NCBI RefSeq assembly: GCF_900103535.1 | Contig: NZ_FNHQ01000001.1 | Span: forward strand, 1-64,000 | Reading direction: 5' to 3' | DNA: 64,000 nt | From: Megasphaera paucivorans | GTDB lineage: Bacteria; Bacillota; Negativicutes; Veillonellales; Megasphaeraceae | In this document: positions 1-64,000 of the stretch, one piece after another | How positions within the stretch are numbered: the stretch's first letter is position 1 | Layout of the letters: the number at the start of each line of letters is the position of its first letter | Program-made: the position numbers and the translations under genes | Notes under the pieces: generated by a model | Database searches by the model: none | Seen by the model: the letters and a program-made list of their open reading frames with translations, nothing else | What the model was told of the DNA's origin: nothing

Positions 1-218
1 CCGTATTCAATTTGAATGAGCAACGCGCCTAATGCCATTCTGGCAGGCTTTGCTACCTGGCCTTTAAATCCTTTGAACAGTTTTTTATATTTCTTTTCTA
101 CCAGATTCCACGGGATGAATTCTGCTTTCTTGATCCAACGGTTGTTCGGATCCATTTGTAATCCCAAGGGTTGATTAAAATCTTCGAATGAAAGTTGTTT
201 AGAAGGAGTTTTATACAT
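1..218 (-). CDS. IS transposase, N-terminal fragment (cut by window edge)
   Basis: This is the first 72 codons of a transposase that runs off the left edge. The ATG at 218 is preceded by AGGTGA with 6 bases of spacing. The N-terminal text (FEDFNQPLGLQMDPNNRW, then AEFIPW, then KPARMALGALLIQ) resembles the DUF772 N-terminal domain of IS1182/IS5-like transposases, which precedes a DDE catalytic domain not visible here. The terminal inverted repeat of the element must lie between the start codon and about 340, but it cannot be defined without the other end. Family assignment is from memory of such proteins. Completeness and activity of the element cannot be judged. Confidence 0.75.
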   Translation of the reverse strand, partial: MYKTPSKQLSFEDFNQPLGLQMDPNNRWIKKAEFIPWNLVEKKYKKLFKGFKGQVAKPARMALGALLIQIEY

Positions 219-343
219 TTTACGTCACCTGTGTGCAAGAGTTTTGAGCTGTTTTCCACCATACTCATGCACTTATTATACTACGAAACGCTGATGAATA
301 CTGCAGTGATGCATATTATTGGTTTGTGCAGTTTATATTACGT

Positions 344-377
344 AAAAACAGCAGTCCTCTGATATAAAGGACTGCTG
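344..377 (-). terminator. Rho-independent terminator of the unknown membrane protein gene
   Basis: A perfect 10-bp stem (CAGCAGTCCT at 349-358, AGGACTGCTG at 368-377) has a 9-base loop and is followed on the minus strand by five T (344-348). It lies 40 bases beyond the stop codon at 419 and faces the end of the insertion sequence. Confidence 0.7.
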
Positions 378-418
378 CAAAAAATCATATCACAAACGCA
401 TGTAAATAATCAGTATTT

Positions 419-1234
419 TTATTTACATTTATTTCTTTTCATTACAATCTTTATAGCAAATCCAATTAATAAAAGAACAAAAATGCCAATAACCATATAT
501 GCAACACCATTAGTTATATGGTGTAACGTGGTATTAATCACATCGCCATTTTCAGAGGTTAAAAAATGGCGTAATAAAAATAAAATCACAAAAAAGAAAA
601 AAGTTGTCGATATAAGCTTTACAACGGGCCTATGCTTATCAATGAATGTCGGATGGTAATACACTCTGCTGCTAACCATAGAAAAGGTATTATTAAAATA
701 AGCTGACACGCGATTCCCATATGTTAAAATATCCAACGTTCCATTACTAAGCGCACTATGTTCTTGAATATGCTTCATAAAAATATTTTTCAACGCATCA
801 AAATAGGACATAATATTCGTCGGATCAGATGCCTTCGGAATTGCATCATATTCTTTAAATCGAATTTCATACACTTCTCTAAACACCGTTTTTACATGTT
901 CGGGAATATTTTCATCTTGAACAAATCTCTTATCTAATTTTCCTAATACTGTTTCAAATATTTTCTTAAGTTCCTTGTCCGTATGGATGTACTTTTTTAA
1001 AAACACATAATAATCAGAATGAACAGGAGCTTTTTTGTTATTTATAAGCTCTGAATGGACAGATGTATATAATACCCAGTACTTATAAAAACTATATTCT
1101 ATCAAATTAGTTAATATATAGTCTGCTGGTTCTCCTTGTAAGTCTTTAGCAATATATTCACAAATACCATCTGTTCTATCATAAACGATATCTGTCAAAA
1201 CTGTTATAAATTCCGCATATGTAAGATCCTTCAT
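419..1234 (-). CDS. Unknown protein with two C-terminal membrane segments
   Basis: I do not recognise this protein of about 271 residues. The first 200 residues are soluble, helical-looking and charged. Two hydrophobic segments follow near the C-terminus (around ISTTFFFFVILFLLRHF and ITNGVAYMVIGIFVLLLIGF), ending in a short basic tail (MKRNKCK), so the bulk is probably cytoplasmic. The reading frame opens with a TTG at 1246, but the ATG at 1234 with AAGGA 12 bases upstream is preferred. It is followed by its own terminator and sits between rfbC and the insertion sequence, so it may be a passenger or a local envelope gene. Its AT richness matches the neighbouring glycan genes. Confidence 0.55.
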   Translation of the reverse strand: MKDLTYAEFITVLTDIVYDRTDGICEYIAKDLQGEPADYILTNLIEYSFYKYWVLYTSVHSELINNKKAPVHSDYYVFLKKYIHTDKELKKIFETVLGKLDKRFVQDENIPEHVKTVFREVYEIRFKEYDAIPKASDPTNIMSYFDALKNIFMKHIQEHSALSNGTLDILTYGNRVSAYFNNTFSMVSSRVYYHPTFIDKHRPVVKLISTTFFFFVILFLLRHFLTSENGDVINTTLHHITNGVAYMVIGIFVLLLIGFAIKIVMKRNKCK

Positions 1235-1366
1235 TGTTGTAATCAATCCTTTTTTGTCAGATATAATACTAATAGTATATCACACAATAATAAACAATGG
1301 TAAAAATGCTTTTTATCTATAGTAATAACAAATACTATAAATTTTTATCTTATATAGTATGACGTA

Positions 1367-1918
1367 TTAAAAATCTAACACCGCTGCAATTTCCTTAAAA
1401 AACGGATTTTTAGTATCCTTATCAGATAATATGGGATCATCTATCCCCCAATCCACACCAATATCCGGATCATTCCAGCGAATACCGCCATCTGCCTGCG
1501 GAGCATAATAATTGTCTGCTTTATACATAAATTCCACATCATCCGTTAACGTCACAAATCCATGTCCAAACCCGCGGGGAATAAGCAGCTGCTGTTTGTT
1601 TGTCTCGCTCAGTTCTACTCCTACCCATTGTGTGTATGTCGGACTGTTCTTGCGGAGATCTACCGCCACATCCAAAACAGCTCCCCGCGTGCAGCGCACT
1701 AGTTTCGCCTGACTCCATTCACCCTGTTGAAAATGAATTCCCCGCAGCGTTCCTTTTATGGTAGAAGAAGAATGATTATCCTGTACAAAATCATACTGCA
1801 GCCCTGCTTCCTCCATTTTTCGTTTAGACCAGCTTTCCATAAAAAAACCGCGATGGTCACCAAATACTTCCGGCGTAAGGATAACCACACCCGCCAATTT
1901 TGTTTCTGTCACTTTCAT
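1367..1918 (-). CDS. rfbC: dTDP-4-dehydrorhamnose 3,5-epimerase
   Basis: This enzyme epimerises dTDP-4-keto-6-deoxyglucose at C3 and C5, the third step of dTDP-L-rhamnose synthesis in the cytoplasm. The 183-residue length is normal. The cupin-type sequence shows VVILTPEVFGDHRGFFMESW, QDNHSSS, the catalytic-base region LRGIHFQQ, KLVRCTRGAVLDVAVDLR, and IPRGFGHGFVTL, which are all family landmarks. AGGAGG stands 9 bases before the ATG. It is the last of the four rml genes on the minus strand and is separated from rfbD by about 100 bases carrying GGTTGT repeats. The complete pathway (rfbA, B, D, C) is present. Confidence 0.95.
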   Translation of the reverse strand: MKVTETKLAGVVILTPEVFGDHRGFFMESWSKRKMEEAGLQYDFVQDNHSSSTIKGTLRGIHFQQGEWSQAKLVRCTRGAVLDVAVDLRKNSPTYTQWVGVELSETNKQQLLIPRGFGHGFVTLTDDVEFMYKADNYYAPQADGGIRWNDPDIGVDWGIDDPILSDKDTKNPFFKEIAAVLDF

Positions 1919-1965
1919 CTATCCTGTCCTCCTTAGGGATACTAAGTAGTAGTCAGCATTTGATA

Positions 1966-2014
1966 GTTACAACCGTCTTTGCCACAACCATCTTTATCTT
2001 TACTACAACTGCCT
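1966..2014 (-). repeat. Degenerate GGTTGT repeat cluster between rfbD and rfbC
   Basis: Read on the minus strand, three loose units of about 15 bases are visible: GGCAGTTGTAGTAAA, GATGGTTGTGGCAAA and GACGGTTGTAACTAT. The ACAACC/ACAACT cores on the plus strand are at 1969, 1984 and 2005. They match the consensus GCAGTTGTAGGAAAA of the tandem array at 3921-4050, in the opposite orientation. Confidence 0.6.
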
Positions 2015-2015
2015 T

Positions 2016-2867
2016 TTAATCTATTCCCTCTTCTATCAAAAACCGTCGTACAGCATCCTGCCAATCCGGCAAGGCATGAAACCCATTCTCCACCAGTTTT
2101 TCTTTACTCATGCGACTGTTCAACGGCCGTTTGGCCGGAGTCGGATACGCACTGGTCGGGATAGGCTTTACCCGGCATGTAATTCCTGCCTGGCGGAAAA
2201 TTTCCTCTGCAAATTCCGCAAACGAACAGATTCCTTCATTCGTCGCATGATATGTCCCATAGGCTTCACTCTTCACCATATCACATAAAAGCGGTGCCAG
2301 ATCCGCCATATACGTAGGCGATCCGATCTGATCGTCTACCACGCTTACTTCCTCATGTTCCTTCCCCAACCGCAGCATCGTCTTAATAAAATTACTGCCA
2401 TTCTTGCCAAAAGCCCAGGAAATGCGTACGATAAAATGCTTCGCTGCATATTTCCGCACTGCTTCTTCCCCTTCCCATTTTGTCTGCCCATAGAAATTCA
2501 ATGGCGCTGCCGGATCCTCCGGCGTGTGAAACGTGGTTCCCATTCCGTCAAATACATAATCCGTACTGATATACACCATCTTGGCATTCATTTCTCTGCA
2601 TACTTTAGCTATGTTTTCCGTACCCAGCACATTGACCTTATAGCATATATCCCGATTACTTTCTGCTTTATCTACTGCTGTATACGCACTGCAGTGGATT
2701 ACCGCATCGGCACCGTACTCCGTAAGGAAACGATGGGCTGCCGCAAAATCCGTAATATCAAAGTCAGCCAGATCTGCCCCCACACAGTCGATTCCACGCC
2801 GCCTCAGTTCCCGTACCACTTCGTACCCCAGCTGCCCGCCTACTCCTGTCACTGCTACTTTCATCAT
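2016..2867 (-). CDS. rfbD: dTDP-4-dehydrorhamnose reductase
   Basis: This is the last enzyme of dTDP-L-rhamnose synthesis; it reduces dTDP-4-keto-L-rhamnose with NAD(P)H. The 283-residue SDR-fold protein opens with the nucleotide-binding motif VTGVGGQLGYEV. It then shows HCSAYTAVDKAE, the STDYVFDG stretch and the catalytic YGQTKWEGE, and the C-terminal RPLNSRMSKEKL typical of RmlD. Its start overlaps the rfbB stop (ATGA at 2864-2867), so the two are translationally coupled. A second ATG one codon later is equally possible. Confidence 0.95.
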   Translation of the reverse strand: MMKVAVTGVGGQLGYEVVRELRRRGIDCVGADLADFDITDFAAAHRFLTEYGADAVIHCSAYTAVDKAESNRDICYKVNVLGTENIAKVCREMNAKMVYISTDYVFDGMGTTFHTPEDPAAPLNFYGQTKWEGEEAVRKYAAKHFIVRISWAFGKNGSNFIKTMLRLGKEHEEVSVVDDQIGSPTYMADLAPLLCDMVKSEAYGTYHATNEGICSFAEFAEEIFRQAGITCRVKPIPTSAYPTPAKRPLNSRMSKEKLVENGFHALPDWQDAVRRFLIEEGID

Positions 2868-3883
2868 AGTTCACCCTGCATCTTTCTATCATAATTTTTA
2901 TATTCCCCGCTTAGGATATGTTCCCACCAAGGTTTATGATTCAAATACCACGCAATGGTTTTCTGAATTCCTTCTGTAAACCGGGTTGTCGGTTCCCAGC
3001 CAAGTTCTTTCCGTATTTTCGTCGGGTCAATCGCATAGCGCCGATCATGCCCGGGACGATCGGCTACAAACTGGATCAAGTCTTCACTCTTTCCCAATGC
3101 CTGTACAATCGTCTGGACAACACTCAGATTCGTCTGTTCATTATGCCCGCCAATATTGTATATTTCTCCCACTCTGCCGCTTCGGATAATCAAATCAATG
3201 GCGCTGCAATGATCCTCCACATACAGCCAATCCCGTACATTGGCCCCTTTTCCGTATACAGGCAGCGGTTTATCCTGCAGTGCACGGGTAATCATCAAGG
3301 GAATCAATTTCTCCGGAAAATGATAGGGTCCATAATTATTCGAACACCGGGAAATGGTAACCGGCAAGCCATATGTTCGATAATATGCCTGTACCAGCAA
3401 ATCCGCCCCTGCCTTTGATGCCGAGTACGGGCTGGAGGTATGGAGCGGTGTTTCCTCCGTAAAGAACTGGTCCGGCTTATCCAGCGGCAAGTCACCATAT
3501 ACTTCATCCGTAGATACCTGATGATACCGGGTAATGCCGTATATCCGGCAGGCATCCAGCAATACCGACGTTCCCATGATATTAGTACGCAGAAATATTT
3601 CCGGATCGATAATGGAACGGTCCACATGGCTTTCTGCCGCAAAATTCACAAGGACATCCGGTTTTTCCACCTCAAATAGATGGTATACGAATGCCCTGTC
3701 AGCAATATCTCCCTTTATAAATGCAAAATGGGAGTTATCCATCACAGGCGCCAAGGTTTCCCTATTCCCGGCATAGGTCAGCGCATCCAGGCAAATAACC
3801 GTATCCTCGGTATGCTGCCGCAGTATCCTATGAACAAAATTTCCTCCAATAAATCCGGCTCCGCCGGTGATTAATAGTTTCAT
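2864..3883 (-). CDS. rfbB: dTDP-glucose 4,6-dehydratase
   Basis: This enzyme converts dTDP-glucose to dTDP-4-keto-6-deoxyglucose with bound NAD+. It has about 339 residues and starts MKLLITGGAGFIGGNFV, a Rossmann glycine motif. Family landmarks follow: NFAAESHVDRSI, HQVSTDEVYGDL, the catalytic SPYSASKAGADLL (YxxxK), and the substrate-loop motif RCSNNYGPYHFPEKLIPL. The open frame extends to a GTG at 3898, but the ATG at 3883 has GGGAG about 6 bases upstream and gives the usual N-terminus. The 15-bp tandem array begins about 40 bases upstream, within its promoter or leader region. Confidence 0.95.
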   Translation of the reverse strand: MKLLITGGAGFIGGNFVHRILRQHTEDTVICLDALTYAGNRETLAPVMDNSHFAFIKGDIADRAFVYHLFEVEKPDVLVNFAAESHVDRSIIDPEIFLRTNIMGTSVLLDACRIYGITRYHQVSTDEVYGDLPLDKPDQFFTEETPLHTSSPYSASKAGADLLVQAYYRTYGLPVTISRCSNNYGPYHFPEKLIPLMITRALQDKPLPVYGKGANVRDWLYVEDHCSAIDLIIRSGRVGEIYNIGGHNEQTNLSVVQTIVQALGKSEDLIQFVADRPGHDRRYAIDPTKIRKELGWEPTTRFTEGIQKTIAWYLNHKPWWEHILSGEYKNYDRKMQGEL

Positions 3884-3920
3884 GTGTAGCTCCCACACCT
3901 TTCCATAAAATTTGTTGGAT

Positions 3921-4050
3921 TGGGTTGTAATAAATTGGGTTATGATAGAATCAGTTGTAATAAAAGCGGTTGCAAGAAAAGCAGTTGTAGGAAAAGCAGT
4001 TGTAGGAAAAGCAGTTGTAGGAAAGGCAGTTGTAGGAAAAGCAGTTGTAC
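3921..4050 (+). repeat. 15-bp tandem repeat array (consensus GCAGTTGTAGGAAAA)
   Basis: About 8.7 consecutive 15-base units run from 3921 to 4050. Four near-identical units (GCAGTTGTAGGAAAA, one ending in G) occupy 3981-4040, followed by a partial unit to 4050. The units at 3966, 3951, 3936 and 3921 are progressively diverged. The array fills the spacer between the S23-type gene and rfbB. The unit length is a multiple of three, but no gene reads through it. The unit is too short, and has no spacers, for CRISPR. Looser copies in the opposite orientation occur at 1966-2014 and 4486-4541. Confidence 0.9.
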
Positions 4051-4066
4051 GTTTTTTAAATGGACA

Positions 4067-4435
4067 TTAATTGCAATTTTCTTTTAATGTTTTAATCAAT
4101 GTGTTCAAAAGTTTACTCACATGGTGACATAATCCCATGGCCTTGTCTATTTCAGCGCTTGTAACATACTCCAAATGCATACAAATTTGAAGCTGCGTTT
4201 CTAGTTCTGCAATAGATCCTCGAGAAATATACAAAAATCTGATAAAATCCTTATTCGAATATCGTGCCTGTCCTTCTGCTATATTCGAAGGAATAGAAAC
4301 AGCTGCTCGTCGCATTTGATCTGATAAACCATACAATTCTTCTTTTGGCAAATATTTAATTAGACTATATATCTCTTTCACCAATTCCATACTACGTTGC
4401 CAAACAACCAAATCCTGATAATATCGTAAAGCCAA
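4067..4435 (-). CDS. Four-helix-bundle protein (S23/IVS-type, TIGR02436-like)
   Basis: This 122-residue protein belongs to the small four-helix-bundle family first seen inside 23S rRNA intervening sequences and also found near polysaccharide loci and as the Avd accessory of diversity-generating retroelements. Diagnostic text is YQDLVVWQRSMELVKEIY, LPKEELYGLSDQMRRAAVSI, PSNIAEGQARYS and FLYISRGSIAELETQL. The start is TTG at 4435 with TAGGAG 8 bases upstream. The molecular role of stand-alone members is not established, though nucleic-acid binding is suspected from a basic surface. It interrupts the rml operon and is flanked on both sides by GGTTGT repeat clusters in inverted orientation. No reverse transcriptase is present. 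Confidence 0.85.
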   Translation of the reverse strand: MALRYYQDLVVWQRSMELVKEIYSLIKYLPKEELYGLSDQMRRAAVSIPSNIAEGQARYSNKDFIRFLYISRGSIAELETQLQICMHLEYVTSAEIDKAMGLCHHVSKLLNTLIKTLKENCN

Positions 4436-4485
4436 TTCACCAACTCCTATATACGACTCATACTATTTTATCATATTCTTTAAAT

Positions 4486-4541
4486 CACAACTCACAACCG
4501 CATTTTTTTCTACAACCGTACAATCTTTTATCCACAACCGC
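4486..4541 (-). repeat. GGTTGT repeat cluster upstream of the S23-type gene
   Basis: On the minus strand three or four loose units are seen, including GCGGTTGTGGATAAAA, TACGGTTGTAGAAAAAAA and GCGGTTGTGAGTTGTGA. The plus-strand ACAACC/ACAACT cores are at 4487, 4494, 4512 and 4534. It mirrors the array at 3921-4050, so the S23-type gene lies between inverted copies of the same repeat family. Confidence 0.6.
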
Positions 4542-4547
4542 TTGCAA

Positions 4548-5426
4548 TTACTTTAAAATCTTCCCATCTACCACTTTTTGCAAATATTGTCCATAGGGAG
4601 ACTTTCCATATTTTTCAGCACTCTTTGCCAATGTCTCTTTATCTATCCAGCCCTGTTCATAGGCTATTTCTTCTAATGCCGAAATTTGCACGCCAGCCCG
4701 TTGTTCCACAGCTTTTACAAACTCCGACGCTTCATTCAGACTATCTATCGTTCCCGTATCCAGCCAGGCATAGCCGCGGCCCAAGGTAATCACATCCAGC
4801 ATGCCCGCATCCAGATACATTTTATTTAAATCCGTTATTTCCAATTCCCCGCGCGCAGACGGGCGTACTTGTTCCGCATACTCACATACTTTGCTGTCAT
4901 AAAAATACAGCCCTGTAACCGCATAATTTGATTTCGGCACTTTGGGTTTTTCTTCAATAGAAACCGCTTTTCCGGCAGTGTCAAATTCGATAACCCCAAA
5001 CCGCTCCGGATCCTCCACATAATATCCAAAAACAGTAGCTCCTTGTTTCTGGACTGCTGCCTCTTCCAGATGTCTTCGAAGTCCGGCACCATAAAAAATA
5101 TTATCTCCCAGTATCATCGCACACGGCTCGCCACCAATAAAATCCGCTCCTAAAAGAAACGCCTGTGCCAAGCCTTCTGGCTTGGGCTGAACTTTATATG
5201 ATAAATGCAAACCGTATCGTGATCCATCTTCCAATAATCGTTCAAAGTTCGGCAAATCTGCCGGTGTAGAAATAATTAAAACATCTCGAATTCCTGCCAT
5301 CATCAATGTGGACAACGGATAATAAATCATCGGCTTATCATATACCGGCAATAACTGTTTCGATGTTACCATCGTCAGCGGATATAAACGTGTACCACTG
5401 CCTCCTGCTAATACTATTCCCTTCAT
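4548..5426 (-). CDS. rfbA: Glucose-1-phosphate thymidylyltransferase
   Basis: This enzyme makes dTDP-glucose from glucose-1-phosphate and dTTP, the first step of dTDP-rhamnose synthesis. The 292 residues are typical. The nucleotidyltransferase signature [18 protein letters not shown] opens the protein, followed by [20 protein letters not shown], the metal-binding [20 protein letters not shown], and [22 protein letters not shown] precedes the ATG at 5426. It appears to be the first gene of the minus-strand rml group, and its promoter should lie in the spacer shared with the divergent wzz-like gene. Confidence 0.95.
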
Positions 5427-5764
5427 ATTATTCCCCTTATCTGTATTTATAAGTAAGTTCTATAAAATAGTATCATATATTTTTTATATAAACAAATTCA
5501 CATAATCGTTTATGTAAATTATAAAACTCCTGTATAGTTACTATAGGCTAAAACATTTTACGCTGTCATCTACCCCTCAAATATCAGTTGGTCAAAACAA
5601 ATACGAATCATATCTTTTAAAAATGAACCTATGCCTATATAATAAGAGAATACAATATAGAAAGCAAGTTTCCTCTATTATTTATGAAACATCAATATTT
5701 AGAAATATCTCTATAAATAGGTTTATCTTTCGTAAAATAATTTTTATATCCGGGAAGTGTTTTT
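5427..5764. other. Divergent intergenic region between rfbA and the wzz-like gene
   Basis: This is 338 bases of very AT-rich DNA with no open frame. It must hold the promoters for both directions. A TATAAT at 5638-5643 could serve the plus-strand gene, but no convincing -35 box was found. A small inverted repeat (ACATAA-TCGT-TTATGT, 5500-5515) is a possible operator for rfbA. No JUMPstart/ops element was recognised. Confidence 0.4.
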
Positions 5765-6322
5765 ATGAAAATCTCATTATATGATTTATACCACAATTAT
5801 CAAAAACATAAATTACTTACAGCAAGCATTTTTTCCCTTGTTTTTATATCTGCAATTTTGTATTCTGTTTTTTTTATACCCAGATTTTATAAAGCGAGCA
5901 TCGGAATTAAACTACCAGCAGGTATAAAAATCAATGAGGCAAATATGTCTGTCAATATTTTAAAAAATGCCGTTTTTGTTAACCCCATAAAAAATCCTGA
6001 TAAAATTCAGTATGAAGTGATTTTAACACCTAGCGCTGACACCATACGAATTAGCTTTTATGGAAAGAACCCCCACACACTCGAATTGTTTAGAGATACA
6101 TACATGAATAAAGCAGTTCATGCATTATCTACATATTTTTTTGATGTAGCGGGTGCGGAAAAATCACACCAACTTGCTATTATCAATATTGATCATATAG
6201 ATTCAATGGAAATAAAAAAGATTAACACTATCAACATATGGGCGTCTCTCTTACTTGCTATAGTATCTACCTTATCATTCTTATTCGTACATATCATAGT
6301 ATGGAGCAATACAAATGAATAA
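5765..6322 (+). CDS. Short Wzz-like chain-length determinant protein
   Basis: This 185-residue protein has the topology of Wzz/YveK-type regulators of O-antigen or capsule chain length. An N-terminal cytoplasmic stub is followed by a membrane segment (around LLTASIFSLVFISAILYSVFF) and the short post-membrane text PRFYKASIGIKLP. An extracytoplasmic domain and a second membrane segment near the C-terminus (WASLLLAIVSTLSFLFVHIIV) complete it. It is much shorter than canonical Wzz (about 330 residues), so the long coiled-coil part is missing. GGGAA lies 8 bases before the ATG. It overlaps the following polymerase gene by 8 bases, which fits a joint role in polymerisation. Similarity is by topology rather than strong motifs. 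Confidence 0.6.
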   Translation: MKISLYDLYHNYQKHKLLTASIFSLVFISAILYSVFFIPRFYKASIGIKLPAGIKINEANMSVNILKNAVFVNPIKNPDKIQYEVILTPSADTIRISFYGKNPHTLELFRDTYMNKAVHALSTYFFDVAGAEKSHQLAIINIDHIDSMEIKKINTINIWASLLLAIVSTLSFLFVHIIVWSNTNE

Positions 6323-7529
6323 AATTTTTAACGTAAAAACTTCACTCTGTTCAGCAGGGGTTAATATTGTGTTTTTAACCAGTGTTTTTTATGACATAAT
6401 TCGTTACATACTGCCCATCGAAAAATATATAAGTTTCGCCTTATTTACATGGGTACATCTTTTACTATTATTTATGATTTATCATGAAAGATCAAATTCC
6501 CTTTCTTCCTTTCGATATATTCTATTTTTTTTGTTTTCTTTTTCTTTAGGAATGACAACGCTTCAGCAAGAATACATTCTAATGCGTTCATGGTTATTTT
6601 TTATGCCTCTTATGATATTTATCTGGTTTGTCGCCTTACCTTCAGTAGTAATGGAATGGAAGGATATCCTTTATACATTAAAATGCATAACATTATTGGG
6701 AATATTATATTGTACCGCGAATTTAATTATCAATTATAATATCTTATTTCATTTTTGGACGACAACAAATTTTTATAATAATGACTGTCAAGGAGTATAT
6801 TTCAATAAAAACTCCTGGGGACAATTATTAATACCAATTATTTTTGCTAATGTATTATTACTATGCAAAGAAAATAAATATATTTGGAAAATAACCTTGC
6901 TAATATTGATTTATAATTTAATCGCATCTTTATCTCGAGGTGCAATCCTTGGAATTGCTATATTCTTCATAACATATTTATGTATATTATCTATAAATAA
7001 TGGCCTTATTAATAAAAAAAGTGCAATTTTTATTTTTGCACTAATTTCCATACTTTTCTTTATACCACAATTGCATAATGTATTATATAATTACTTTTTT
7101 AGACAACATGATATATTGACTTTTCGCGGAGAACTCTGGCGTATGTCTGAATACTATATAATTAAATTACCTTTTTGGGGATATGGATTTGGCAATCAAT
7201 TAAGTTTAATAGAAAACATGGGAGTTCAAATCAGTAATTTTCATAATACGTATATTGATTGGCTTATACAAGGTGGATTTCCACATATATTAGTAAATTT
7301 ATTAATTTTGGGAAGCACCGCTGTAACTAGCTTTAGAGTTTACAGAATAAACAATAAATTGGGTTCATATTTATTGGCAAGTTTATTGTCTTTCACACTT
7401 TACATTAATATTGAATATGTGGATTTATATACATTTACAACTCCTAATATACTATTTTGCTTCATGCTTTTTACAATTCCTTATTGGATTCTTGATGTTT
7501 TGCAATTTCATCGTAGTAATAATTTATAA
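6315..7529 (+). CDS. O-antigen polymerase / ligase family protein (Wzy_C type)
   Basis: This is a 404-residue integral membrane protein with about ten to twelve hydrophobic segments. The central NLIASLSRGAILGIAIFF (SRGA motif) and the later FWGYGFGNQLSL and NFHNTYIDWLIQGG are the landmarks of the Wzy_C domain (PF04932), whose large periplasmic loop acts on undecaprenyl-linked glycans. Pairing with a Wzz-like gene suggests it is the Wzy polymerase, but Wzy and WaaL cannot be told apart with certainty from sequence. A second family member is at 16536-17717. Its 3' end overlaps that of glf by six bases on the opposite strand. Confidence 0.75.
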   Translation: MNKIFNVKTSLCSAGVNIVFLTSVFYDIIRYILPIEKYISFALFTWVHLLLLFMIYHERSNSLSSFRYILFFLFSFSLGMTTLQQEYILMRSWLFFMPLMIFIWFVALPSVVMEWKDILYTLKCITLLGILYCTANLIINYNILFHFWTTTNFYNNDCQGVYFNKNSWGQLLIPIIFANVLLLCKENKYIWKITLLILIYNLIASLSRGAILGIAIFFITYLCILSINNGLINKKSAIFIFALISILFFIPQLHNVLYNYFFRQHDILTFRGELWRMSEYYIIKLPFWGYGFGNQLSLIENMGVQISNFHNTYIDWLIQGGFPHILVNLLILGSTAVTSFRVYRINNKLGSYLLASLLSFTLYINIEYVDLYTFTTPNILFCFMLFTIPYWILDVLQFHRSNNL

Positions 7530-8615
7530 TATTTTATTTACCAGCGACAACACCTGTTCAATAACTTCATCCATATCATAGTATGTATATTCTGCCAGCC
7601 GTCCACCAAATAGGACGTTACGTTCTTTTTCAGCTAATGTTCTATATCTCGCATATAATTGAGAATTTTTCATGTCATTGACAGGATAATATGCTTCTTC
7701 TCCAGGAACCCATTCTGTAGAGTACTCTTTGGTCACATACGTAACTGGCTGTTTACCAAATTCAAAATGTTTATGTTCAATACTTCTCGTATATGGAACA
7801 TCCCAAGCTGTATAATTCATAACCGCTACGCCTTGATGATTGACCTCTTCAAAGCGTTCTGTTTTAAACGCAAGACTTCTATATTCCAAATTTCCTAATT
7901 GATAATTATAATACGAATCAATAGGTCCTGTATATATAATCATTGGAGCCATATTTTTGTATTCATTGCGGTATATATTATAATCCACCCCAGTATGTAC
8001 CTCAATTCCATCTAAAAGAGCATAAATTAATTTATTGTACCCTCCTACAGGGATTCCCTGATACCGATCATTAAAATAGTTATTGTCAAAAGTATACCGC
8101 ACAGGCAGACGCTTAATAATAAATGCCGGCAGTTCTTTACAACTTCTTCCCCATTGTTTTTCTGTATATTCCTTAATTAATTTCATGTAAATATCTGTTC
8201 CCACAAGACTAATTGCCTGCTCTTCCAAATTTTTCGGTTCACCATGTATCACGGTGCGCTGTGCATTAATTTTTTTTTCTGCTTCTTTAGGTGTGACATT
8301 CCCCCATAATTTATAAAAAGTATTCATATTAAATGGCAAATTATATAGTTCTCCTTTATAGTTTGCTACTGGTGAATTAATATAATTATTAAATTCTACA
8401 AATTGATTAACATAATTCCAAACTATTTTATTAGATGTATGAAAAATATGGGCACCATATTTATGAATATGAATTCCTTCCTTTTCTTCACAATACAAAT
8501 TTCCTCCCACATGATTGCGCCGTTCTATGATTAAACAAGATTTTCCATGCTTTTTTATTTCATGAGCAAGTACACAACCGAATAGACCACTGCCTACTAT
8601 TAAATAATCATACAT
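7524..8615 (-). CDS. glf: UDP-galactopyranose mutase
   Basis: This flavoenzyme interconverts UDP-galactopyranose and UDP-galactofuranose and so supplies Galf for surface glycans. The 363 residues are typical. The FAD-binding motif YLIVGSGLFGCVLAHEI is N-terminal, followed by NHVGGNLYCEEKEGIHIHKY, GAHIFHTSN, YTEKQWGRSC, and PVGGYNKLI. A late EYTYYDMDEVIEQVL closes the family pattern. AGGAG precedes the ATG at 8615. It is the last gene of the long minus-strand glycan run and converges with the wzy-like gene. No Galf transferase could be named among the neighbours, though one of the GT2 proteins may be it. Confidence 0.95.
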   Translation of the reverse strand: MYDYLIVGSGLFGCVLAHEIKKHGKSCLIIERRNHVGGNLYCEEKEGIHIHKYGAHIFHTSNKIVWNYVNQFVEFNNYINSPVANYKGELYNLPFNMNTFYKLWGNVTPKEAEKKINAQRTVIHGEPKNLEEQAISLVGTDIYMKLIKEYTEKQWGRSCKELPAFIIKRLPVRYTFDNNYFNDRYQGIPVGGYNKLIYALLDGIEVHTGVDYNIYRNEYKNMAPMIIYTGPIDSYYNYQLGNLEYRSLAFKTERFEEVNHQGVAVMNYTAWDVPYTRSIEHKHFEFGKQPVTYVTKEYSTEWVPGEEAYYPVNDMKNSQLYARYRTLAEKERNVLFGGRLAEYTYYDMDEVIEQVLSLVNKIL

Positions 8616-8676
8616 ATCAATATCTCCTGATTAACTCATTAATAAATAAAAAAAACCAATCAATACTATTACATTT

Positions 8677-9924
8677 TCAGTCTCTTAACAAGATTTTCTT
8701 TTTCCATAAAATTCTTCCCATGATAACAGCAATAGCGGATTCCGTAACTACTGTAGTGATTGCTGTTCCCTCAGAATTAAACCATATGGTAAGAGGAAAT
8801 ATCAATAAGGTATTGATCAATGCCCCTAAACATAAACTAAAACTATATTCTTTTTCCATACCAAGGGGCAACATTGTTTCACCACCAAAAATAGTACTGA
8901 CTGCTACAATACAAGGAACAAAAGCCATAATTTGAAAAATACGAATAGACGCCTCATACTGTTCACCTAATAAAGCAATCACAATCCATCTTGAACCAAT
9001 GGTTAAGATAATTCCTACTATTCCGCCACAAATACTATAAATGTATAGTTGTTTTTTTAAAAAAAGCATTCCTTGTGTTCTAGATTTTTTTAATACTTGC
9101 GTAATATAAGGATAAATCGCTGTATTAACTGCATCTATTCCCCTCCTAACGCAATTAATCAACTTATCGGCTCCGCTATAATAACCAACTACAGTATTAT
9201 TAGTTAAGATTCCTAAAATAACTACATTACTAGTGGTATATAAGTTAACGGCTATCATAGATACAAAAATTTTCCAACCTTCTCTATAAACAGTCACACA
9301 ATTTTTTATAGAAGGTTTTACTACTAAATTCGGATAATTTCTACAAATGAGCATAATAGATAGTATACCTGCCAATAAAGGTACTATAGATTGCAATAGT
9401 CCGGCAAGTACATAATCCGCAGGCCCTGTAACAAATAAAAAAATACATATCATACTCAAAACTCTGCCAACAAAATTAAAAAAAGTAATATATCTCATCT
9501 GCTGTATGCCCTGGAAAAACCAAACAGGAAAAATCGCATTTCCAATCACAGAACAATAAAGAGCCATAAATAGATTTATATCCCAAGAAACACTAAAATA
9601 CAATTTTGAAAATGTATAAATAACACAAATAATTAAACTAATGCCTATCCACAGAAATATTTTTCCCCAAAAGTATGAAGAAAAAACAATTCCCAAAGAT
9701 TTTTTATCAGAGTTTACAATCGCCTTTGGCGCCGTTAATGTAAATCCATAATCAATGATTATATTAATGTAAGCTACTATTCCCTGCATAAATACAACTG
9801 CACCATATTGAGTCGGTCCCAATATTCTCAATAGGTAAGGCACTAAAATAAATGCCAGAATATATTCCATCCCTCTTAAAGTTAACATAGAAAATATATT
9901 CTCCATTAATCGATTTTTTTTCAT
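8677..9924 (-). CDS. wzx: Polysaccharide flippase (Wzx-type)
   Basis: This integral membrane protein of about 415 residues has some twelve predicted hydrophobic segments and belongs to the polysaccharide transport (PST) branch of the MOP superfamily. It would flip undecaprenyl-diphosphate-linked repeat units across the inner membrane. Family-like text near the N-terminus is LRGMEYILAFILVPYLLRIL with GPTQYGAVVFMQGIVAY, and GYYSGADKLIN occurs mid-protein. The frame opens at 9942, but GAGGA lies 7 bases before the ATG at 9924, which gives the start MKKNRLMENIFSM. Together with wbaP and a Wzy it defines a Wzx/Wzy-dependent locus. Confidence 0.85.
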   Translation of the reverse strand: MKKNRLMENIFSMLTLRGMEYILAFILVPYLLRILGPTQYGAVVFMQGIVAYINIIIDYGFTLTAPKAIVNSDKKSLGIVFSSYFWGKIFLWIGISLIICVIYTFSKLYFSVSWDINLFMALYCSVIGNAIFPVWFFQGIQQMRYITFFNFVGRVLSMICIFLFVTGPADYVLAGLLQSIVPLLAGILSIMLICRNYPNLVVKPSIKNCVTVYREGWKIFVSMIAVNLYTTSNVVILGILTNNTVVGYYSGADKLINCVRRGIDAVNTAIYPYITQVLKKSRTQGMLFLKKQLYIYSICGGIVGIILTIGSRWIVIALLGEQYEASIRIFQIMAFVPCIVAVSTIFGGETMLPLGMEKEYSFSLCLGALINTLLIFPLTIWFNSEGTAITTVVTESAIAVIMGRILWKKKILLRD

Positions 9925-9948
9925 TTTTAATATCCTCAACATGATTAT

Positions 9949-10947
9949 TTATCTTTTAATATCCATGTTTTTTAGTAACCATATTGTTTTATATAAAAAG
10001 GGCATATATTTAAACATTACAAATTTAAATCGATCTTTTTTAGTTATTTTTAATCCATTTTGAATTAATATATTTGCCCGTTCCATACATATATTTAAAA
10101 TAGCTGTATTTTTACTTTTTTCAATACTAGTAAGACAGCAAATCTCCTGCAAGACAAACAAGCAAGCATTAAACACTAACATATATCCCATATTCATAAT
10201 ATCTAATGTATCCAATTTATATCGCTGCAATTGTTTTATCTGTTCTTGTCTTGCCAACACCCAATCATAATGTACTTTATTGGACGTATTTAATATACTC
10301 CCATCTCTCTTCACGTAATTATAAAGACATAAATCTATAAATCTTACTTGCGTCGATTTATAAAATAATTCTATTATTACGTAAACATCTTCAAAAATTT
10401 TATTTTTAGGATACCGAACTCCTTTAAATAGCGAATAATGATATAACTTATTCCAGGCGTAGGATCCAATACAAATATCCGCTCCCCTGGTTCCTCTTAT
10501 TTCATCTCGCAAATAGCAAGTAATTGCTTTTTCTCCCGTAACGCTGCAATTCGCATAATAAATGGGTATTTTTCGCAATTTCTTTACTACATAAAATCCA
10601 CATACAGTTATCCCTTTAGATTGTTTATTATAATAAAGTTGCCTATACATATCTGCTTCGATAAAATCATCCCCATCAACAAAACCTATATATTCACCCT
10701 GCGCTATATCTAACCCTGCATTTCTTGCCTCAGAAATCCCTCCATTATTTTTATGTATAACTTGAATACGACTATCCTTTGCCTCCCATTGATCACAAAT
10801 TTTTCCTGATGCATCAGTAGATCCATCATCTACAAGAATAATCTCTAATTTTTTATAGGATTGTTCTACAATAGATTCAATACATTGATTTATATAAGAT
10901 TCTACATTGTATACAGCAACAATAATAGAGATTATAGATTTTCCCAT
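9949..10947 (-). CDS. Glycosyltransferase, family 2
   Basis: This 332-residue GT-A fold transferase adds one sugar to the lipid-linked repeat unit at the inner face of the membrane. The N-terminal domain shows ISIIVAVYNVESYINQCI, VDDGSTDASGKICDQW, GGISEARNAGLDIAQGEY and the metal-binding FVDGDDFIEADMY (DXD). The C-terminal third is helical and probably contacts the membrane or the acceptor. AGGAG lies 6 bases before the ATG. Donor and acceptor cannot be read from the sequence. It is one of three similar GT2 proteins in this locus, the others being at 12094 and 15548. Confidence 0.85.
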   Translation of the reverse strand: MGKSIISIIVAVYNVESYINQCIESIVEQSYKKLEIILVDDGSTDASGKICDQWEAKDSRIQVIHKNNGGISEARNAGLDIAQGEYIGFVDGDDFIEADMYRQLYYNKQSKGITVCGFYVVKKLRKIPIYYANCSVTGEKAITCYLRDEIRGTRGADICIGSYAWNKLYHYSLFKGVRYPKNKIFEDVYVIIELFYKSTQVRFIDLCLYNYVKRDGSILNTSNKVHYDWVLARQEQIKQLQRYKLDTLDIMNMGYMLVFNACLFVLQEICCLTSIEKSKNTAILNICMERANILIQNGLKITKKDRFKFVMFKYMPFLYKTIWLLKNMDIKR

Positions 10948-10974
10948 TTTAAACTCCTAATGAATCTTGTCATA

Positions 10975-12093
10975 TTACCTACTAGTTTTTAAATATAACT
11001 GCTCTATTTTTTTTACCTCATTCTCTATGTCATATCCAGCAGAAACAACCGCCGACTTCATATTTATTCTTTGAATAATTGTATATTTCAGAATAAGTTC
11101 AATCCACTTTTGAACATCAGATAAATTGCAAAAATGTACTAAATTGGTAATGGCAACTTCTTTTATTATATTTTCCGAAAAGAAACAAGGCAATCCCGCC
11201 GTTTGAGCTTCAATACCCACGATTGCAAATCCTTCAAAATATGATGGGAAAACAAAACAATCCATGGCTTGCATCAATTCATTTACATCATTTCTCATAC
11301 CTAAAAAATATACATAATCATTTAATTCTAATTTATCAACCATTTTTTTGATGTTAAGAAAATAATAATCATTTTCTGCCGCTCCACCAACTAAAAGTAA
11401 ACAAGCATTATTTTTCTTTTTTCGCAATTCATAAAACACACGAATCAAAAATTCGTGATTTTTTTGATAGCTAAACCGCCCTACATGCCCTATAACAAAC
11501 TTATTATCTAACCCTAGTTCTCTCCTCTTTTTTTTTCGAATCGCTTCATTAAAAGCAAAGGAATCTGTACATATAGCATTATGTATAATTATGAATTCTT
11601 TATTTTTAAACATCCATTTTCCTGCGACTTTCGAACACGCCCAAAAATCAGTGGCTGAATAAAACATAATCTTTCTGTTAATCCATACTAAAAAATTACG
11701 CATTATTCCCATTGAAACTTCATCACCATTGTTGTGTGAATGAATAATTCTTCTGTGTATACCCATAATTTTACCTATAAACAAAGGAAAAACATAGTAT
11801 AAATGACATACATTCAAAACAATTGCTGTATAATTTTTTCGTTCTTTTTTTAACAATTTCCACCATTGGTAATAATGTTTAAGTGGGTTTTTACTGCGAC
11901 GGCATATATTAAATATAAAATTCCCATTATGCCTTATTTCTTTTTCAAAAACAATAGATTGATCTGCCGTTATATTAACAAAATCATATGTAATTTTTGA
12001 ATGATCTAAATGCCGATATTGTTCCATCAAATATGTTTCCATTCCCCCTATGTTGTCAGTCATTCCTACTTGTAAAATTCTAATTTTGTCCAT
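10975..12093 (-). CDS. Glycosyltransferase, family 4-like (GT-B)
   Basis: This is a 372-residue retaining GT-B transferase. The N-terminal IRILQVGMTDNIGGMETYLM is the acceptor-side glycine loop of the family. The C-terminal half has VIGHVGRFSYQKNHEFLI, LLVGGAAEND, YVYFLGMRNDVNELMQAMD, and the donor-binding EX7E-type stretch VFPSYFEGFAIVGIEAQTAG. It acts in the cytoplasm on the growing repeat unit. AAAGGTGA precedes the ATG at 12093, and the stop codon of the upstream GT2 gene lies within this leader, so the two genes are coupled. Sugar specificity is unknown. Confidence 0.85.
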   Translation of the reverse strand: MDKIRILQVGMTDNIGGMETYLMEQYRHLDHSKITYDFVNITADQSIVFEKEIRHNGNFIFNICRRSKNPLKHYYQWWKLLKKERKNYTAIVLNVCHLYYVFPLFIGKIMGIHRRIIHSHNNGDEVSMGIMRNFLVWINRKIMFYSATDFWACSKVAGKWMFKNKEFIIIHNAICTDSFAFNEAIRKKKRRELGLDNKFVIGHVGRFSYQKNHEFLIRVFYELRKKKNNACLLLVGGAAENDYYFLNIKKMVDKLELNDYVYFLGMRNDVNELMQAMDCFVFPSYFEGFAIVGIEAQTAGLPCFFSENIIKEVAITNLVHFCNLSDVQKWIELILKYTIIQRINMKSAVVSAGYDIENEVKKIEQLYLKTSR

Positions 12094-13158
12094 TTATTTT
12101 TTCACCTTTGAAAATAAAACACGAAATTTTTTTTTCACATAATTAATCGTCTTGCATTCCCATAATATTAAAAAAATGTATTCATGTTGTAATACATATG
12201 TCAATATTTTTACTTTAATAGATCTGTTAACAAATTTAATTTTTCTAAATTTACTAAATAATTCAGATTGAAAAATCTCTTTTAATTTACAGTTTGCTTC
12301 CTTAGACGATTCATAAAGTAATCTTTGACTAATTGCCGAATAAATATACCTTGTATATAGCCAATATATATCCTGTGAAATTTCACTGGTTAAAAGTTCC
12401 CATTCTTCATATTTTTTTAGCAGAGAGTTTATTTTAATAACATGTAAGTCATAATATTTTACATTTCTTTTTGTAGACAAACTATTTTCTACTCTCTTCG
12501 CATAATGATACCCACATACTGACAAACAAGTTAAAGAAGTTGCTTTATCAAATGCATCCAAATTAAACATAAAATCTTCATTTACTTTAAAATTTATGTC
12601 AAACAAAAATTTATATTTCCGCAATAACGTCATATTATAAAATGTATTCCAAAGATATCCAAATAATGGCAACTTTTCCATCTCAATAATATATTTCCTT
12701 ATTTCAGCTTGATTCATAAATACATGATCAGGTATCCCAACTTTTTTAGAACCTATATATCTCTCCTTTCTGTCATAATATTCTTCTATACATCCATATT
12801 TTATTATATCAGTTTGACATTGCTGTATACTTTGATGCACCGTCTTAAAAATATTACAATCTATTACGTCATCCGCATCAACAAAAGTTAAATATTTTCC
12901 TTTAACCCACTTTAAGCCTTCATTACGAGCATTGGCAACACCTAAATTTTTATCAGTTTGTTTTAAAATAATTCTCGAATCTATTTTTTTATACTTTTCG
13001 CAAATTTTTTTACTTAAATCATCAGAACAATCATCTATAATAATTAACTCAAAATTTTCAAATTTTTGGTTTAAAATACTTTCAATTGCTTTTCCTATAT
13101 ACTTTTCAGTATTGTAAACAGGCATAATTACACTAAAAAACGGATAAATTAAACTCAT
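12094..13158 (-). CDS. Glycosyltransferase, family 2
   Basis: This GT-A transferase of about 354 residues begins FFSVIMPVYNTEKYIGKAIE. It carries ELIIIDDCSDDLSKKICE, NLGVANARNEGLKWVKGKY and the metal site TFVDADDVIDCN. The frame opens at a GTG (13167), but AGGTG 6 bases before the ATG at 13158 makes that the likely start. The C-terminus is long, lysine-rich and AT-biased. It is coupled to the downstream GT4 gene. Donor and linkage cannot be inferred. Confidence 0.85.
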   Translation of the reverse strand: MSLIYPFFSVIMPVYNTEKYIGKAIESILNQKFENFELIIIDDCSDDLSKKICEKYKKIDSRIILKQTDKNLGVANARNEGLKWVKGKYLTFVDADDVIDCNIFKTVHQSIQQCQTDIIKYGCIEEYYDRKERYIGSKKVGIPDHVFMNQAEIRKYIIEMEKLPLFGYLWNTFYNMTLLRKYKFLFDINFKVNEDFMFNLDAFDKATSLTCLSVCGYHYAKRVENSLSTKRNVKYYDLHVIKINSLLKKYEEWELLTSEISQDIYWLYTRYIYSAISQRLLYESSKEANCKLKEIFQSELFSKFRKIKFVNRSIKVKILTYVLQHEYIFLILWECKTINYVKKKFRVLFSKVKK

Positions 13159-13206
13159 TGTATTCACCTATTGCACACTATGAACTCTAAAAAGGTACTT
13201 AAAAAA

Positions 13207-13986
13207 TTATCTACCTATATCAATTTGCTTTCCTATCCATTTTCTCAATAAAAAATCGCTGCCTTTCTTTAACCAATTCTGCTTTTCCATGAAAGATACA
13301 TTTTGTTCTCTATAATCAATTTGATTTTTCTCTAACCAAACATCCAATAATAGTTCGCTTACGAATCCATAGACTCTAGCTTCATAAGAATTATAACTAG
13401 AAATATCTATTCTTTTTTCTAATTCAAATAAAATATTAAAAAGCCACTGGCAATATTTATCACATAAATCATGCCGCATTACAAACATATTAAACATGTG
13501 CGCCCATGTACGATTCATAACTTTTTTAAAAGCAGGTATATAATCCGGACATATTTCCGCAATCACTTGTTCCGTCATACTTAATCCCTCTTGACAGTGT
13601 GCATGATTATAATGAGAGCGATTAGTCTCAATATAGTATTTTCGTCTGTCCGCTACAATAACCGGGTAATTTTGTAATAACTTTTTCCAATCAGATGCTC
13701 TCATTATTTGCTTTTTCTTTTTTTCTATATTCCGTACTTCTTTCCGTGTAAAATATCTTCTATAATGAACCAGCCCTATATAATCTCCCCCCTCGTTTTT
13801 CCAAACCCAATATAACCCTGTCAATTCACAAAAATTAGGATTTTTCAAAGAGATACTATGTCCTGTATTATCTTTAATATATCCTAAGTTTTCCTTTCCT
13901 TCTGCGCCTACATGCAATGGAATGTATATTGAATCGTCAGGCATCCAATATTGTTTATGAGTCATTATAAAAATTTTTATATCCAC
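13207..13986 (-). CDS. DUF4422 protein, probable glycosyltransferase
   Basis: About 259 residues match the DUF4422 family: the start MDIKIFIMTHKQYWMPDD, IPLHVGAEGKENLGYIKDNT, SISLKNPNFCELTGLYWVWK, and DYIGLVHYRRYFTRKEV. These proteins sit in capsule and LPS loci and some are thought to be glycosyltransferases (for example the exopolysaccharide Galf or galactosyl enzymes); the exact reaction is not established here. A TTG at 14010 would overlap wbaP, but the GTG at 13986 just after the wbaP stop, with AAGGGG 9 bases upstream, gives the usual family N-terminus. Being beside wbaP and with glf in the locus, it is a candidate for transfer of Gal or Galf. Confidence 0.75.
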   Translation of the reverse strand: MDIKIFIMTHKQYWMPDDSIYIPLHVGAEGKENLGYIKDNTGHSISLKNPNFCELTGLYWVWKNEGGDYIGLVHYRRYFTRKEVRNIEKKKKQIMRASDWKKLLQNYPVIVADRRKYYIETNRSHYNHAHCQEGLSMTEQVIAEICPDYIPAFKKVMNRTWAHMFNMFVMRHDLCDKYCQWLFNILFELEKRIDISSYNSYEARVYGFVSELLLDVWLEKNQIDYREQNVSFMEKQNWLKKGSDFLLRKWIGKQIDIGR

Positions 13987-13987
13987 A

Positions 13988-15460
13988 TTAGTATGCCCCT
14001 TTTCCTCCAATTACGACTTTAATCGTCCGCCAAATTAATACTACGTCAAACCATACATTCCAATTTCGCACATACCATGTATCCATTTGAACGCGTTCAT
14101 TATAGTCAATATCACTTCGTCCACTAGTCTGCCACATTCCTGTTATGCTTGGCCGAACCATATAATAATCCTCTATATATTTGCCATAGCGCAAAACCTC
14201 TTTTTGAACAATAGGTCTCGGTCCAACTAGGCTCATTTCTCCTTTTAGCACATTAAACAGTTGTGGCAGTTCATCTAAACTGGTTTTTCGGAGAAAAATA
14301 CCTATTCGTGTAATTCGTGGATCATTCTTTAATTTAAAATTCCTTTCCCATTCAACACGAGCTGTGGGGTTATTTTTTAATACTTGCTGCAACTTTTCAT
14401 CAGCATTTACACACATACTACGAAATTTATAACAAGAAAACAGCTTTCCATTTTTTCCTATTCTCTTATGCTTAAAAATCACAGGCCCCGGTGAATCTAT
14501 ATAAATAAAAAAGGCTATAAACATAAGAAGCGGTGATAAACAAATCATATTTACAATTGTACAAACAATATCAAAAATACGCTTAATCCAGCGATTATAC
14601 CAATGAGCCAAATTGTTCCGCACGCTGAAAGCAACAATATGCCCATCAATAAAACTTTCCATATCTAATACAGCCAATGGCATATTCCCCATATCCGGCA
14701 CAAAAGAAATAGATTTTACCAACGGCTGCAACCGATATACAATTTCCTGCACCGCATTCGTATTAAGCCCAGGGGCAATTACGATTACATGGCGCACACC
14801 GGTTTCTTTAATAACACGTTCTGCATCCTGAAATTTTCCCAACTGCGGCATCATGGACGCAACTTTAGGATTTGGCACGTGATCCTCCAGATACCCGATA
14901 AGATGATGTCCCATTCCCGTATCATGTTGAAAATATTCTAATATCAAGGCTGCCGTTTTCCCTGCTCCCATAACTAGTACCGGAATTTGCAATATACAAA
15001 ACTTTTCTAGCATCTTTTTTACAATAAACCGAAATAATATAATAATAAAAAATGAAAATACCCATAAAAACAACAAGAACAATCGTGACGTAGTACCGGC
15101 TATTTGTGCCGCATACATTAAAACAATAATGGTTGCTGTCGCATATACATTAGCATTAAATATACAAGAAATCGTACGCCAAAATTGTATTCGCCGTACA
15201 TATAATCCATTAGCCTGCATAAAAAAAACGTATATAACTGGGCATATGACATACCAACTCAACCAAGATATATGAAGGATTCCTCCGTTGGGTATAAAAA
15301 AATTCCGCAGGTAAAACGCTAATGATTCTGCACATACTATAGCACAGTAATCTCCTAGCATTAAAACAAGCGGTAATATAATTGTCGTATATTTGTTTTT
15401 TATAGAAATAGTATTTTCATTATGTAATTTATAGGCAGACATAAAAGGCCACACCTTCAT
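13988..15460 (-). CDS. wbaP: Undecaprenyl-phosphate sugar-1-phosphate transferase (WbaP type)
   Basis: This polyisoprenyl-phosphate hexose-1-phosphate transferase starts repeat-unit synthesis by loading a sugar phosphate (galactose in WbaP) on undecaprenyl phosphate. It has 490 residues: about four N-terminal membrane segments, a central Rossmann-like domain ([26 protein letters not shown]), then the bacterial sugar transferase domain (PF02397). That domain shows [46 protein letters not shown], and [20 protein letters not shown]. The architecture is that of WbaP/WcaJ rather than the short PglC form. The ATG at 15442, with AAGGTG upstream, may be the real start in place of 15460. The sugar is not proven. 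Confidence 0.9.
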
Positions 15461-15547
15461 TTGTGTTTTATTCTCAATAAAAATGAAATTTCACTTCTGT
15501 TATATTAATACTATAAAATTATATGCATAAATAAGAATTCATTAAAT

Positions 15548-16522
15548 TCAGTGTTTTATATTTTTTAAATATTTAGGGTAGTAATGAATTATCGATGCTA
15601 TCCGATATGATTTTATATACGTTTTATATTCCCAAAATTTTCCATAGGATACCGCTCCAGAGTCCAAATATTTATTTATTATTACGCCATATCGATTTAT
15701 AATATGATAATATTCATCCTTTTCGCGATATTTAATCGTGTATCGAATAAGCGCAAATATTGCTTTAACATATTCTTCAAAAGCGTATTTTTGAAGAACT
15801 TCTTCTGATTTTTGAGAAAGAATCAGTTGATAGATTCGTTTACGAGCCCGAAAATTACCTTTCCATATGTCATAATTTCCATCCTGCCAAGATAAACTAC
15901 TTGGATGCTGCATATAATGATACAAAATTTGAGGAAGTACAACCACAGTATTACATTGCATTAACACTTCTGTAATAAAAAGCTGATCTTCAGAATAAAC
16001 GATAGTTTCATCAAAACGGACAGACTTTATCAAATTTTTACAAAAGACTTTATTCCATATACACCCGGTACCCACTTTTTCATTTAATAATAATTCTAAT
16101 GGATGTCTGCAAATTATAGGAACTGTACTAAAATTATAAACAGAAGGCTTATATATAACTTCTGCAACGAATCCACACATAGCAATATCCGCATGACTTC
16201 GTTCCAATGCTTCTATTAAATTCTGATACATATCTGGTTCAATTAAATCATCTGCATCTACAAAAACAATATATTGTCCTATTGATTCTGTTAACCCACT
16301 ATTTCTAGCAGAACTTACGCCGCCATTTTCTTTATGTAGTACTCTGATTCTAGCATCCTGTAACAAAAATTTGTTGCAAATTTTCAAACTGCTATCTGTA
16401 GAACCATCATCTACAAGAAGTAATTCAAAATCATAATAAGATTGTCTCAAAATAGACTTAATGGTATCTTCTAAATATTTTTCCGCATTATATATAGGAA
16501 CAATTATACTAAGTTTTGTCAT
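15548..16522 (-). CDS. Glycosyltransferase, family 2
   Basis: This 324-residue GT-A transferase starts with KLSIIVPIYNAEKYLEDTI. It carries ELLLVDDGSTDSSLKICNKF, GGVSSARNSGLTESIGQYI and the metal-binding FVDADDLIEPDMY, all closely spaced as in capsule and exopolysaccharide GT2 enzymes. The C-terminal part (IVYSEDQLFITEVL, then aromatic helices) resembles that of the GT2 at 9949. AGGTAA stands 6 bases before the ATG. It lies upstream of wbaP with a 90-base gap. Donor sugar unknown. Confidence 0.85.
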   Translation of the reverse strand: MTKLSIIVPIYNAEKYLEDTIKSILRQSYYDFELLLVDDGSTDSSLKICNKFLLQDARIRVLHKENGGVSSARNSGLTESIGQYIVFVDADDLIEPDMYQNLIEALERSHADIAMCGFVAEVIYKPSVYNFSTVPIICRHPLELLLNEKVGTGCIWNKVFCKNLIKSVRFDETIVYSEDQLFITEVLMQCNTVVVLPQILYHYMQHPSSLSWQDGNYDIWKGNFRARKRIYQLILSQKSEEVLQKYAFEEYVKAIFALIRYTIKYREKDEYYHIINRYGVIINKYLDSGAVSYGKFWEYKTYIKSYRIASIIHYYPKYLKNIKH

Positions 16523-16535
16523 ACGTATTTACCTG

Positions 16536-17717
16536 TTACCCTCTTTGAATAATAAAAACTGTTAGTCCCCAGTAAAACCAAAACAGATTCATTACATATC
16601 GACCAAAAAACGCATAATCAAAAAAGCCGTAAACAATTATGGCTGAAAAACAAAGCAGCATCCCACCAATCCAATTTAATCTCCGTAACGTATCCACCAT
16701 AGATATTACGCCATATTTTAACATTGTATGCCATTGAAAAATCAATAAAAGCAAAAAACCGCTGAGTCCAATAAGGCCATTTTCATTAGCAGACTGAAGA
16801 AAAATATTATGAGGCGATTGGATATTTTTTTCTCTTCCAGGCAATTCAAATCGAGTATGATACACTTCTCCCCATTTTTTCGTACCAATGCCAAACACTG
16901 GGTGTTCTTTAAATATTTGTTCAGAAACTTGCATTAGATATACTCGTCCATCATTTTGTAATTGATTGTGCATACGCGTTTCCAACACATTTGACGAAAA
17001 GCAAGTTACACCAAACCCAACTATCAATAGTATGGGAATAACAAATTTCAATAATTTCCAATATTGCGCTTTAATGATTAGTATCAACATACCAAAAAAT
17101 ACAACTGCCATAACAATTACAGCACTGCGGGTACCTGTCATGGCAATAATATGACATCCTGCTACAAATACAATAAAAGAAATACAACAAAAAGAAAAAT
17201 TTTCTTTCCCATACATGATAATTCCAAAAAGTAAAAATGGCAGCATCGTAATTAATACAGATGCCAGTCCCAATGGCCATGAAAAGGTTCCCATCAACCG
17301 TCCTTCAATATAATGAGGATGCATAAACGTATCAAAACATATGTAAATAACAGAAACAATTAACCCTATCCATACTATTTTTGGTATATTTATATCATCC
17401 TTCGCAATAATGCCAAATAACAAAAATGGTGCCATCCGTTCGACATAGTGACCAATTTCACTGATATCACCCTGATTAAAAAAATATGAAAAAATCATAG
17501 TACCAATAAAAACCATCATAAAAAGCCAAGATTTTCTATATAAAGAGCTAGTCCACATATTTCCTAATATAGGATAATCATATAGCCTGCATACTAAAAT
17601 ATGGCTTAAAAATGATAATATAAAAAACCATCCTTGGTTAATCCCACACCCTACTGTCAAAAGCAATACTGGTAATACCTGTATATATAGTTTATATTTT
17701 TCAGCACACTCTCTCAA
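16536..17717 (-). CDS. O-antigen ligase / polymerase family protein (Wzy_C type)
   Basis: This membrane protein of about 393 residues has some eleven hydrophobic segments. The Wzy_C landmarks are AMTGTRSAVIVMAVVFFG, the periplasmic HPVFGIGTKKWGEVYHTRF, and the conserved SPHNIFLQSANENGLIGL. The H-N-x-x-L pattern and the neighbours (a WaaE-like core transferase and wbaP) make a WaaL-type ligase plausible, leaving the protein at 6315 as Wzy; this split is inference. A GTG at 17726 opens the frame, but AGGTG 6 bases before a TTG at 17717 argues for the latter. It follows the GT11 gene by a few bases. Confidence 0.75.
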   Translation of the reverse strand: MRECAEKYKLYIQVLPVLLLTVGCGINQGWFFILSFLSHILVCRLYDYPILGNMWTSSLYRKSWLFMMVFIGTMIFSYFFNQGDISEIGHYVERMAPFLLFGIIAKDDINIPKIVWIGLIVSVIYICFDTFMHPHYIEGRLMGTFSWPLGLASVLITMLPFLLFGIIMYGKENFSFCCISFIVFVAGCHIIAMTGTRSAVIVMAVVFFGMLILIIKAQYWKLLKFVIPILLIVGFGVTCFSSNVLETRMHNQLQNDGRVYLMQVSEQIFKEHPVFGIGTKKWGEVYHTRFELPGREKNIQSPHNIFLQSANENGLIGLSGFLLLLIFQWHTMLKYGVISMVDTLRRLNWIGGMLLCFSAIIVYGFFDYAFFGRYVMNLFWFYWGLTVFIIQRG

Positions 17718-17730
17718 ATTATACACCTAC

Positions 17731-18666
17731 TTATTTCACTGGTATTAGTTTCCATTTCTCATCATAGAGAGAATGTCCATCGTATCCCTCACGCCTCCAT
17801 TTATCAGGCGCAACTACTATTTTTCCTTTATAGGTACTTAAATACTGTGCCCACCAGCTAAACGTACTATTAGAAATAACAAAGTGTTTACAGGCAGACA
17901 TCAATTGCATTTTTTCCCACACAGGATCACTCCCATTTTCGTATAACGTTCCTTTCGGAAATTTCATATTTTCTTGTACCCATGAAATATCATCAGAAAA
18001 CACAATAAGTTGTGGTTCACGTATTTTCTGATACATGTACTCAATTCCCGCATAAAAATATTCTTTTGTGCATAGATTGGCCGCTTTCGCAACACCCGCC
18101 TTGTAAATAAAATCCCCCCGCCGTATCGTAACACAAACAGACTCACTGCAGCAAATTTTATCATATAAAACTTTATTTTTATTCTGCACCGCATATTTTG
18201 GAGTAAATTCATTTCGTATCATAGTATCAAAGGCAGCAAAATATTTTGGACACTCAAAATAACCGTCAAGAATCAGGTCTCCCAGCGGAAGATCAGTATA
18301 CTCATGAAACCCATTTGCTATGAGTATCCCGTAATTTGCCAATTTATCTATTATTTGTTCATTAAATCGTACTTCGTTATCCGATCCTTTATCAAACTGC
18401 CGATACATGCGAAAACCATGTTTCCGGAATAGAACTGCTAACCGTTGCATCTTAGTATACATTACTGATCCAATTACAGTATTCCTTGAAATATTATAGT
18501 GCTGCAAGGAGTTTTCCCATCCACCATGCGGATCAATAACAGATTCCTCCTCAATATTGCTAAAATCTATAGTTATCTGGTCTTGACGCTGTTCCGCCAA
18601 CGTTCTGGCAAAAGCATATTGAAAAAATTGATTTCCCAGCCGCCCATGCATTTTAATGTATATCAT
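17731..18666 (-). CDS. Alpha-1,2-fucosyltransferase (GT11)
   Basis: This 311-residue protein has all three hallmarks of the GT11 family: the N-terminal HGRLGNQFFQYAFARTLAE, the donor-binding VTIRRGDFIY, and the C-terminal FVISNSTFSWWAQYLS. Family members transfer L-fucose from GDP-fucose to a galactose, often building host-like H-antigen structures. Some GT11 members use other donors, so the sugar is a prediction. GGGGTA lies 6 bases before the ATG at 18666. No gmd or fcl genes for GDP-fucose are in the window, so the donor must come from elsewhere. It lies just downstream of the GT-B gene. Confidence 0.9.
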   Translation of the reverse strand: MIYIKMHGRLGNQFFQYAFARTLAEQRQDQITIDFSNIEEESVIDPHGGWENSLQHYNISRNTVIGSVMYTKMQRLAVLFRKHGFRMYRQFDKGSDNEVRFNEQIIDKLANYGILIANGFHEYTDLPLGDLILDGYFECPKYFAAFDTMIRNEFTPKYAVQNKNKVLYDKICCSESVCVTIRRGDFIYKAGVAKAANLCTKEYFYAGIEYMYQKIREPQLIVFSDDISWVQENMKFPKGTLYENGSDPVWEKMQLMSACKHFVISNSTFSWWAQYLSTYKGKIVVAPDKWRREGYDGHSLYDEKWKLIPVK

Positions 18667-18683
18667 CTTTTTTACCCCATTGA

Positions 18684-19814
18684 TTATTTTAATATGTTAT
18701 ATAGAAAATTTTCAGTTCCAAAATCTCTATTTACTCTATCAAGGTTATTCTGATAAATGGGTATTTTTTTTTCGTACTGTTCTAAAAAATCGTGTATTTG
18801 TACAGACATATGATTCAAATCCTGTAAATCCACTTCAATACCTACATCATATGCAGAAAGAATTTCGGGATTTAAAAATTTAGTCACCAATACGGACTTA
18901 TATAAACCAAGTGCATTAAAATATACCGCACTCCAGTTATATAAATATCGCTTATCACTATAAGGCAAAAACAACACATCCATACTCGATAATATACTAT
19001 ACCACTTTTGACCATAAAGTTTTCCTTTTATAAAAGTAATACCCGCCTTATTTTGGTATTTATTCATAATACGATCCAAATCTACTGCATCCTCTGGCAT
19101 AGTAGGGGCTGCTTGTATAATAAGTTCGGCCTTATGTGTCATTCCACTTTTTACAAACGCATTGATGATACCTTCTATATCTTTCTCCCCTTTGCGATAA
19201 TGTCCAAAAAAACCAATTCGAATAGGTTCTTTGTACATCAAGTGATTATTAACTTTAATTTCTGCCGGAACCAATACAGGCGGTTTTATTAATTCTACAT
19301 TAGAAAGTGCTGATTCTTTAAAATCGTCTCGCAAAGTAGTAATTTTCAGTTTAATATTTCTATAACTCAAACACTTTTGTGCCTGTCTGATAAATTTAGG
19401 TTTTTCATGAGGATTAACTCCCAAAAATATAAAAATAATAGGAATTGGGCTATCTTTCAATTTACTTCTATGAAGAGACCGCAGATATCGATAAGTAGCT
19501 GTCGTTAATACTATGGCATCTATTTCCTTTTTACAAGCTTTTTTGTAAGCCGAATCAAACCACTTAACTCTTCTGTTTTCACGCTGTATGGACAACCATA
19601 TTTTCTTTATTTTTCCAGCTCCTTCATAGTCAACAATTTCACCTCCACTCATATATTCAATGGGAATATCAAAATCAATAGAAAGTTTGCTATTTTCTGG
19701 TAAATATAATATAGGCGTATGGCCCTGTCGTTTTAATTCATTGATAATAAGACGATCAAATTCCTGCTCAAATCCACCATTAGTTTTTACTGTTTCCAGT
19801 ATCGCTACACGCAT
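18684..19814 (-). CDS. Glycosyltransferase, GT-B fold (GT4-like)
   Basis: This 376-residue protein has a two-domain GT-B look. The N-terminal part reads MRVAILETVKTNGGFEQEFD, then RLIINELKRQGHTPILYL. The C-terminal half has IRIGFFGHYRKGEKDIEGII, KAELIIQAAPTMPEDAVDLD, ITFIKGKLYGQKWYSILSSM, and DVLFLPYSDKRYLYNWSAVY. The usual EX7E donor motif is not obvious, so the family call is tentative. The start codon overlaps the stop of the WaaE-like gene by one base, showing tight coupling. It probably acts on the LPS core or the O-unit in the cytoplasm. Donor unknown. Confidence 0.7.
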   Translation of the reverse strand: MRVAILETVKTNGGFEQEFDRLIINELKRQGHTPILYLPENSKLSIDFDIPIEYMSGGEIVDYEGAGKIKKIWLSIQRENRRVKWFDSAYKKACKKEIDAIVLTTATYRYLRSLHRSKLKDSPIPIIFIFLGVNPHEKPKFIRQAQKCLSYRNIKLKITTLRDDFKESALSNVELIKPPVLVPAEIKVNNHLMYKEPIRIGFFGHYRKGEKDIEGIINAFVKSGMTHKAELIIQAAPTMPEDAVDLDRIMNKYQNKAGITFIKGKLYGQKWYSILSSMDVLFLPYSDKRYLYNWSAVYFNALGLYKSVLVTKFLNPEILSAYDVGIEVDLQDLNHMSVQIHDFLEQYEKKIPIYQNNLDRVNRDFGTENFLYNILK

Positions 19815-20572
19815 TATAGATCACTCTTTCTTTGCAATTCATATAGTTTCAAATACTTTAGCATGGTATAAAAAAAATGGTTAAAACACATATACGTTCC
19901 CATCCAACCGTCTAAAAATCCAGCTCGAACAATAAACATCTTAAAAAATCCACCTAAGCTGTGAAGAAATATACCGGAAAGAGATGTACGTTTTCCTCTT
20001 TTAAAAGCTTCTTCAGCCCAAATTGTCGTATATTGACACAACTTTCCTTCCCAATGATGCCAGTTTTTATACGTATAATGTTCAATATGCCCCGGCAATG
20101 TTTCTGTTATTAACTTGCATTCAGGATGTTCATGTATTTTGTGAACCCAATGTACGGCAGTTCTCGGAAACATGCGAGACACATAATCGGGATACAAAAC
20201 GCCATGTCCGAATTTTGTACCAAAAGCTACTGATTTCCGCTGTATACTGTATTGCTTAGTTGTATCATTCAGAGCCGCGGCTCTATGAACTGCATCAATA
20301 AGTTCAGAACTTAATCGTTCGTCGGCATCAAGATAAAAAACCCAATCCGCCGTTGTCTGTATCAATCCAAAATTACGCTGTGCCGCAAAATCATCATCCC
20401 ATGCACGGTAACACACGGATGCCCCTTCTCTTTCAGCAAGCTTCACGGTATTATCCGTGCTTCCAGAATCAATTATAATAACTTCATCGGCACATTGAAA
20501 CGCGTTTCGTATAACATCAACGATATTGTCCTGTTCATTTTTTGTTAAGATAAGTATGGATAATGTACTCAC
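19814..20572 (-). CDS. waaE: WaaE/KdtX-type LPS core glycosyltransferase (GT2)
   Basis: This 252-residue family 2 transferase resembles WaaE, the beta-1,4-glucosyltransferase of the LPS inner core. Landmarks are TLSILILTKNEQDNIVDVI, ADEVIIIDSGSTDNTVKLAE, RAWDDDFAAQRNFGL, DWVFYLDADERLSSEL, and the later YPDYVSRMFPRTAVHWVHKI. The start is GTG at 20572 with AAGGAG 7 bases upstream. It begins the long minus-strand glycan run that continues to glf and is preceded by AT-rich spacer DNA. It supports a true LPS outer membrane. The exact acceptor is inferred from family only. Confidence 0.8.
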   Translation of the reverse strand: MSTLSILILTKNEQDNIVDVIRNAFQCADEVIIIDSGSTDNTVKLAEREGASVCYRAWDDDFAAQRNFGLIQTTADWVFYLDADERLSSELIDAVHRAAALNDTTKQYSIQRKSVAFGTKFGHGVLYPDYVSRMFPRTAVHWVHKIHEHPECKLITETLPGHIEHYTYKNWHHWEGKLCQYTTIWAEEAFKRGKRTSLSGIFLHSLGGFFKMFIVRAGFLDGWMGTYMCFNHFFYTMLKYLKLYELQRKSDL

Positions 20573-20670
20573 AATAAGACTCCTTATAACCTAATTTCAT
20601 TGACATACAGGTCTGAATTATTTATTTAGATTATAGCATATGATACAGTAATTCTCTAGCAGTCCCCGCG

Positions 20671-20724
20671 TGTGTATATATATATCTTGTATAATATATA
20701 TATAATATACAATATATATATAAT
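20671..20724. repeat. AT-dinucleotide tract between divergent waaE and eptA-like genes
   Basis: A run of alternating TA with short interruptions (TATATATATA blocks around 20675, 20695 and 20713) occupies the middle of the 240-base divergent spacer. Several TATAAT-like hexamers occur inside it, so it may hold the -10 elements of both promoters. Such low-stability DNA also varies in length easily. Confidence 0.6.
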
Positions 20725-20814
20725 CCACATTATTTTGCGAATATCAAAATGGTATTTGTTTTCCTTTAATAAGTACGTTACAATTATCATAGTTCGTAAA
20801 TAGGAGTGTTTTCA

Positions 20815-22626
20815 ATGAAAAAACATAAATTTTTAATTACATTTATTATGGCTGCTATAATTAGTTATATATTGATGTATGGGTTTTACTTGTCAATGAG
20901 TGTCGGACTCCCATACAAAACACTATTTCTGCAAATGCGGCGATATATTCCCAATGCAATGGTCATAGGCATTGTATTTTCACTATGGCAGCAATCAAAA
21001 ATCCCTTGGAAAAAAATCAGTCCTCATATTGTTGTTTTTTTAGCATGGGCAGTAGTATATCCTCTGAGTTATTGGATTACCTTCCACCAAAACACAAATT
21101 TTATTGACAACCATTTTGATATTTCCTTTGCTTCTTACATATTTGTATTTACAACCACGCTGCGTTTGCTGCTGCATACTTTTTCTATTACCACCATACA
21201 GCGCAGAATGTCGACTCTAACTATTAGTATGTTACATACACTGCTTATGGTACTGCCTGTCCTGCAAATAATTTATTTTGTTAATTATCACAGTCCCATT
21301 ACAGAAGCCGCTTGTATGGCTATGCTGCAAACAAATGCATTAGAAGCTCATGAATATATTCTGCAGAATGTTGGATACAGCGGTATACTTATGATAATAA
21401 TCCTATTTATCATCTTGCTGTTTTTATTTATGTGGGGCAATTATGTAAAAATCCATACTGTAAAACCAATAAAAAAGACGATTCTCATTTCTGTTATTAT
21501 ATTACTGGCTTCGGGGATTTACAGTTGTCAAATTTTCAGAGAAACAGGTATTATGGATGTCCTTCACAATGCGCAAGATTATTTTGATAATGCCCAAAAA
21601 TTCAACGCCTATCACAAAAACAATTTCAACACTCTCATCGTAACTCCCACAACACCGGAATTCTCACAACCAAGTACTATTATTATGGTCATTGGAGAAT
21701 CTGCCTCCAAAGATTATTGCAGTGCCTACGGCTACAGCCGACATGATACAACACCTTGGTTACGTACCATGTCTTCTCAGCCTGGTTTTATCTTATTTAA
21801 GCATGCCTATACTAGTTGGGGGCAGACAGTACCTGCATTAGAACGTGCCTTGACGGAAAAAAACCAATATAATAATTTAGATTTCAATCAATGTATTACG
21901 ATGCTGGATATTGCTAAAAAGGCTGGTTATACAACCTATTGGATTAGTAATCAAGGTACTATCAGCAATGCAGATACACCCATCACACTAGTAGCAAAGA
22001 CAGCAGATCATTCCGCTTGGATTGAGGATGAATTAGCAAACAGCGATCATCAACGATACGATGGCGATTTACTTCCTTATCTGAAACGAATTGATCCTAA
22101 GGAAAATAATTTTGTCGTCATTCACATTATGGGCAGTCATGACAGTTACGATAACAGATATCCTAGAGATTTTACTAAATGGCCCTCCGAAACGGGACGT
22201 AATTCAGTCACAGAATACGATAATTCCATTGCCTATACCGATTGGTTCTTAGAACAAGTATACATGTATGGTAAAGATAATTTAAACCTGCAGGCGATGC
22301 TTTATTTTTCCGATCATGGTGCGGATCCCCAACATAGGCGTCATCCTGATTATGCGCCTTTTGAAGGATTACGGATTCCTATGTTTCTTTACTTATCACC
22401 AGAATACTGCAAACTGTATCCCATAACTTCATCTGTTTTACAAAATCATGCTGACACGTATTTTACCAATGATCTTATGTATGAGCTTATGTGCGGCGTA
22501 TTTCATATTAAAAGTAATCATTATGATGAAACAAACAGTTTGTCCAGCACAAATTATAAATATACACGTGATATGTTAACGACAGAATTGGGAAAAATAA
22601 ATTTAACGGAAGATATAAATAATTAA
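20815..22626 (+). CDS. Phosphoethanolamine transferase (EptA/CptA-like sulfatase fold)
   Basis: This inner-membrane enzyme would move phosphoethanolamine from phosphatidylethanolamine to lipid A or LPS core at the periplasmic face, which lowers surface charge and binding of cationic peptides. It has about 603 residues: five N-terminal membrane segments (roughly residues 1-230), then a periplasmic alkaline-phosphatase-fold domain. The domain shows IMVIGESASKDYCSAYGYSR, where the nucleophile position appears to be Ser instead of the Thr of EptA. It also shows FVVIHIMGSHDSYDNRYP and LYFSDHGADPQHRRHP (metal ligands). TAGGAG lies 8 bases before the ATG at 20815. The substrate on the glycolipid is not known. 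A virK/ybjX-like gene follows. Confidence 0.85.
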   Translation: MKKHKFLITFIMAAIISYILMYGFYLSMSVGLPYKTLFLQMRRYIPNAMVIGIVFSLWQQSKIPWKKISPHIVVFLAWAVVYPLSYWITFHQNTNFIDNHFDISFASYIFVFTTTLRLLLHTFSITTIQRRMSTLTISMLHTLLMVLPVLQIIYFVNYHSPITEAACMAMLQTNALEAHEYILQNVGYSGILMIIILFIILLFLFMWGNYVKIHTVKPIKKTILISVIILLASGIYSCQIFRETGIMDVLHNAQDYFDNAQKFNAYHKNNFNTLIVTPTTPEFSQPSTIIMVIGESASKDYCSAYGYSRHDTTPWLRTMSSQPGFILFKHAYTSWGQTVPALERALTEKNQYNNLDFNQCITMLDIAKKAGYTTYWISNQGTISNADTPITLVAKTADHSAWIEDELANSDHQRYDGDLLPYLKRIDPKENNFVVIHIMGSHDSYDNRYPRDFTKWPSETGRNSVTEYDNSIAYTDWFLEQVYMYGKDNLNLQAMLYFSDHGADPQHRRHPDYAPFEGLRIPMFLYLSPEYCKLYPITSSVLQNHADTYFTNDLMYELMCGVFHIKSNHYDETNSLSSTNYKYTRDMLTTELGKINLTEDINN

Positions 22627-22729
22627 ACGATTCATTTGCTCTATTGCCAAAGATACTGTAATATGTAATACGGAACAAATAACATGAATCAATTTTATTT
22701 TAAAAATTTTAACGACGCGGAGTGATCAA

Positions 22730-23680
22730 ATGAATTGGCAATTATTAAGACAAATAGGCCATGATGTATATAAATGTGAAGATTGGCGCGATAATAAGCG
22801 GTATTATTCTTTTTTAGCACGTGCTTTTATAAATCGGCATGTCATGGAGCAACATCTAACTTTCTTTTTATCTGATCCAAAACGCACCCTTATTATGGAG
22901 CATTGTCCCTGGCTTGTCGATCAAGCTGTACGAAAAATATTTTATAAAAACTCCACCTGCATAGAACGGGCAAAAATCGTGCAGCAACATATTTTCTGGA
23001 TGGAAAAATTATTTGAATCTGATTTGATGGAACGAATCTACGTACACGGTGAACGAGTTCCGTTATGGCGTGATGAAATAGATGAAAAACCATTTATATT
23101 ATATTTAAATTTCACAGATGGCCAGCAAAAAGAAGGATGTTTATCCATCGAACTGGTATATGGCAGTGAAGATGAAAAACATACAGGCTGGAATGCCGGA
23201 ACCAGAGTATATCAATTAATGTTTTTCTTCGGCGATACTGATTTGACTATTCATATTGGAGCATTGCAAGGTATGGTCGGCGGGTCTGATTTTATTAAAA
23301 AATTAACAAAAAAATATTTCGGTTATCGTCCCAAAAACCTTATTTTATGGTGCCTTCGCTGTCTGGCTGTCACAGTAGATGCAAAAAAAATAACCGCTGT
23401 TACAAATAAGGGCTATTATGCCATGAACCATATTCGGTTAGATCGCAAGCTCAAAGTTGACTTAGATTGTTTTTGGCAAGAGGCCGGAGGCACTGCTGAT
23501 TGCAAAGACAGTCGCTTCTACGACATCCCGATATCAGAATATCGCAAGGAAATGAATGAAATGAAACCTTCAAAAAGAGCGAATCACCGCAGACGATATG
23601 AATTAATGGACCAAATTCAGGTAGAAATTTCTAAGACGCTTAAAAAATATATGAAAAATAAGATTACTGGTAAACAATAA
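22730..23680 (+). CDS. DUF535 protein (VirK/YbjX family)
   Basis: This 316-residue protein has the DUF535 pattern: FINRHVMEQHLTFFLSDPK near the start, YLNFTDGQQKEGCLSIELVY, VYQLMFFFGDTDLTIHIGAL, QGMVGGSDFIKKLTKKYFGY and RPKNLILWCLRCLAVTVDAK, and KGYYAMNHIRLDRKLKVD. In Salmonella the family members VirK and YbjX contribute to late virulence and resistance to antimicrobial peptides; the biochemical activity is not known. No signal peptide or membrane segment is seen, so it is cytoplasmic. CGGAGTGA precedes the ATG. Being about 100 bases after the EptA-like gene, it fits an envelope-defence pair. Confidence 0.8.
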   Translation: MNWQLLRQIGHDVYKCEDWRDNKRYYSFLARAFINRHVMEQHLTFFLSDPKRTLIMEHCPWLVDQAVRKIFYKNSTCIERAKIVQQHIFWMEKLFESDLMERIYVHGERVPLWRDEIDEKPFILYLNFTDGQQKEGCLSIELVYGSEDEKHTGWNAGTRVYQLMFFFGDTDLTIHIGALQGMVGGSDFIKKLTKKYFGYRPKNLILWCLRCLAVTVDAKKITAVTNKGYYAMNHIRLDRKLKVDLDCFWQEAGGTADCKDSRFYDIPISEYRKEMNEMKPSKRANHRRRYELMDQIQVEISKTLKKYMKNKITGKQ

Positions 23681-23765
23681 TTTCGTAACTACTCGAATAG
23701 GTTATATTTTTCCGTTTTTATCAGTACTTACAGTATTGCATAAAATATATTCAGGAGGCATAAAA

Positions 23766-24194
23766 ATGAAAAAAGAATATGAATTAGCTGAACAATACCA
23801 TACGCAGGGAAATAATTGCGTTGAATCGGTTATTAAAGCGTGTAACGACAGTATGAACCTGCGCTTGCCCGATGAGTCTATTCGTATGGCTTCGGTTATG
23901 GGCGGCGGCATAGGTCGTTCCGGCTGCGTTTGCGGAGCATTGAGCGGTGCCTGTCTGGTAATTGGGTCTTTAGTGGGACGTCTGGATCCTGCTGAAAAGC
24001 CACTGCCGGAAATGTATCAGTACACCCATGAATTTCATGATCGTTTCAAAAAGCATTTTGGAACCACCTGCTGCCGGGCATTAAACAAACTCAGTTTCGG
24101 GACACCGGAATATCGAAAGCAATGTATTAAAATCACAGCAACCGCAGCAGATATGGTTTCCGATTTTATTGAAGAAAAACATTTAAAAAAATAG
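23766..24194 (+). CDS. C_GCAxxG_C_C family protein (possible redox/metal protein)
   Basis: This 142-residue protein carries the cysteine pattern that names the family: QGNNCVESVIKACND, then GRSGCVCGALSGACLVIG (GCVCGAxxGA), then TTCCRALNKL and YRKQCIKI. The family is common in anaerobes, is often exported or linked to redox enzymes, and probably binds a metal centre; no reaction is established. AGGAGG lies 7 bases before the ATG at 23766, which is preferred to the in-frame ATG at 23736. A bidirectional terminator separates it from the convergent glutamate dehydrogenase. Confidence 0.85.
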   Translation: MKKEYELAEQYHTQGNNCVESVIKACNDSMNLRLPDESIRMASVMGGGIGRSGCVCGALSGACLVIGSLVGRLDPAEKPLPEMYQYTHEFHDRFKKHFGTTCCRALNKLSFGTPEYRKQCIKITATAADMVSDFIEEKHLKK

Positions 24195-24241
24195 ACTCAT
24201 CTTTGGAAATAGTATTCCAATACTATCATTGTTTATATATT

Positions 24242-24283
24242 AAAACGCCGATCTTATAAAAAATGTATAAGATCGGCGTTTTT
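24242..24283. terminator. Bidirectional terminator between convergent genes
   Basis: A strong hairpin (AACGCCGATCTTAT, 9-base loop, ATAAGATCGGCGTT) is flanked by A on the left and T on the right. It serves both the C_GCAxxG gene on the plus strand and the glutamate dehydrogenase gene on the minus strand. Confidence 0.85.
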
Positions 24284-24303
24284 CATATCTGGACATCATA
24301 CGT

Positions 24304-25563
24304 TTATCCCAAAAAGCCACGATAGTTTTGAGCCTTTACAATCCTATTCAAAGCTATAATATAACATGCCAGTCGAGCGGGAACATGATATTTTCTCTTG
24401 ATCTGCCATACTGTTTGAAATGTTTTTTTCATGTTGTCATGAAGTTTTTTATTATATTCTTCTTCCGACCAATACAGCCCGGTGCGATTTTGTACCCATT
24501 CATAATAGGATCCCACCACACCTCCGGCATTCGTCATAACATCAGGAAGGATTTCTATCCCCTTTTTATAGAAATAGGCATCAGCCTCTGTTGTTGTCGG
24601 TCCATTCGCACCTTCAAGAATAATGTTAGCCTTTACATCCTTCATCGTCTTATCATTTAGTTGATTTTCCATGGCCGCCATAAAAAGAACATCCACATCC
24701 AGATGCAATACAGCCTCCTTAGGAATGACTTTCATGCCTTCTTCTTGATACCCATTTAAAGTACGTCCGTGTGAATTAGCATACACATAGGCCTTTTCAA
24801 TATCTATTCCATTGGGATTATAAAGAGAGCGCCCCACATCTCCGATTGCCACGATTTTAACGCCGGCCCGTTTCATAAGCAAACAGCCAACGCTTCCCAC
24901 ATTGCCGAACCCCTGTGCAGCCATAGTAATATCACAAGGGTTCTTACCTGCCGTTTCCAAATAACTCATCAAGGTATACATAATTCCTCGCCCGGTAGCT
25001 TCATTCCGTCCCAGAGACCCACCTATTTCAATTGGCTTGCCTGTGACCACACCGGGTGTATATTTTCCTGTGAGTTTACTATATTCATCCACTATCCATG
25101 CCATGATCTGCGCATTCGTGCCTACATCGGGAGCAGGAACATCTGTATCTTCTCCGATAATCGGGGATATTCTATATATATATTCACGAGTAAGCCGTTC
25201 CAACTCACGATTGCTTAGAAGCTGCGGATTTACTTGTATCCCACCTTTAGCCCCGCCATAAGGAATATCGGCAACAGCACATTTAATCGTCATCCATCCA
25301 GCAAGGGCCCGTGTTTCATTAACATTAGAACAGGGATGATACCGTATTCCCCCTTTAGCCGGACCGCGTACGGAACTATGTTGTACACGATATCCCTCGA
25401 AAACCTGAATATGTCCATCATCCATACGAATTGGCAGGCTCACTGTCATTTCCCGTTCAGGATACCGCACAAAAGCATATTCATCCTTATGCAGCTTAAG
25501 TACGGCCGCAGCCTCATCTAAAACATTAAGCATATTTTGATACGGATCATAGGTTGTCATCAT
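24304..25563 (-). CDS. gdhA: Glutamate dehydrogenase (Glu/Leu/Phe/Val dehydrogenase family)
   Basis: This enzyme catalyses oxidative deamination of glutamate to 2-oxoglutarate, or the reverse, with NAD(P). About 419 residues is normal for the clostridial-type enzyme. Landmarks are FEGYRVQHSSVRGPAKGGIR, the catalytic lysine region IPYGGAKGGIQVNPQLLSNR, DVPAPDVGTNAQIMAWIVDE, the dinucleotide site AAQGFGNVGSVG, and ILEGANGPTT near the end. The frame extends to 25638, but GAGGTG lies just before two successive ATGs (25563 and 25560), so the long N-terminal extension is not real. Cofactor preference cannot be decided. It is a single-gene unit with a shared terminator. Confidence 0.92.
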   Translation of the reverse strand: MMTTYDPYQNMLNVLDEAAAVLKLHKDEYAFVRYPEREMTVSLPIRMDDGHIQVFEGYRVQHSSVRGPAKGGIRYHPCSNVNETRALAGWMTIKCAVADIPYGGAKGGIQVNPQLLSNRELERLTREYIYRISPIIGEDTDVPAPDVGTNAQIMAWIVDEYSKLTGKYTPGVVTGKPIEIGGSLGRNEATGRGIMYTLMSYLETAGKNPCDITMAAQGFGNVGSVGCLLMKRAGVKIVAIGDVGRSLYNPNGIDIEKAYVYANSHGRTLNGYQEEGMKVIPKEAVLHLDVDVLFMAAMENQLNDKTMKDVKANIILEGANGPTTTEADAYFYKKGIEILPDVMTNAGGVVGSYYEWVQNRTGLYWSEEEYNKKLHDNMKKTFQTVWQIKRKYHVPARLACYIIALNRIVKAQNYRGFLG

Positions 25564-25782
25564 TATCACCTCATATAAAATTTGAAATATACACCGCTTG
25601 TTTATTTTTCTATTTTTATCATACCACTTTTTAAACAAACTTAAAACTTTAAAGAATTTTATGTATAATTTAAAGTCATCATAGATGTATAGAAATGGCG
25701 AAAAAACAGCAATTTCAAAAAAACCTTACGATGTAGTATTACAAATTTGTATACAATGTACAGGGTGTAAATAAAAATGGTT

Positions 25783-26973
25783 TTACCGATTTAGTTCAAA
25801 TATGCTTACTTCACGACTGCAAGCTATCCGCAAAGGCAGCCAATGTCCTGTTCCCCTGTTGACATATCCATAGCATGCATCACCTGACTGAAATAAACCT
25901 CGCAGATATTTAAATGCTATCATTTGGACTAATGGCCCAATAGGCGCAAATTGAGCACCATGCGTATGTCCGCAAAGAGTCAAATTTACATGATGCCGAA
26001 AAGCCTCATCAATAAAAGCCGAATGATGTGCCAACATAACAACAAAAGCATTTTCCGGAATACCTTGCAAAGACTTTTGTACATATTCTTCCCGCTGCTG
26101 TGCAAAATTCTCCGCTCCTTGAGCAAATGAATAATCTGTTCCAGCAATGTAAAAATTTTCAGCAGCTTTATAATTACTATTACGGAGAATTCGCACTCCC
26201 GTTTTTTGCAACATATCCGTGATACGTTCTATTCCACGATAATATTCGTGATTACCATAACAAAAGTCAATACCATCGGGAAATTTTCTGCAAGCGTCCC
26301 GTAAAATATTTTGACATTGAGGCAGCAACGTTAATTCGTCAATAAGATCCCCAGTTAAAACTACGCGGTCTACTTTTTCTTTCACTAAAACTTCTATAGC
26401 CTCCTGCAGCCGCTGTGGACTAAAAAAAAGCCCCATATGAGTGTCTGATATTTGTCCGATGCGATATCCGGCAAGATGATTCGGCAAACTAGGATACCTC
26501 AGTTTATGTATAGTCGTAGCAAGATTTTGTTCTCCATCAAAGATTCCTATTGTCGATGTCCCCAAAGCAAGAACAGGAATTGCAGCAGCTATTCCTTTAA
26601 GAAAAGTACGACGGCTCATGCCTTTAGAAACACGATTGGATGATCTACAAGGATGGGCATGAAACAAGCGATATATAAAACATCCTATAGCTCCTGCAAG
26701 CAACACAGGAAACGCCAGAAGAAACATAAAAAGCCAGCTTAAAGACGCCATTGCACCATAAAAGAAAAAGGGAAACCACGATGATGTCGAAATCGTAATA
26801 TAATCTGCCCCATACAACCAAAGTTCTCCAATAGCAATCATACTAACAGCTGCTGCGCCAAATAACGCTCCCGCCTTATTGCTTTGCCGACGTATATATT
26901 GCCACAACAGAATAGAACAAACAGCTATACAGGACATACCTACCATGAATGTAATAAAAAATTGACCTTTCAT
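25783..26973 (-). CDS. Membrane-linked metallophosphoesterase (YkuE/YaeI-like)
   Basis: This 396-residue protein has four N-terminal hydrophobic segments (about residues 1-105), then a twin-arginine-like SRRTFLKGIAAA with a further hydrophobic stretch, then a calcineurin-type phosphoesterase domain. The domain shows all the metal-ligand blocks: IGQISDTHMG, VVLTGDLIDE, CYGNHEYYRG, MLAHHSAF, and LTLCGHTHGAQFAP. Relatives such as YaeI/YkuE and LpxG act on phospholipids or UDP-diacylglucosamine in lipid A synthesis, so an envelope-lipid substrate is possible but not shown. The start codon directly abuts the mutY stop, with no obvious separate ribosome site. An internal Tat-like motif after membrane segments is unusual. 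Confidence 0.85.
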   Translation of the reverse strand: MKGQFFITFMVGMSCIAVCSILLWQYIRRQSNKAGALFGAAAVSMIAIGELWLYGADYITISTSSWFPFFFYGAMASLSWLFMFLLAFPVLLAGAIGCFIYRLFHAHPCRSSNRVSKGMSRRTFLKGIAAAIPVLALGTSTIGIFDGEQNLATTIHKLRYPSLPNHLAGYRIGQISDTHMGLFFSPQRLQEAIEVLVKEKVDRVVLTGDLIDELTLLPQCQNILRDACRKFPDGIDFCYGNHEYYRGIERITDMLQKTGVRILRNSNYKAAENFYIAGTDYSFAQGAENFAQQREEYVQKSLQGIPENAFVVMLAHHSAFIDEAFRHHVNLTLCGHTHGAQFAPIGPLVQMIAFKYLRGLFQSGDACYGYVNRGTGHWLPLRIACSREVSIFELNR

Positions 26974-28035
26974 CTATTGCCAAGCAGTAATTTTGCCATG
27001 CGGACCAGCCCACGGTATTTCCGTATAGCGGTTCTTCGGCAACCACTGCCATTCCTCCTCCGTCTTAAGATTTCCTGAAACAAGTCGTCCTTTCAAAACC
27101 GTCATGTGCCATATTTTATGAGAGAATACATGGCGCAATGTACCTTGCGGTGTGTCCTCAAAATTGATCTGATATCCGATGTCAGCTAATACCTCTTGAA
27201 GTTTACGGCGACCTTCTGCCCCTTCCCCCTCAACATTAGGAAATTCCCACATAGATGCCAATAACCCCGTATCTGGACGACGATGAAGCAGCCAGGAAGT
27301 ATCCTGTTCAATGACAACTACCAGAATCTCCTCTATAGGAATGTTTTTTTTAACTGTTCGTATTGGAATCTGCGCTTCCTTTCCTGTCGCTTTTGCCAAA
27401 CAAAAGGATATAAGCGGACAAACTTGACAGCGAGGATGCTTAGGAATACAAATAGATGCACCTAAGTCCATTAAAGCTTCATTAAAATCCCCCGGTGCGT
27501 CTTTGGGAAGCTGTTCTTGAACCAGCGCGGTTATTTTCTTTTTTACCGCTGCAGAAAGAATATTCTCCTCAATATTATATAAACGGGAAAAGATACGCAG
27601 CACATTGCCATCTACAGCCGCCTCCGGCTGTCCATATGCAATGCTTAGTATAGCTCCTGCCGTATATTCGCCAATTCCTTTAAGCTTCAAAATAGCATCC
27701 TTATTATCAGGAACAATCCCTTTATATTGAGATTGCACTTCACAAACAGCTTCATGCAGATTGCGGGCCCGGGAATAATATCCTAATCCCTGCCATTGAC
27801 GCAAAACTTCATCTTGTGAAGCGTCTGCCAACGATTTTATATCAGGAAATCGTTCCATCCAGCTATCATAATAAGGACGTACCGCTTCTACTTTTGTCTG
27901 CTGCAGCATGATTTCCGATACCCACACCGTATAAGGCGTCCGATTTTCACGCCAAGGAAGTGCACGTCGATGTACAGAAAACCAATCGAGAAGAACCGGA
28001 TACCATATTTTATTATCAAAATCTTTCTGTGTCAT
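26974..28035 (-). CDS. mutY: A/G-specific adenine glycosylase
   Basis: This base-excision repair enzyme removes adenine mispaired with 8-oxoguanine. It has about 353 residues. The N-terminal catalytic region has RALPWRENRTPYTVWVSEIM and LQQTKVEAVRPYY, with the helix-hairpin-helix LKGIGEYTAGAILSIAYG and the catalytic Asp in AAVDGNVLRIFSRL. The 4Fe-4S ligands follow in CIPKHPRCQVCPLISFC (C-x6-C-x2-C-x5-C). A C-terminal NUDIX-like domain contains LLHRRPDTGLLASMWEFPN. AAAGG 6 bases before the ATG at 28035 favours it over 28056. It is coupled to the downstream phosphoesterase gene. Confidence 0.95.
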   Translation of the reverse strand: MTQKDFDNKIWYPVLLDWFSVHRRALPWRENRTPYTVWVSEIMLQQTKVEAVRPYYDSWMERFPDIKSLADASQDEVLRQWQGLGYYSRARNLHEAVCEVQSQYKGIVPDNKDAILKLKGIGEYTAGAILSIAYGQPEAAVDGNVLRIFSRLYNIEENILSAAVKKKITALVQEQLPKDAPGDFNEALMDLGASICIPKHPRCQVCPLISFCLAKATGKEAQIPIRTVKKNIPIEEILVVVIEQDTSWLLHRRPDTGLLASMWEFPNVEGEGAEGRRKLQEVLADIGYQINFEDTPQGTLRHVFSHKIWHMTVLKGRLVSGNLKTEEEWQWLPKNRYTEIPWAGPHGKITAWQ

Positions 28036-28182
28036 AATAAACCTTTCTTTTATCATAAAAATTATATCTTTATCATGGGTTATTTGTTTCCCTTGCTAAA
28101 AAAGCTTGTTGTTTTATTATGGTTTAACTTATTCAAAAAAAGCAAGGGGTATGCTACAATAGACAGTAAAGGAGCATTTGCT

Positions 28183-28962
28183 ATGGATCATATTATTGAA
28201 TACAATTTAGATTTAGGAAAAACGAAACCAGATAACGTGCATCACAGCATGGATTATTGTCCTTTTTGCGATGTAGAACATTTAACAAACGTTATGGACC
28301 GTCAGGGAACAATGATATGGCTGGAAAATAAATATCCAGTTTTAAAAAACACCTGGCAAACATTGATCATTGAAACAGATCAATGCCACGCAGATTTTTC
28401 CAATTACACCTTAGACTATGCAATAAAACTAATCCAATTCAGTCTGGAAAAATGGCAGTTAGTAAAGAACATGAGCCGGTTTAAATCAGTTGTATTTTAT
28501 CGTAATCATGGATATATGTCAGGGGGTACCATCAGTCATCCTCACAGTCAAATCGTTGGATTTGAAAACTATAACTATCACGATGATATCAAGCCGTATC
28601 ATGTTACGGGTTTGCCTGTTCTCACGGAAGACGGCATCGACATTACTGTTTCTTCCCATCCTATTATCGGTTTTTATGAAATCAATTTACACCTTCAGGA
28701 TCCCGGCCATCTGCCGGATTTAGTGAATTATATGCAGCGGACGGCAATTTTTCTTATGCACTGCTTTTACAGTTATAATGACAGCTATAATATTTTCTTT
28801 TATGATTTTCCGCAAGACGATAGTATATATATAAAAATGGTTCCCCGTTTTCTTACAAACCCGCTATATGTAGGTTATATGATTTCGCAAGTACCCAATC
28901 AAGAACACCTGCAGCAATTTATACAGAAACTCTATCACGCTTTGAAACAAAGAAAGGATTGA
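28183..28962 (+). CDS. DUF4931 protein, GalT/HIT-like nucleotidyl transferase or hydrolase
   Basis: This 259-residue protein has the HIT/GalT layout: an N-terminal CxxC in MDYCPFCDVEHL that could bind zinc, FKSVVFYRNHGYMSGGTISH in the middle, and the histidine motif SHPHSQIVGFE, like the HPHGQI of galactose-1-phosphate uridylyltransferase. It matches the DUF4931 group; substrate unknown. The long open frame begins at 27970 inside mutY on the other strand, but AAAGGAG 8 bases before the ATG at 28183 marks the real start. Two bases separate it from the next phosphoesterase gene, so the three following genes form a small operon. Confidence 0.8.
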   Translation: MDHIIEYNLDLGKTKPDNVHHSMDYCPFCDVEHLTNVMDRQGTMIWLENKYPVLKNTWQTLIIETDQCHADFSNYTLDYAIKLIQFSLEKWQLVKNMSRFKSVVFYRNHGYMSGGTISHPHSQIVGFENYNYHDDIKPYHVTGLPVLTEDGIDITVSSHPIIGFYEINLHLQDPGHLPDLVNYMQRTAIFLMHCFYSYNDSYNIFFYDFPQDDSIYIKMVPRFLTNPLYVGYMISQVPNQEHLQQFIQKLYHALKQRKD

Positions 28963-28963
28963 C

Positions 28964-29692
28964 ATGCGTTTATTTGCAATTGGAGATTTACATTTATCAG
29001 GACATCCGCCAACAAAACCGATGAACATCTTCGGTCCTGCCTGGGAAAATCATTGGGACCGCATTTGTACAGATTGGCAGCATCGCGTTACCGAAGATGA
29101 TGTAGTATTACTAGCTGGAGATATTTCCTGGGCTACTCATCTTTCTGACGCGATGTGTGATCTTGATGAAGTGCGTGCACTGCCGGGGAAAAAAATCATC
29201 ATCCGCGGAAATCACGACTACTGGTGGGAAAGCGTCAGTAAATTAACAAGGCTTTCAGGTGATGGGAACATGACCTATATCCAAGATGATTGTATTGCTG
29301 TCGATAATGGTACTATCGCAGTTTGTGGTACACGAGGCTGGATTTGTCCCGGAGATCTCCATTATCGAGAGGAAAAGGATGCAAAACCATATCGCCGTGA
29401 GTTGCTGCGCGTTGAACGAATATTACAGAAAGCCGATACCTTAGGATGCCAAACAAAATTATTGCTTCTCCATTATCCGCCGGTATGTGATTTAGTAAAC
29501 CCCAGCGGCTTTACAGACTTATTAGAAAAATACAAGGTGCCGCTCTGTATATTTGGACATTTACATGGCATGAAACCCCGCACAATGTTTCCACGCATGT
29601 ATAAGGGAACATTGCTGCAATTGGTTTCAGCAGATTATCAAGAGTGCAAGCTTTTAGAAATACAGTTAAACGATAAGGGAGGTGCAGAATGA
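28964..29692 (+). CDS. Cytoplasmic metallophosphoesterase (calcineurin-like)
   Basis: This 242-residue protein is a soluble calcineurin-fold phosphoesterase. Its metal-ligand blocks are LFAIGDLHLSG, VVLLAGDISWATH, IIIRGNHDYWWESVSKL, LLLLHYPPVCD, and LCIFGHLHGMKPR. The GHLHG ending and the DHYWW-like block are typical of a conserved Firmicute group of unknown substrate. AAAGGA lies 5 bases before the ATG. It follows the DUF4931 gene by one base and overlaps the next small gene by 4 bases (ATGA), so expression is coupled. It is unrelated in domain layout to the membrane phosphoesterase at 25783. Confidence 0.85.
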   Translation: MRLFAIGDLHLSGHPPTKPMNIFGPAWENHWDRICTDWQHRVTEDDVVLLAGDISWATHLSDAMCDLDEVRALPGKKIIIRGNHDYWWESVSKLTRLSGDGNMTYIQDDCIAVDNGTIAVCGTRGWICPGDLHYREEKDAKPYRRELLRVERILQKADTLGCQTKLLLLHYPPVCDLVNPSGFTDLLEKYKVPLCIFGHLHGMKPRTMFPRMYKGTLLQLVSADYQECKLLEIQLNDKGGAE

Positions 29693-29919
29693 GTCAGATA
29701 GCTAAAAAACACCTTCTTGCCGGTATTATTTTCGGTGATCCTCATACAAAAGAATATATCTATATGCCTGGCGGCGAAGTAGGTACAGAATCTCCGCTGT
29801 GCGTTCTTGAACGCAATGGCAGCCGGCAGGACATTTCACTGGACGAAGCCGGGTATTTAGTAGAACATTTATCATTAAAAAAAACTATACACCCCACACT
29901 AGGAAAAAAATCATTTTAA
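29689..29919 (+). CDS. Small protein of unknown function
   Basis: I do not recognise this 76-residue protein. It is soluble, with a central GDPHTKEYIYMPGGEVGTES and an acidic helix (SLDEAGYLVEHLSLKK). It has a good ribosome site (GGGAGGT before the ATG) and overlaps the stop of the phosphoesterase gene by four bases, which argues that it is real. A terminator follows 12 bases after the stop, making it the last gene of the three-gene unit. It may be an accessory to the phosphoesterase. Confidence 0.6.
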   Translation: MSQIAKKHLLAGIIFGDPHTKEYIYMPGGEVGTESPLCVLERNGSRQDISLDEAGYLVEHLSLKKTIHPTLGKKSF

Positions 29920-29930
29920 TTTAATTAAAG

Positions 29931-29963
29931 AAAAAAGCTCCTCTAGCCGAGAGGAGCTTTTTT
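29931..29963. terminator. Bidirectional terminator after the 29689 gene
   Basis: The stem AGCTCCTCT (29936-29944) and AGAGGAGCT (29950-29958) has an AGCCG loop and is extended by A5/T5. It lies between convergent units, so it can end both the small-protein operon and the histidine kinase operon. The adjacent TGACAGCTTGT (about 29964-29975) also follows the hairpin at 37371-37438. Confidence 0.85.
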
Positions 29964-29992
29964 ATGACAGCTTGTCTCCTACCACTACTATA

Positions 29993-31561
29993 TCAGTCTT
30001 GTTTTCGTTCTGTTTGCTCACTATTTTTTTCATGAAGCACTGCTGCTTTTGCTATGGTAAACCAAAAAACAACTCCGTCTGCCGCGTTATACATCCCATA
30101 ATGCTGTTCGTGCAGTTTTACTAAGGCCGCAACAATGGACAAACCTAAGCCGTGCCCGCCGAATGTCCTCGTTCGTGCTGAATCGACCTTAAAAAATGCC
30201 TGCCAAAGTCGTCCTTGATCTTCCGGCGCGATTTGAATTCCTTGATTATAAACAGATATAGTATATGTATCTTGATTCTCTTCAGCGCTAATGCGGATAG
30301 TTTTTTCCGCCTCAGTATAATCTATTGCGTTTGAAACATAGTTATTAAGAATTTGATCCATACGTTCAGGATCTCCATTGACAAGCATTTCGTCTGGTAA
30401 ATCCCATTGCATATGAATTTTCTTTTCAGCAATAGTACCCGAAAAACGCTCTTTTGTCTCTTCTGCTAGTGCAGCAAAATCAAAATCAGTTTTTTCAATA
30501 CGAAATGAGCCGGTTTCCAACCGTGATAGATTCAGCAGATCCATAACTAGACGATCCATTTTTTCAGTTTCGCTCCGGATAACACGGCAATACCTATTTC
30601 TGGTCTCATCATCAAAAGCAAGATCATCCAACCCTTCCGCATATCCCTGAATAATGGCCAACGGTGTTTTAAGTTCATGGGACACGGCTGAAATAAATTG
30701 TTTTCGCATATGCTCAACTTCATTGGCTTTATCTAATTGCTTCTGCAATTCTTTATTCGTTTTTTTCAAATCGCTCAACGCTGTATCAAGTTGATATGAT
30801 AATGCATTAAGACTATTACCGAGCTGCCCTATTTCATCATGGCTCTTGCCGTCCCATTTATGAGAAAAATCCAGGGCAGTCATACCCTGCGCGAGTTTCT
30901 TTAATTTTAAAAGAGGCCGCGTCAATTCCCGAGAAAAGAAAAAAGCTCCCAAAACAGCAACAACAAACCATAAAATACCGCAAATAACAACAAACTGTTT
31001 AGCAATTTCCACACTTTCTTCAATAGGTGCTATCGGCTGACTGACAATAAGATACGTATGATCTTGTATTCGGTATATCAAATCCAATAATTTAATATGA
31101 TTCTGCGTTTCATAAAATTGCACCTCATTATTGCCCTTCAATTTCGGTTCATGTCCCTGAAGCATTTCCATCATTTCCCGAATATGACGAGGCGGCTGCA
31201 TATGTATCTCTTTCTCCACCCTGCCATCCGGAGTTTCTACCATGTCTCTTTTTCCATGCATTGGCGGTGGCATCATAACACGTCGATCTGGACGGGATGA
31301 ATATGCCAGCTTTCCGTGGTCAATAATAAATATATCCGCACCGATTTCTTGACTGATTTGATCAATGTCATCAAATCCATCACTGCCGCTTTTTTCATAG
31401 ACAGTTTTTACATCTTGTCCTACTGCAATCATACTATTTTTTTTAAATTGGTAATAGAAGGGATTAAAACCAACAACAATAATAAGAGCCAGCGTAATCG
31501 CACAGAAAAAAGAAAAACCTACTAAAGCCAGACAAATTTTTTTACGGATAGATAGTCTCAT
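29993..31561 (-). CDS. Sensor histidine kinase with Met/His-rich periplasmic domain
   Basis: This is the membrane sensor of a two-component system (522 residues). Membrane segment 1 spans about residues 11-31 and segment 2 about 188-209. Between them is an extracytoplasmic domain with a Met/His-rich stretch at 96-137 (Met at 96, 97, 101, 107, 121, 130, 131, 133; His at 102, 120, 126, 137). HAMP follows (RPLLKLKKLAQGM), a coiled coil near 262-285, HisKA with the phosphorylated His at about 295 (SAVSHELKTPLAIIQGYAEG), and HATPase_c (NNYVSNAIDYT, GHGLGLSIV). It overlaps the regulator gene by 4 bases. The ligand is unknown; soft metals such as copper are a reasonable guess from the Met/His content. 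No target gene is recognised beside it. Confidence 0.92.
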   Translation of the reverse strand: MRLSIRKKICLALVGFSFFCAITLALIIVVGFNPFYYQFKKNSMIAVGQDVKTVYEKSGSDGFDDIDQISQEIGADIFIIDHGKLAYSSRPDRRVMMPPPMHGKRDMVETPDGRVEKEIHMQPPRHIREMMEMLQGHEPKLKGNNEVQFYETQNHIKLLDLIYRIQDHTYLIVSQPIAPIEESVEIAKQFVVICGILWFVVAVLGAFFFSRELTRPLLKLKKLAQGMTALDFSHKWDGKSHDEIGQLGNSLNALSYQLDTALSDLKKTNKELQKQLDKANEVEHMRKQFISAVSHELKTPLAIIQGYAEGLDDLAFDDETRNRYCRVIRSETEKMDRLVMDLLNLSRLETGSFRIEKTDFDFAALAEETKERFSGTIAEKKIHMQWDLPDEMLVNGDPERMDQILNNYVSNAIDYTEAEKTIRISAEENQDTYTISVYNQGIQIAPEDQGRLWQAFFKVDSARTRTFGGHGLGLSIVAALVKLHEQHYGMYNAADGVVFWFTIAKAAVLHEKNSEQTERKQD

Positions 31562-32223
31562 AATTTTTGTTCGTAGCGATATCCGTAGCCACGGACGGTT
31601 TGAATAAGTTTTCCTTTGCTGCCGAGCTTGATGCGTAATCGGTTGATATGGGTATCAACCGTTCGCAGATCTCCATAGTAATCATAGTCCCATACCTTGT
31701 TCAATATCTGCCGCCTGCTCAAAGCCTTGCCTGCATTACTCATAAGATAGTTTAAAAGTTTATATTCCGTAGGGCTCAAATCCAAAACTTGTCCATCTAA
31801 AACAACTCGATGTGCTTCTTGGTCAATAGAAACACCTTCTGCTGCCTGATGCTGCTGTTCCTGCTGCCCGCGACGCAATACTGCCTTGATTTTCGCCATA
31901 AGAATTTTAGGACTGAAGGGTTTCGTAATATACTCATCAACGCCTAAATCATATGCAAACAACTGATCTATTTCTTCTCCTTTTGCCGTAATCATCATGA
32001 TAGGAATAGAAGATTCACGGCGGATCTCTCTGCATACCGTCCAGCCATCATATCCCGGCATCATAACATCAAGAAGAACTAAATCGGGATGATGTTCATT
32101 ATATAATTCCAATGCCTGTTTGCCATCAGACGCCTGAATAATTTCATAGCCTTCTGGTTTAAGGAAATCAACGACTAGCTGGCGCATCAACTGTTCATCA
32201 TCGGCAACCAGTATTTTTTCCAT
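31558..32223 (-). CDS. OmpR-family response regulator
   Basis: This is the 221-residue DNA-binding partner of the adjacent kinase. The receiver domain starts MEKILVADDEQLMRQLVVDF, with the phospho-acceptor Asp at about position 52 in LVLLDVMMPGYDG and the conserved Lys in YITKPFSPKILMAK. The C-terminal winged helix shows LDLSPTEYKLLNYLMSNAGK, LSRRQILNKVWDYDYYGDLR, TVDTHINRLRIKLG and VRGYGYRYE. The regulator precedes the kinase and the two overlap (ATGA). The upstream neighbour folK is 18 bases away, so the pair may be cotranscribed with the folate genes. Confidence 0.93.
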   Translation of the reverse strand: MEKILVADDEQLMRQLVVDFLKPEGYEIIQASDGKQALELYNEHHPDLVLLDVMMPGYDGWTVCREIRRESSIPIMMITAKGEEIDQLFAYDLGVDEYITKPFSPKILMAKIKAVLRRGQQEQQHQAAEGVSIDQEAHRVVLDGQVLDLSPTEYKLLNYLMSNAGKALSRRQILNKVWDYDYYGDLRTVDTHINRLRIKLGSKGKLIQTVRGYGYRYEQKL

Positions 32224-32241
32224 TTATGTATCCTCCTATAG

Positions 32242-32727
32242 TTACATCGGTGCTAAAAATTTAATCGTGTCTATGTCATGAAGTACATGCATCCACTCTT
32301 CAATAGTTTGCCCTTTGACAATAAGTCCGGGGGCAATTTCATGTAAAGGGACAAGGACAAAAGCACGCTGTGTCATATAAGGATGCGGTAATTTAAGCAG
32401 GACCGTGTCCTTTTCAACAGTCGGACTGCAAAGTAAATCTACATCTATCGTACGAGCTCCCCATTTTTCATGACGTACTCGTCCCAAGGCAATTTCTACA
32501 GCCAAACAAGTTTGCAGCGTATCCTCCGGATCTAGTTCCGATTCAATTTTGAGCACTGCATTCAAGAATGATGCTTGATTTGTTTTCCCCCATGGAGGTG
32601 TCTCATATATGGAAGAAACCGCCTTTATCACAATTCCATCGCATTTCCGTAACGTTTCAACCGCCTTGCGAAGCATTTGTTCCCGATTGCCCATATTTGA
32701 ACCTATTCCGATATAATACTCAGTCAC
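32242..32727 (-). CDS. folK: 2-amino-4-hydroxy-6-hydroxymethyldihydropteridine pyrophosphokinase
   Basis: FolK transfers pyrophosphate from ATP to the pterin alcohol in folate synthesis. It has about 161 residues. Landmarks are YYIGIGSNMGNREQMLRKAV, SSIYETPPWGKTNQASFLNA, and the signature ALGRVRHEKWGARTIDVDLL, ending with LPHPYMTQRAFVLVPLHEI. The frame opens at 32745, but AAAGGAG 8 bases before a GTG at 32727 gives the usual N-terminus. That start overlaps the folB stop by 8 bases. It is the last of the folE-folP-folB-folK group. Confidence 0.93.
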   Translation of the reverse strand: MTEYYIGIGSNMGNREQMLRKAVETLRKCDGIVIKAVSSIYETPPWGKTNQASFLNAVLKIESELDPEDTLQTCLAVEIALGRVRHEKWGARTIDVDLLCSPTVEKDTVLLKLPHPYMTQRAFVLVPLHEIAPGLIVKGQTIEEWMHVLHDIDTIKFLAPM

Positions 32728-33091
32728 AGTTTTTACTCCTTTCAATTACGACAGCAACGTCGTCAAAAGAACCACCGATAGGTGCATGAGGCTTATGTAC
32801 GGTCACTTGAACTTGATTCGGCGAAAACACATCAAGTATGGTATCAGCAATGATACACGCTACTTTTTCAATAAGATTACATGGCTTTCCTTCTACTATT
32901 TTTTTTATACAATCATATACCGCGCCATAATCCACTGTATCACTTAATGCATCGGTATATCCTGCTTTAGTAAGATCCACCGTCATCATTATATCTATGG
33001 AAAAAGGCTGTCCGGTACGCTGTTCTTCAGGGAAACAACCATGATATCCGTAAAAGTGCATTCCTTTTAATATAATTTTATCCATTTCCAT
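32720..33091 (-). CDS. folB: Dihydroneopterin aldolase
   Basis: FolB cleaves dihydroneopterin to the hydroxymethyl pterin and glycolaldehyde, directly before FolK. The 123 residues are standard. Landmarks are DKIILKGMHFYGYHGCFPEE, PFSIDIMMTVDLTKAGYTDA, LSDTVDYGAVYDCIKKIVEG, the catalytic-site NLIEKVACIIADTIL, and VTVHKPHAPIGGSFDDVAVV. AAAGGA lies before the ATG. It overlaps folK and is separated by about 95 bases from folP. Confidence 0.94.
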   Translation of the reverse strand: MEMDKIILKGMHFYGYHGCFPEEQRTGQPFSIDIMMTVDLTKAGYTDALSDTVDYGAVYDCIKKIVEGKPCNLIEKVACIIADTILDVFSPNQVQVTVHKPHAPIGGSFDDVAVVIERSKNCD

Positions 33092-33185
33092 CTTTTTCCT
33101 TTTTTAAAACAATATATGTAATCATATATGTTAACGACAGACTCTTTTTCGATCCCTGTAAATTATCTGCTGCCATATGCACGAA

Positions 33186-34025
33186 TCAACAATCTTTCAA
33201 TACATCGGCCATTTTACACATACGGGCTATGGGTTTTACATCATGAACACGCATAATATCACATCCAGCTAACACCCCAGCTACACAAGTAGCTCCCGTA
33301 CCTTCCATTCGTTCTGTCACAGGCAAATCAAGCACTTTACCGATAAATCCTTTGCGAGATGTTCCCAATAGCATAGGATACGGCAAGGTTGTTAATTGCC
33401 GTAGATGACGAAGAAGATATATATTCTGTTCTGCGGTCTTACCAAATCCGACTCCCGGATCCATAATAATATTTTCTTCCCTCATTCCTGCACGCTTAGC
33501 AATTTCCACAGAACGGGCAAAAAAAATCTTCATATCTTCTATCATATTATTATAATCTGTTCCGCTTTGATTATGCATAACTATAACAGGAATATCACAA
33601 GTAGCTGCAACGTGAGCCATTTCTCCTGGTTCCTGTTCATATTGGAGTCCCCATATATCATTTATTATGTGCGCTCCTGCACTCACCGCATATGCTGCAG
33701 TTTTCGCCTTATACGTATCGACAGATACAGGCACTGGACAGTGCGCCGTTATTTCAGGAAGTATCTGTGCCAATCTGCTTATTTCTTCTTCTGAAGAAAT
33801 CGGTATAAAACCCGGTCGCGATGATTCAGCACCAACATCAATGATATCTGCCCCATCATCAACCATTTTCTCCATATGCTGCAGCGCTCGTTCTATATGG
33901 TTCCACTTTCCTCCATCAGAAAAAGAATCTGGAGTAATATTTAAAATTCCCATGATCAAGGTCTTTTTTCCCACTTCCAAAAACTTTCCATCCTGCCAAT
34001 GATAGTTCCGTATTTGATTACTCAT
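33186..34025 (-). CDS. folP: Dihydropteroate synthase
   Basis: FolP condenses the pterin pyrophosphate with p-aminobenzoate; it is the sulfonamide target. The 279-residue TIM-barrel protein shows MGILNITPDSFSDGGKW, DDGADIIDVGAESSRPGF, VSVDTYKAKTAAYAVSAGAH, INDIWGLQ, DPGVGFGKTAEQN, LLGTSRKGFIGKVL, and the terminal RVHDVKPIARM. Its ATG overlaps the folE stop by eight bases. No residues suggesting an acquired resistance allele were looked for beyond motif level. Confidence 0.95.
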   Translation of the reverse strand: MSNQIRNYHWQDGKFLEVGKKTLIMGILNITPDSFSDGGKWNHIERALQHMEKMVDDGADIIDVGAESSRPGFIPISSEEEISRLAQILPEITAHCPVPVSVDTYKAKTAAYAVSAGAHIINDIWGLQYEQEPGEMAHVAATCDIPVIVMHNQSGTDYNNMIEDMKIFFARSVEIAKRAGMREENIIMDPGVGFGKTAEQNIYLLRHLRQLTTLPYPMLLGTSRKGFIGKVLDLPVTERMEGTGATCVAGVLAGCDIMRVHDVKPIARMCKMADVLKDC

Positions 34026-34602
34026 CTGAGTCCTTCCTTGTCAATAATTTCCAAGCTTCCATATATTGTTCTGTTCCTTCTTTAAGACGACCGCTGGAAA
34101 CTGCTGTTATAATATCCGAATCCAAAGCAGTGCTATTGCGCATAGTTAAGCATAAGTGTGTAGCCTGAACAATAACCAAAACCCCTTCCGCATGTACTCC
34201 GGCATTAATAGAATCACAAATTTGAGATGTCAATCTTTCTTGAAGCTGAGGGCGGCGAGTCAGTACGCTGACAACATCCGCAAAATGACCAAACCCGGCA
34301 ATTTGTCCATTATGAGGATAATACGCTATCTGTACCGTTCCAAAAAAAGGAAGCAGATGATGTTCACAAATAGAATAAAACCGCAGATTACGTACAGCCA
34401 CTAAACCATTAGAAGATGTTTTTATCAGTTCTCCCCATTGTGTATCAGGACTCTCCTGTAATCCAGAAAAAAAGGCTGTATAAGCCTCAGCTACACGATA
34501 CGGAGTCTTTTCCATGCCAAGTTTTTTTAAATCCACTCCCAATGCTTCCAAAAACGCTGTCATCGCCGCAATAGCCTTTGGATTTATCTTATGTTCTATC
34601 AT
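34018..34602 (-). CDS. folE: GTP cyclohydrolase I
   Basis: FolE makes 7,8-dihydroneopterin triphosphate from GTP, the entry step to folate and to queuosine precursors such as preQ0. The 194-residue homodecamer subunit shows KTPYRVAEAYTAFFSG, the zinc and GTP site FYSICEHHLLPFFGTVQIAY, GQIAGFGHFADVVSVLTRRP, QLQERLTSQICDSI, VIVQATHLCLTMR and the final TAVSSGRLKE. AAAGGAG precedes the ATG. It heads the folate operon. The 140 bases upstream contain a TATAAT-like hexamer and a GC-rich segment but no riboswitch that I recognise. Confidence 0.95.
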   Translation of the reverse strand: MIEHKINPKAIAAMTAFLEALGVDLKKLGMEKTPYRVAEAYTAFFSGLQESPDTQWGELIKTSSNGLVAVRNLRFYSICEHHLLPFFGTVQIAYYPHNGQIAGFGHFADVVSVLTRRPQLQERLTSQICDSINAGVHAEGVLVIVQATHLCLTMRNSTALDSDIITAVSSGRLKEGTEQYMEAWKLLTRKDSDE

Positions 34603-34742
34603 AACTGCTCCTTTACAAAAATCGTATATTTCAAATTATTATCCAATTATACCACAGAGAAAAAACAGTAGCCAGTACCGCTGCCGGTCAGCAAATGGGC
34701 GCTTGCCTTCCGCTGCATACCCCCTTCATCAGCATCTAATTT

Positions 34743-35141
34743 TTACATCCATTTATAATATGCTACAATGAACAAAAGTCCGCCAATAATAATAAAAAAG
34801 GGAGATGCATATTGCCGGAATATGGATTGATTATGGTCTAAATAAATCTCTTCAGGCCGATTGGGATTATAGCGTATATCTACAATATCTCCTGCTTCAA
34901 AATTCCATTCCGAATCACCTATTTCATAACGTGAGCGATACGCAGTATCATTCACGTTATATGCTACGACCGGGAAATACATATCCCCGCTCTTAAGAGT
35001 TTTTACATCAAACCCCTTGATTGTCCCCTTAACAGGCTGACTGCAATGCCGAATCAAACAGCGCATCTTCCAGCCATTATACACGCCAACCCCAATAAAC
35101 AGTATCCCCAAAACAGCCGGAATATAATATAAAATATTCAT
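34743..35141 (-). CDS. DUF3592-type membrane protein
   Basis: This 132-residue protein has one membrane segment at each end (YIPAVLGILFIGVGVYNGW; FIIIGGLLFIVAYYKWM) and an extracytoplasmic beta-rich middle. The middle contains VKGTIKGFDVKTLKSGDMYF, PVVAYNVNDTAYRSRYEIGD and the family-like GDIVDIRYNPNRPEEIYLD. That pattern is typical of DUF3592, whose role is unknown. AGGAGGT stands before the ATG. It is downstream of the small ECF-like membrane protein on the same strand and may be cotranscribed with it. Confidence 0.75.
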   Translation of the reverse strand: MNILYYIPAVLGILFIGVGVYNGWKMRCLIRHCSQPVKGTIKGFDVKTLKSGDMYFPVVAYNVNDTAYRSRYEIGDSEWNFEAGDIVDIRYNPNRPEEIYLDHNQSIFRQYASPFFIIIGGLLFIVAYYKWM

Positions 35142-35174
35142 ACATAGTACCTCCTACTATTACCATTTAAACAC

Positions 35175-35675
35175 TTATATACGTTTAGAAATAATGTAAG
35201 CAGAAATCCCCCCCAAAACAGCCGTTATAATCTGAGGCCAGCTCATCACTAACAAAATCATATGGCGTACCATTTCAGGAAAAGCGACAAAGCTGAAAAG
35301 CAGATAAAAAGATGTATACATAGCAGCTGCTTTTATAAAAGCAGCTGCACATATACCCGGGATTTTCCAACGTTTCAATAACCAACAGGCTGCTATATAC
35401 ATGCCGTTGCCAAGAGCTACAGGAAAAATAAACGGTAAAAAAGGCAGCATTCCTTCCAAATAAGCAAATAAAGGTGTTATCAATGCGATCAGCAGTCCTG
35501 ATTTCCAGCCAATCCGTAAAACAGCTAAAACAAAACATAAATTAACCAAAGATCCAATGAGGAACATGCTTGTCTGCGGTGGCAGTGGAAGAATAAGCCG
35601 CAAGCTCTGCAAAATAAGCGTACTCGCCAAAAGCAGTGCCGTTCTGGTAATAATTTGTATTTGATTATGTTCCAT
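35175..35675 (-). CDS. Small membrane protein, probable ECF-type S component
   Basis: This 166-residue, five- to six-segment membrane protein begins TRTALLLASTLILQSLRLIL. It has the short loops and a glycine/asparagine block (PVALGNGMYIAACWLL) seen in substrate-binding S components of energy-coupling factor transporters. No substrate can be named, and no regulatory RNA was recognised in front of it. AGAGGCGA precedes the ATG. It diverges from the acyltransferase gene. It could alternatively be an unrelated small membrane protein. Confidence 0.55.
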   Translation of the reverse strand: MEHNQIQIITRTALLLASTLILQSLRLILPLPPQTSMFLIGSLVNLCFVLAVLRIGWKSGLLIALITPLFAYLEGMLPFLPFIFPVALGNGMYIAACWLLKRWKIPGICAAAFIKAAAMYTSFYLLFSFVAFPEMVRHMILLVMSWPQIITAVLGGISAYIISKRI

Positions 35676-35712
35676 ATTTCAAATCGCCTCTGCATAATTA
35701 GCTAAAATTTGT

Positions 35713-35718
35713 TATAAT
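35713..35718 (+). promoter_or_regulatory. Possible -10 element for the acyltransferase gene
   Basis: A TATAAT with a TG-like left flank (TTGTTATAAT) lies about 63 bases before the ATG at 35781. A weak hexamer, CTGCAT, is 17 bases upstream. A near-palindrome (CCAGTTTATAAACCGG, 35729-35744) follows and could be an operator or the start of the leader. Confidence 0.35.
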
Positions 35719-35780
35719 AGAAAAGTGTCCAGTTTATAAACCGGGACCGCTATCTATTATTGTATCCGCAGAGGTGTTAT

Positions 35781-36887
35781 ATGTCAAAACGATTTATCAA
35801 TTCTATCAATTATATGCGTGGGATATGTATGTTGGGCGTTATCGGCATTCATGTTGGTTCGATTGCACTTACCAATCCTGCACCGAATTTAGGACTCGTT
35901 TCTATATTAGAAATCCTTACCCGTTTTTCTGTGCCGGCATTTTTCTTTTTATCAGCATTCGGCATGTTTTACAGTGAACCGCTGAGCAAACCGTTTTCTT
36001 ACAGTACGTATCTACGGCGCCGCTTGAAAACAGTACTTATTCCATATGTAACATGGTCCTTTTTTTACATGCTGTACTCAGCCGCTTTAAGTCATAACGG
36101 CATGATATTTGAACCCGGAAATATAGTTAAGACCTTGTGGTATGGATTAGCTATGTATCATATATATTTCCTGGTCATCCTTCTTTGGTTTTATGTATTA
36201 ATGCCTATATGGCGTCCTATGCTCCGCTTCATGGATCACAAGCCATGGTTTTGGTTTCCTTTATTATTTATCGTGAATGCCGTATTTAACTTTTATTCAA
36301 GTTATATTTGGGATTTCCATTTTTCTTCTTCTCTACTGCAAGATGCTTTTAATTTTCGATTAAATTATGTTATTTTTCACTATCTTTTCATTTTTATGTT
36401 TGGTGCTTATACAGCAGAACATTTTGATGACGTAAAAAACTGGCTGTCTCACCATGGAGTTTTTATTAATATATTGCAAATCCTTTCTACCGCAGGAATA
36501 CTGATGAGTTTCTATGGCGTCATGAAGTATCTCCATTACGATGCATTATCTGCTGTATATACGGTTCATCAGCTGAGCCCTACAGGCATGCTTTATACGG
36601 TGTCAACTATGTTGTTTTTATTATATTGGTGGGAGTGCCGGCCCGTGCCACAAAAAGTACATTTCTTATTGAATATGCTGGGAAATTATTCTTATCCTAT
36701 TTATTTGGTTCATCCCGTATTTTTATCTATGTTAACCGGAATAGCTGCCCATTTGCATATATATCTGCGTTCACTGCATATTATTATTATCTACTGCATT
36801 GTCACATTATGTGCGATCCTTTTTTCGGCACTATTGCCTAAACTTCATCTGCCAAAATGGATGTACGTCTGTATTAAAGGCAAATGA
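35781..36887 (+). CDS. Acyltransferase family 3 membrane protein
   Basis: This 368-residue integral membrane protein has ten hydrophobic segments and belongs to the acyltransferase-3 family (PF01757), whose members O-acetylate or otherwise acylate surface sugars. The catalytic His is in GICMLGVIGIHVGSIAL, followed by LEILTRFSVPAFFFLSAFGM, the basic loop YLRRRLKTVLIPYVTWSFFY, and NYSYPIYLVHPVFLSML near the end. The frame opens at a TTG (35760), but AGAGG 6 bases before the ATG at 35781 marks the start. It stands outside the glycan locus, though its target may be the LPS or peptidoglycan. Confidence 0.88.
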   Translation: MSKRFINSINYMRGICMLGVIGIHVGSIALTNPAPNLGLVSILEILTRFSVPAFFFLSAFGMFYSEPLSKPFSYSTYLRRRLKTVLIPYVTWSFFYMLYSAALSHNGMIFEPGNIVKTLWYGLAMYHIYFLVILLWFYVLMPIWRPMLRFMDHKPWFWFPLLFIVNAVFNFYSSYIWDFHFSSSLLQDAFNFRLNYVIFHYLFIFMFGAYTAEHFDDVKNWLSHHGVFINILQILSTAGILMSFYGVMKYLHYDALSAVYTVHQLSPTGMLYTVSTMLFLLYWWECRPVPQKVHFLLNMLGNYSYPIYLVHPVFLSMLTGIAAHLHIYLRSLHIIIIYCIVTLCAILFSALLPKLHLPKWMYVCIKGK

Positions 36888-36926
36888 TTTACTATTTTGT
36901 ATCTGTATATTATTATAGTTTCATGC

Positions 36927-36932
36927 TATAAT
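36927..36932 (+). promoter_or_regulatory. Possible -10 element and dyad before the small secreted protein
   Basis: TATAAT lies 36 bases before the GTG start at 36968. It forms the right arm of an inverted repeat (ATTATAG, seven bases, CTATAAT), which could be an operator overlapping the promoter. No good -35 box is seen at the right distance. Confidence 0.3.
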
Positions 36933-36967
36933 AATTATATATTATTAGAAAAGGCGGTGTATTACTA

Positions 36968-37363
36968 GTGAAAAAGTTAATGATTGCGTTAGGCCTGACT
37001 TTAGCATTATCTGCCCCTGCCTGGGCTGCCAACAATATATGGCAATATAATCAACATATCGCTATTGATATGGATTCAGCTAAAATCACTACAGAAAAAG
37101 GGATGACAATCCTCACCTTTAAGACAATAGAAAAGGCAGATGGTGTTACAGATAACTGTACTTATGTCTATAATGTAGATGATCAAACAATTCAACTTAA
37201 AGAAATGATTTCTAAAACAGCAAAACGTTCTTATAAAAGTAATTTCTATCCCGAATCGATTAAAACCGGAAACAATGTTATTAAAGGCCGTGCCCATATG
37301 GCAAATAACGTGTTAAAAAAAGTCCAAGAAGCCGACGCAATGAAAGGGTCTCACAAAAGATAA
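36968..37363 (+). CDS. Small secreted protein of unknown function
   Basis: I do not recognise this 131-residue protein. It has a clear Sec signal peptide (basic KK, hydrophobic MIALGLTLALSA, cleavage after PAWAA), leaving a basic mature domain of about 110 residues with beta-strand character and a lysine-rich tail. It contains one cysteine (DNCTYVYNVDD). The start is GTG at 36968 with AAGGCGG upstream. It is followed by a 32-bp perfect hairpin terminator. Export to the periplasm or surface is likely; function unknown. Confidence 0.65.
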   Translation: MKKLMIALGLTLALSAPAWAANNIWQYNQHIAIDMDSAKITTEKGMTILTFKTIEKADGVTDNCTYVYNVDDQTIQLKEMISKTAKRSYKSNFYPESIKTGNNVIKGRAHMANNVLKKVQEADAMKGSHKR

Positions 37364-37370
37364 TCCTATC

Positions 37371-37438
37371 AATACAAGCTGTCAAACAGTAAAAACCTCT
37401 CCAGCCGGAGAGGTTTTTACTGTTTGACAGCTTGTATT
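37371..37438. terminator. Very long perfect hairpin, bidirectional terminator
   Basis: The left arm at 37371-37402 and the right arm at 37407-37438 are perfect reverse complements over 32 bases around an AGCC loop. The inner part (AAAAACCTCTCC and GGAGAGGTTTTT) is a standard bidirectional terminator between convergent genes. The outer 20 bases are unusual for a terminator and include the TGACAGCTTGT also found beside the hairpin at 29931-29963. Confidence 0.85.
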
Positions 37439-37439
37439 T

Positions 37440-37934
37440 TTATCGATTATCTACTTTTTCCGGATATACATCATGCTGCGTTAAGCGCTGCCATGCAACT
37501 TGTTCCCACGGAGTCCCTTTTTTCCCATAATTACAGTACGGATCAATAGATATACCGCCACGTGGCAAAAATTTCCCCCACACTTCAATATATTTCGGAT
37601 CCATCAGCATAATCAAATCATCCATGATGATATTTACACAATCTTCATGAAAATCACCGTGATTACGAAAACTAAATAAATAGAGTTTCAAAGACTTGCT
37701 TTCAACCATTAGTTTTCCCGGAACATAAGAAATATAAATCGTGGCATAATCAGGCTGTCCCGTTTTAGGACAAAGACTGGTAAATTCAGGGCAATTAAAT
37801 TTTACAAAATACTCTCTTTCCGTATGCTTATTGGCAAAAGTTTCCAACAAAGAAGGTTCATAGTCAAAATCATATTCGGTATGCTTGCTTCCCAATTGGG
37901 TCACACCTTGCAATTCTTTGGTATTTCTGCTCAT
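37440..37934 (-). CDS. queF: NADPH-dependent 7-cyano-7-deazaguanine reductase
   Basis: QueF reduces the nitrile of preQ0 to the amine preQ1 for queuosine synthesis. This 164-residue unimodular type shows the catalytic Cys in [20 protein letters not shown], the substrate-binding Glu region [38 protein letters not shown], and [19 protein letters not shown]. Its start overlaps the end of the queT frame by four bases, so they are one unit behind the preQ1-like riboswitch. No queC, D or E genes are in the window, so preQ0 may be imported or made elsewhere. Confidence 0.95.
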
Positions 37935-38424
37935 AAACTCTGCCTCCCCGGCATATAGACCCGCTGCAGTGCATGTACCATCAATACACCGACAATAGCC
38001 GGCGGCAGCTGACCGACCATTAAACTTCCAGCCAGCACACTATACGGAATCTGCAGCAAATAAGATAACCATATACTGACGCACAAAGACGGCACAACCC
38101 AGATCGGCAACGCAACAAACCATATATTCAGATTACGAAAATTAATCTGTGTAATGATCCAAGTCGTTATTATTCCTACTGCACAGCCTCCCAGCATATC
38201 AATAATTCCCAATCCACCAAAAAAAAGTTGGACAAAAGATTCGCAATCCCCAGCGGAATAACTAAGAAAGGATAAATATAAGCCAAAGCATATAATGCAG
38301 TTGCAATACGTATCTGATAGGCACCAAAAGAAATACTCTGTGTCATGTAGAGTAAAACAACATATACAGTAATAACCATAGCAGAAATAGTCATACGTTT
38401 TGTATCAGAAATAAAATTATACAT
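37931..38424 (-). pseudogene. queT: QueT-type queuosine-precursor transporter, frameshifted at a T8 run
   Basis: Two overlapping frames together make one QueT-like membrane protein of about 164 residues. The first part starts at the ATG at 38424 (AAGGAGG upstream) and runs through MTQSISFGAYQIRIATALYA and PLGIANLLSNFF. The second part continues with GIIDMLGGCAVGIITTWI to a normal end. The shift is at eight consecutive T (minus strand; A8 at 38219-38226). Adding one T, or removing two, restores a QueT-like GGLGIID join. As written, the first frame stops at 38176. It may be a real mutation, phase variation, transcriptional slippage or a base-calling error. The riboswitch in front and queF behind support the transporter call. 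Confidence 0.8.
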
Positions 38425-38458
38425 TGGCCAACACCTCCTTTTACCCGTATTCACACAC

Positions 38459-38491
38459 AAAAAAAAGATGGGCACACATTCTATACCCATC
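38459..38491 (-). terminator. Attenuator hairpin in the queT-queF leader
   Basis: On the minus strand GATGGG and CCCATC (plus-strand 38467-38491) form a stem with a 13-base loop and are followed directly by eight T (38459-38466). It sits between the putative preQ1 aptamer and the queT start, as expected for a terminator controlled by ligand binding. Confidence 0.7.
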
Positions 38492-38506
38492 ATAAATCGT
38501 TATACT

Positions 38507-38549
38507 TTCCTAGTTTTATTTAACGACAGGATGGATTACGAACTGTCCT
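38507..38549 (-). promoter_or_regulatory. preQ1-I-like riboswitch aptamer
   Basis: Read on the minus strand, a P1 stem (GACAG, then CTGTC) encloses the loop TTCGTAATCCATC. It is followed by the A-rich tail GTTAAATAAAACTAGGA, whose GG can pair with the loop CC to make the H-type pseudoknot. This order (GUUC after P1, CC in the loop, AAAACUAGG tail) is the preQ1-I pattern. The downstream attenuator and the queT-queF genes give strong context. The aptamer was recognised by eye, not by covariance search. Confidence 0.7.
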
Positions 38550-38620
38550 TATGCTATTGCCTATTTATTATAGCTTACAAACTACTGCATTGCAAGACCT
38601 TCTATAAAACAAAATACAGG

Positions 38621-39181
38621 TTACCAAATCACATGTCCCAATACATGGTCAACAGGAACGGGCCCAATAAAACGGCTGTCACTGCTATGATTGCGATTAT
38701 CACCCATGCAGAACACATATCCCTCCGGAACAGTAATTTCTCCCTTCTGGGAATATTTCATAGGTTCATTGATATAGGATTCCTGCAGTTCTTCACCATT
38801 ACGCCAAACATGGCCATCATGAAATGCCAATTTATCTCCCGGTCTGCCAATAACACGTTTAACCCAAATATTTTTAGTCTGAAGCTTAGAATTAAAAAAT
38901 GCCATGTAATTATTCATAGGTTCCGCTACGTCATCTTTCCATGTGCGTGGATAATCAACACGACTGTCAATAATTACAATATCTCCGTAATCTGGCACTT
39001 CATTCATAATATGGCTAAATTTAGAAACAATAAGATATTCTCCGTTATGCAGCGTTGGCATCATAGATTCTCCTGAAACCCTTGTAGGCTGAAAAAAGAA
39101 AATATGAATAATTAAAGCAATGGCCAACGCTATAATAATGGAATAACACCATTCATATACTTCATGAAAAAATGAACTCAA
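38621..39181 (-). CDS. lepB: Signal peptidase I
   Basis: This inner-membrane serine protease removes Sec signal peptides. It has 186 residues, the short Gram-positive-like form: one N-terminal membrane segment (YSIIIALAIALIIHIFFF), the catalytic Ser in TRVSGESMMPTLHNGEYLIV, the catalytic Lys in NIWVKRVIGRPGDKLAFHDG, and the box-E GYVFCMGDNRNHSSDSRFIG. The start is TTG at 39181 with GGGAGGG 7 bases upstream. It stands alone between queT and the DUF523 gene. It ends about 70 bases after the riboswitch start. Confidence 0.95.
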   Translation of the reverse strand: MSSFFHEVYEWCYSIIIALAIALIIHIFFFQPTRVSGESMMPTLHNGEYLIVSKFSHIMNEVPDYGDIVIIDSRVDYPRTWKDDVAEPMNNYMAFFNSKLQTKNIWVKRVIGRPGDKLAFHDGHVWRNGEELQESYINEPMKYSQKGEITVPEGYVFCMGDNRNHSSDSRFIGPVPVDHVLGHVIW

Positions 39182-39271
39182 TATAAAACCCTCCCTTGCC
39201 GTACTGTTTTATTGTAACAAAGAGGAGAAACAAAATCAACTACTATCGTCGCTTCAAAAAATCATTATTTA

Positions 39272-39724
39272 TTAACTCATAGCTATCAATTGCTCAATAC
39301 GTATCATTTCCGATTCTCCGATAACTGCTATTCCCGCTTTCTTTAAATATTGTACTGCTATTCCATCCCCTTCCACCGTAATATGGCGGAAGCTTCCGTC
39401 GTAGATATTACCGCTTCCACATGTTGGGCTTTTTTCTTTAAGGATAGCATAGCTGCAATGGAACAATCGTGCCAGCTTTACCGCCTCCACAGCCCCTCTA
39501 TGATAAGCCGCTGTTACATCAATTCCCGATTGCGTTATAACTCTTCCATTTTTGCATTCTGCCGGTTCCCGCGGTGTCGCTAATCCCCCAGATTGTTCCG
39601 GACAAATAGGAATTAAATGGATCTGTCTAGCTTGCAGCAGCGTCTGCATAGCTGCATATTCTTTTATATTGCCATCATAACGGCAATATTGTCCTAATAA
39701 ACAAGAACTAATTAATACATTCAT
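39272..39724 (-). CDS. DUF523 protein
   Basis: This 150-residue protein belongs to DUF523: the start NVLISSCLLGQYCRYDGN, PICPEQSGGLATPREPAEC, FHCSYAILKEKSPTCGSG, and IYDGSF are all family blocks. The many Cys suggest a metal or Fe-S site. Larger relatives carry a DUF1722 domain, absent here. Function unknown. AGGGG lies 7 bases before the ATG at 39724; the frame itself opens one codon earlier with TTG. Its promoter lies in the spacer shared with alsS. Confidence 0.85.
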   Translation of the reverse strand: MNVLISSCLLGQYCRYDGNIKEYAAMQTLLQARQIHLIPICPEQSGGLATPREPAECKNGRVITQSGIDVTAAYHRGAVEAVKLARLFHCSYAILKEKSPTCGSGNIYDGSFRHITVEGDGIAVQYLKKAGIAVIGESEMIRIEQLIAMS

Positions 39725-39727
39725 CAA

Positions 39728-40042
39728 ATTGCCCCTCTCTATTTTTAGTACAATTATATGTTATGTTCTTATACAAAAGACATATCGTTTTCATATAGAG
39801 AATGATAATATTGTATCATGAAAACATTTTATATGATAATCTACCCCATATAATTGATAAAATACTATATTATATATATTTTTTCTATATTGCACTTTGT
39901 ATTCAACAAATACTGGAACATTAAAAAATGATTAAATTCCGCATTATGAAATTGCTAATTTCTTTTTCATATTCTATGATAATATCAGTAGAAAGATTTA
40001 TTCTTAATTATACCTGACCTCTACGAAAAAGGAGCTTATAAA
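39728..40042. other. Divergent intergenic region between DUF523 and alsS
   Basis: This is about 315 bases of AT-rich DNA without an open frame. It must hold two promoters. A dyad, ATGATA-ATATTG-TATCAT (39802-39819), resembles a degenerate Fur-type operator and lies nearer the DUF523 gene. No riboswitch or terminator was recognised. Confidence 0.4.
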
Positions 40043-41704
40043 ATGACAGAAGCAAGGCAGCAACGAAATACAGCCGATTTATTGGTTGAATGTTTAGAAG
40101 AAGAAGAAGTACATTATATTTTTGGTATTCCCGGAGAAGAAAATCTTCCGGTTATGAATGCCATCGAAAAGTCTAAAATTGAATTTGTAACAGTGCGTCA
40201 TGAACAAGGTGCTGCATTTATGGCTGATGTATATGGCCGTTTGACGGGAAAAGCGGGTGTATGTCTGGCAACGCTTGGTCCCGGAGCTACCAATCTTATT
40301 ACAGGCGTTGCAGACGCCGATTGTGATGGGGCACCGCTCGTAGCTATTTCCGGGCAAGTAAGTACCGACAAAATGCATATTACAGCTCACCAATATCTTG
40401 ATTTACGGGCTATGTTCGAACCTATTACCCGTCGGGCCTATACTGTGGTACGCCCCGACACAGTATCCGAAATCACTCGTCTCGCCTTTAAATATGCTGA
40501 ACGGGAAAAACCCGGTGCAACCTTTATTGATTTGCCAATCAATATTAGTAAAATGCCCGTAGATGATGCAGAAAAGCCTCTTCTTCACAAAGTAATTACT
40601 CCGGAAACTGCAATAGATGAACAAATTGAAGCGGCTGCAAACATTATTTCCAACGCCAAAAACCCGGTAATTCTAGCAGGCAGCGGGGTCATTCGCAGCC
40701 ATTCTGCTGAAATGCTAACCAAATTTTCCGAAAAACTCAAGCTCCCTGTTATTAATACTATGATGGCAAAAGGTGCCATTCCCTTTGATAATGCATATTC
40801 TTTATGGACCGTGGGAATTCCTATGTCCGATTATCAAACCAAGGTATTAGAGGACGCCAGCTTGGTTATTGCCGTTGGGTATGATATCATTGAATATAAT
40901 CCTGCAAAATGGAATACTAAACGAGCCGATATCGTCCATATTGATATGATGCCAGCCGATATTAATAAACATTATCAGCCAAAAGTCGAGGTCGTTGGAG
41001 ATATTCCCAACACCTTATTCCGCATCATGCAAAAATCTTCCCGTCTTCAAGAACCAACATCCGCATTGGCTATTCGCAAAAAGATGGTAGAAGAACACGA
41101 ACAATATGCTGATGATATATCTTTTCCTGTCAAACCCCAAAAGGCTCTTATTGACGCCCGCAAAGTTATGGGCAAGGATGATATTGTCATATCCGACGTA
41201 GGGGCTCATAAAGTCTGGATTGCCCGTCATTATAATTGTTATAAGCCTAATACTTGTATCATTTCCAATGGATTTGCTACAATGGGCATCGCCGTTCCTG
41301 GTGCTATAGCAGCAAAACTCGTCCATCCTGACCGAAAAGTACTTGCAATTGCAGGTGACGCCGGGTTTCTGATGAACTGCCAAGAATTTGAAACAGCACA
41401 TCGGTTAGGCGTCAATTTCGTAACTCTCATTTTCAATGATGCCAGTTATGGTCTTATTAAGTGGAAGCAGGATGATCAGTTCGGTCATCACTGCTATGTA
41501 GATTTTACAAATCCCGATTTTGTAAAATTAGCTGAAAGTATGGGTGCGATTGGTTACCGAATTACAAAAACAGAAGAATTACTTCCCACCTTAAAGCAAG
41601 CATTTGACCAAGATAAACCAGTTATTATAGACTGCCCCATTGATTATGATGAAAACATGAAACTCACTCATCATCTGGAAAGACTTATGAAAGAACTACA
41701 ATAA
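40043..41704 (+). CDS. alsS: Acetolactate synthase, catabolic type (AlsS-like)
   Basis: This thiamine-diphosphate enzyme condenses two pyruvates to acetolactate and CO2. It has 553 residues. The catalytic Glu lies in VTVRHEQGAAFMADVYGRL, followed by LATLGPGATNLITGVADADC, the central FAD/DHS-like domain, and the ThDP-Mg site IAGDAGFLMNCQEFETAHRL to TLIFNDASYGLIKWKQ. This pattern is that of AlsS rather than anabolic IlvB, and no ilvN is adjacent. No alsD decarboxylase follows either, so the fate of acetolactate is unclear. AAGGAG lies 8 bases before the ATG. A terminator follows. Confidence 0.88.
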   Translation: MTEARQQRNTADLLVECLEEEEVHYIFGIPGEENLPVMNAIEKSKIEFVTVRHEQGAAFMADVYGRLTGKAGVCLATLGPGATNLITGVADADCDGAPLVAISGQVSTDKMHITAHQYLDLRAMFEPITRRAYTVVRPDTVSEITRLAFKYAEREKPGATFIDLPINISKMPVDDAEKPLLHKVITPETAIDEQIEAAANIISNAKNPVILAGSGVIRSHSAEMLTKFSEKLKLPVINTMMAKGAIPFDNAYSLWTVGIPMSDYQTKVLEDASLVIAVGYDIIEYNPAKWNTKRADIVHIDMMPADINKHYQPKVEVVGDIPNTLFRIMQKSSRLQEPTSALAIRKKMVEEHEQYADDISFPVKPQKALIDARKVMGKDDIVISDVGAHKVWIARHYNCYKPNTCIISNGFATMGIAVPGAIAAKLVHPDRKVLAIAGDAGFLMNCQEFETAHRLGVNFVTLIFNDASYGLIKWKQDDQFGHHCYVDFTNPDFVKLAESMGAIGYRITKTEELLPTLKQAFDQDKPVIIDCPIDYDENMKLTHHLERLMKELQ

Positions 41705-41744
41705 AACGAAATTAAATTTCTATTTTCTTCAAAATAATGTTCAG

Positions 41745-41780
41745 AAAAAACGTTCAGAATACTATTCCGAACGTTTTTTT
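41745..41780. terminator. Bidirectional terminator between alsS and threonine aldolase
   Basis: The stem AAAAAACGTTC and GAACGTTTTTT is extended by GAAT/ATTC across one mismatch, with a 3-base loop. A-rich and T-rich flanks serve both convergent genes. Confidence 0.8.
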
Positions 41781-41782
41781 TG

Positions 41783-42817
41783 TTATATTTTCTTTATGTC
41801 AGTCAGCAACGCTTCTACATTTTCTTCCTGCGTTGCCCAAGACGTACAAAAACGACAAACAAAACTGCCATTATTCAAATCTGCAAAATAATCAAAAGAA
41901 TATTTTTCTCCCAGCTTTTTCGCTTGTTCCTGCGTCAAAATAGGAAGCTGTTGGTTCGTTAGATGATCAACATAAAAGGAAAATCCCGAAGATGCAAACC
42001 CTTGATGCAGTTTAACAGCTAAATCAGCGGCATGCTTTGCCAATTTCATATACAATCCATCGGCGAACAATGTTTCAAACTGAACGCCCAAAAGCCATCC
42101 TTTTGCCAATAATCCGCCCCGTTGTTTAACGTGATATGAAAACTCCTGTTTCAATGTTTCGTCAAGTATGACAACAGCTTCCCCAAATAAAGCGCCTTGT
42201 TTTGTTCCTCCAATGGTAAAAACATCGCAAAGTTTCGGAAAATCGTTAAGTTTTAAATCACTTTCCGGGCTCTCTATGCCATATCCCAGCCGTGCTCCAT
42301 CAATAAACAACAACACATGGTATTCCCGGCAAACCGTATAAATCTCTTCAATTTCACGGCGGCTGTACAAGGTACCGATTTCTGTAGTCTGTGAAATATA
42401 CACCATTCCTGGCTGTACAATATGAAGCGCATGTGTATCATTCCAATATTGCCGGCAAACTTCCCGGATCTGTTCCCCTGTTAGTTTCCCCGTATCTGTC
42501 GGTATAGACAAAACCTTATGACCGGTTGCTTCAATAGCCCCTGTCTCATGATTATTGATATGAGCTGTCTGTGGTGCAATAACACCTTGATAACTTTTTA
42601 ATGCAGATGCAATGACGGTCAAATTTGTCTGAGTTCCGCCAACCAAAAAAGCAACCTTCGCTTCGGGTGCATCACAAACATGACGAATTAATTCTTTAGC
42701 ATGTTCACAATGAGTATCTTCACCATACCCGGCATTTTGTTCCATATTCGCTTTTGCAATTGCCTCTATCACCTGAACCGGTGCGCCTTCTAAATAATCA
42801 CATTCAAATCTAATCAT
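41783..42817 (-). CDS. ltaA: Low-specificity threonine aldolase (beta-eliminating lyase family)
   Basis: This PLP enzyme would cleave threonine or allo-threonine to glycine and acetaldehyde. The 344 residues match: FECDYLEGAPVQVIEAIAKA, NMEQNAGYGEDTHCEHAKEL, FLVGGTQTNLTVIASALKSY, NNHETGAIEATGHKV, LLFIDGARLGYGIESPESD, and the PLP-lysine region CDVFTIGGTKQGALFGEAVV. AAAGGA lies upstream of the ATG with a rather long spacing of 12. Glycine produced could feed one-carbon metabolism, for which fhs and fchA are in this window. Exact specificity is unproven; related lyases act on other beta-hydroxy amino acids. Confidence 0.88.
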   Translation of the reverse strand: MIRFECDYLEGAPVQVIEAIAKANMEQNAGYGEDTHCEHAKELIRHVCDAPEAKVAFLVGGTQTNLTVIASALKSYQGVIAPQTAHINNHETGAIEATGHKVLSIPTDTGKLTGEQIREVCRQYWNDTHALHIVQPGMVYISQTTEIGTLYSRREIEEIYTVCREYHVLLFIDGARLGYGIESPESDLKLNDFPKLCDVFTIGGTKQGALFGEAVVILDETLKQEFSYHVKQRGGLLAKGWLLGVQFETLFADGLYMKLAKHAADLAVKLHQGFASSGFSFYVDHLTNQQLPILTQEQAKKLGEKYSFDYFADLNNGSFVCRFCTSWATQEENVEALLTDIKKI

Positions 42818-42818
42818 C

Positions 42819-43523
42819 TTATATATCTATCCTTTCTGTTTGTTTTACTACTTTAGCATTTTCCAGCATCACCATGACCGGACGTATTAAGCTTTCTTCG
42901 TCATCAGCGCTTCCCATAACAACAGTAATTTCTACCACTCCGCCGCGCTGCCATACAATAACGTGCATCATCTCCTGAAAAACTGCCGCATTAATAATCA
43001 TAGACCGTTCAACAATTCCTTCATAAAAAGTATTTCCTGAAATTTTTACCGGCTGCATTGGCTGAATAAGATTAAAACCAGATGGCAGCGAGGTCCGTAA
43101 GCGATTGTTGATATGTGTCACGTACATGGATATATCTGCGGCTCCTTGATCTTGCAAATAATCGGGCCGATCAAATTTTACCGTTTTACCATTCACAAGC
43201 TGTTTGAAGTCCCAAGACCCCAATGTATATTGCAGCAAATACCCATAATGAAAAGAGGCTCCCTCTTTTTTAATTAATTGGTATGTTCTTGGTACAGCCG
43301 GATAAATAGCATCCAGCATTCTACCCATATCATTATTGTATTTCTGTGCTGTAATGACAGACTGTTTACCGGCATCCATATATATATTATCCGGAACCGT
43401 AATAATCCCCCATTCAGGAAGAACCATCTGATTTCCCCTATCTTTTTCCGCCATTACGGATGGCACCATTACCATCACTGTCACTGCAATAATCAGGCAC
43501 ATTCTTATTTTCAACTCCAACAC
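42819..43523 (-). CDS. Secreted protein of unknown function
   Basis: I do not recognise this protein of about 230 residues. It has a Sec signal peptide (MCLIIAVTVMVMVPSVMA, cut before EKDRG) and a mature domain that starts with a beta-rich segment (PEWGIITVPDNIYMDAGKQS). The real start is uncertain: GTG at 43523, TTG at 43514 or ATG at 43502 are possible, and GGAAG/GGAG sequences stand before them. The stop is one base before the ltaA start region, so it is probably cotranscribed. It should be periplasmic; no lipobox Cys is seen. Confidence 0.6.
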   Translation of the reverse strand: MLELKIRMCLIIAVTVMVMVPSVMAEKDRGNQMVLPEWGIITVPDNIYMDAGKQSVITAQKYNNDMGRMLDAIYPAVPRTYQLIKKEGASFHYGYLLQYTLGSWDFKQLVNGKTVKFDRPDYLQDQGAADISMYVTHINNRLRTSLPSGFNLIQPMQPVKISGNTFYEGIVERSMIINAAVFQEMMHVIVWQRGGVVEITVVMGSADDEESLIRPVMVMLENAKVVKQTERIDI

Positions 43524-43656
43524 TTCCTTTTTTTACATTCACCACATATAAAAACATTTTATAATATTTATTATAGCCTGTCAAAAGAGGAGATATATTA
43601 TAAAAATCGAATTATATATAGGATAAGATGATTTTAATTCACTTGGGAGGTATACT

Positions 43657-44064
43657 ATGGATTTTAATTTAAAGCCCCAATCTTCTGGGGAAAACAAAGA
43701 ATTAGTAACAGAAAACAATACTGCCATAAAATATGCCAGCGGTACAGCTCCGGTATATGCCACTCCGGCACTAGTAGGACTCATGGAAAACGCTGCCGTA
43801 TTGGCAATTGGAAATCAACTTCCTGAAGGTTTTGGAACTGTTGGTATTTCTATGAATGTACAGCATGTATCGGCAACTCCTATCGGAATGACCGTACGTG
43901 CCAAAGCTACTCTTACAGAACAGGACCGAAAAAAATTGACTTTTCAAATTGAAGCGTATGATGAAGCGGGTCTGGTTGGAAACAGTATCCATGAACGTTT
44001 TATCATTGAAACAGAACCATTTTTAGACAAGGCAGATAAAAAGAAAGCTGAATTTTGTAAATAA
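43657..44064 (+). CDS. Hotdog-fold thioesterase (FlK-like)
   Basis: This 135-residue hotdog-fold protein resembles the fluoroacetyl-CoA thioesterase (FlK) group. Landmarks are YASGTAPVYATPALVGLMEN (the T-x-x-x-x-x-x-x-E catalytic helix), GFGTVGISMNVQHVSATPIG, MTVRAKATLTEQDRKKLTFQ, and IEAYDEAGLVGNSIHERFII. The enzyme would hydrolyse a short acyl-CoA in the cytoplasm; substrate unknown. GGGAGGT precedes the ATG. It is a single-gene unit with its own terminator. Confidence 0.85.
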   Translation: MDFNLKPQSSGENKELVTENNTAIKYASGTAPVYATPALVGLMENAAVLAIGNQLPEGFGTVGISMNVQHVSATPIGMTVRAKATLTEQDRKKLTFQIEAYDEAGLVGNSIHERFIIETEPFLDKADKKKAEFCK

Positions 44065-44074
44065 TATATCTAAA

Positions 44075-44129
44075 TAAAAAAAGAACAGGGTCCGTAAGAA
44101 ATTTTTCTTATAAACCTTGTTCTTTTTTT
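44075..44129. terminator. Terminator after the thioesterase gene
   Basis: A long hairpin, AAAAAAAGAACAGGGT paired with AACCTTGTTCTTTTTTT (one wobble pair), has an inner AAGAA/TTCTT stem. It can work in both directions between the thioesterase gene and the rrf2 gene. Confidence 0.75.
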
Positions 44130-44218
44130 ATCATTATTTTACATCATCCGCCTCTGTCAGTTAACTTGCATACCCTTTTGCATCACAAGTCTGATTTTCA
44201 CGGCGATGATACGTTCAA

Positions 44219-44626
44219 TCACTTTTCAGCATCTTCCTGCCATTTAGCCAAATCAGCGAGTGTAATGCTATCCACTACCCCATCAATAGCTTCCGCAAGA
44301 CGTTTCCATACTTCTTCAGTAGAACAATACGGTAAATTGCTTTGACTTTCAGAAACAGGGGCTAACCCGCCTTCCATAATGCGAAGTATTTCTCCTACCG
44401 TATAATCATCTGGATCACGTGACATCTTGTAACCGCCCTGTGGTCCTCTAGCACTGACGACTAAACCGGCACGTCCTAATTTAGTTACAATTTGTTCCAA
44501 ATATTTTTCTGACAACTGCTGTCGTTCAGCTATGCTTTTGATAGTTACAAATTGGTGATCATTTTGATGAATTGCCAAATCCAACATTAAGCGCAACGCA
44601 TAGCGACCGCGAGTTGAGATCTTCAT
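44219..44626 (-). CDS. Rrf2-family transcriptional regulator
   Basis: This is a 135-residue winged-helix regulator. The family start MKISTRGRYALRLMLDLAIH is followed by SIAERQQLSEKYLEQIVTKL and the wing GLVVSARGPQGGYKMSRDPD. The region that holds three Fe-S cysteines in IscR keeps only one Cys here (NLPYCSTEEVW), so a 2Fe-2S IscR-type cluster is unlikely; CymR-like ligand or partner sensing is an alternative. AAGGAGAGG precedes the ATG. It is the last gene behind mmdA-mmdD-mmdC, so it may regulate that operon. A palindrome upstream of mmdA (47195-47208) is a candidate site. Confidence 0.88.
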   Translation of the reverse strand: MKISTRGRYALRLMLDLAIHQNDHQFVTIKSIAERQQLSEKYLEQIVTKLGRAGLVVSARGPQGGYKMSRDPDDYTVGEILRIMEGGLAPVSESQSNLPYCSTEEVWKRLAEAIDGVVDSITLADLAKWQEDAEK

Positions 44627-44656
44627 ACTATCCTCTCCTTATCTTTTTCTGATTTC

Positions 44657-45100
44657 TTATGAAATAACCGCCAATACATCGCCGGTTTTGACATTATCGC
44701 CTACTTTTACACGTACGTCAATAACAGTTCCATCAGAAGATGCCGTGATATCATTCTGCATCTTCATGGCTTCTAAAACAACCAGAACATCACCGCGATT
44801 TACACCTTGTCCGATAGCAGCTTTTACAAAAGAAATTTTACCCGGCATCGGTGCTTTCACAGTTACAGCATGTTCAGGGACAGGTCCCTTAGGCAGTGGG
44901 GTTGCCGTAGTATGAACTGCTGCCGCAGCAACTGGAGCCTGTTTTATCTCTACAGGCTTTTGGGGTTCCTTTACAGCCGCTGCCGGCGCCGGTGGTGTAT
45001 TGACCGTCGGAACGGCAGGAACCGTTTCTGCTGGTGCACCTATTTCTTCAACTTCAACTTCATATGCTTGTCCATTTACAGTTACTTTAAACTTTTTCAT
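44657..45100 (-). CDS. mmdC: Biotin carrier subunit of a sodium-pumping acyl-CoA decarboxylase (gamma)
   Basis: This 147-residue biotin carrier has an N-terminal KKFKVTVNGQAYEVEVEEIG, a flexible Pro/Ala linker (about residues 23-70), and a C-terminal biotinyl domain with the attachment Lys in VLEAMKMQNDITA. It carries CO2 as carboxybiotin between the carboxyltransferase and the membrane decarboxylase of methylmalonyl-CoA or glutaconyl-CoA decarboxylase. AGGAGGA precedes the ATG. It follows mmdD and precedes the rrf2 gene. Which decarboxylase it serves is inferred from MmdA length. Confidence 0.9.
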   Translation of the reverse strand: MKKFKVTVNGQAYEVEVEEIGAPAETVPAVPTVNTPPAPAAAVKEPQKPVEIKQAPVAAAAVHTTATPLPKGPVPEHAVTVKAPMPGKISFVKAAIGQGVNRGDVLVVLEAMKMQNDITASSDGTVIDVRVKVGDNVKTGDVLAVIS

Positions 45101-45131
45101 GCTATATCCTCCTGAAAGAATTTGTCGTATA

Positions 45132-45578
45132 TTATCTCATGCCAATCATACGTGCAGCCATAATCCAATTGCTGGTCCGCTGACGTTTCGGTTTTATAGA
45201 ACGAATCGCCGACGGCGGATACCCGCATGCGGTAATAGCAGCGGTAATAGCGGCAACGATTTCGGGAGTCAAAGCCGCTGTTTCATCATGTACAGTAATC
45301 GGTTTTACGTTAAAAGCAGCGGGCTCTTGCTTTATACTTGAGTCTTCCGGTACTTTTACCGTTTCTTTTAAAACTTCTGGCTTTGCTTCTTCATTTTTTT
45401 CCATTTTTTTCAGACGAATCCGCAATGTTTCATTTTCCTGCTGGAGTACAGTTATATCAGTTGTAATCTTTTTTATATGCCGTACAACAACAATAACAAA
45501 TGCTAAAATAACTATCGTCCAAACAATCAGAACCTTACTCAAAAATGCCAGTGACGTTAAAGACGTCAATTCTATCAT
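45132..45578 (-). CDS. mmdD: OadG-like membrane subunit (delta) of the decarboxylase
   Basis: This protein of about 148 residues has one N-terminal membrane segment (VLIVWTIVILAFVIVVVRHI), a coiled coil of about 35 residues (VLQQENETLRIRLKKMEK), a linker, and a C-terminal domain with AALTPEIVAAITAAITACGY and SNWIMAARMIGMR. The last motif is typical of GcdD/MmdD subunits, which tie the carboxyltransferase to the membrane pump. GGAGG lies 10 bases before the ATG at 45578, preferred to the GTG at 45587. It sits between mmdA and mmdC. Confidence 0.85.
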   Translation of the reverse strand: MIELTSLTSLAFLSKVLIVWTIVILAFVIVVVRHIKKITTDITVLQQENETLRIRLKKMEKNEEAKPEVLKETVKVPEDSSIKQEPAAFNVKPITVHDETAALTPEIVAAITAAITACGYPPSAIRSIKPKRQRTSNWIMAARMIGMR

Positions 45579-45593
45579 ATACGTCACTCCTCC

Positions 45594-47123
45594 TTATAAC
45601 GGCATATTGCCATGTTTTTTAGCCGGCCGTTCTTCTCTTTTGCTGGCCAGCATCGCCAAGGCATCTATGATACGCGGACGTGTTGCCTTCGGTTCAATAA
45701 CACAATCGACATAACCATGTTCAGCAGCTTTATAAGGTGTAGAAAATTCTTCGATATATTCCTGCTTCTTCTGCTCTTTTTCCGGATCATTTTTAAAAAT
45801 GATATTTGCGGCTCCATCAGGCCCCATAACTGCGATTTCAGCAGTAGGCCATGCAAACACCATATCCGCCCCAAGTTCTCGGCAGCACATCGCAATGTAA
45901 GCTCCTCCATAGGCCTTACGAACGATAACCGTGACTTTTGGCACTGTCGCTTCACAATAAGCATACAACATTTTAGCTCCGTGGCGGATAATCCCTCCAT
46001 ATTCCTGCGTTGTACCTGGTAGAAATCCCGGAACATCAACATACGTCACGATAGGAATATTAAACGCATCACAGAATCGAATGAATCGTGCCGCTTTATC
46101 TGATGCATTGATATCAAGACATCCTGCCAAGTACTTAGGCTGATTAGCAATAATTCCCACAGATTGTCCATCAAAACGTGCAAAACAAGTAATCATATTC
46201 TGCGCATAATTTTCCAGAACCTGATATATTTCTCCGTTATCCACACTCGATTTGATAATATCCAACATATCATACGGCATGTTGCTGCTGTCAGGTATGA
46301 TGGAATTAAGTGATTCATCTTGGCGTTGCGGATCATCTCCCGTTTCTACCAAAGGAGCTTCCTCCATATTATTACTGGGCAGGAACTCAAGAAGATATTT
46401 TATTTGATTAATGCAATCATCTTCATCTTCTGCAATAAAATGAGCTACTCCAGAAATAGAATTATGCGTCATCGCTCCGCCTAATTCTTCTGATGTTACT
46501 TCCTCGGCTGTTACGGATTTAATAACCGCCGGTCCGGTAATAAACATATTGCTAGTTTTCTTTACCATAAAAATAAAATCGGTCAAGGCCGGGCTATATA
46601 CAGCACCACCCGCACAAGGTCCCATAATAACAGAAATTTGAGGAATAACACCGGATGCCGATGTGTTACTCATAAAAATACGGCCAAATCCAGACAACGC
46701 ATCTACGCCTTCTTGAATACGTGCGCCACCTGAATCATTAATACCAATAATAGGTGCTCCCATTTTCATCGCCATCTGCTGTACCTGAACAATTTTATGG
46801 GCATGCATTTCACCTAATGATCCACCTTCCACGGTAAAATCTTCCGCGTAAGCAAAAACAAGCCGTCCCTTTACTGTGCCATACCCGGTTACTACTCCGT
46901 CTCCGGGTAAATTTTTATCCTGCATATTGAAATTCGTGCAGCGATGTTTAATAAATTGACTTATTTCAGTAAAACTCCCGTCATCAAATAACTTAAGGAG
47001 ACGTTCGCGGGCCGTCATCTTACCTTTTTCATGTTGCTTATCAATACGTTTTTGTCCTCCGCCCATCTCGATTTTTGCAATTTTTTGATGGAGAAAGTCA
47101 ATTTTTTCTTGAACAGTAGCCAT
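45594..47123 (-). CDS. mmdA: Carboxyltransferase (alpha) subunit, methylmalonyl-CoA decarboxylase type
   Basis: This 509-residue crotonase-fold carboxyltransferase moves CO2 from an acyl-CoA to biotin. Landmarks are KMTARERLLKLFDDGSF, VTGYGTVKGRLVFAYAEDFT, IGINDSGGARIQEGVDALSG, MGPCAGGAVYSPALTDFIFM, YVDVPGFLPGTTQEYGGIIR, and IVRKAYGGAYIAMCCRELGA. The length and sequence fit MmdA/PccB rather than the longer GcdA (about 587 residues). It starts the operon mmdA-mmdD-mmdC-rrf2. The beta subunit (mmdB, the Na+ pump) is not in this cluster. TGGAGGT precedes the ATG; an ATTATA at 47159-47164 may be the -10 box. Confidence 0.92.
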   Translation of the reverse strand: MATVQEKIDFLHQKIAKIEMGGGQKRIDKQHEKGKMTARERLLKLFDDGSFTEISQFIKHRCTNFNMQDKNLPGDGVVTGYGTVKGRLVFAYAEDFTVEGGSLGEMHAHKIVQVQQMAMKMGAPIIGINDSGGARIQEGVDALSGFGRIFMSNTSASGVIPQISVIMGPCAGGAVYSPALTDFIFMVKKTSNMFITGPAVIKSVTAEEVTSEELGGAMTHNSISGVAHFIAEDEDDCINQIKYLLEFLPSNNMEEAPLVETGDDPQRQDESLNSIIPDSSNMPYDMLDIIKSSVDNGEIYQVLENYAQNMITCFARFDGQSVGIIANQPKYLAGCLDINASDKAARFIRFCDAFNIPIVTYVDVPGFLPGTTQEYGGIIRHGAKMLYAYCEATVPKVTVIVRKAYGGAYIAMCCRELGADMVFAWPTAEIAVMGPDGAANIIFKNDPEKEQKKQEYIEEFSTPYKAAEHGYVDCVIEPKATRPRIIDALAMLASKREERPAKKHGNMPL

Positions 47124-47651
47124 AGTACACCTCCATTACGTCTTTCACACAATTACTTATTATATCATGAAATAATTTTTTTTTCATTATCCTTCATAAT
47201 ATATTATGATACGTCCATACTAATACTTGACGCTTGCATCACATAATACCCCTATATGTCAGACATGATTTTCAACACTTGCAAATTTATCTTGGCATAT
47301 CTTATACTGCATCCCCCCCTCAATCTGCTGCATATACTACATCACAGTCATAAATATATTACATACTCTTTCATTCCAATAAAATGGCAAATTATTCAGA
47401 ATCTGTATTCTCTCAATAATATTTTCAGTACATTATATTATATCACACACCTTATAGATAACAAAAACCTATATATAATAAATTTTTTCACAATACTGCC
47501 GGCTAACTTGCATTATATTCTACTATAACCTTTCAATATATGGAATTATTTTATTATTTTAAAATTATATATTATTATTCTTTGCTATGCCCCATATAAA
47601 AACAGCTTTCTTTATGATATGATAGACAATATATGCAAAGAGGAGGTCTAT
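47124..47651. other. Long AT-rich divergent region between mmdA and the thiolase gene
   Basis: This is about 530 bases with no convincing gene; two open frames of 71 and 90 codons lack ribosome sites and any family likeness. It holds promoters for mmdA (TATAAT on the minus strand at 47159-47164) and for the thiolase. A perfect 14-base palindrome, CATAATATATTATG (47195-47208), lies just upstream of the mmdA promoter and is a possible operator. Confidence 0.5.
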
Positions 47652-48875
47652 ATGGAAACTAAAAATGTCGTAATCGTAAGCGCCTGCCGTACAGCAATTG
47701 GAAAATATCTGGGACAATTTAAAACGGTGACAGCTCGTGAACTAGCTACAACAGCAGCGAAAGAAGCTATCCGCCGTGCCGGACTGGATCCCAAAGAAGT
47801 AGATGAAATTGTTATGGGTGAAGTTTTTACTGCAATGCAAGGTTCTCTGCCAGCTCGACAAATTTCTATGCGCATCGGAATGGATGTACGCAGCAACGCC
47901 GTGAGCGTGAACCAAAACTGTGCTTCCGGAATGAGAGCACTGGAAATTGCCTGCAATGATATTCAACTCGGTAAAACAGATATCGGCCTCGTTGTAGGTG
48001 TAGAAAGCATGACTAACGCTCCATTTTTAATTCCGCAGGGGCGTATGGGTTACCGAATGGGGAGTGTTGCGGATGAAGGGGCCTCTAAAATCTATGACCA
48101 TATGCTGCACGACGGTTTATATGATGAACTAAGTAAAGGACATATGGGCGTAACCGCAGATAACGTTGCTAAATTGTATAATATTACCCGTCGCGAATGT
48201 GATGAATTGGCAGTTATGAGTCATCAAAGAGCTTGCGCTGCTATTGATAAAGGAAAGTTTAAAGATGAAATTGTCCCGTACACGCTGCATGGGAAAAAGA
48301 GCGATATTCTCATCGATACCGATGAACATCCTATCCGAAATTGCTCGATAGAAACTCTTTCAAAAATGCCTCCTGTATTCACAAAAGACGGTGTAACAAC
48401 TGCAGCTAATGCCTCTGGAATCAATGATGCTGCCGCTGCCATGATCATTATGTCCGAAGATAAAGCTGCCGAGCTCGGCCTCACTCCCATGGCCAAAATG
48501 ATATATATGTGCGGCGAAGGTGTAGAACCAAAATACATGGGATTGGGTCCGGCTGCCGTTATTCCAAAATGTCTCAAAAAAAGTTCCTTGAATTTCTCTG
48601 ATATTGATTACTGGGAAATTAATGAAGCTTTTTCCGCTCAATTTTTAGGAGTCGGTCGCAAACTCAAAGAAGAATACAGTTATGAAATAGATATGAACCG
48701 CACAAATGTAAATGGTTCCGGCATCGCGTTAGGACATCCTGTAGGATGTTCTGCTCTGCGTATCATTGTCACTATGCTATATGAAATGCAGCGCCAAGAC
48801 TACAAGACGGGATGTGCTTCTCTATGTGTAGGCGGCGGACCCGCGATGGCATCTTTATGGACACGTGCTATCTAA
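47652..48875 (+). CDS. thlA: Acetyl-CoA acetyltransferase (thiolase)
   Basis: This cytoplasmic thiolase would condense or cleave acetoacetyl-CoA. It has 407 residues. Landmarks are VVIVSACRTAIGKYLGQF, the acyl-accepting Cys in VSVNQNCASGMRALEIA, GVESMTNAPFLIP, ITRRECDELAVMSHQRA, and ASGINDAAAAMIIM. The C-terminal blocks deviate from the usual text: GIALGHPVGCSALRI in place of GHPIGASG, and CASLCVGGGPAMA in place of CIGGGQG. Chain-length specificity is therefore uncertain. GAGGAGG lies 6 bases before the ATG. It diverges from the mmd operon, which suggests joint acyl-CoA metabolism. Confidence 0.9.
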   Translation: METKNVVIVSACRTAIGKYLGQFKTVTARELATTAAKEAIRRAGLDPKEVDEIVMGEVFTAMQGSLPARQISMRIGMDVRSNAVSVNQNCASGMRALEIACNDIQLGKTDIGLVVGVESMTNAPFLIPQGRMGYRMGSVADEGASKIYDHMLHDGLYDELSKGHMGVTADNVAKLYNITRRECDELAVMSHQRACAAIDKGKFKDEIVPYTLHGKKSDILIDTDEHPIRNCSIETLSKMPPVFTKDGVTTAANASGINDAAAAMIIMSEDKAAELGLTPMAKMIYMCGEGVEPKYMGLGPAAVIPKCLKKSSLNFSDIDYWEINEAFSAQFLGVGRKLKEEYSYEIDMNRTNVNGSGIALGHPVGCSALRIIVTMLYEMQRQDYKTGCASLCVGGGPAMASLWTRAI

Positions 48876-48901
48876 ATGCAGCTATAAAAAATTACACTAT
48901 A

Positions 48902-48943
48902 CAAAAAGCAGTCGAGATGAAATTTTTATCCCGGCTGTTTTTT
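48902..48943 (+). terminator. Terminator after the thiolase gene
   Basis: The stem CAGTCGAGAT and ATCCCGGCTG (one wobble, one mismatch) has a 9-base loop and is followed by eight T. It begins about 30 bases after the stop codon. Confidence 0.8.
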
Positions 48944-48988
48944 TATTCAATATACACTGCATCCTAATCCATAAATTAGTATTCTTCA

Positions 48989-49498
48989 TTACGGAGTACG
49001 AAGATAACGAGAATCGGGAATTCCTTCATATTTTGATATTTTTGTTTCACTATTACTATAATCCGTAATCTTATAGTATGCTCCATCTGTACTTCGAAAA
49101 TAGGTGGACATTCCTCCATCGCTTTCATGTTCAACAGTATAATCATGGCCCCAATGAATACCTTGTAAATCCGAGGTATCATGTAATCCGTTCGTATCCC
49201 TATAGGGAAAATAAACTCGCTGTCCTTTATCATCTAAAAACCATGCAACTCTATATGTCCTATCTTTTCCCTGAACGGTTAATGTAGTAAAAGTAACTTT
49301 TTGTCCTGCTACAATCGTTGTTTCATCTGTATCATAATTTTCGTTGTTTCCGGTAATAGCTTGCAATTTAGATGACACCGCGGAGTAAATACCTGTTTCA
49401 TTATTATTTATATAAAAGACAGCGAGAAAACCGGTTCCCACAATGAGAAGAAAAATAATTCCATATTCCGTAAGTCCTTGCCCTTTTTTATTAAGCAT
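48989..49498 (-). CDS. Flp-pilin-like protein with a C-terminal domain
   Basis: The N-terminus MLNKKGQGLTEYGIIFLLIV looks like a Flp/Tad-type or type IV prepilin: short basic leader, Gly, then a Glu at +5 (GQGLTEYG) and a hydrophobic helix. An atypical domain of about 130 residues follows, rich in beta strands and aromatic residues (RVAWFLDDKGQRVYFPYRDT, GIHWGHDYTVEHESDGGMST). Flp pilins are usually only 50-80 residues, so this is more like a minor or pseudo-pilin. GGGAGA precedes the ATG at 49498, preferred to 49543. No prepilin peptidase or tad assembly gene is nearby. Function inferred from the N-terminus only. Confidence 0.6.
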   Translation of the reverse strand: MLNKKGQGLTEYGIIFLLIVGTGFLAVFYINNNETGIYSAVSSKLQAITGNNENYDTDETTIVAGQKVTFTTLTVQGKDRTYRVAWFLDDKGQRVYFPYRDTNGLHDTSDLQGIHWGHDYTVEHESDGGMSTYFRSTDGAYYKITDYSNSETKISKYEGIPDSRYLRTP

Positions 49499-49570
49499 AC
49501 TATTTTCTCCCTGATATATCTCTCCATTAAAAATAATTTCCATATATTATATTTTACTATATACATATGA

Positions 49571-49605
49571 AAAAATCCATGCATGTAAAACATGCATGGA
49601 TTTTT
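49571..49605. terminator. Terminator between the DUF2939-like gene and the pilin-like gene
   Basis: A perfect 15-bp stem (AAAAATCCATGCATG and CATGCATGGATTTTT) has a TAAAA loop. It follows the minus-strand gene at 49667 by about 60 bases and separates its transcript from the pilin-like gene. Confidence 0.85.
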
Positions 49606-49666
49606 AATGCAATATCGTATTTTATACAAGGTCTAATCTCCATAGTTCATACTCATATATGGTATG

Positions 49667-50710
49667 TTACACAATATCAGGAAGTACTTCATAGTCTTTC
49701 AATTCTGTACCATCAGCATACCGAATACAGTGAACGATAAGCCAAGCATAAATCTCTGCTCCCTGCACAGTAAACGCTCGTTCCTTAGGGAGAAACGGAT
49801 TCAACTCCGATACAATATCTATGGTTTGCTGAGATTGTGCCGCAGTTACCAAATCAATCGAAAAAGGAAATTGCAATTGCTGTCCATCTGCGGTTCTGGC
49901 ATACGCCTTTCCGGAAATAGAATGAACCGGCTTATTGCCGTGCAAAGTAAGAATCGCATGAATTTGCAGGGATTTCCGCCGTCCTGATACTCCATCAGAT
50001 ACCACGTTTGCCGTTATTTTTCCCCGATCCACTACTGCATCAATTTTTTGCCGAATTCCTGTATTCAAAACTTGAAGTTTTTCCTGTCGTGCCCTTTTAA
50101 TAGCTTGAATATATTCTTTAAGATTAAGAATTTTTATAACTTTCCAAGAACCATCAAGATTTTTTTGCATCGCCAAATCTAAAACAAAAGACTTTTTCAA
50201 TACAGAATCAGTGACAACAATACCAACAACAGGACTGCCATTATCACCTTGTTTTGTATAGGATACGTCTTTGTACCTAACGAAATTCAAGTCTGTGTCC
50301 CTTTTCATATCTTCCAAATTTAGGCGCTGCCGGATATCCATATCCTGAAAATTTGCTTCGTAATTTCCTGTTTCTACGTAATCATGCAGACAATCCTGCA
50401 GAGAATCAACCAGCCCTGGCTTCAATATCTGAAGAAAAGGTGCTGTTAAGTTCTTGGCCATATTGGCTGCTTCGGCATCGGATCTGCTTTCTTCTAATAT
50501 ATCATCAAAAGCAACTGATAAAACCTGATCTGTATCAACATGTTCTGCAAAAGTTTCCCAATCCTGCTGTTCTACAGCTTTTTGAATAATATATATCGAA
50601 TACGCAGGAGTTTTTGTATAATAGAAAAAATAACTCAAAAGCAGAACAATTATAATAAAAATACTACCGACAATAGGAAATGTTCGTTTTTTTTGCCCTA
50701 ATATATGCAT
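49667..50710 (-). CDS. Membrane-anchored DUF2939-like protein
   Basis: This 347-residue protein has one N-terminal membrane anchor (FPIVGSIFIIIVLLLSYFFY) after a short basic cytoplasmic tail. The rest is extracytoplasmic. The post-membrane text TPAYSIYIIQKAVEQQDWET, then FAEHVDTDQV, resembles the DUF2939 start. Two further regions can be seen: VVGIVVTDSVLKKSFVLDLA with DGSWKVIKILNLKEYI (a ligand-free NTF2-like pattern) and a basic helix (IKRARQEKLQVL). AGGAG precedes the ATG. It lies downstream of fchA, 69 bases from it, and may share its transcript. Function unknown. Confidence 0.65.
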   Translation of the reverse strand: MHILGQKKRTFPIVGSIFIIIVLLLSYFFYYTKTPAYSIYIIQKAVEQQDWETFAEHVDTDQVLSVAFDDILEESRSDAEAANMAKNLTAPFLQILKPGLVDSLQDCLHDYVETGNYEANFQDMDIRQRLNLEDMKRDTDLNFVRYKDVSYTKQGDNGSPVVGIVVTDSVLKKSFVLDLAMQKNLDGSWKVIKILNLKEYIQAIKRARQEKLQVLNTGIRQKIDAVVDRGKITANVVSDGVSGRRKSLQIHAILTLHGNKPVHSISGKAYARTADGQQLQFPFSIDLVTAAQSQQTIDIVSELNPFLPKERAFTVQGAEIYAWLIVHCIRYADGTELKDYEVLPDIV

Positions 50711-50778
50711 GAGATCTCCTGTAATGATACCCTATCACACTTAACTTCGGCAGCTATCCCCATCTAAATTTTGTTCTG

Positions 50779-51399
50779 TTACCGATGTTCATAAAAGTTC
50801 AAAACTTCCTGCTCAATAACTTCTGCCCGTTTATCAAGTTCCAACATAGCCTGTTCCATCATTTCTATAAATTGCTGATCCGTAATGGAGGACAAATTGA
50901 CTGTAACACTATAAAAAGCACTGCGCATAGCCGCTCTGGCTTGTAAAACAGAAATAGCGGCATCTGTAAGAGCCCATGAATTACCTTTACGGATAACAGT
51001 TTGGGATAGTTCAAGAATAATAAATATCTGCTTACTCAGTTCAAAAGGAACTTGAGCCGCTTCTTTAAAAGCCTTCTGGACTTTTTCTGTCCTTCCCGCC
51101 ATGTCTTTGGATAAACGAAGCGCCGCAATAACAGAACGAAACGCCTCTGCATCTGCATCAATCGCAGTAAGGCAATATTCCCGGATCCGTTCACACTGAA
51201 GCTTGATATGCTGCATATCTTCCGCAGTATGTTCATATCCTTTTTTACCAATAGTAAGGTTGGCAACCATTTCCAACAATGCCGCTGCCGCTGCCGCAGT
51301 CATAGCCGCAATACCGCCGCCGCCGGGAGCCGGAGCACGGGAAGCCGTAGCTGCCAATAGTTCTCTTACTGTCATATCACATAACTTTTTATTTGCCAC
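50779..51399 (-). CDS. fchA: Methenyltetrahydrofolate cyclohydrolase (FTCD_C/FchA type)
   Basis: This 206-residue helical protein belongs to the cyclodeaminase/cyclohydrolase family. Landmarks are MTVRELLAATASRAPAPGGG, GIAAMTAAAAAALLEMVANL, TIGKKGYEHTAEDMQHIKLQ and AIDADAEAFRSVIAALRLSK. Next to fhs it is most likely the FchA-type methenyl-THF cyclohydrolase; a formimino-THF cyclodeaminase activity is also possible for this fold. The start is GTG at 51399 just after the fhs stop (TAAGTG), with no strong ribosome site, so translation is probably coupled. Confidence 0.85.
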   Translation of the reverse strand: MANKKLCDMTVRELLAATASRAPAPGGGGIAAMTAAAAAALLEMVANLTIGKKGYEHTAEDMQHIKLQCERIREYCLTAIDADAEAFRSVIAALRLSKDMAGRTEKVQKAFKEAAQVPFELSKQIFIILELSQTVIRKGNSWALTDAAISVLQARAAMRSAFYSVTVNLSSITDQQFIEMMEQAMLELDKRAEVIEQEVLNFYEHR

Positions 51400-53079
51400 T
51401 TAGAACAACCCCGTAATAACACCATTCTCATCAATATCCATTCTATTAGCGGCTGGTACCTTCGGCAAACCAGGCATAGTCATAATATTACTAGTTTGAC
51501 AAACAATAAATCCTGCACCAGAACAAATTCTGACATCCTTGATCGTTATTTTAAACCCTGCCGGACGTCCGAGAAGTTCTGGATCATCTGATAAAGAATA
51601 TTGCGTTTTAGCAATACAAACAGGCATTTTATCAAGACCTAAGTGTTCCAATTCTTTGACTTGTTTCTGGGCGGCTGTTTCAAATATAACGCCATCCCCA
51701 CCATATATTTCCTTGACAATAGCCGCAACCTTATTGGGAATAGTATCTTTTTCATCATAAATAGGCTTATATGGTGTTTTTTTCGTCTTCATAAGTTCCA
51801 GTACATGTTCTGCCATTTCAACGCCGCCTTCGCCGCCTTTTGCCCAGCAGTCATTTAACGCAACATCAACACCAAAGTCTTCACAAAGTTTCTTGAGAAG
51901 GCTAATTTCTGCTTTTGTATCTGTAATAAATTTATTGATGCTGACCAAAACAGGTACATCAAATTTACGCATATTTTCTACATGCTTAGCCAAATTAGCA
52001 AACCCGTTTTCTAATGCTTCCAGATTTTCTTCCGTCAACTCTGTTTTTTTAACACCGCCATGCATCTTCAAGGCCCGAATAGTTGCAACAATAACAACCG
52101 CATCTGGTTTTATACCGGCAAAACGGCATTTTATATCCAAAAATTTTTCTGCTCCCAAATCAGCACCGAAACCGGCTTCCGTGACGGTAATATCGCCCAT
52201 TTTCATTGCCAATTTTGTAGCCACAACAGAATTGCAGCCATGTGCAATATTAGCAAAAGGGCCTCCATGGACCAACGCGGGCGTATTTTCCGTTGTTTGC
52301 ACAAGGTTGGGCTTGATTGCATCTTTCATTAAGATTGCCATTGCCCCATCGACTTGAAGATCGCGGGCTGTAACCGGGTTACCATCTAAATTATAGGCTA
52401 CAATAATATCTCCCATGCGTTTTTTTAAATCCATAAGATCATGTGCCAAGCAGAGAATCGCCATAATTTCGGATGCTACGGTTATCATAAAATGATCTTC
52501 TCTGGGAAATCCGCAAACTTTACCGCCGAGACCTACAACAATACCTCGCAGTGCACGGTCATTCATATCCATCACACGTTTCCAAATAATACGGCGTACG
52601 TCAATTTTAAGGGTATTTCCTTGATGAACATGGTTATCAATAGCAGCAGCCAATAAATTATTTGCTGCTGTAATTGCATGCATATCACCTGTAAAATGCA
52701 AATTAATATCTTCCATAGGAAGTACTTGGGAGTAGCCGCCACCGGCAGCGCCTCCTTTAATTCCAAATACAGGGCCAAGAGAAGGCTCCCGTAAAGCAAT
52801 CATTGTTTTATGTCCTAATTTATTCAGTGCTTGACCGAGGCCAATAGTTGTCATAGACTTTCCTTCTCCTGCTGGAGTTGGATTGATAGCAGTCACCAAG
52901 ACTAGTTTGCCATCTTCTTTTGCAGCTAATCGTTTAATAGCACCAAAAGAAATTTTGGCTTTATATTTTCCATATAATTCCAAATCATCTTCTTTAAGAC
53001 CGCATTTTTCGGCAATTTTTACGATTGGTTCCAAATTAGCTTGCTGTGCAATTTCAATATCGCTTAATACCTTGCTCAT
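51400..53079 (-). CDS. fhs: Formate-tetrahydrofolate ligase
   Basis: This enzyme makes 10-formyl-THF from formate, THF and ATP. About 559 residues is standard. Landmarks are [20 protein letters not shown] (P-loop), [60 protein letters not shown], and [20 protein letters not shown]-type text in [16 protein letters not shown]. The frame starts at 53088, but GGTGG 9 bases before the ATG at 53079 fits best. A GCAGCT-TCTAG-AGCTGC dyad (53110-53126) lies in the leader. With fchA it links formate to purine synthesis and glycine metabolism. Confidence 0.95.
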
Positions 53080-53109
53080 GATATGCATCCACCCCTGTTC
53101 ATAAAATTA

Positions 53110-53126
53110 GCAGCTTCTAGAGCTGC
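53110..53126 (-). promoter_or_regulatory. Short dyad in the fhs leader
   Basis: GCAGCT and AGCTGC flank a 5-base centre (TCTAG), 31 bases before the fhs ATG. It could be an operator or an RNA hairpin. It is not followed by a T run, so it is not a terminator. Confidence 0.4.
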
Positions 53127-53222
53127 ATGATATATTCTTGTTATTTTATTATTATAAAACAAAATAATAGGTCTGTATAGAAAGAATCAGCCATCCTGTA
53201 TCATTCCCAATCAGCCGTAAAA

Positions 53223-53253
53223 CAGACAGAAAAACCCCTTTTTATGTTCTGCC
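53223..53253 (-). terminator. Weak terminator after the racemase gene
   Basis: On the minus strand CAGAACATAAAAA, a GGGG loop and TTTTTCTGTCTG form an imperfect hairpin (two mismatches) followed by TTTTA. It lies about 40 bases past the stop codon at 53291. Confidence 0.4.
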
Positions 53254-53290
53254 ATAAAAGAATTATTTCCACCTGTTTTATACCGATGAG

Positions 53291-54115
53291 TTATATTTTT
53301 ATAATTTTTTCTGTTTCCAATGTTACTTCTCCGCCAATCGTAATATACTGAAGTTCCCCTTTTGCAACAACCGCAGCCGCTGCTATTACCCCGCCAGGCT
53401 GCTGCAGCTTGACAGCAATATTTCTGTTCCCCATATAGGCTATCGCTGCCGCTGCTGCTGCAGATCCGGAGCCACAACTATGTTCCCAATATAGTGTATT
53501 GGTTTGTTTTACATAAACGGCAGGAATCATTTTCCATATTGTCGGATCAAGAAGAATAAGGCCATAAGCCGCATAGTTTTCACCGGATGCATACGTCTTG
53601 ACAGCCTGCCAGAAAATGTTCCGATTGACTGCTGCTGCCCCTTTTCCCATAAAAACAAAATGAACAATACCGGGAAGTACTACTCGAAAAAATCGGCAAG
53701 GCGCTCCCCCTATGTCAATAATAACTGCATCTACAGACTGCGGCAAAGGCATTTCAATAGAAGCATCATAGACACCGGAAGCACGTTTTCGGACGTTTGC
53801 CTTTAAATTTGTCATACATCCAGAACAAGATATTATATATTCACTCGTTTCTAATCCTTCGACCATAGCTGCATATGCTGCTGCTGATCGAGACGCATTT
53901 CCGCAAAACTCACCGCCCATCATATCTATACGAAGTCCGGCTCCATTCGCCGTACCATTCATTGTAAGAAATCCCACTTGTTCTGCTTTAATACAATCAG
54001 AACGGAGAAGTCGAGCTGCCAAGCCCGCCCTTTCTCCATCTGCTACTGGATTTAGTACAAATACCGTTGTATTCCCACTCGGATTGGCTAATACATAATG
54101 TATATTTTTCATCAT
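53291..54115 (-). CDS. DapF-fold PLP-independent amino-acid racemase/epimerase
   Basis: This protein of about 274 residues has the two-domain diaminopimelate epimerase fold. The two catalytic cysteines are both visible: MMGGEFCGNASRSAAAY (DapF has a CGNGxR block) and EHSCGSGSAAAAAA (DapF has a CGTGA block). The start MKNIHYVLANPSGNTTVFVL resembles the family's KMHGxGND region but lacks the usual GND. The altered blocks suggest a substrate other than diaminopimelate, as in CntK-type histidine racemase or other recently described racemases. The frame opens at 54193, but GAGAG just before the ATGs at 54115 and 54112 favours those. It is a single-gene unit between aspS and fhs. Confidence 0.75.
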   Translation of the reverse strand: MMKNIHYVLANPSGNTTVFVLNPVADGERAGLAARLLRSDCIKAEQVGFLTMNGTANGAGLRIDMMGGEFCGNASRSAAAYAAMVEGLETSEYIISCSGCMTNLKANVRKRASGVYDASIEMPLPQSVDAVIIDIGGAPCRFFRVVLPGIVHFVFMGKGAAAVNRNIFWQAVKTYASGENYAAYGLILLDPTIWKMIPAVYVKQTNTLYWEHSCGSGSAAAAAAIAYMGNRNIAVKLQQPGGVIAAAAVVAKGELQYITIGGEVTLETEKIIKI

Positions 54116-54258
54116 ATATTCTCTCTTTTCAAGACGACTGCGCTGCCAGCGAAGACCCTTCCCTGTAATCGAAATAATTTCTGTATATTGCATAATGTCG
54201 TTAGCAGAAGTACCTATTTGATCAAATGAATAGGGTACTCCACAACTAGTATATTTTT

Positions 54259-54290
54259 AAAAAAAGGTACCGATTTCGGTACCTTTTTTT
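54259..54290. terminator. Terminator of the recJ-aspS operon
   Basis: A perfect 14-bp stem (AAAAAAAGGTACCG and CGGTACCTTTTTTT) with an ATTT loop follows the aspS stop by about 70 bases. It ends the long minus-strand operon. Confidence 0.9.
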
Positions 54291-54357
54291 ATTACAGTGC
54301 TTTTTTCCACTGACCCGTTTATTCCTAATTTTTAATTATCCGGAACCAATGACGCAA

Positions 54358-56157
54358 TTATTTTTTAACTAAATTTTTATCTTCTGCATCAACGTGGATA
54401 TGGAGTTCACGTAATTGTTTTACAGCTACTTCTCCCGGAGCTTCACTCATTTGATCAATAGCATTCTGCGTTTTCGGAAATGCAATAACATCACGAATAG
54501 ATTTTCTCTTCAACATAAGCATAATCATACGATCAAGACCAAAAGCCAGACCGCCATGCGGCGGAGCTCCATATTCAAAGGCCCGGAGCAAGAAACCAAA
54601 TTTTTCATTTGCATCTTCAGGTGTTAAGCCAATCGCCTTGAAAACACGCTGCTGAATGTCCTGCTGATAAATACGCAAACTACCGCCACCCAATTCAACT
54701 CCATTGAGAACAAGGTCATAGGCTTTAGCATACACATGTCCCGGATCCGTTTCCAATTTATCCAAATCTTCATCGCGTGGCGCTGTAAACGGATGATGCA
54801 TGGCAACATATCGTTTTTCTTCTTCATTATATTCAAACATCGGGAAATCAAGTACCCATGTAAATGCGAATTTATTTTCATCTATAAGATGAGTACGCCG
54901 TGCCATTTCCTTGCGAAGTTCACCTAGTGCGGCAGCTACAACAGCTGGTTTATCGGCAATCATGAGAACCAAGTCTCCTGTTTCCGATCCGCAAGCGGTA
55001 CCGATTGCCTGAATCGTATCTTCACCCAGGAACTTCATGACTTGTGATTTGATTCCATCAGGTGTAAAGCAAATCCATGCTAATCCTTTTGCTCCATAAT
55101 GTCCAACATATTCAACCAGCCCGTCTAGTTCCCGGCGGGGAATTTGTGAATACCCTTTTACATTGATAGCCTTAACCTGCCCACCCTTTTCGATAACACT
55201 GCGAAATACCTTGAATTCTGTACCGCGGACAAGTTCTGTAATATCTGTAAATTTCATATCAAACCGTAAATCCGGTTTATCAGAGCCATAATATTTCATA
55301 GCATAATCCCATGTGATACGCTGAATGGGCAATTGAATATCATGTCCCAGTACTTCTTCAAAAATATAATGCATCAGTTGTTCTGTTAACTGAAGGATTT
55401 GTTCCTGACTCATAAAAGACATTTCCATGTCAAGCTGTGTAAATTCTGGCTGGCGGTCTGCACGCAGATCTTCATCACGGAAGCAGCGGGCAATTTGAAA
55501 ATATCGATCCATGCCGGAAATCATCAGAAGTTGTTTAAATAACTGGGGAGATTGCGGCAGTGCATAAAATTTCCCTGGATTTACACGACTCGGTACAAGA
55601 TAATCACGGGCTCCTTCCGGTGTACTCTTACAAAGTTCCGGTGTTTCGATTTCAAAGAAGCCGTTCTTATCTAAAAATTCACGCATCGCATGTTTTACAC
55701 GATGACGCATAATGAGATTCTTCTGCATTTCTGGACGGCGAAGATCCAAATACCGGTATTTCAAACGAATGCTTTCATCTACATCTACATTATCTTCAAT
55801 ATAGAAGGGCGGCGTTTTAGAAGAATTTAAAATGCGCATTTCATCACAACGTACTTCAATCGTGCCAGTAGGCATCTTTTGATTAACAGTTGCTTCATCA
55901 CGCATGCGAACTTCACCACGAATAGCAAGTACATATTCCGTTCGTACTTGTTCTGCTTTTTTGAATGATTGTTCTTCATAATCCGGTGATGCAACAACCT
56001 GAATAACACCCGTACGATCACGTAAGTCGATGAAAATTAATCCGCCATGATCACGACGGCGTTCTACCCAGCCGCATAATATAACTTCCTTGCCTTTTTC
56101 TGCTTCCGTAACTTCTCCGCAATAATGACTGCGGCTCAAACCTTCCATTGTATCCAT
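54358..56157 (-). CDS. aspS: Aspartate-tRNA ligase
   Basis: This class II synthetase charges tRNA-Asp (or Asp/Asn if non-discriminating). About 599 residues is the bacterial length. The N-terminal OB fold has VILCGWVERRRDHGGLIFID, then motif 2 FRDEDLRADRQPEFTQLDME, the GAD insertion domain, and motif 3 FGLDRMIMLML. AAGGA lies 10 bases before the ATG at 56157; a GTG one codon earlier opens the frame. It follows hisS by a few bases, the usual Firmicute pairing. No T-box was seen, as expected for an internal operon gene. Confidence 0.96.
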   Translation of the reverse strand: MDTMEGLSRSHYCGEVTEAEKGKEVILCGWVERRRDHGGLIFIDLRDRTGVIQVVASPDYEEQSFKKAEQVRTEYVLAIRGEVRMRDEATVNQKMPTGTIEVRCDEMRILNSSKTPPFYIEDNVDVDESIRLKYRYLDLRRPEMQKNLIMRHRVKHAMREFLDKNGFFEIETPELCKSTPEGARDYLVPSRVNPGKFYALPQSPQLFKQLLMISGMDRYFQIARCFRDEDLRADRQPEFTQLDMEMSFMSQEQILQLTEQLMHYIFEEVLGHDIQLPIQRITWDYAMKYYGSDKPDLRFDMKFTDITELVRGTEFKVFRSVIEKGGQVKAINVKGYSQIPRRELDGLVEYVGHYGAKGLAWICFTPDGIKSQVMKFLGEDTIQAIGTACGSETGDLVLMIADKPAVVAAALGELRKEMARRTHLIDENKFAFTWVLDFPMFEYNEEEKRYVAMHHPFTAPRDEDLDKLETDPGHVYAKAYDLVLNGVELGGGSLRIYQQDIQQRVFKAIGLTPEDANEKFGFLLRAFEYGAPPHGGLAFGLDRMIMLMLKRKSIRDVIAFPKTQNAIDQMSEAPGEVAVKQLRELHIHVDAEDKNLVKK

Positions 56158-56164
56158 CACTCTG

Positions 56165-57430
56165 TCATCCTTTCTTCTGTGCTTCCATATATGCTGCTAC
56201 TCCATCTAATGGAACAGCGATTTGTTCTTTTGTTTCCATATTACGAACTTGGGCTTCTCCTTGCAGCAATTCATTGTCACCAATTATCACAGTATATGCG
56301 GCACTGATTTTATTAGCGTACTTCATTTGTCCTTTCATGCTGCGTCCCATAAGATCGATTTCCGTATAGAAATGCCGTCCTCTCAATTGCTGCTGCAAGT
56401 CAAACGCAGCGATACGCGCTGCCTCTCCCAGTGCTACAATATATATTGGACGTTTTCTTTCCGGCCGCTGCAAGAGATGCTGCTGCTGCAGGGTAAGGAG
56501 CAAGCGTTCCATTCCTACGGCAAAACCGATTCCCGGAGTAGAAGGGCCTCCCATCTCTTCAACAAGACCATCGTACCTGCCGCCGCCGCAGACCGTACTC
56601 TGTGCACCCAGCGGCGCATACATAATTTCAAAAGCTGTCTTTGTATAATAATCGAGCCCTCTGACAAGCCGAGTATCCAGTTCGAAAGGAATTCCAATCT
56701 TCGTGAGATAATTCTGAACTGTATCAAAATGCGCTTTGCATTCATCACAAAGATTATCGGTAATCTCAGGAACACCCACAGCAGCTTTTTTACACCCTTC
56801 TTCTTTACAATCCAAAACACGCAAAGGATTTTTATCAAGCCGTGCCAAACAATCTTCACAAAGCATATCTTTTTTATCAGAAAAGAAATCAAGAAGTTTT
56901 TGACGATAAATCGGACGACATGTTGGACACCCTACAGAATTCAGATGCAATACAAGATCATTCAAGCCTAATTCCCGAAAGAGCTGAAATGCCATAGCAA
57001 TAATTTCTGCATCTACTGCCGGATCCTGTGAACCGATTTCTTCTACTCCAAATTGATGAAACTGCCGATATCTTCCGGCTTGAGGCCGATCATGCCGAAA
57101 CATCGGTCCTATATAGAAAAACTTCTGAACCTGTTGTTCTGCATAAATCTTATGCTCCAAATAAGCTCGTACAACAGAGGCTGTGTTTTCCGGACGCAGC
57201 GTCATGGATCTCCCGCCGCGATCATCAAAAGTATACATCTCTTTAGTTACAACATCTGTCGTTTCCCCTATACCACGCAGAAATAGTTCTGTATTTTCAA
57301 AGATAGGAGTCCGAATTTCACCAAATCCATAATATGAACAAATCTGACGGATTTTTTGTTCCAGAAGCTGCCAATCTTCCATCTGTTCCGGCAAAAAATC
57401 CTGTGTGCCTCTTGGTGCCGTAATTGCCAT
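56165..57430 (-). CDS. hisS: Histidine-tRNA ligase
   Basis: This class II synthetase charges tRNA-His. It has 421 residues. It begins MAITAPRGTQDFLPEQM, with FGEIRTPIFENTELFLRGIG, DDRGGRSMTLRPENTASVVR, MFRHDRPQAGRYRQFHQFGV, the histidine-A motif RGLDYYTKTAFEI, and GGRYDGLVEEMGGPSTPGIG. A zinc-like CX2C...CX2C insertion (GCPTCRP, LCDECKA) is also seen. GGAGGAGAGG precedes the ATG at 57430; the frame to 57463 is an upstream extension. It is followed by aspS. Confidence 0.96.
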   Translation of the reverse strand: MAITAPRGTQDFLPEQMEDWQLLEQKIRQICSYYGFGEIRTPIFENTELFLRGIGETTDVVTKEMYTFDDRGGRSMTLRPENTASVVRAYLEHKIYAEQQVQKFFYIGPMFRHDRPQAGRYRQFHQFGVEEIGSQDPAVDAEIIAMAFQLFRELGLNDLVLHLNSVGCPTCRPIYRQKLLDFFSDKKDMLCEDCLARLDKNPLRVLDCKEEGCKKAAVGVPEITDNLCDECKAHFDTVQNYLTKIGIPFELDTRLVRGLDYYTKTAFEIMYAPLGAQSTVCGGGRYDGLVEEMGGPSTPGIGFAVGMERLLLTLQQQHLLQRPERKRPIYIVALGEAARIAAFDLQQQLRGRHFYTEIDLMGRSMKGQMKYANKISAAYTVIIGDNELLQGEAQVRNMETKEQIAVPLDGVAAYMEAQKKG

Positions 57431-57431
57431 T

Positions 57432-58886
57432 TTATCTATCCTCTCCTCCATATATATATGCACATAGTTTGCGGCGCATCTGCATTTTTTCTTCCAATGA
57501 CGCCATGTATGTGTTGACTTCCTTGGGCATGTATAATTTTTCTAAGCGGTGGTTCGGCAAATTAATGAATTTTGTTGCCCCGCCGGGACCTGCGGCCAAT
57601 ACAGTTTGTCTTTCTTCCATCATTTGAATATTGTATTTTCCGATGGCATCAGAAAAAGCATAGCCGACATTAGCAAAACTAGCCGCCATGTATTTTTGAC
57701 GATACATATAATAAGGTGTATATCCTTTTTCAACAAGTATGGCATCACAATATTCCAACATTCTCGTCACGTCCTCCTGAGAGGGTATCCTATCTCTCAA
57801 CGGATGATGAAATAAAGGGGCTCTTTTTTTTAATGCTAACGTATGAATTGTAACATTTTCCGGCCATAGTTGGCAAACTATTTCCATATTTTCCTGCATA
57901 TCTTTTATATTTTGAGTAGGCAGTCCCGCAATGAAATCCATATTAATAACCGAAAATCCCAAATCACGGCAGTTATCGAACATAGTATAAATATCTTCCA
58001 CCCTGTGATGACGCCCCAGCGCATCTAATATTCGCTGCTGCATTGTTTGCGGATTAACACTGATGCGGTCCACACCATACTGCCGCAGTAATGCAAGCTT
58101 CTCTTTTGCTGCCGTATCCGGACGGCCAGCTTCTACAGTCCATTCCTGAACTGGGCTGAAATTAGCAGCCACAGATCGAACAATATCTTCTAAAATGCCA
58201 ATCGGAAGACAAGTGGGCGTTCCGCCGCCTATATAAACAGTATCCACAGTGAAAGAATATTGCCTGCAAAGTCTGCTTAAATCCTGTAAGTCTCTTTCTA
58301 ACGCCCTTGAAAACGATTGCAGAATGTCCTGCTCTTCCGTTCCAACCAACCGTGAGGGAAAGGAGCAATACAAACAATGGCTGGAACAATACGGAATACC
58401 TACATAGAGGGCCACATGATTTTGAGGTTCCATTACAAAGGGACGCTGCAGCCGTGACATATGTACAAGTCGTTCTGCCGTTTCCTTTTCTACCTGATAC
58501 TGCTGCTGCAGTACTGCTATAGTCTCTTTATCCCCAAATTCTTTATCAAAAAAATGATGTACCAGTTTTGTCGGGCGCACTCCCATCAATGTTCCCCATG
58601 GCCCCGTTTTATTGCCAGTAAAGCGCTCATGCCAATGCATCAAACAATTTTTTATATCTTCACGGACATGTCCATACCGTATAATTGAAGCTCGGGATTC
58701 CCATTTTTTATCATCCCGCGTAAACACACAAGTCAAATCGATGATGCCGTTCTCATCGGAAAGGAAAATACGAGCACCTATATTCTCCGTTTCATAGCCC
58801 CCGACATAACCAAGACCAGCCATTACCTGACCAATAAGGGCATGATATTCCTCCGGTCCTTTGTAGCGGTATCCTTGTTCATCCAT
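57432..58886 (-). CDS. hemZ: HemZ-like radical SAM protein (coproporphyrinogen dehydrogenase type)
   Basis: This radical SAM enzyme of about 484 residues belongs to the HemN/HemZ group. An N-terminal domain contains RPTKLVHHFFDKEFGDKETI, as in HemZ. The cluster motif is VGIPYCSSHCLYCSFPSRLV (C-x3-C-x2-C), followed by VDTVYIGGGTPTCLP, RISVNPQTMQQRILDALGRH, and FIAGLPTQNI. True HemZ function (oxidative decarboxylation of coproporphyrinogen) is not certain, since many anaerobes keep this gene without a complete haem pathway. The ATG at 58886 overlaps the fur stop (ATGGATGA); the upstream frame to 58952 lies within fur. No strong ribosome site, so coupling is likely. Confidence 0.85.
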   Translation of the reverse strand: MDEQGYRYKGPEEYHALIGQVMAGLGYVGGYETENIGARIFLSDENGIIDLTCVFTRDDKKWESRASIIRYGHVREDIKNCLMHWHERFTGNKTGPWGTLMGVRPTKLVHHFFDKEFGDKETIAVLQQQYQVEKETAERLVHMSRLQRPFVMEPQNHVALYVGIPYCSSHCLYCSFPSRLVGTEEQDILQSFSRALERDLQDLSRLCRQYSFTVDTVYIGGGTPTCLPIGILEDIVRSVAANFSPVQEWTVEAGRPDTAAKEKLALLRQYGVDRISVNPQTMQQRILDALGRHHRVEDIYTMFDNCRDLGFSVINMDFIAGLPTQNIKDMQENMEIVCQLWPENVTIHTLALKKRAPLFHHPLRDRIPSQEDVTRMLEYCDAILVEKGYTPYYMYRQKYMAASFANVGYAFSDAIGKYNIQMMEERQTVLAAGPGGATKFINLPNHRLEKLYMPKEVNTYMASLEEKMQMRRKLCAYIYGGEDR

Positions 58887-59388
58887 TATTCGCAGCTTTA
58901 GATTTTCGGGCTTCGTCTGCCCGCTTTTTTTGACAGTTTTCACAATAACCATAAACCTTCAGCTGGTGATCTACAGTTTGAAAATGAAGTTGCTTTTGCA
59001 AAATAGTTTCTAAGGTTTCCAGTAAATCATCACGGCATTCACGTACCTTACCACACCCCAGACAGATCAAATGATGATGAAAGTGTCCATCTTCTTCTCG
59101 GTCATTTAATTCATATCGGCTGCACCCTTCATCAAAATCAAGTTTTTTCAACAGATCCATTTCCGTAAACAAATCCAATGTTCTATATACGGTTGCCAAT
59201 CCGATATCGGGAGCTGTTTTTTTCACACGTTCATATACGTCTTCTGCACTCAAATGATTTTCCGAGCTTTCCACAAATGCACGCAGGATAACCTGTCGCT
59301 GTGAAGTCATTTTATATTTCTTATCTTTAATTTTATCTTTCATTCGTTTCATCATTAAATTCATAATATCCGCTTTAGTTTTTTCCAT
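58879..59388 (-). CDS. fur: Fur-family metalloregulator
   Basis: This 169-residue winged-helix repressor senses a metal (Fe, Mn or Zn) or peroxide. Landmarks are KMTSQRQVILRAFVESSENH, LSAEDVYERVKKTAPDIGLA, TVYRTLDLFTEMDLLKKLDF, the metal-site HFHHHLICLGCGKVREC, and a C-terminal CENC (GYCENCQKKRA). Both CxxC pairs for structural zinc are present. Fur, PerR and Zur cannot be separated with certainty from motifs. The N-terminus overlaps the AI-2E family permease gene by 14 bases. AAAGGCGA precedes the ATG. Confidence 0.93.
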   Translation of the reverse strand: MEKTKADIMNLMMKRMKDKIKDKKYKMTSQRQVILRAFVESSENHLSAEDVYERVKKTAPDIGLATVYRTLDLFTEMDLLKKLDFDEGCSRYELNDREEDGHFHHHLICLGCGKVRECRDDLLETLETILQKQLHFQTVDHQLKVYGYCENCQKKRADEARKSKAANNG

Positions 59389-60457
59389 AAAAATTCATCG
59401 CCTTTGTTTTATAAGTATTATAGAACCATAAATGCTTACAAATAATTTGTAAAACCGCCGTAATCGGTACCGTCAAAATCATCCCTTGAATACCAAACAA
59501 GGTTCCCCCCATGAGTAGAGCAATAACAATCGCAACAGGATGAAGACTAATAACTGCCCCCATCACCTGCGGCATGATGAGATGACTATCAATCTGCTGA
59601 ATAACAATATAGAAAATCAAAACCTTTACAGCTAATGCCGGACTAACCAATGCTCCCAATAAAATTGCCGGAACCGCCCCAACAATAGGTCCAATAATCG
59701 GAATCCATTCAGTAATCGCCGCCAATAGAGCAATAACCATTGGATAAGGGACTCCCAGAATCCACATTCCTATAAAAGTTAATAAGGATATGATACAACT
59801 CATAATAAGCTGTCCTCGGATATAAGAACTTAATACCCGATCAACTTCATCAAATAATACATCCAGCTGCAGACGATATTCCTCAGGATAAAGATGTACA
59901 AAATGATCTACCATCCTCGATCCATCCTTCATGAAGTAAAAAGTTATAATAGGAACAACAAAAAACTCAATTACTGTTCCAGCAATCGCAAACACAGACT
60001 TAACAAGGTTACTTACTCCATCTACGCCATAATTGCCAATCTTGACTAAAGAATCATTAATAATACTTTTTACTTGATCCGGGATATACAGCTGCGTCTG
60101 AGAATTTTCGAAATTCATAACCAACGCGGCTGTTTTATCGACTAAATTTTGAAAATTAGCTGCTAATAAATTGACCTGTATCACCAACGGATGCAAAATA
60201 CTGTTTGTAATACCGACGAGCACTAAAATAAGAACTACGAAAGAAATCAAAATAGCTGCATCAACAGGAATTCTCCGTCCAGTAAGGCGCTGCACCCCCT
60301 TTAATACAGCATCTCGAACGGGGATAAGAATAAAAGTAACAATAAGCGACACTACAACAGGCCAATACACAGCATGTACAGAAATAAAGATCCAGACAGC
60401 AAAAACGGCAACAACAATACGCAGCCAAAATTGCGATTCCCTGATCATATAACTCAT
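59375..60457 (-). CDS. AI-2E family transporter / permease
   Basis: This 360-residue integral membrane protein has seven to eight membrane segments and the AI-2E exporter (UPF0118, PF01594) pattern. The N-terminal pair is LRIVVAVFAVWIFISVHAVY, with FFVVPIITFYFMKDGSRMVD, the RGQLIMSCIISLLTFIGMWI segment, ALLAAITEWIPIIGPIVGAV, and GGTLFGIQGMILTVPITAVL. Family members export autoinducer-2 or move ions; no substrate can be chosen here. The ATG at 60457 overlaps the MBL hydrolase stop by 4 bases. It is also overlapped at its end by fur. Confidence 0.88.
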   Translation of the reverse strand: MSYMIRESQFWLRIVVAVFAVWIFISVHAVYWPVVVSLIVTFILIPVRDAVLKGVQRLTGRRIPVDAAILISFVVLILVLVGITNSILHPLVIQVNLLAANFQNLVDKTAALVMNFENSQTQLYIPDQVKSIINDSLVKIGNYGVDGVSNLVKSVFAIAGTVIEFFVVPIITFYFMKDGSRMVDHFVHLYPEEYRLQLDVLFDEVDRVLSSYIRGQLIMSCIISLLTFIGMWILGVPYPMVIALLAAITEWIPIIGPIVGAVPAILLGALVSPALAVKVLIFYIVIQQIDSHLIMPQVMGAVISLHPVAIVIALLMGGTLFGIQGMILTVPITAVLQIICKHLWFYNTYKTKAMNFYGKN

Positions 60458-61083
60458 CCCCTGCCTTCAAGATACGGATTTCCCTGCCGTTCATTACCAA
60501 TTGTCGTACTAGGTCCATGCCCGGGAAGCACGATCGTATCATCAGGCAAGGGCATCAGTTTCGTTTCGATACTGGCAATAAGCTGCTTATACGAACCTCC
60601 ATATAAATCTGTACGGCCAATAGAATACTGAAACAAAGTATCTCCGGAGAATACAACTCCGCCGCCATATAAACACACACCGCCAGGAGTATGCCCCGGT
60701 GTTTCATAGACTGTAAAGACTGTACTTCCAACACTAATTGTATCGCCATCGGAAACCATATATTCCGGTGATACGCATTCAATTTTTTTCCCCATGAACA
60801 TAGAAAGATTATTCTTAGAATTCTGAATTAACCCACTATCTTCCCTGCTAACGTATACCGGAACATTTTTATGATTCCGCAATTCCTGCAGGGCCCCAAT
60901 ATGGTCTGCATGTCCATGTGTCAAAAATATTTTCTTAATAGTAAGATCATGATCTGTCAACGCTTTATCTATGCGTTCATAGTCCCATGCCGGATCAATG
61001 ACCATGGCCTCCCTCGTATCTTCGTCATAAACAATGTAACAATTGGTTTCAATAGGCCCCAGCTGCATTGCTAGTATTTTCAT
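60454..61083 (-). CDS. Metallo-beta-lactamase-fold hydrolase (glyoxalase II-like)
   Basis: This 209-residue MBL-fold protein has the metal-binding HxHxDH in KKIFLTHGHADHIGALQELR, further ligands in HTPGGVCLYGGGVVFSGDTL (His and Asp), and a terminal VLPGHGPSTTIGNERQGNPY, as in YcbL/GloB2-type hydrolases. It would hydrolyse a thioester such as S-lactoylglutathione or a similar compound in the cytoplasm. AGGAGG lies 8 bases before the ATG at 61083; a GTG one codon earlier opens the frame. The gene follows dtd in a conserved relA-dtd-MBL order. Confidence 0.9.
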   Translation of the reverse strand: MKILAMQLGPIETNCYIVYDEDTREAMVIDPAWDYERIDKALTDHDLTIKKIFLTHGHADHIGALQELRNHKNVPVYVSREDSGLIQNSKNNLSMFMGKKIECVSPEYMVSDGDTISVGSTVFTVYETPGHTPGGVCLYGGGVVFSGDTLFQYSIGRTDLYGGSYKQLIASIETKLMPLPDDTIVLPGHGPSTTIGNERQGNPYLEGRG

Positions 61084-61095
61084 CACATATGCCTC

Positions 61096-61545
61096 CTAAA
61101 ATTTCTTTTTGCTATCTATCAATATCGTAACCGGTCCGTGATTGGCAAGAGTTACAACCATATCTGTGCGAAATACACCTGTACCTGCAGAAATACCGCG
61201 GCTGCGCACAGCAGCAACAAAATCATCGTATAAGGTTTCTGCCAGCATGGGCGGTGCTGCTTGATCAAAACCCGGCCGCCTTCCATGCCGTACATCCCCA
61301 TACAGTGTAAATTGCGATATGACCAGCATATCGCCGCCAATATCCATAAGAGAACGATTCATTTTTCCCTGATCATCCTCAAAAATACGCAGATTTGTGA
61401 TTTTATCTGCCATATACTGCACATCTTCCTTTCCGTCTTCCTTTCCTACCCCCAGAAGAACGGTAAGACCGAATCCGGCCCTGCCCGTTTCTATTCCTTC
61501 TGAAGTAACCTGAGAAGATAATGTGCGCTGTATAACAGCTCTCAT
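61096..61545 (-). CDS. dtd: D-aminoacyl-tRNA deacylase
   Basis: DTD removes D-amino acids (and mis-charged glycine) from tRNA. The 149 residues match: MRAVIQRTLSSQVTSEGIET, GLTVLLGVGKEDGKEDVQYM, the active-site SQFTLYGDVRHGRRPGFDQA, FRTDMVVTLANHGPVTILID (Gly-cisPro motif), and a lysine tail. Its ATG overlaps the relA stop (ATGA). Its position directly behind relA is widespread in Firmicutes. Confidence 0.96.
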   Translation of the reverse strand: MRAVIQRTLSSQVTSEGIETGRAGFGLTVLLGVGKEDGKEDVQYMADKITNLRIFEDDQGKMNRSLMDIGGDMLVISQFTLYGDVRHGRRPGFDQAAPPMLAETLYDDFVAAVRSRGISAGTGVFRTDMVVTLANHGPVTILIDSKKKF

Positions 61546-63743
61546 ATAGCACCTCCCGTATATCTCTGTACTGTATAAACATCCTTAAGACGGCGTATTT
61601 TTGTTGCAATAAATTCAAATTGAGCCAAATCCTTGATACTAATTCCCAAATGAACGGTGACTGTTTTTGTGTCGTTTACCTTTGCATTGACATTGAGTAT
61701 GGAAATCTTCATTTCTGCCAATGTCGCCATAATATCTGCCATCACACCGGTTCTGTCATACGCTACAATTTCCATATTGACTTCAAACATTTCCTTGCCA
61801 TCGTAATCCCATTCTACATCAATCAAACGGTCTACGTCCTCCTGATTGTTTGTAATGCTGGGACAATCGGCACGATGTACAGATACCCCTCGGCCCCGGG
61901 TAATAAATCCAATAATAGGATCTCCCGGCACAGGGCTGCAGCATTTCGCCAGTCGTACGAGCAATCCCGATTCTCCTTTGACAAGTATTCCTGTACCAGT
62001 TTTATGCAGCGGTTTTCTTGGACGAAGTTTTTCAACAACAGCAGTATGACTGTTCTTTTCTTCTTCTTTTTGTATATCTTTTTTATGTAAATCCAACAGC
62101 TTGATAAGTACCGTATTAACAGCAAATCCACCATATCCCACAGCTGCCAGCAAATCATCTTCCGAACCGGCATTCATTTGCTTTGCGACTCTGGCCAAGC
62201 GTCCGGCTTTATTCAATACTTTCCAATCATGATTCAGTCGCTTGCATTCTCGTTCCAAGGATTCTGCACCCTTAGTAATATTTTCTTCACGATTTTCTTT
62301 TTTAAACCAACTCCGTATTTTTGAACGGCTCTCCGAACTTCCCACAATATTAAGCCAGTCTAAACTAGGTTTTCCGTTTTTAGAAGTTATGATTTCAATA
62401 ATATCACCATTCTTCAACGGTGTATTCAATGGTACAATTTTACTGTTAATTTTGGCTCCAACACAACGATGTCCTACATCCGTATGAATTCGATAGGCAA
62501 AGTCAATTGGAATAGCTCCCTGCGGCATATCGATTACATCACCACGCGGAGTAAATACAAACACTTCATCAGAAAACGCATCCAGCTTCAATGAATTCAT
62601 AAATTCCTTAGGATTGCTTGTGTCCTGCCATTCCAATAAATTTCGCAGCCATCCCATTTTTTCATCAAATTCATTTTTTCCGGCATTTGCATGTCCTTCT
62701 TTATATCGCCAATGTGCCGCTACTCCATATTCAGCAACCCGGTGCATTTCCCATGTGCGGATTTGAATTTCTACGGGCTGTCCCCGTGTTCCAATAACAG
62801 TTGTGTGCAGCGATTGGTAATTATTGGGTTTAGGCATGGCAATGTAATCCTTAAAGCGATATGGCAGCGGTTTCCACAAACTATGAACGATTCCCAGCAC
62901 TCCATAACAATCCTGCACAGTATCTACAATAATACGAACAGCATACAAGTCATACACCTGACTAAGATCGCGATTATCCTTTTTCATTTTTTTATATATA
63001 CTGTAAAAATGTTTCGGTCTGCCGTTAATTTCAAATTTTATATTTGATTCTTCCAATGCTTTACGCATAACATTAATCGCTTCATTAACGATTTCTTCGC
63101 GGACATGCCGTTTTTGTTTCATCTGATCGACTAAATCATAATATTTATCAGGTTCAAGATAGCGAAAAGACAAATCCTCCAATTCCCATTTAATATTAAA
63201 AATTCCCAGCCGATGTGCTAAAGGAGCAAAAATTTCCAATGTTTCCTGAGCAATTCTTTTTTGCTTATCACTGCGCATATATTTCAACGTACGCATATTA
63301 TGAAGCCGATCAGCCAATTTAATAACAACAACACGTACATCTTTAGCCATAGCTAAAAACATTTTGCGCATACTATTTAATTGTTGATCTTCTTTCGTAC
63401 GATAATCAATACGGCTTAATTTAGTAACTCCATCAACCAGGAACGCTACCTGGGAACCAAACTCTTGGGTTAAGTCCTCCAATGTATAGGAAGTGTCCTC
63501 TACTACATCATGGAGCAAAGAGGCGGTAATCGTCGTTGTATCAATTTGCAATTCTGCCAGTATTTGTGCCACTGCCAGGGGATGTGTAATATATGGTTCG
63601 CCACTGACGCGCTGTTGTTGTTCATGCGCTTTATCTGCCAGCTCAAACGCTTTTTTTACATCAACACAGTCTGCATTAGGTTGATAGGTATGAATCGTCT
63701 TTATTAAATAATTAAGTGCTTCTTGTTTATCTTTAAATTCCAT
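61542..63743 (-). CDS. relA: Bifunctional (p)ppGpp synthetase/hydrolase
   Basis: This 733-residue Rel enzyme makes and degrades the alarmone (p)ppGpp. Order: HD hydrolase domain (about residues 30-200; ASLLHDVVEDTSYTLEDL and KLADRLHNMRTLKYM, so hydrolase motifs are intact), synthetase domain (about 240-350; YDLYAVRIIVDTVQDCYG and RFKDYIAMPKPNNYQSLHTT), TGS (about 400-460; VFTPRGDVIDMPQGAIPIDF), a conserved-Cys region (LAKCCSPVPGDPIIGFITRG), and a terminal ACT domain (GVMADIMATLAEMKISILNV). AGGGGG lies before the ATG. It is next to recJ and overlaps dtd, so it belongs to the same operon. Confidence 0.96.
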   Translation of the reverse strand: MEFKDKQEALNYLIKTIHTYQPNADCVDVKKAFELADKAHEQQQRVSGEPYITHPLAVAQILAELQIDTTTITASLLHDVVEDTSYTLEDLTQEFGSQVAFLVDGVTKLSRIDYRTKEDQQLNSMRKMFLAMAKDVRVVVIKLADRLHNMRTLKYMRSDKQKRIAQETLEIFAPLAHRLGIFNIKWELEDLSFRYLEPDKYYDLVDQMKQKRHVREEIVNEAINVMRKALEESNIKFEINGRPKHFYSIYKKMKKDNRDLSQVYDLYAVRIIVDTVQDCYGVLGIVHSLWKPLPYRFKDYIAMPKPNNYQSLHTTVIGTRGQPVEIQIRTWEMHRVAEYGVAAHWRYKEGHANAGKNEFDEKMGWLRNLLEWQDTSNPKEFMNSLKLDAFSDEVFVFTPRGDVIDMPQGAIPIDFAYRIHTDVGHRCVGAKINSKIVPLNTPLKNGDIIEIITSKNGKPSLDWLNIVGSSESRSKIRSWFKKENREENITKGAESLERECKRLNHDWKVLNKAGRLARVAKQMNAGSEDDLLAAVGYGGFAVNTVLIKLLDLHKKDIQKEEEKNSHTAVVEKLRPRKPLHKTGTGILVKGESGLLVRLAKCCSPVPGDPIIGFITRGRGVSVHRADCPSITNNQEDVDRLIDVEWDYDGKEMFEVNMEIVAYDRTGVMADIMATLAEMKISILNVNAKVNDTKTVTVHLGISIKDLAQFEFIATKIRRLKDVYTVQRYTGGAI

Positions 63744-63754
63744 CCTGACGCCCC

Positions 63755-64000
63755 CTATCCCCGAGTATATTTGATAAAAGTCGGTGACTCTGCAAGACTC
63801 ATTTTATGTTGAAGTTTCGGTAAATAGCAAACTTGTCCTTTAGCAGTATCTTCTGTGAGCAAAACTCCTATTTCAAAAAATACATGTAATGCAAGACAAA
63901 CTATATGTCCATCCAAGACACCCTGAAAATCAGCTATCATTTTCTGACGCATTTGCCATACCGGCAAATGCCGTACTTCCAAATGCCGGCGCAACTCTAC
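63755..64000 (-). CDS. recJ: RecJ, C-terminal fragment (cut by window edge)
   Basis: These 81 codons are the 3' end of a frame that continues past 64000. The text LRRHLEVRHLPVWQMRQKMI, then CLALHVFFEIGVLLTEDTAK and LAESPTFIKYTRG, resembles the C-terminal winged region of Firmicute RecJ single-strand exonuclease, where a QVFFEL-like block and an L-x-E-S-x-x-Y/F block occur. The position upstream of relA is also typical of recJ. The call rests on this weak similarity and gene order, since no catalytic part is visible. The codon at 63994 is a TTG, not necessarily a start. Confidence 0.65.
   Translation of the reverse strand, partial: VELRRHLEVRHLPVWQMRQKMIADFQGVLDGHIVCLALHVFFEIGVLLTEDTAKGQVCYLPKLQHKMSLAESPTFIKYTRG

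Follow-up and report, generated by a model that had tools for sequence, protein, structure and literature searches.

An S23 gene between inverted repeat arrays in a Megasphaera rml operon: a probable copy of a widespread minimal mobile element

Why should a gene of the 23S-rRNA IVS family, bracketed by short repeats that face each other, lie in an operon for rml genes? We addressed this question in the window, the whole 64,000-nucleotide stretch of Megasphaera paucivorans DNA that was analysed. The S23 gene (4067-4435, minus strand, 122 aa, TTG start with AGGAG upstream) occupies the spacer between rmlA (4548-5426, minus strand), which lies upstream of it, and rmlB (2864-3898, minus strand), the host operon gene downstream; rmlD (2016-2867) and rmlC (1367-1918), both on the minus strand, complete the set. 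The rmlA product, glucose-1-phosphate thymidylyltransferase, was assigned from its ORF and from homologues 71-82% identical in the family. Profile searches matched the S23 protein to PF05635 (E=2e-42) and TIGR02436 (7e-42), with bit scores of 144 and 142 against curated cut-offs of 33.8 and 24, respectively. Its AlphaFold model has four helices (pLDDT 95), a fold that matches 2gsc/2rld with TM of 0.79-0.86. The gene is the single S23/PF05635 copy in the 2.9-Mb genome, and its place between rmlA and rmlB puts it outside the 23S rRNA, the location of the IVS. Beyond rmlC, a 275-aa protein encoded at 419-1246 (minus strand) gave no NCBIfam match and has, by eye, hydrophobic stretches near its C-terminus.

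The 3′ array of the S23 cassette (3919-4050, plus strand) consists of nine 15-bp GTTGTAGGAAAAGCA-like units, inverted relative to the 5′ array and seen as ACAAC words on the S23 sense strand. TRF reported period 15 at 3919-3964 and 3952-4049 with 90% matches, and nine GTTNN units start from 3924 to 4044, one per 15 bp. The 5′ array (4486-4541, minus strand) carries four unevenly spaced GTTGT words on the S23 sense strand. Because this strand has four GTTGT and no ACAAC upstream of the gene and no GTTGT and seven ACAAC downstream, the two arrays are inverted, and the earlier note's description of an S23 gene of the 23S-IVS family between inverted GTTGT-type arrays is borne out. A third cluster, which the note had placed between rmlD and rmlC, was recovered at 1969-2009 within a one-orientation array (1966-2014, minus strand) of three GTTGT words, which is related to the cassette arrays and has no partner array. 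A pattern of three GTTGT words matched only these three clusters in the whole 2.9-Mb genome, so the repeats exceed chance.

Inverted as their words are (4:0 and 0:7), the two arrays of the window are weakly complementary base by base (local score 12-13, p 0.07 to 0.29), and the whole element folded as RNA has ordinary stability (z -0.02). Their periodicity is strong at 15 (0.83) and low at lag 7, and the heptamer with an AGK tag described below is not seen in them. With its 15-bp period and weak complementarity, the window copy is atypical of the S23 cassettes found elsewhere.

Three collections of S23 loci were compared. Genomes taken one per species supplied 80 loci (Bacillota, Bacteroidota, Acidobacteria, Planctomycetes, Proteobacteria, Treponema, candidate phyla and others); Bacillota genomes together with the window's family supplied about 30 more, and plasmids, almost all of them cyanobacterial, supplied 14. 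At each locus we aligned the 200 nt upstream of the gene with the downstream 200 nt in reverse complement. Inverted arrays near the ORF, matching within a locus and not between loci, were found at 72 of 120 S23 loci from many phyla. Of the one-per-species loci 74 were usable, and 57% of these scored at least 20; the share fell to 1.5% for flanks taken from two different loci, to 0.1% for windows of matching geometry at other places on the same contigs, and to 4% when the flanks were compared in direct orientation. The excess recurred in all three collections (about 60%, against 1-8% for mismatched pairs and 0.1% for control windows). Among Bacillota, the S23 subfamilies at L050, L051, L052, L054, L055 and L057 had no inverted partner within 200 nt; an AGTCAGG-type upstream ladder was still present at L052, L054, L055 and L057.

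The upstream arrays have a period of 7 and its double, with no other lag from 4 to 16 clearly raised. Aligning one consensus heptamer per locus gave NNNNAGK (that is, AGKNNNN), in which A and G each reach 95%, far more than in heptamers with shuffled letters; the other letters vary across loci, and the two ends of one locus agree. AGK-ladder-rich genomes made up 26 of 49 with S23 and 21 of 250 without (p 6e-12, in a test that ignores species kinship). A backward control pattern is raised in the ladder-rich genomes as well, so it is the logo, and not this census, that supports the AG tag. The earlier note had proposed to test whether GCAGTTGTAGGAAAA-like repeats co-occur with S23 genes. In that wording the test fails, since each locus has a repeat sequence of its own; common to the loci are the period of 7, the AGK tag and the inverted arrangement. 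In a Nostoc element, the ladders fold as the terminal stem (z -3.0). Array-only copies are not always hairpins, since 18 of 20 sampled solo arrays had no inverted partner, two being convergent and none divergent. In the Clostridia, three loci (L096, L101 and L130) resemble one another beyond the ladder too, in longer inner ends (e.g., TTAGCGAATGGGCGGGACAC) that may mark a subfamily whose ends are more conserved.

The same spacer was compared in relatives of the window genome. S23 lies between rmlA and rmlB in G002, G015, G006 (as a truncated gene) and the same-genus G016. The copies in G002, G015 and G006 have short inverted repeats that differ from genome to genome: TTTGATGTTTGATGT / ACATCAAACATCAAA in G002, where the period at this very spot is 7 bp, and TTAGGGGCTAGGGATTAG / CTAATCCCTAAC in G006, the pairs of G015 and G006 being judged by eye and scoring low in alignment. 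The window's element recurs in G016, where a contig end truncates it and it has six 15-bp units against nine in the window. Relatives without the gene, whose rml loci the earlier note had proposed as a comparison, do exist: in G007, G010, G011 and G012 S23 is absent and rmlB follows rmlA after about 46-70 bp, so the spacer has empty counterparts, at a divergence too great to map the exact joints. The rmlD-rmlC spacer of G016 (L083, G016:C4 about 2400-2540) holds eight copies with a 21-bp period where the window has three GTTGT words; this one-orientation array thus differs between two species of one genus and is expandable.

Exact joints came from plasmids of Nostocales, the only source of clean empty sites. 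A cassette is present in a conjugative plasmid of Trichormus variabilis and in a Scytonema plasmid, while plasmids of Tolypothrix, Aulosira and others have flanks 97-98% identical and lack exactly the 428 or 414 bp of the cassette. GTAAT occurs once in the empty site and twice in the filled one, a clean 5-bp duplication. Nostoc ATCC 53789 harbours two related plasmids that share a homologous operon and carry S23 at a different joint in it, and each plasmid therefore supplies the empty site for the other. At one joint TTCTA stands on either side of the cassette, with a flank difference of 1 base (near-clean); the other has 3 bp or a mismatched 5 bp. Judged from these alignments, one clean site has a 5-bp duplication and a second probably has one too. 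The figure rests on few sites, because target duplications showed no statistical enrichment around the 72 elements that lack an empty site. The homology of the L208 cassette to cassettes at two unrelated sites (78-82%) spans nearly its full length and ends with the cassette, and S23 dN/dS between these cassettes is 0.10-0.14, showing purifying selection and hence maintenance of the protein across sites. Array-only derivatives lie near full copies (e.g., L218). At other sites the record is less exact: S23 is absent from relatives at the cas6-cas4 and nrdB-nrdA sites, with joints that are not clean, and at the L200 and L210 sites, with no clear duplication; a traM-like site has one empty and one array-only relative, with inexact joints. 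No S23 was found in phage records.

Taken together, these data lead us to read the window's S23 gene and its two opposing arrays as one copy of a widespread minimal mobile element of about 0.42-0.6 kb, of which the 23S-rRNA IVS would be one manifestation, and we put the probability of this reading at roughly 0.7. As far as sequence comparison can define it, the unit runs [repeat ladder]-S23-[inverted ladder]; it is present or missing as a whole and lies mostly in operons and in the sense direction; its ladder normally has period 7 and an AG(G/T) tag, the rest being locus-specific, with ends that match within a locus. The earlier note had offered an insertion unit or a protein-repeat pair as explanations. 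Both gain support, on a much broader scale than the note guessed, from the arrays around S23 in many phyla and from the precise empty sites; the idea of a shared repeat sequence does not stand.

Of the alternatives, the one that survives best, itself unlikely, is that S23 belongs to the operon as any other gene would, perhaps regulating surface-polysaccharide genes, and that the arrays are products of slippage kept symmetrical by quasipalindrome correction in replication. It would account for the recurrence of S23 in the rmlA-rmlB spacer of several relatives, for array lengths that vary among close relatives and for the orientation of S23, which is that of its co-directional flanking genes at 74 of 79 loci. 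The remaining five loci are antisense and speak against it, as do the precise presence or absence of the whole block and the occurrence of the same cassette in unrelated contexts. These hosts, which include rml and tra operons, cas6-cas4, cmr2-cmr3, nrdB-nrdA (antisense) and 23S rRNA, have no functional theme, a further point against it. Three of the cassettes (L202, L204 and L205) lie in CRISPR operons of cyanobacterial plasmids, namely cas6-cas4 of type I-D in two species and cmr2-cmr3 of type III-B.

A second and less probable alternative is that the cassette is a MITE-like passenger moved in trans by an ordinary transposase, with S23 as cargo. Small size, array-only derivatives and the 5-bp target duplication at the one clean site all speak for it, and the cassettes do resemble MITEs and REP/RAYT in being small palindromic intergenic units whose array-only derivatives outnumber the protein gene. 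However, the ends of MITEs and REP/RAYT are conserved sequences served by a transposase, those of a MITE copying the ends of its IS, whereas S23 cassettes encode no transposase and have ends free in sequence that, close copies apart, match within loci and generally not between them. Purifying selection on S23 also argues against its being cargo.

Movement by reverse transcription, in which S23 would serve a resident reverse transcriptase as Avd does, is the least probable of the three, for although S23 matches the fold of Avd in DGR ribonucleoproteins (TM about 0.75-0.80), shows a sense bias and is slightly more often accompanied by a reverse transcriptase (31 of 49 genomes, vs 116 of 250 without S23, p 0.04), no RVT_1 gene is present in 8 of 26 ladder-rich S23 genomes, including the single-contig, 98-99% complete G072 and G110, and a resident reverse transcriptase as obligate partner is thereby disfavoured.

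S23-Avd homology has been noted (PMC10053308), and S23 has the same four-helix fold as Avd (PDB 4dwl, 8ub7, 8ube) with a weak profile match, the window protein scoring 28.5 bits against DivGenRetAVD, whose cut-off is 80. Avd works with a reverse transcriptase and template/variable repeats, whereas the cassette is without them and several S23-rich genomes lack RVT_1; no reverse transcriptase and no TR/VR repeat pair was found among the genes flanking the window S23. One locus, L011 (G002:C1:1514272-1517574), has at about 1200-2000 a weak PF05635 match (27 bits) between near-identical stretches that differ mainly at A positions. These are VR/TR-like (83-point direct repeat), and by eye the locus is a DGR with Avd, a natural control without inverted heptamers.

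The mobile-cassette reading ties most closely to the 23S-rRNA IVS. The IVS of Coxiella burnetii has an S23p ORF, a length of about 430 nt, a variable number of GACAGAT heptamers upstream of the ORF and a 28-bp terminal inverted repeat; it is cut by RNase III and has been proposed to be selfish or mobile (PMC4990558). The cassettes share with the IVS the S23 ORF, inverted complementary ends and heptameric repeats, and the two copies sampled in 23S rRNA (L068 and L072) have inverted heptamer ends of the same kind as the cassettes. Known IVS lie in rRNA helices; the cassettes, by contrast, are found across many phyla in mRNA operons and on plasmids, and they have empty sites and a 5-bp duplication.

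We propose that the cassette would be expressed from the host operon and that its arms would pair in the transcript, or in single-stranded DNA. S23 is predicted to bind the AG-tagged ladder or the stem and not a fixed terminal sequence; free letters together with matching ends are what is expected if pairing plus AG spacing is recognised. The protein might then promote copying or insertion. A title cited in PMC10053308 reports the crystallised S23 protein Xcc0516 as an assembly of five bundles, and by analogy with crystallised relatives and with Avd, S23 is probably a pentamer. Processing of the RNase III type could release the cassette from mRNA, as it does the IVS from rRNA. The window copy may be an aged or divergent member whose ladder has turned into a 15-bp repeat.

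Several observations count against the mobile-cassette reading. The window arrays are neither heptameric nor more than barely complementary; some 40% of S23 loci lack a strong inverted pair; ladders also occur in 21 genomes without S23, and most sampled solo arrays are unpaired; duplications are not enriched, and clean empty sites are confined to one group of plasmids. There is no transposase within the cassette, S23 is not known to have any enzymatic activity, and a sense bias is equally to be expected of a plain operon gene.

For decades S23 proteins and the 23S-rRNA IVS have been regarded as selfish or as leftovers of transposition, although outside rRNA neither a unit with its ends nor a mechanism had been defined (PMC4990558). 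Once there is a cassette that has ends, empty sites and a rule for its repeats, the matter becomes one of transposition that can be tested. The cassette would also be a source of at least some of the heptameric repeats of bacteria that have had no explanation, and would tie them to the Avd fold of diversity-generating retroelements. A search of open-access literature, weak as evidence of absence, turned up no paper that connects heptamer arrays with S23 genes outside rRNA. The dispersed, repeat-ended and probably mobile class probably extends the known 23S IVS, with no description found in that literature. The earlier note's suggestion of an undescribed system may hold for this dispersed form; S23 in the 23S-rRNA IVS was already known (PMC4990558).

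A wider and more tentative idea, which we consider possible and somewhat doubtful, is that these are bacteria-wide transposase-free mobile elements in which S23 reads an AG-every-seven ladder or stem and generates many bacterial heptameric repeats and hairpins. Heptameric simple repeats have been reported in Xanthomonas (GGGAATC) and Nostoc (GGGGATT) (PMC4692102). Like these and the cyanobacterial STRR, the cassette arrays are seven-base, intergenic, variable in copy number and often in convergent inverted pairs; unlike the units published in that paper, which is silent on S23, they bear an AG tag. Many convergent GTTGTTG/GTTCTTG array pairs lie in spacers of G013 (L034, L084-L087), a relative's genome, 78% complete, in which an S23 gene was not found; in the regions read, the array pairs were convergent in nine of nine.
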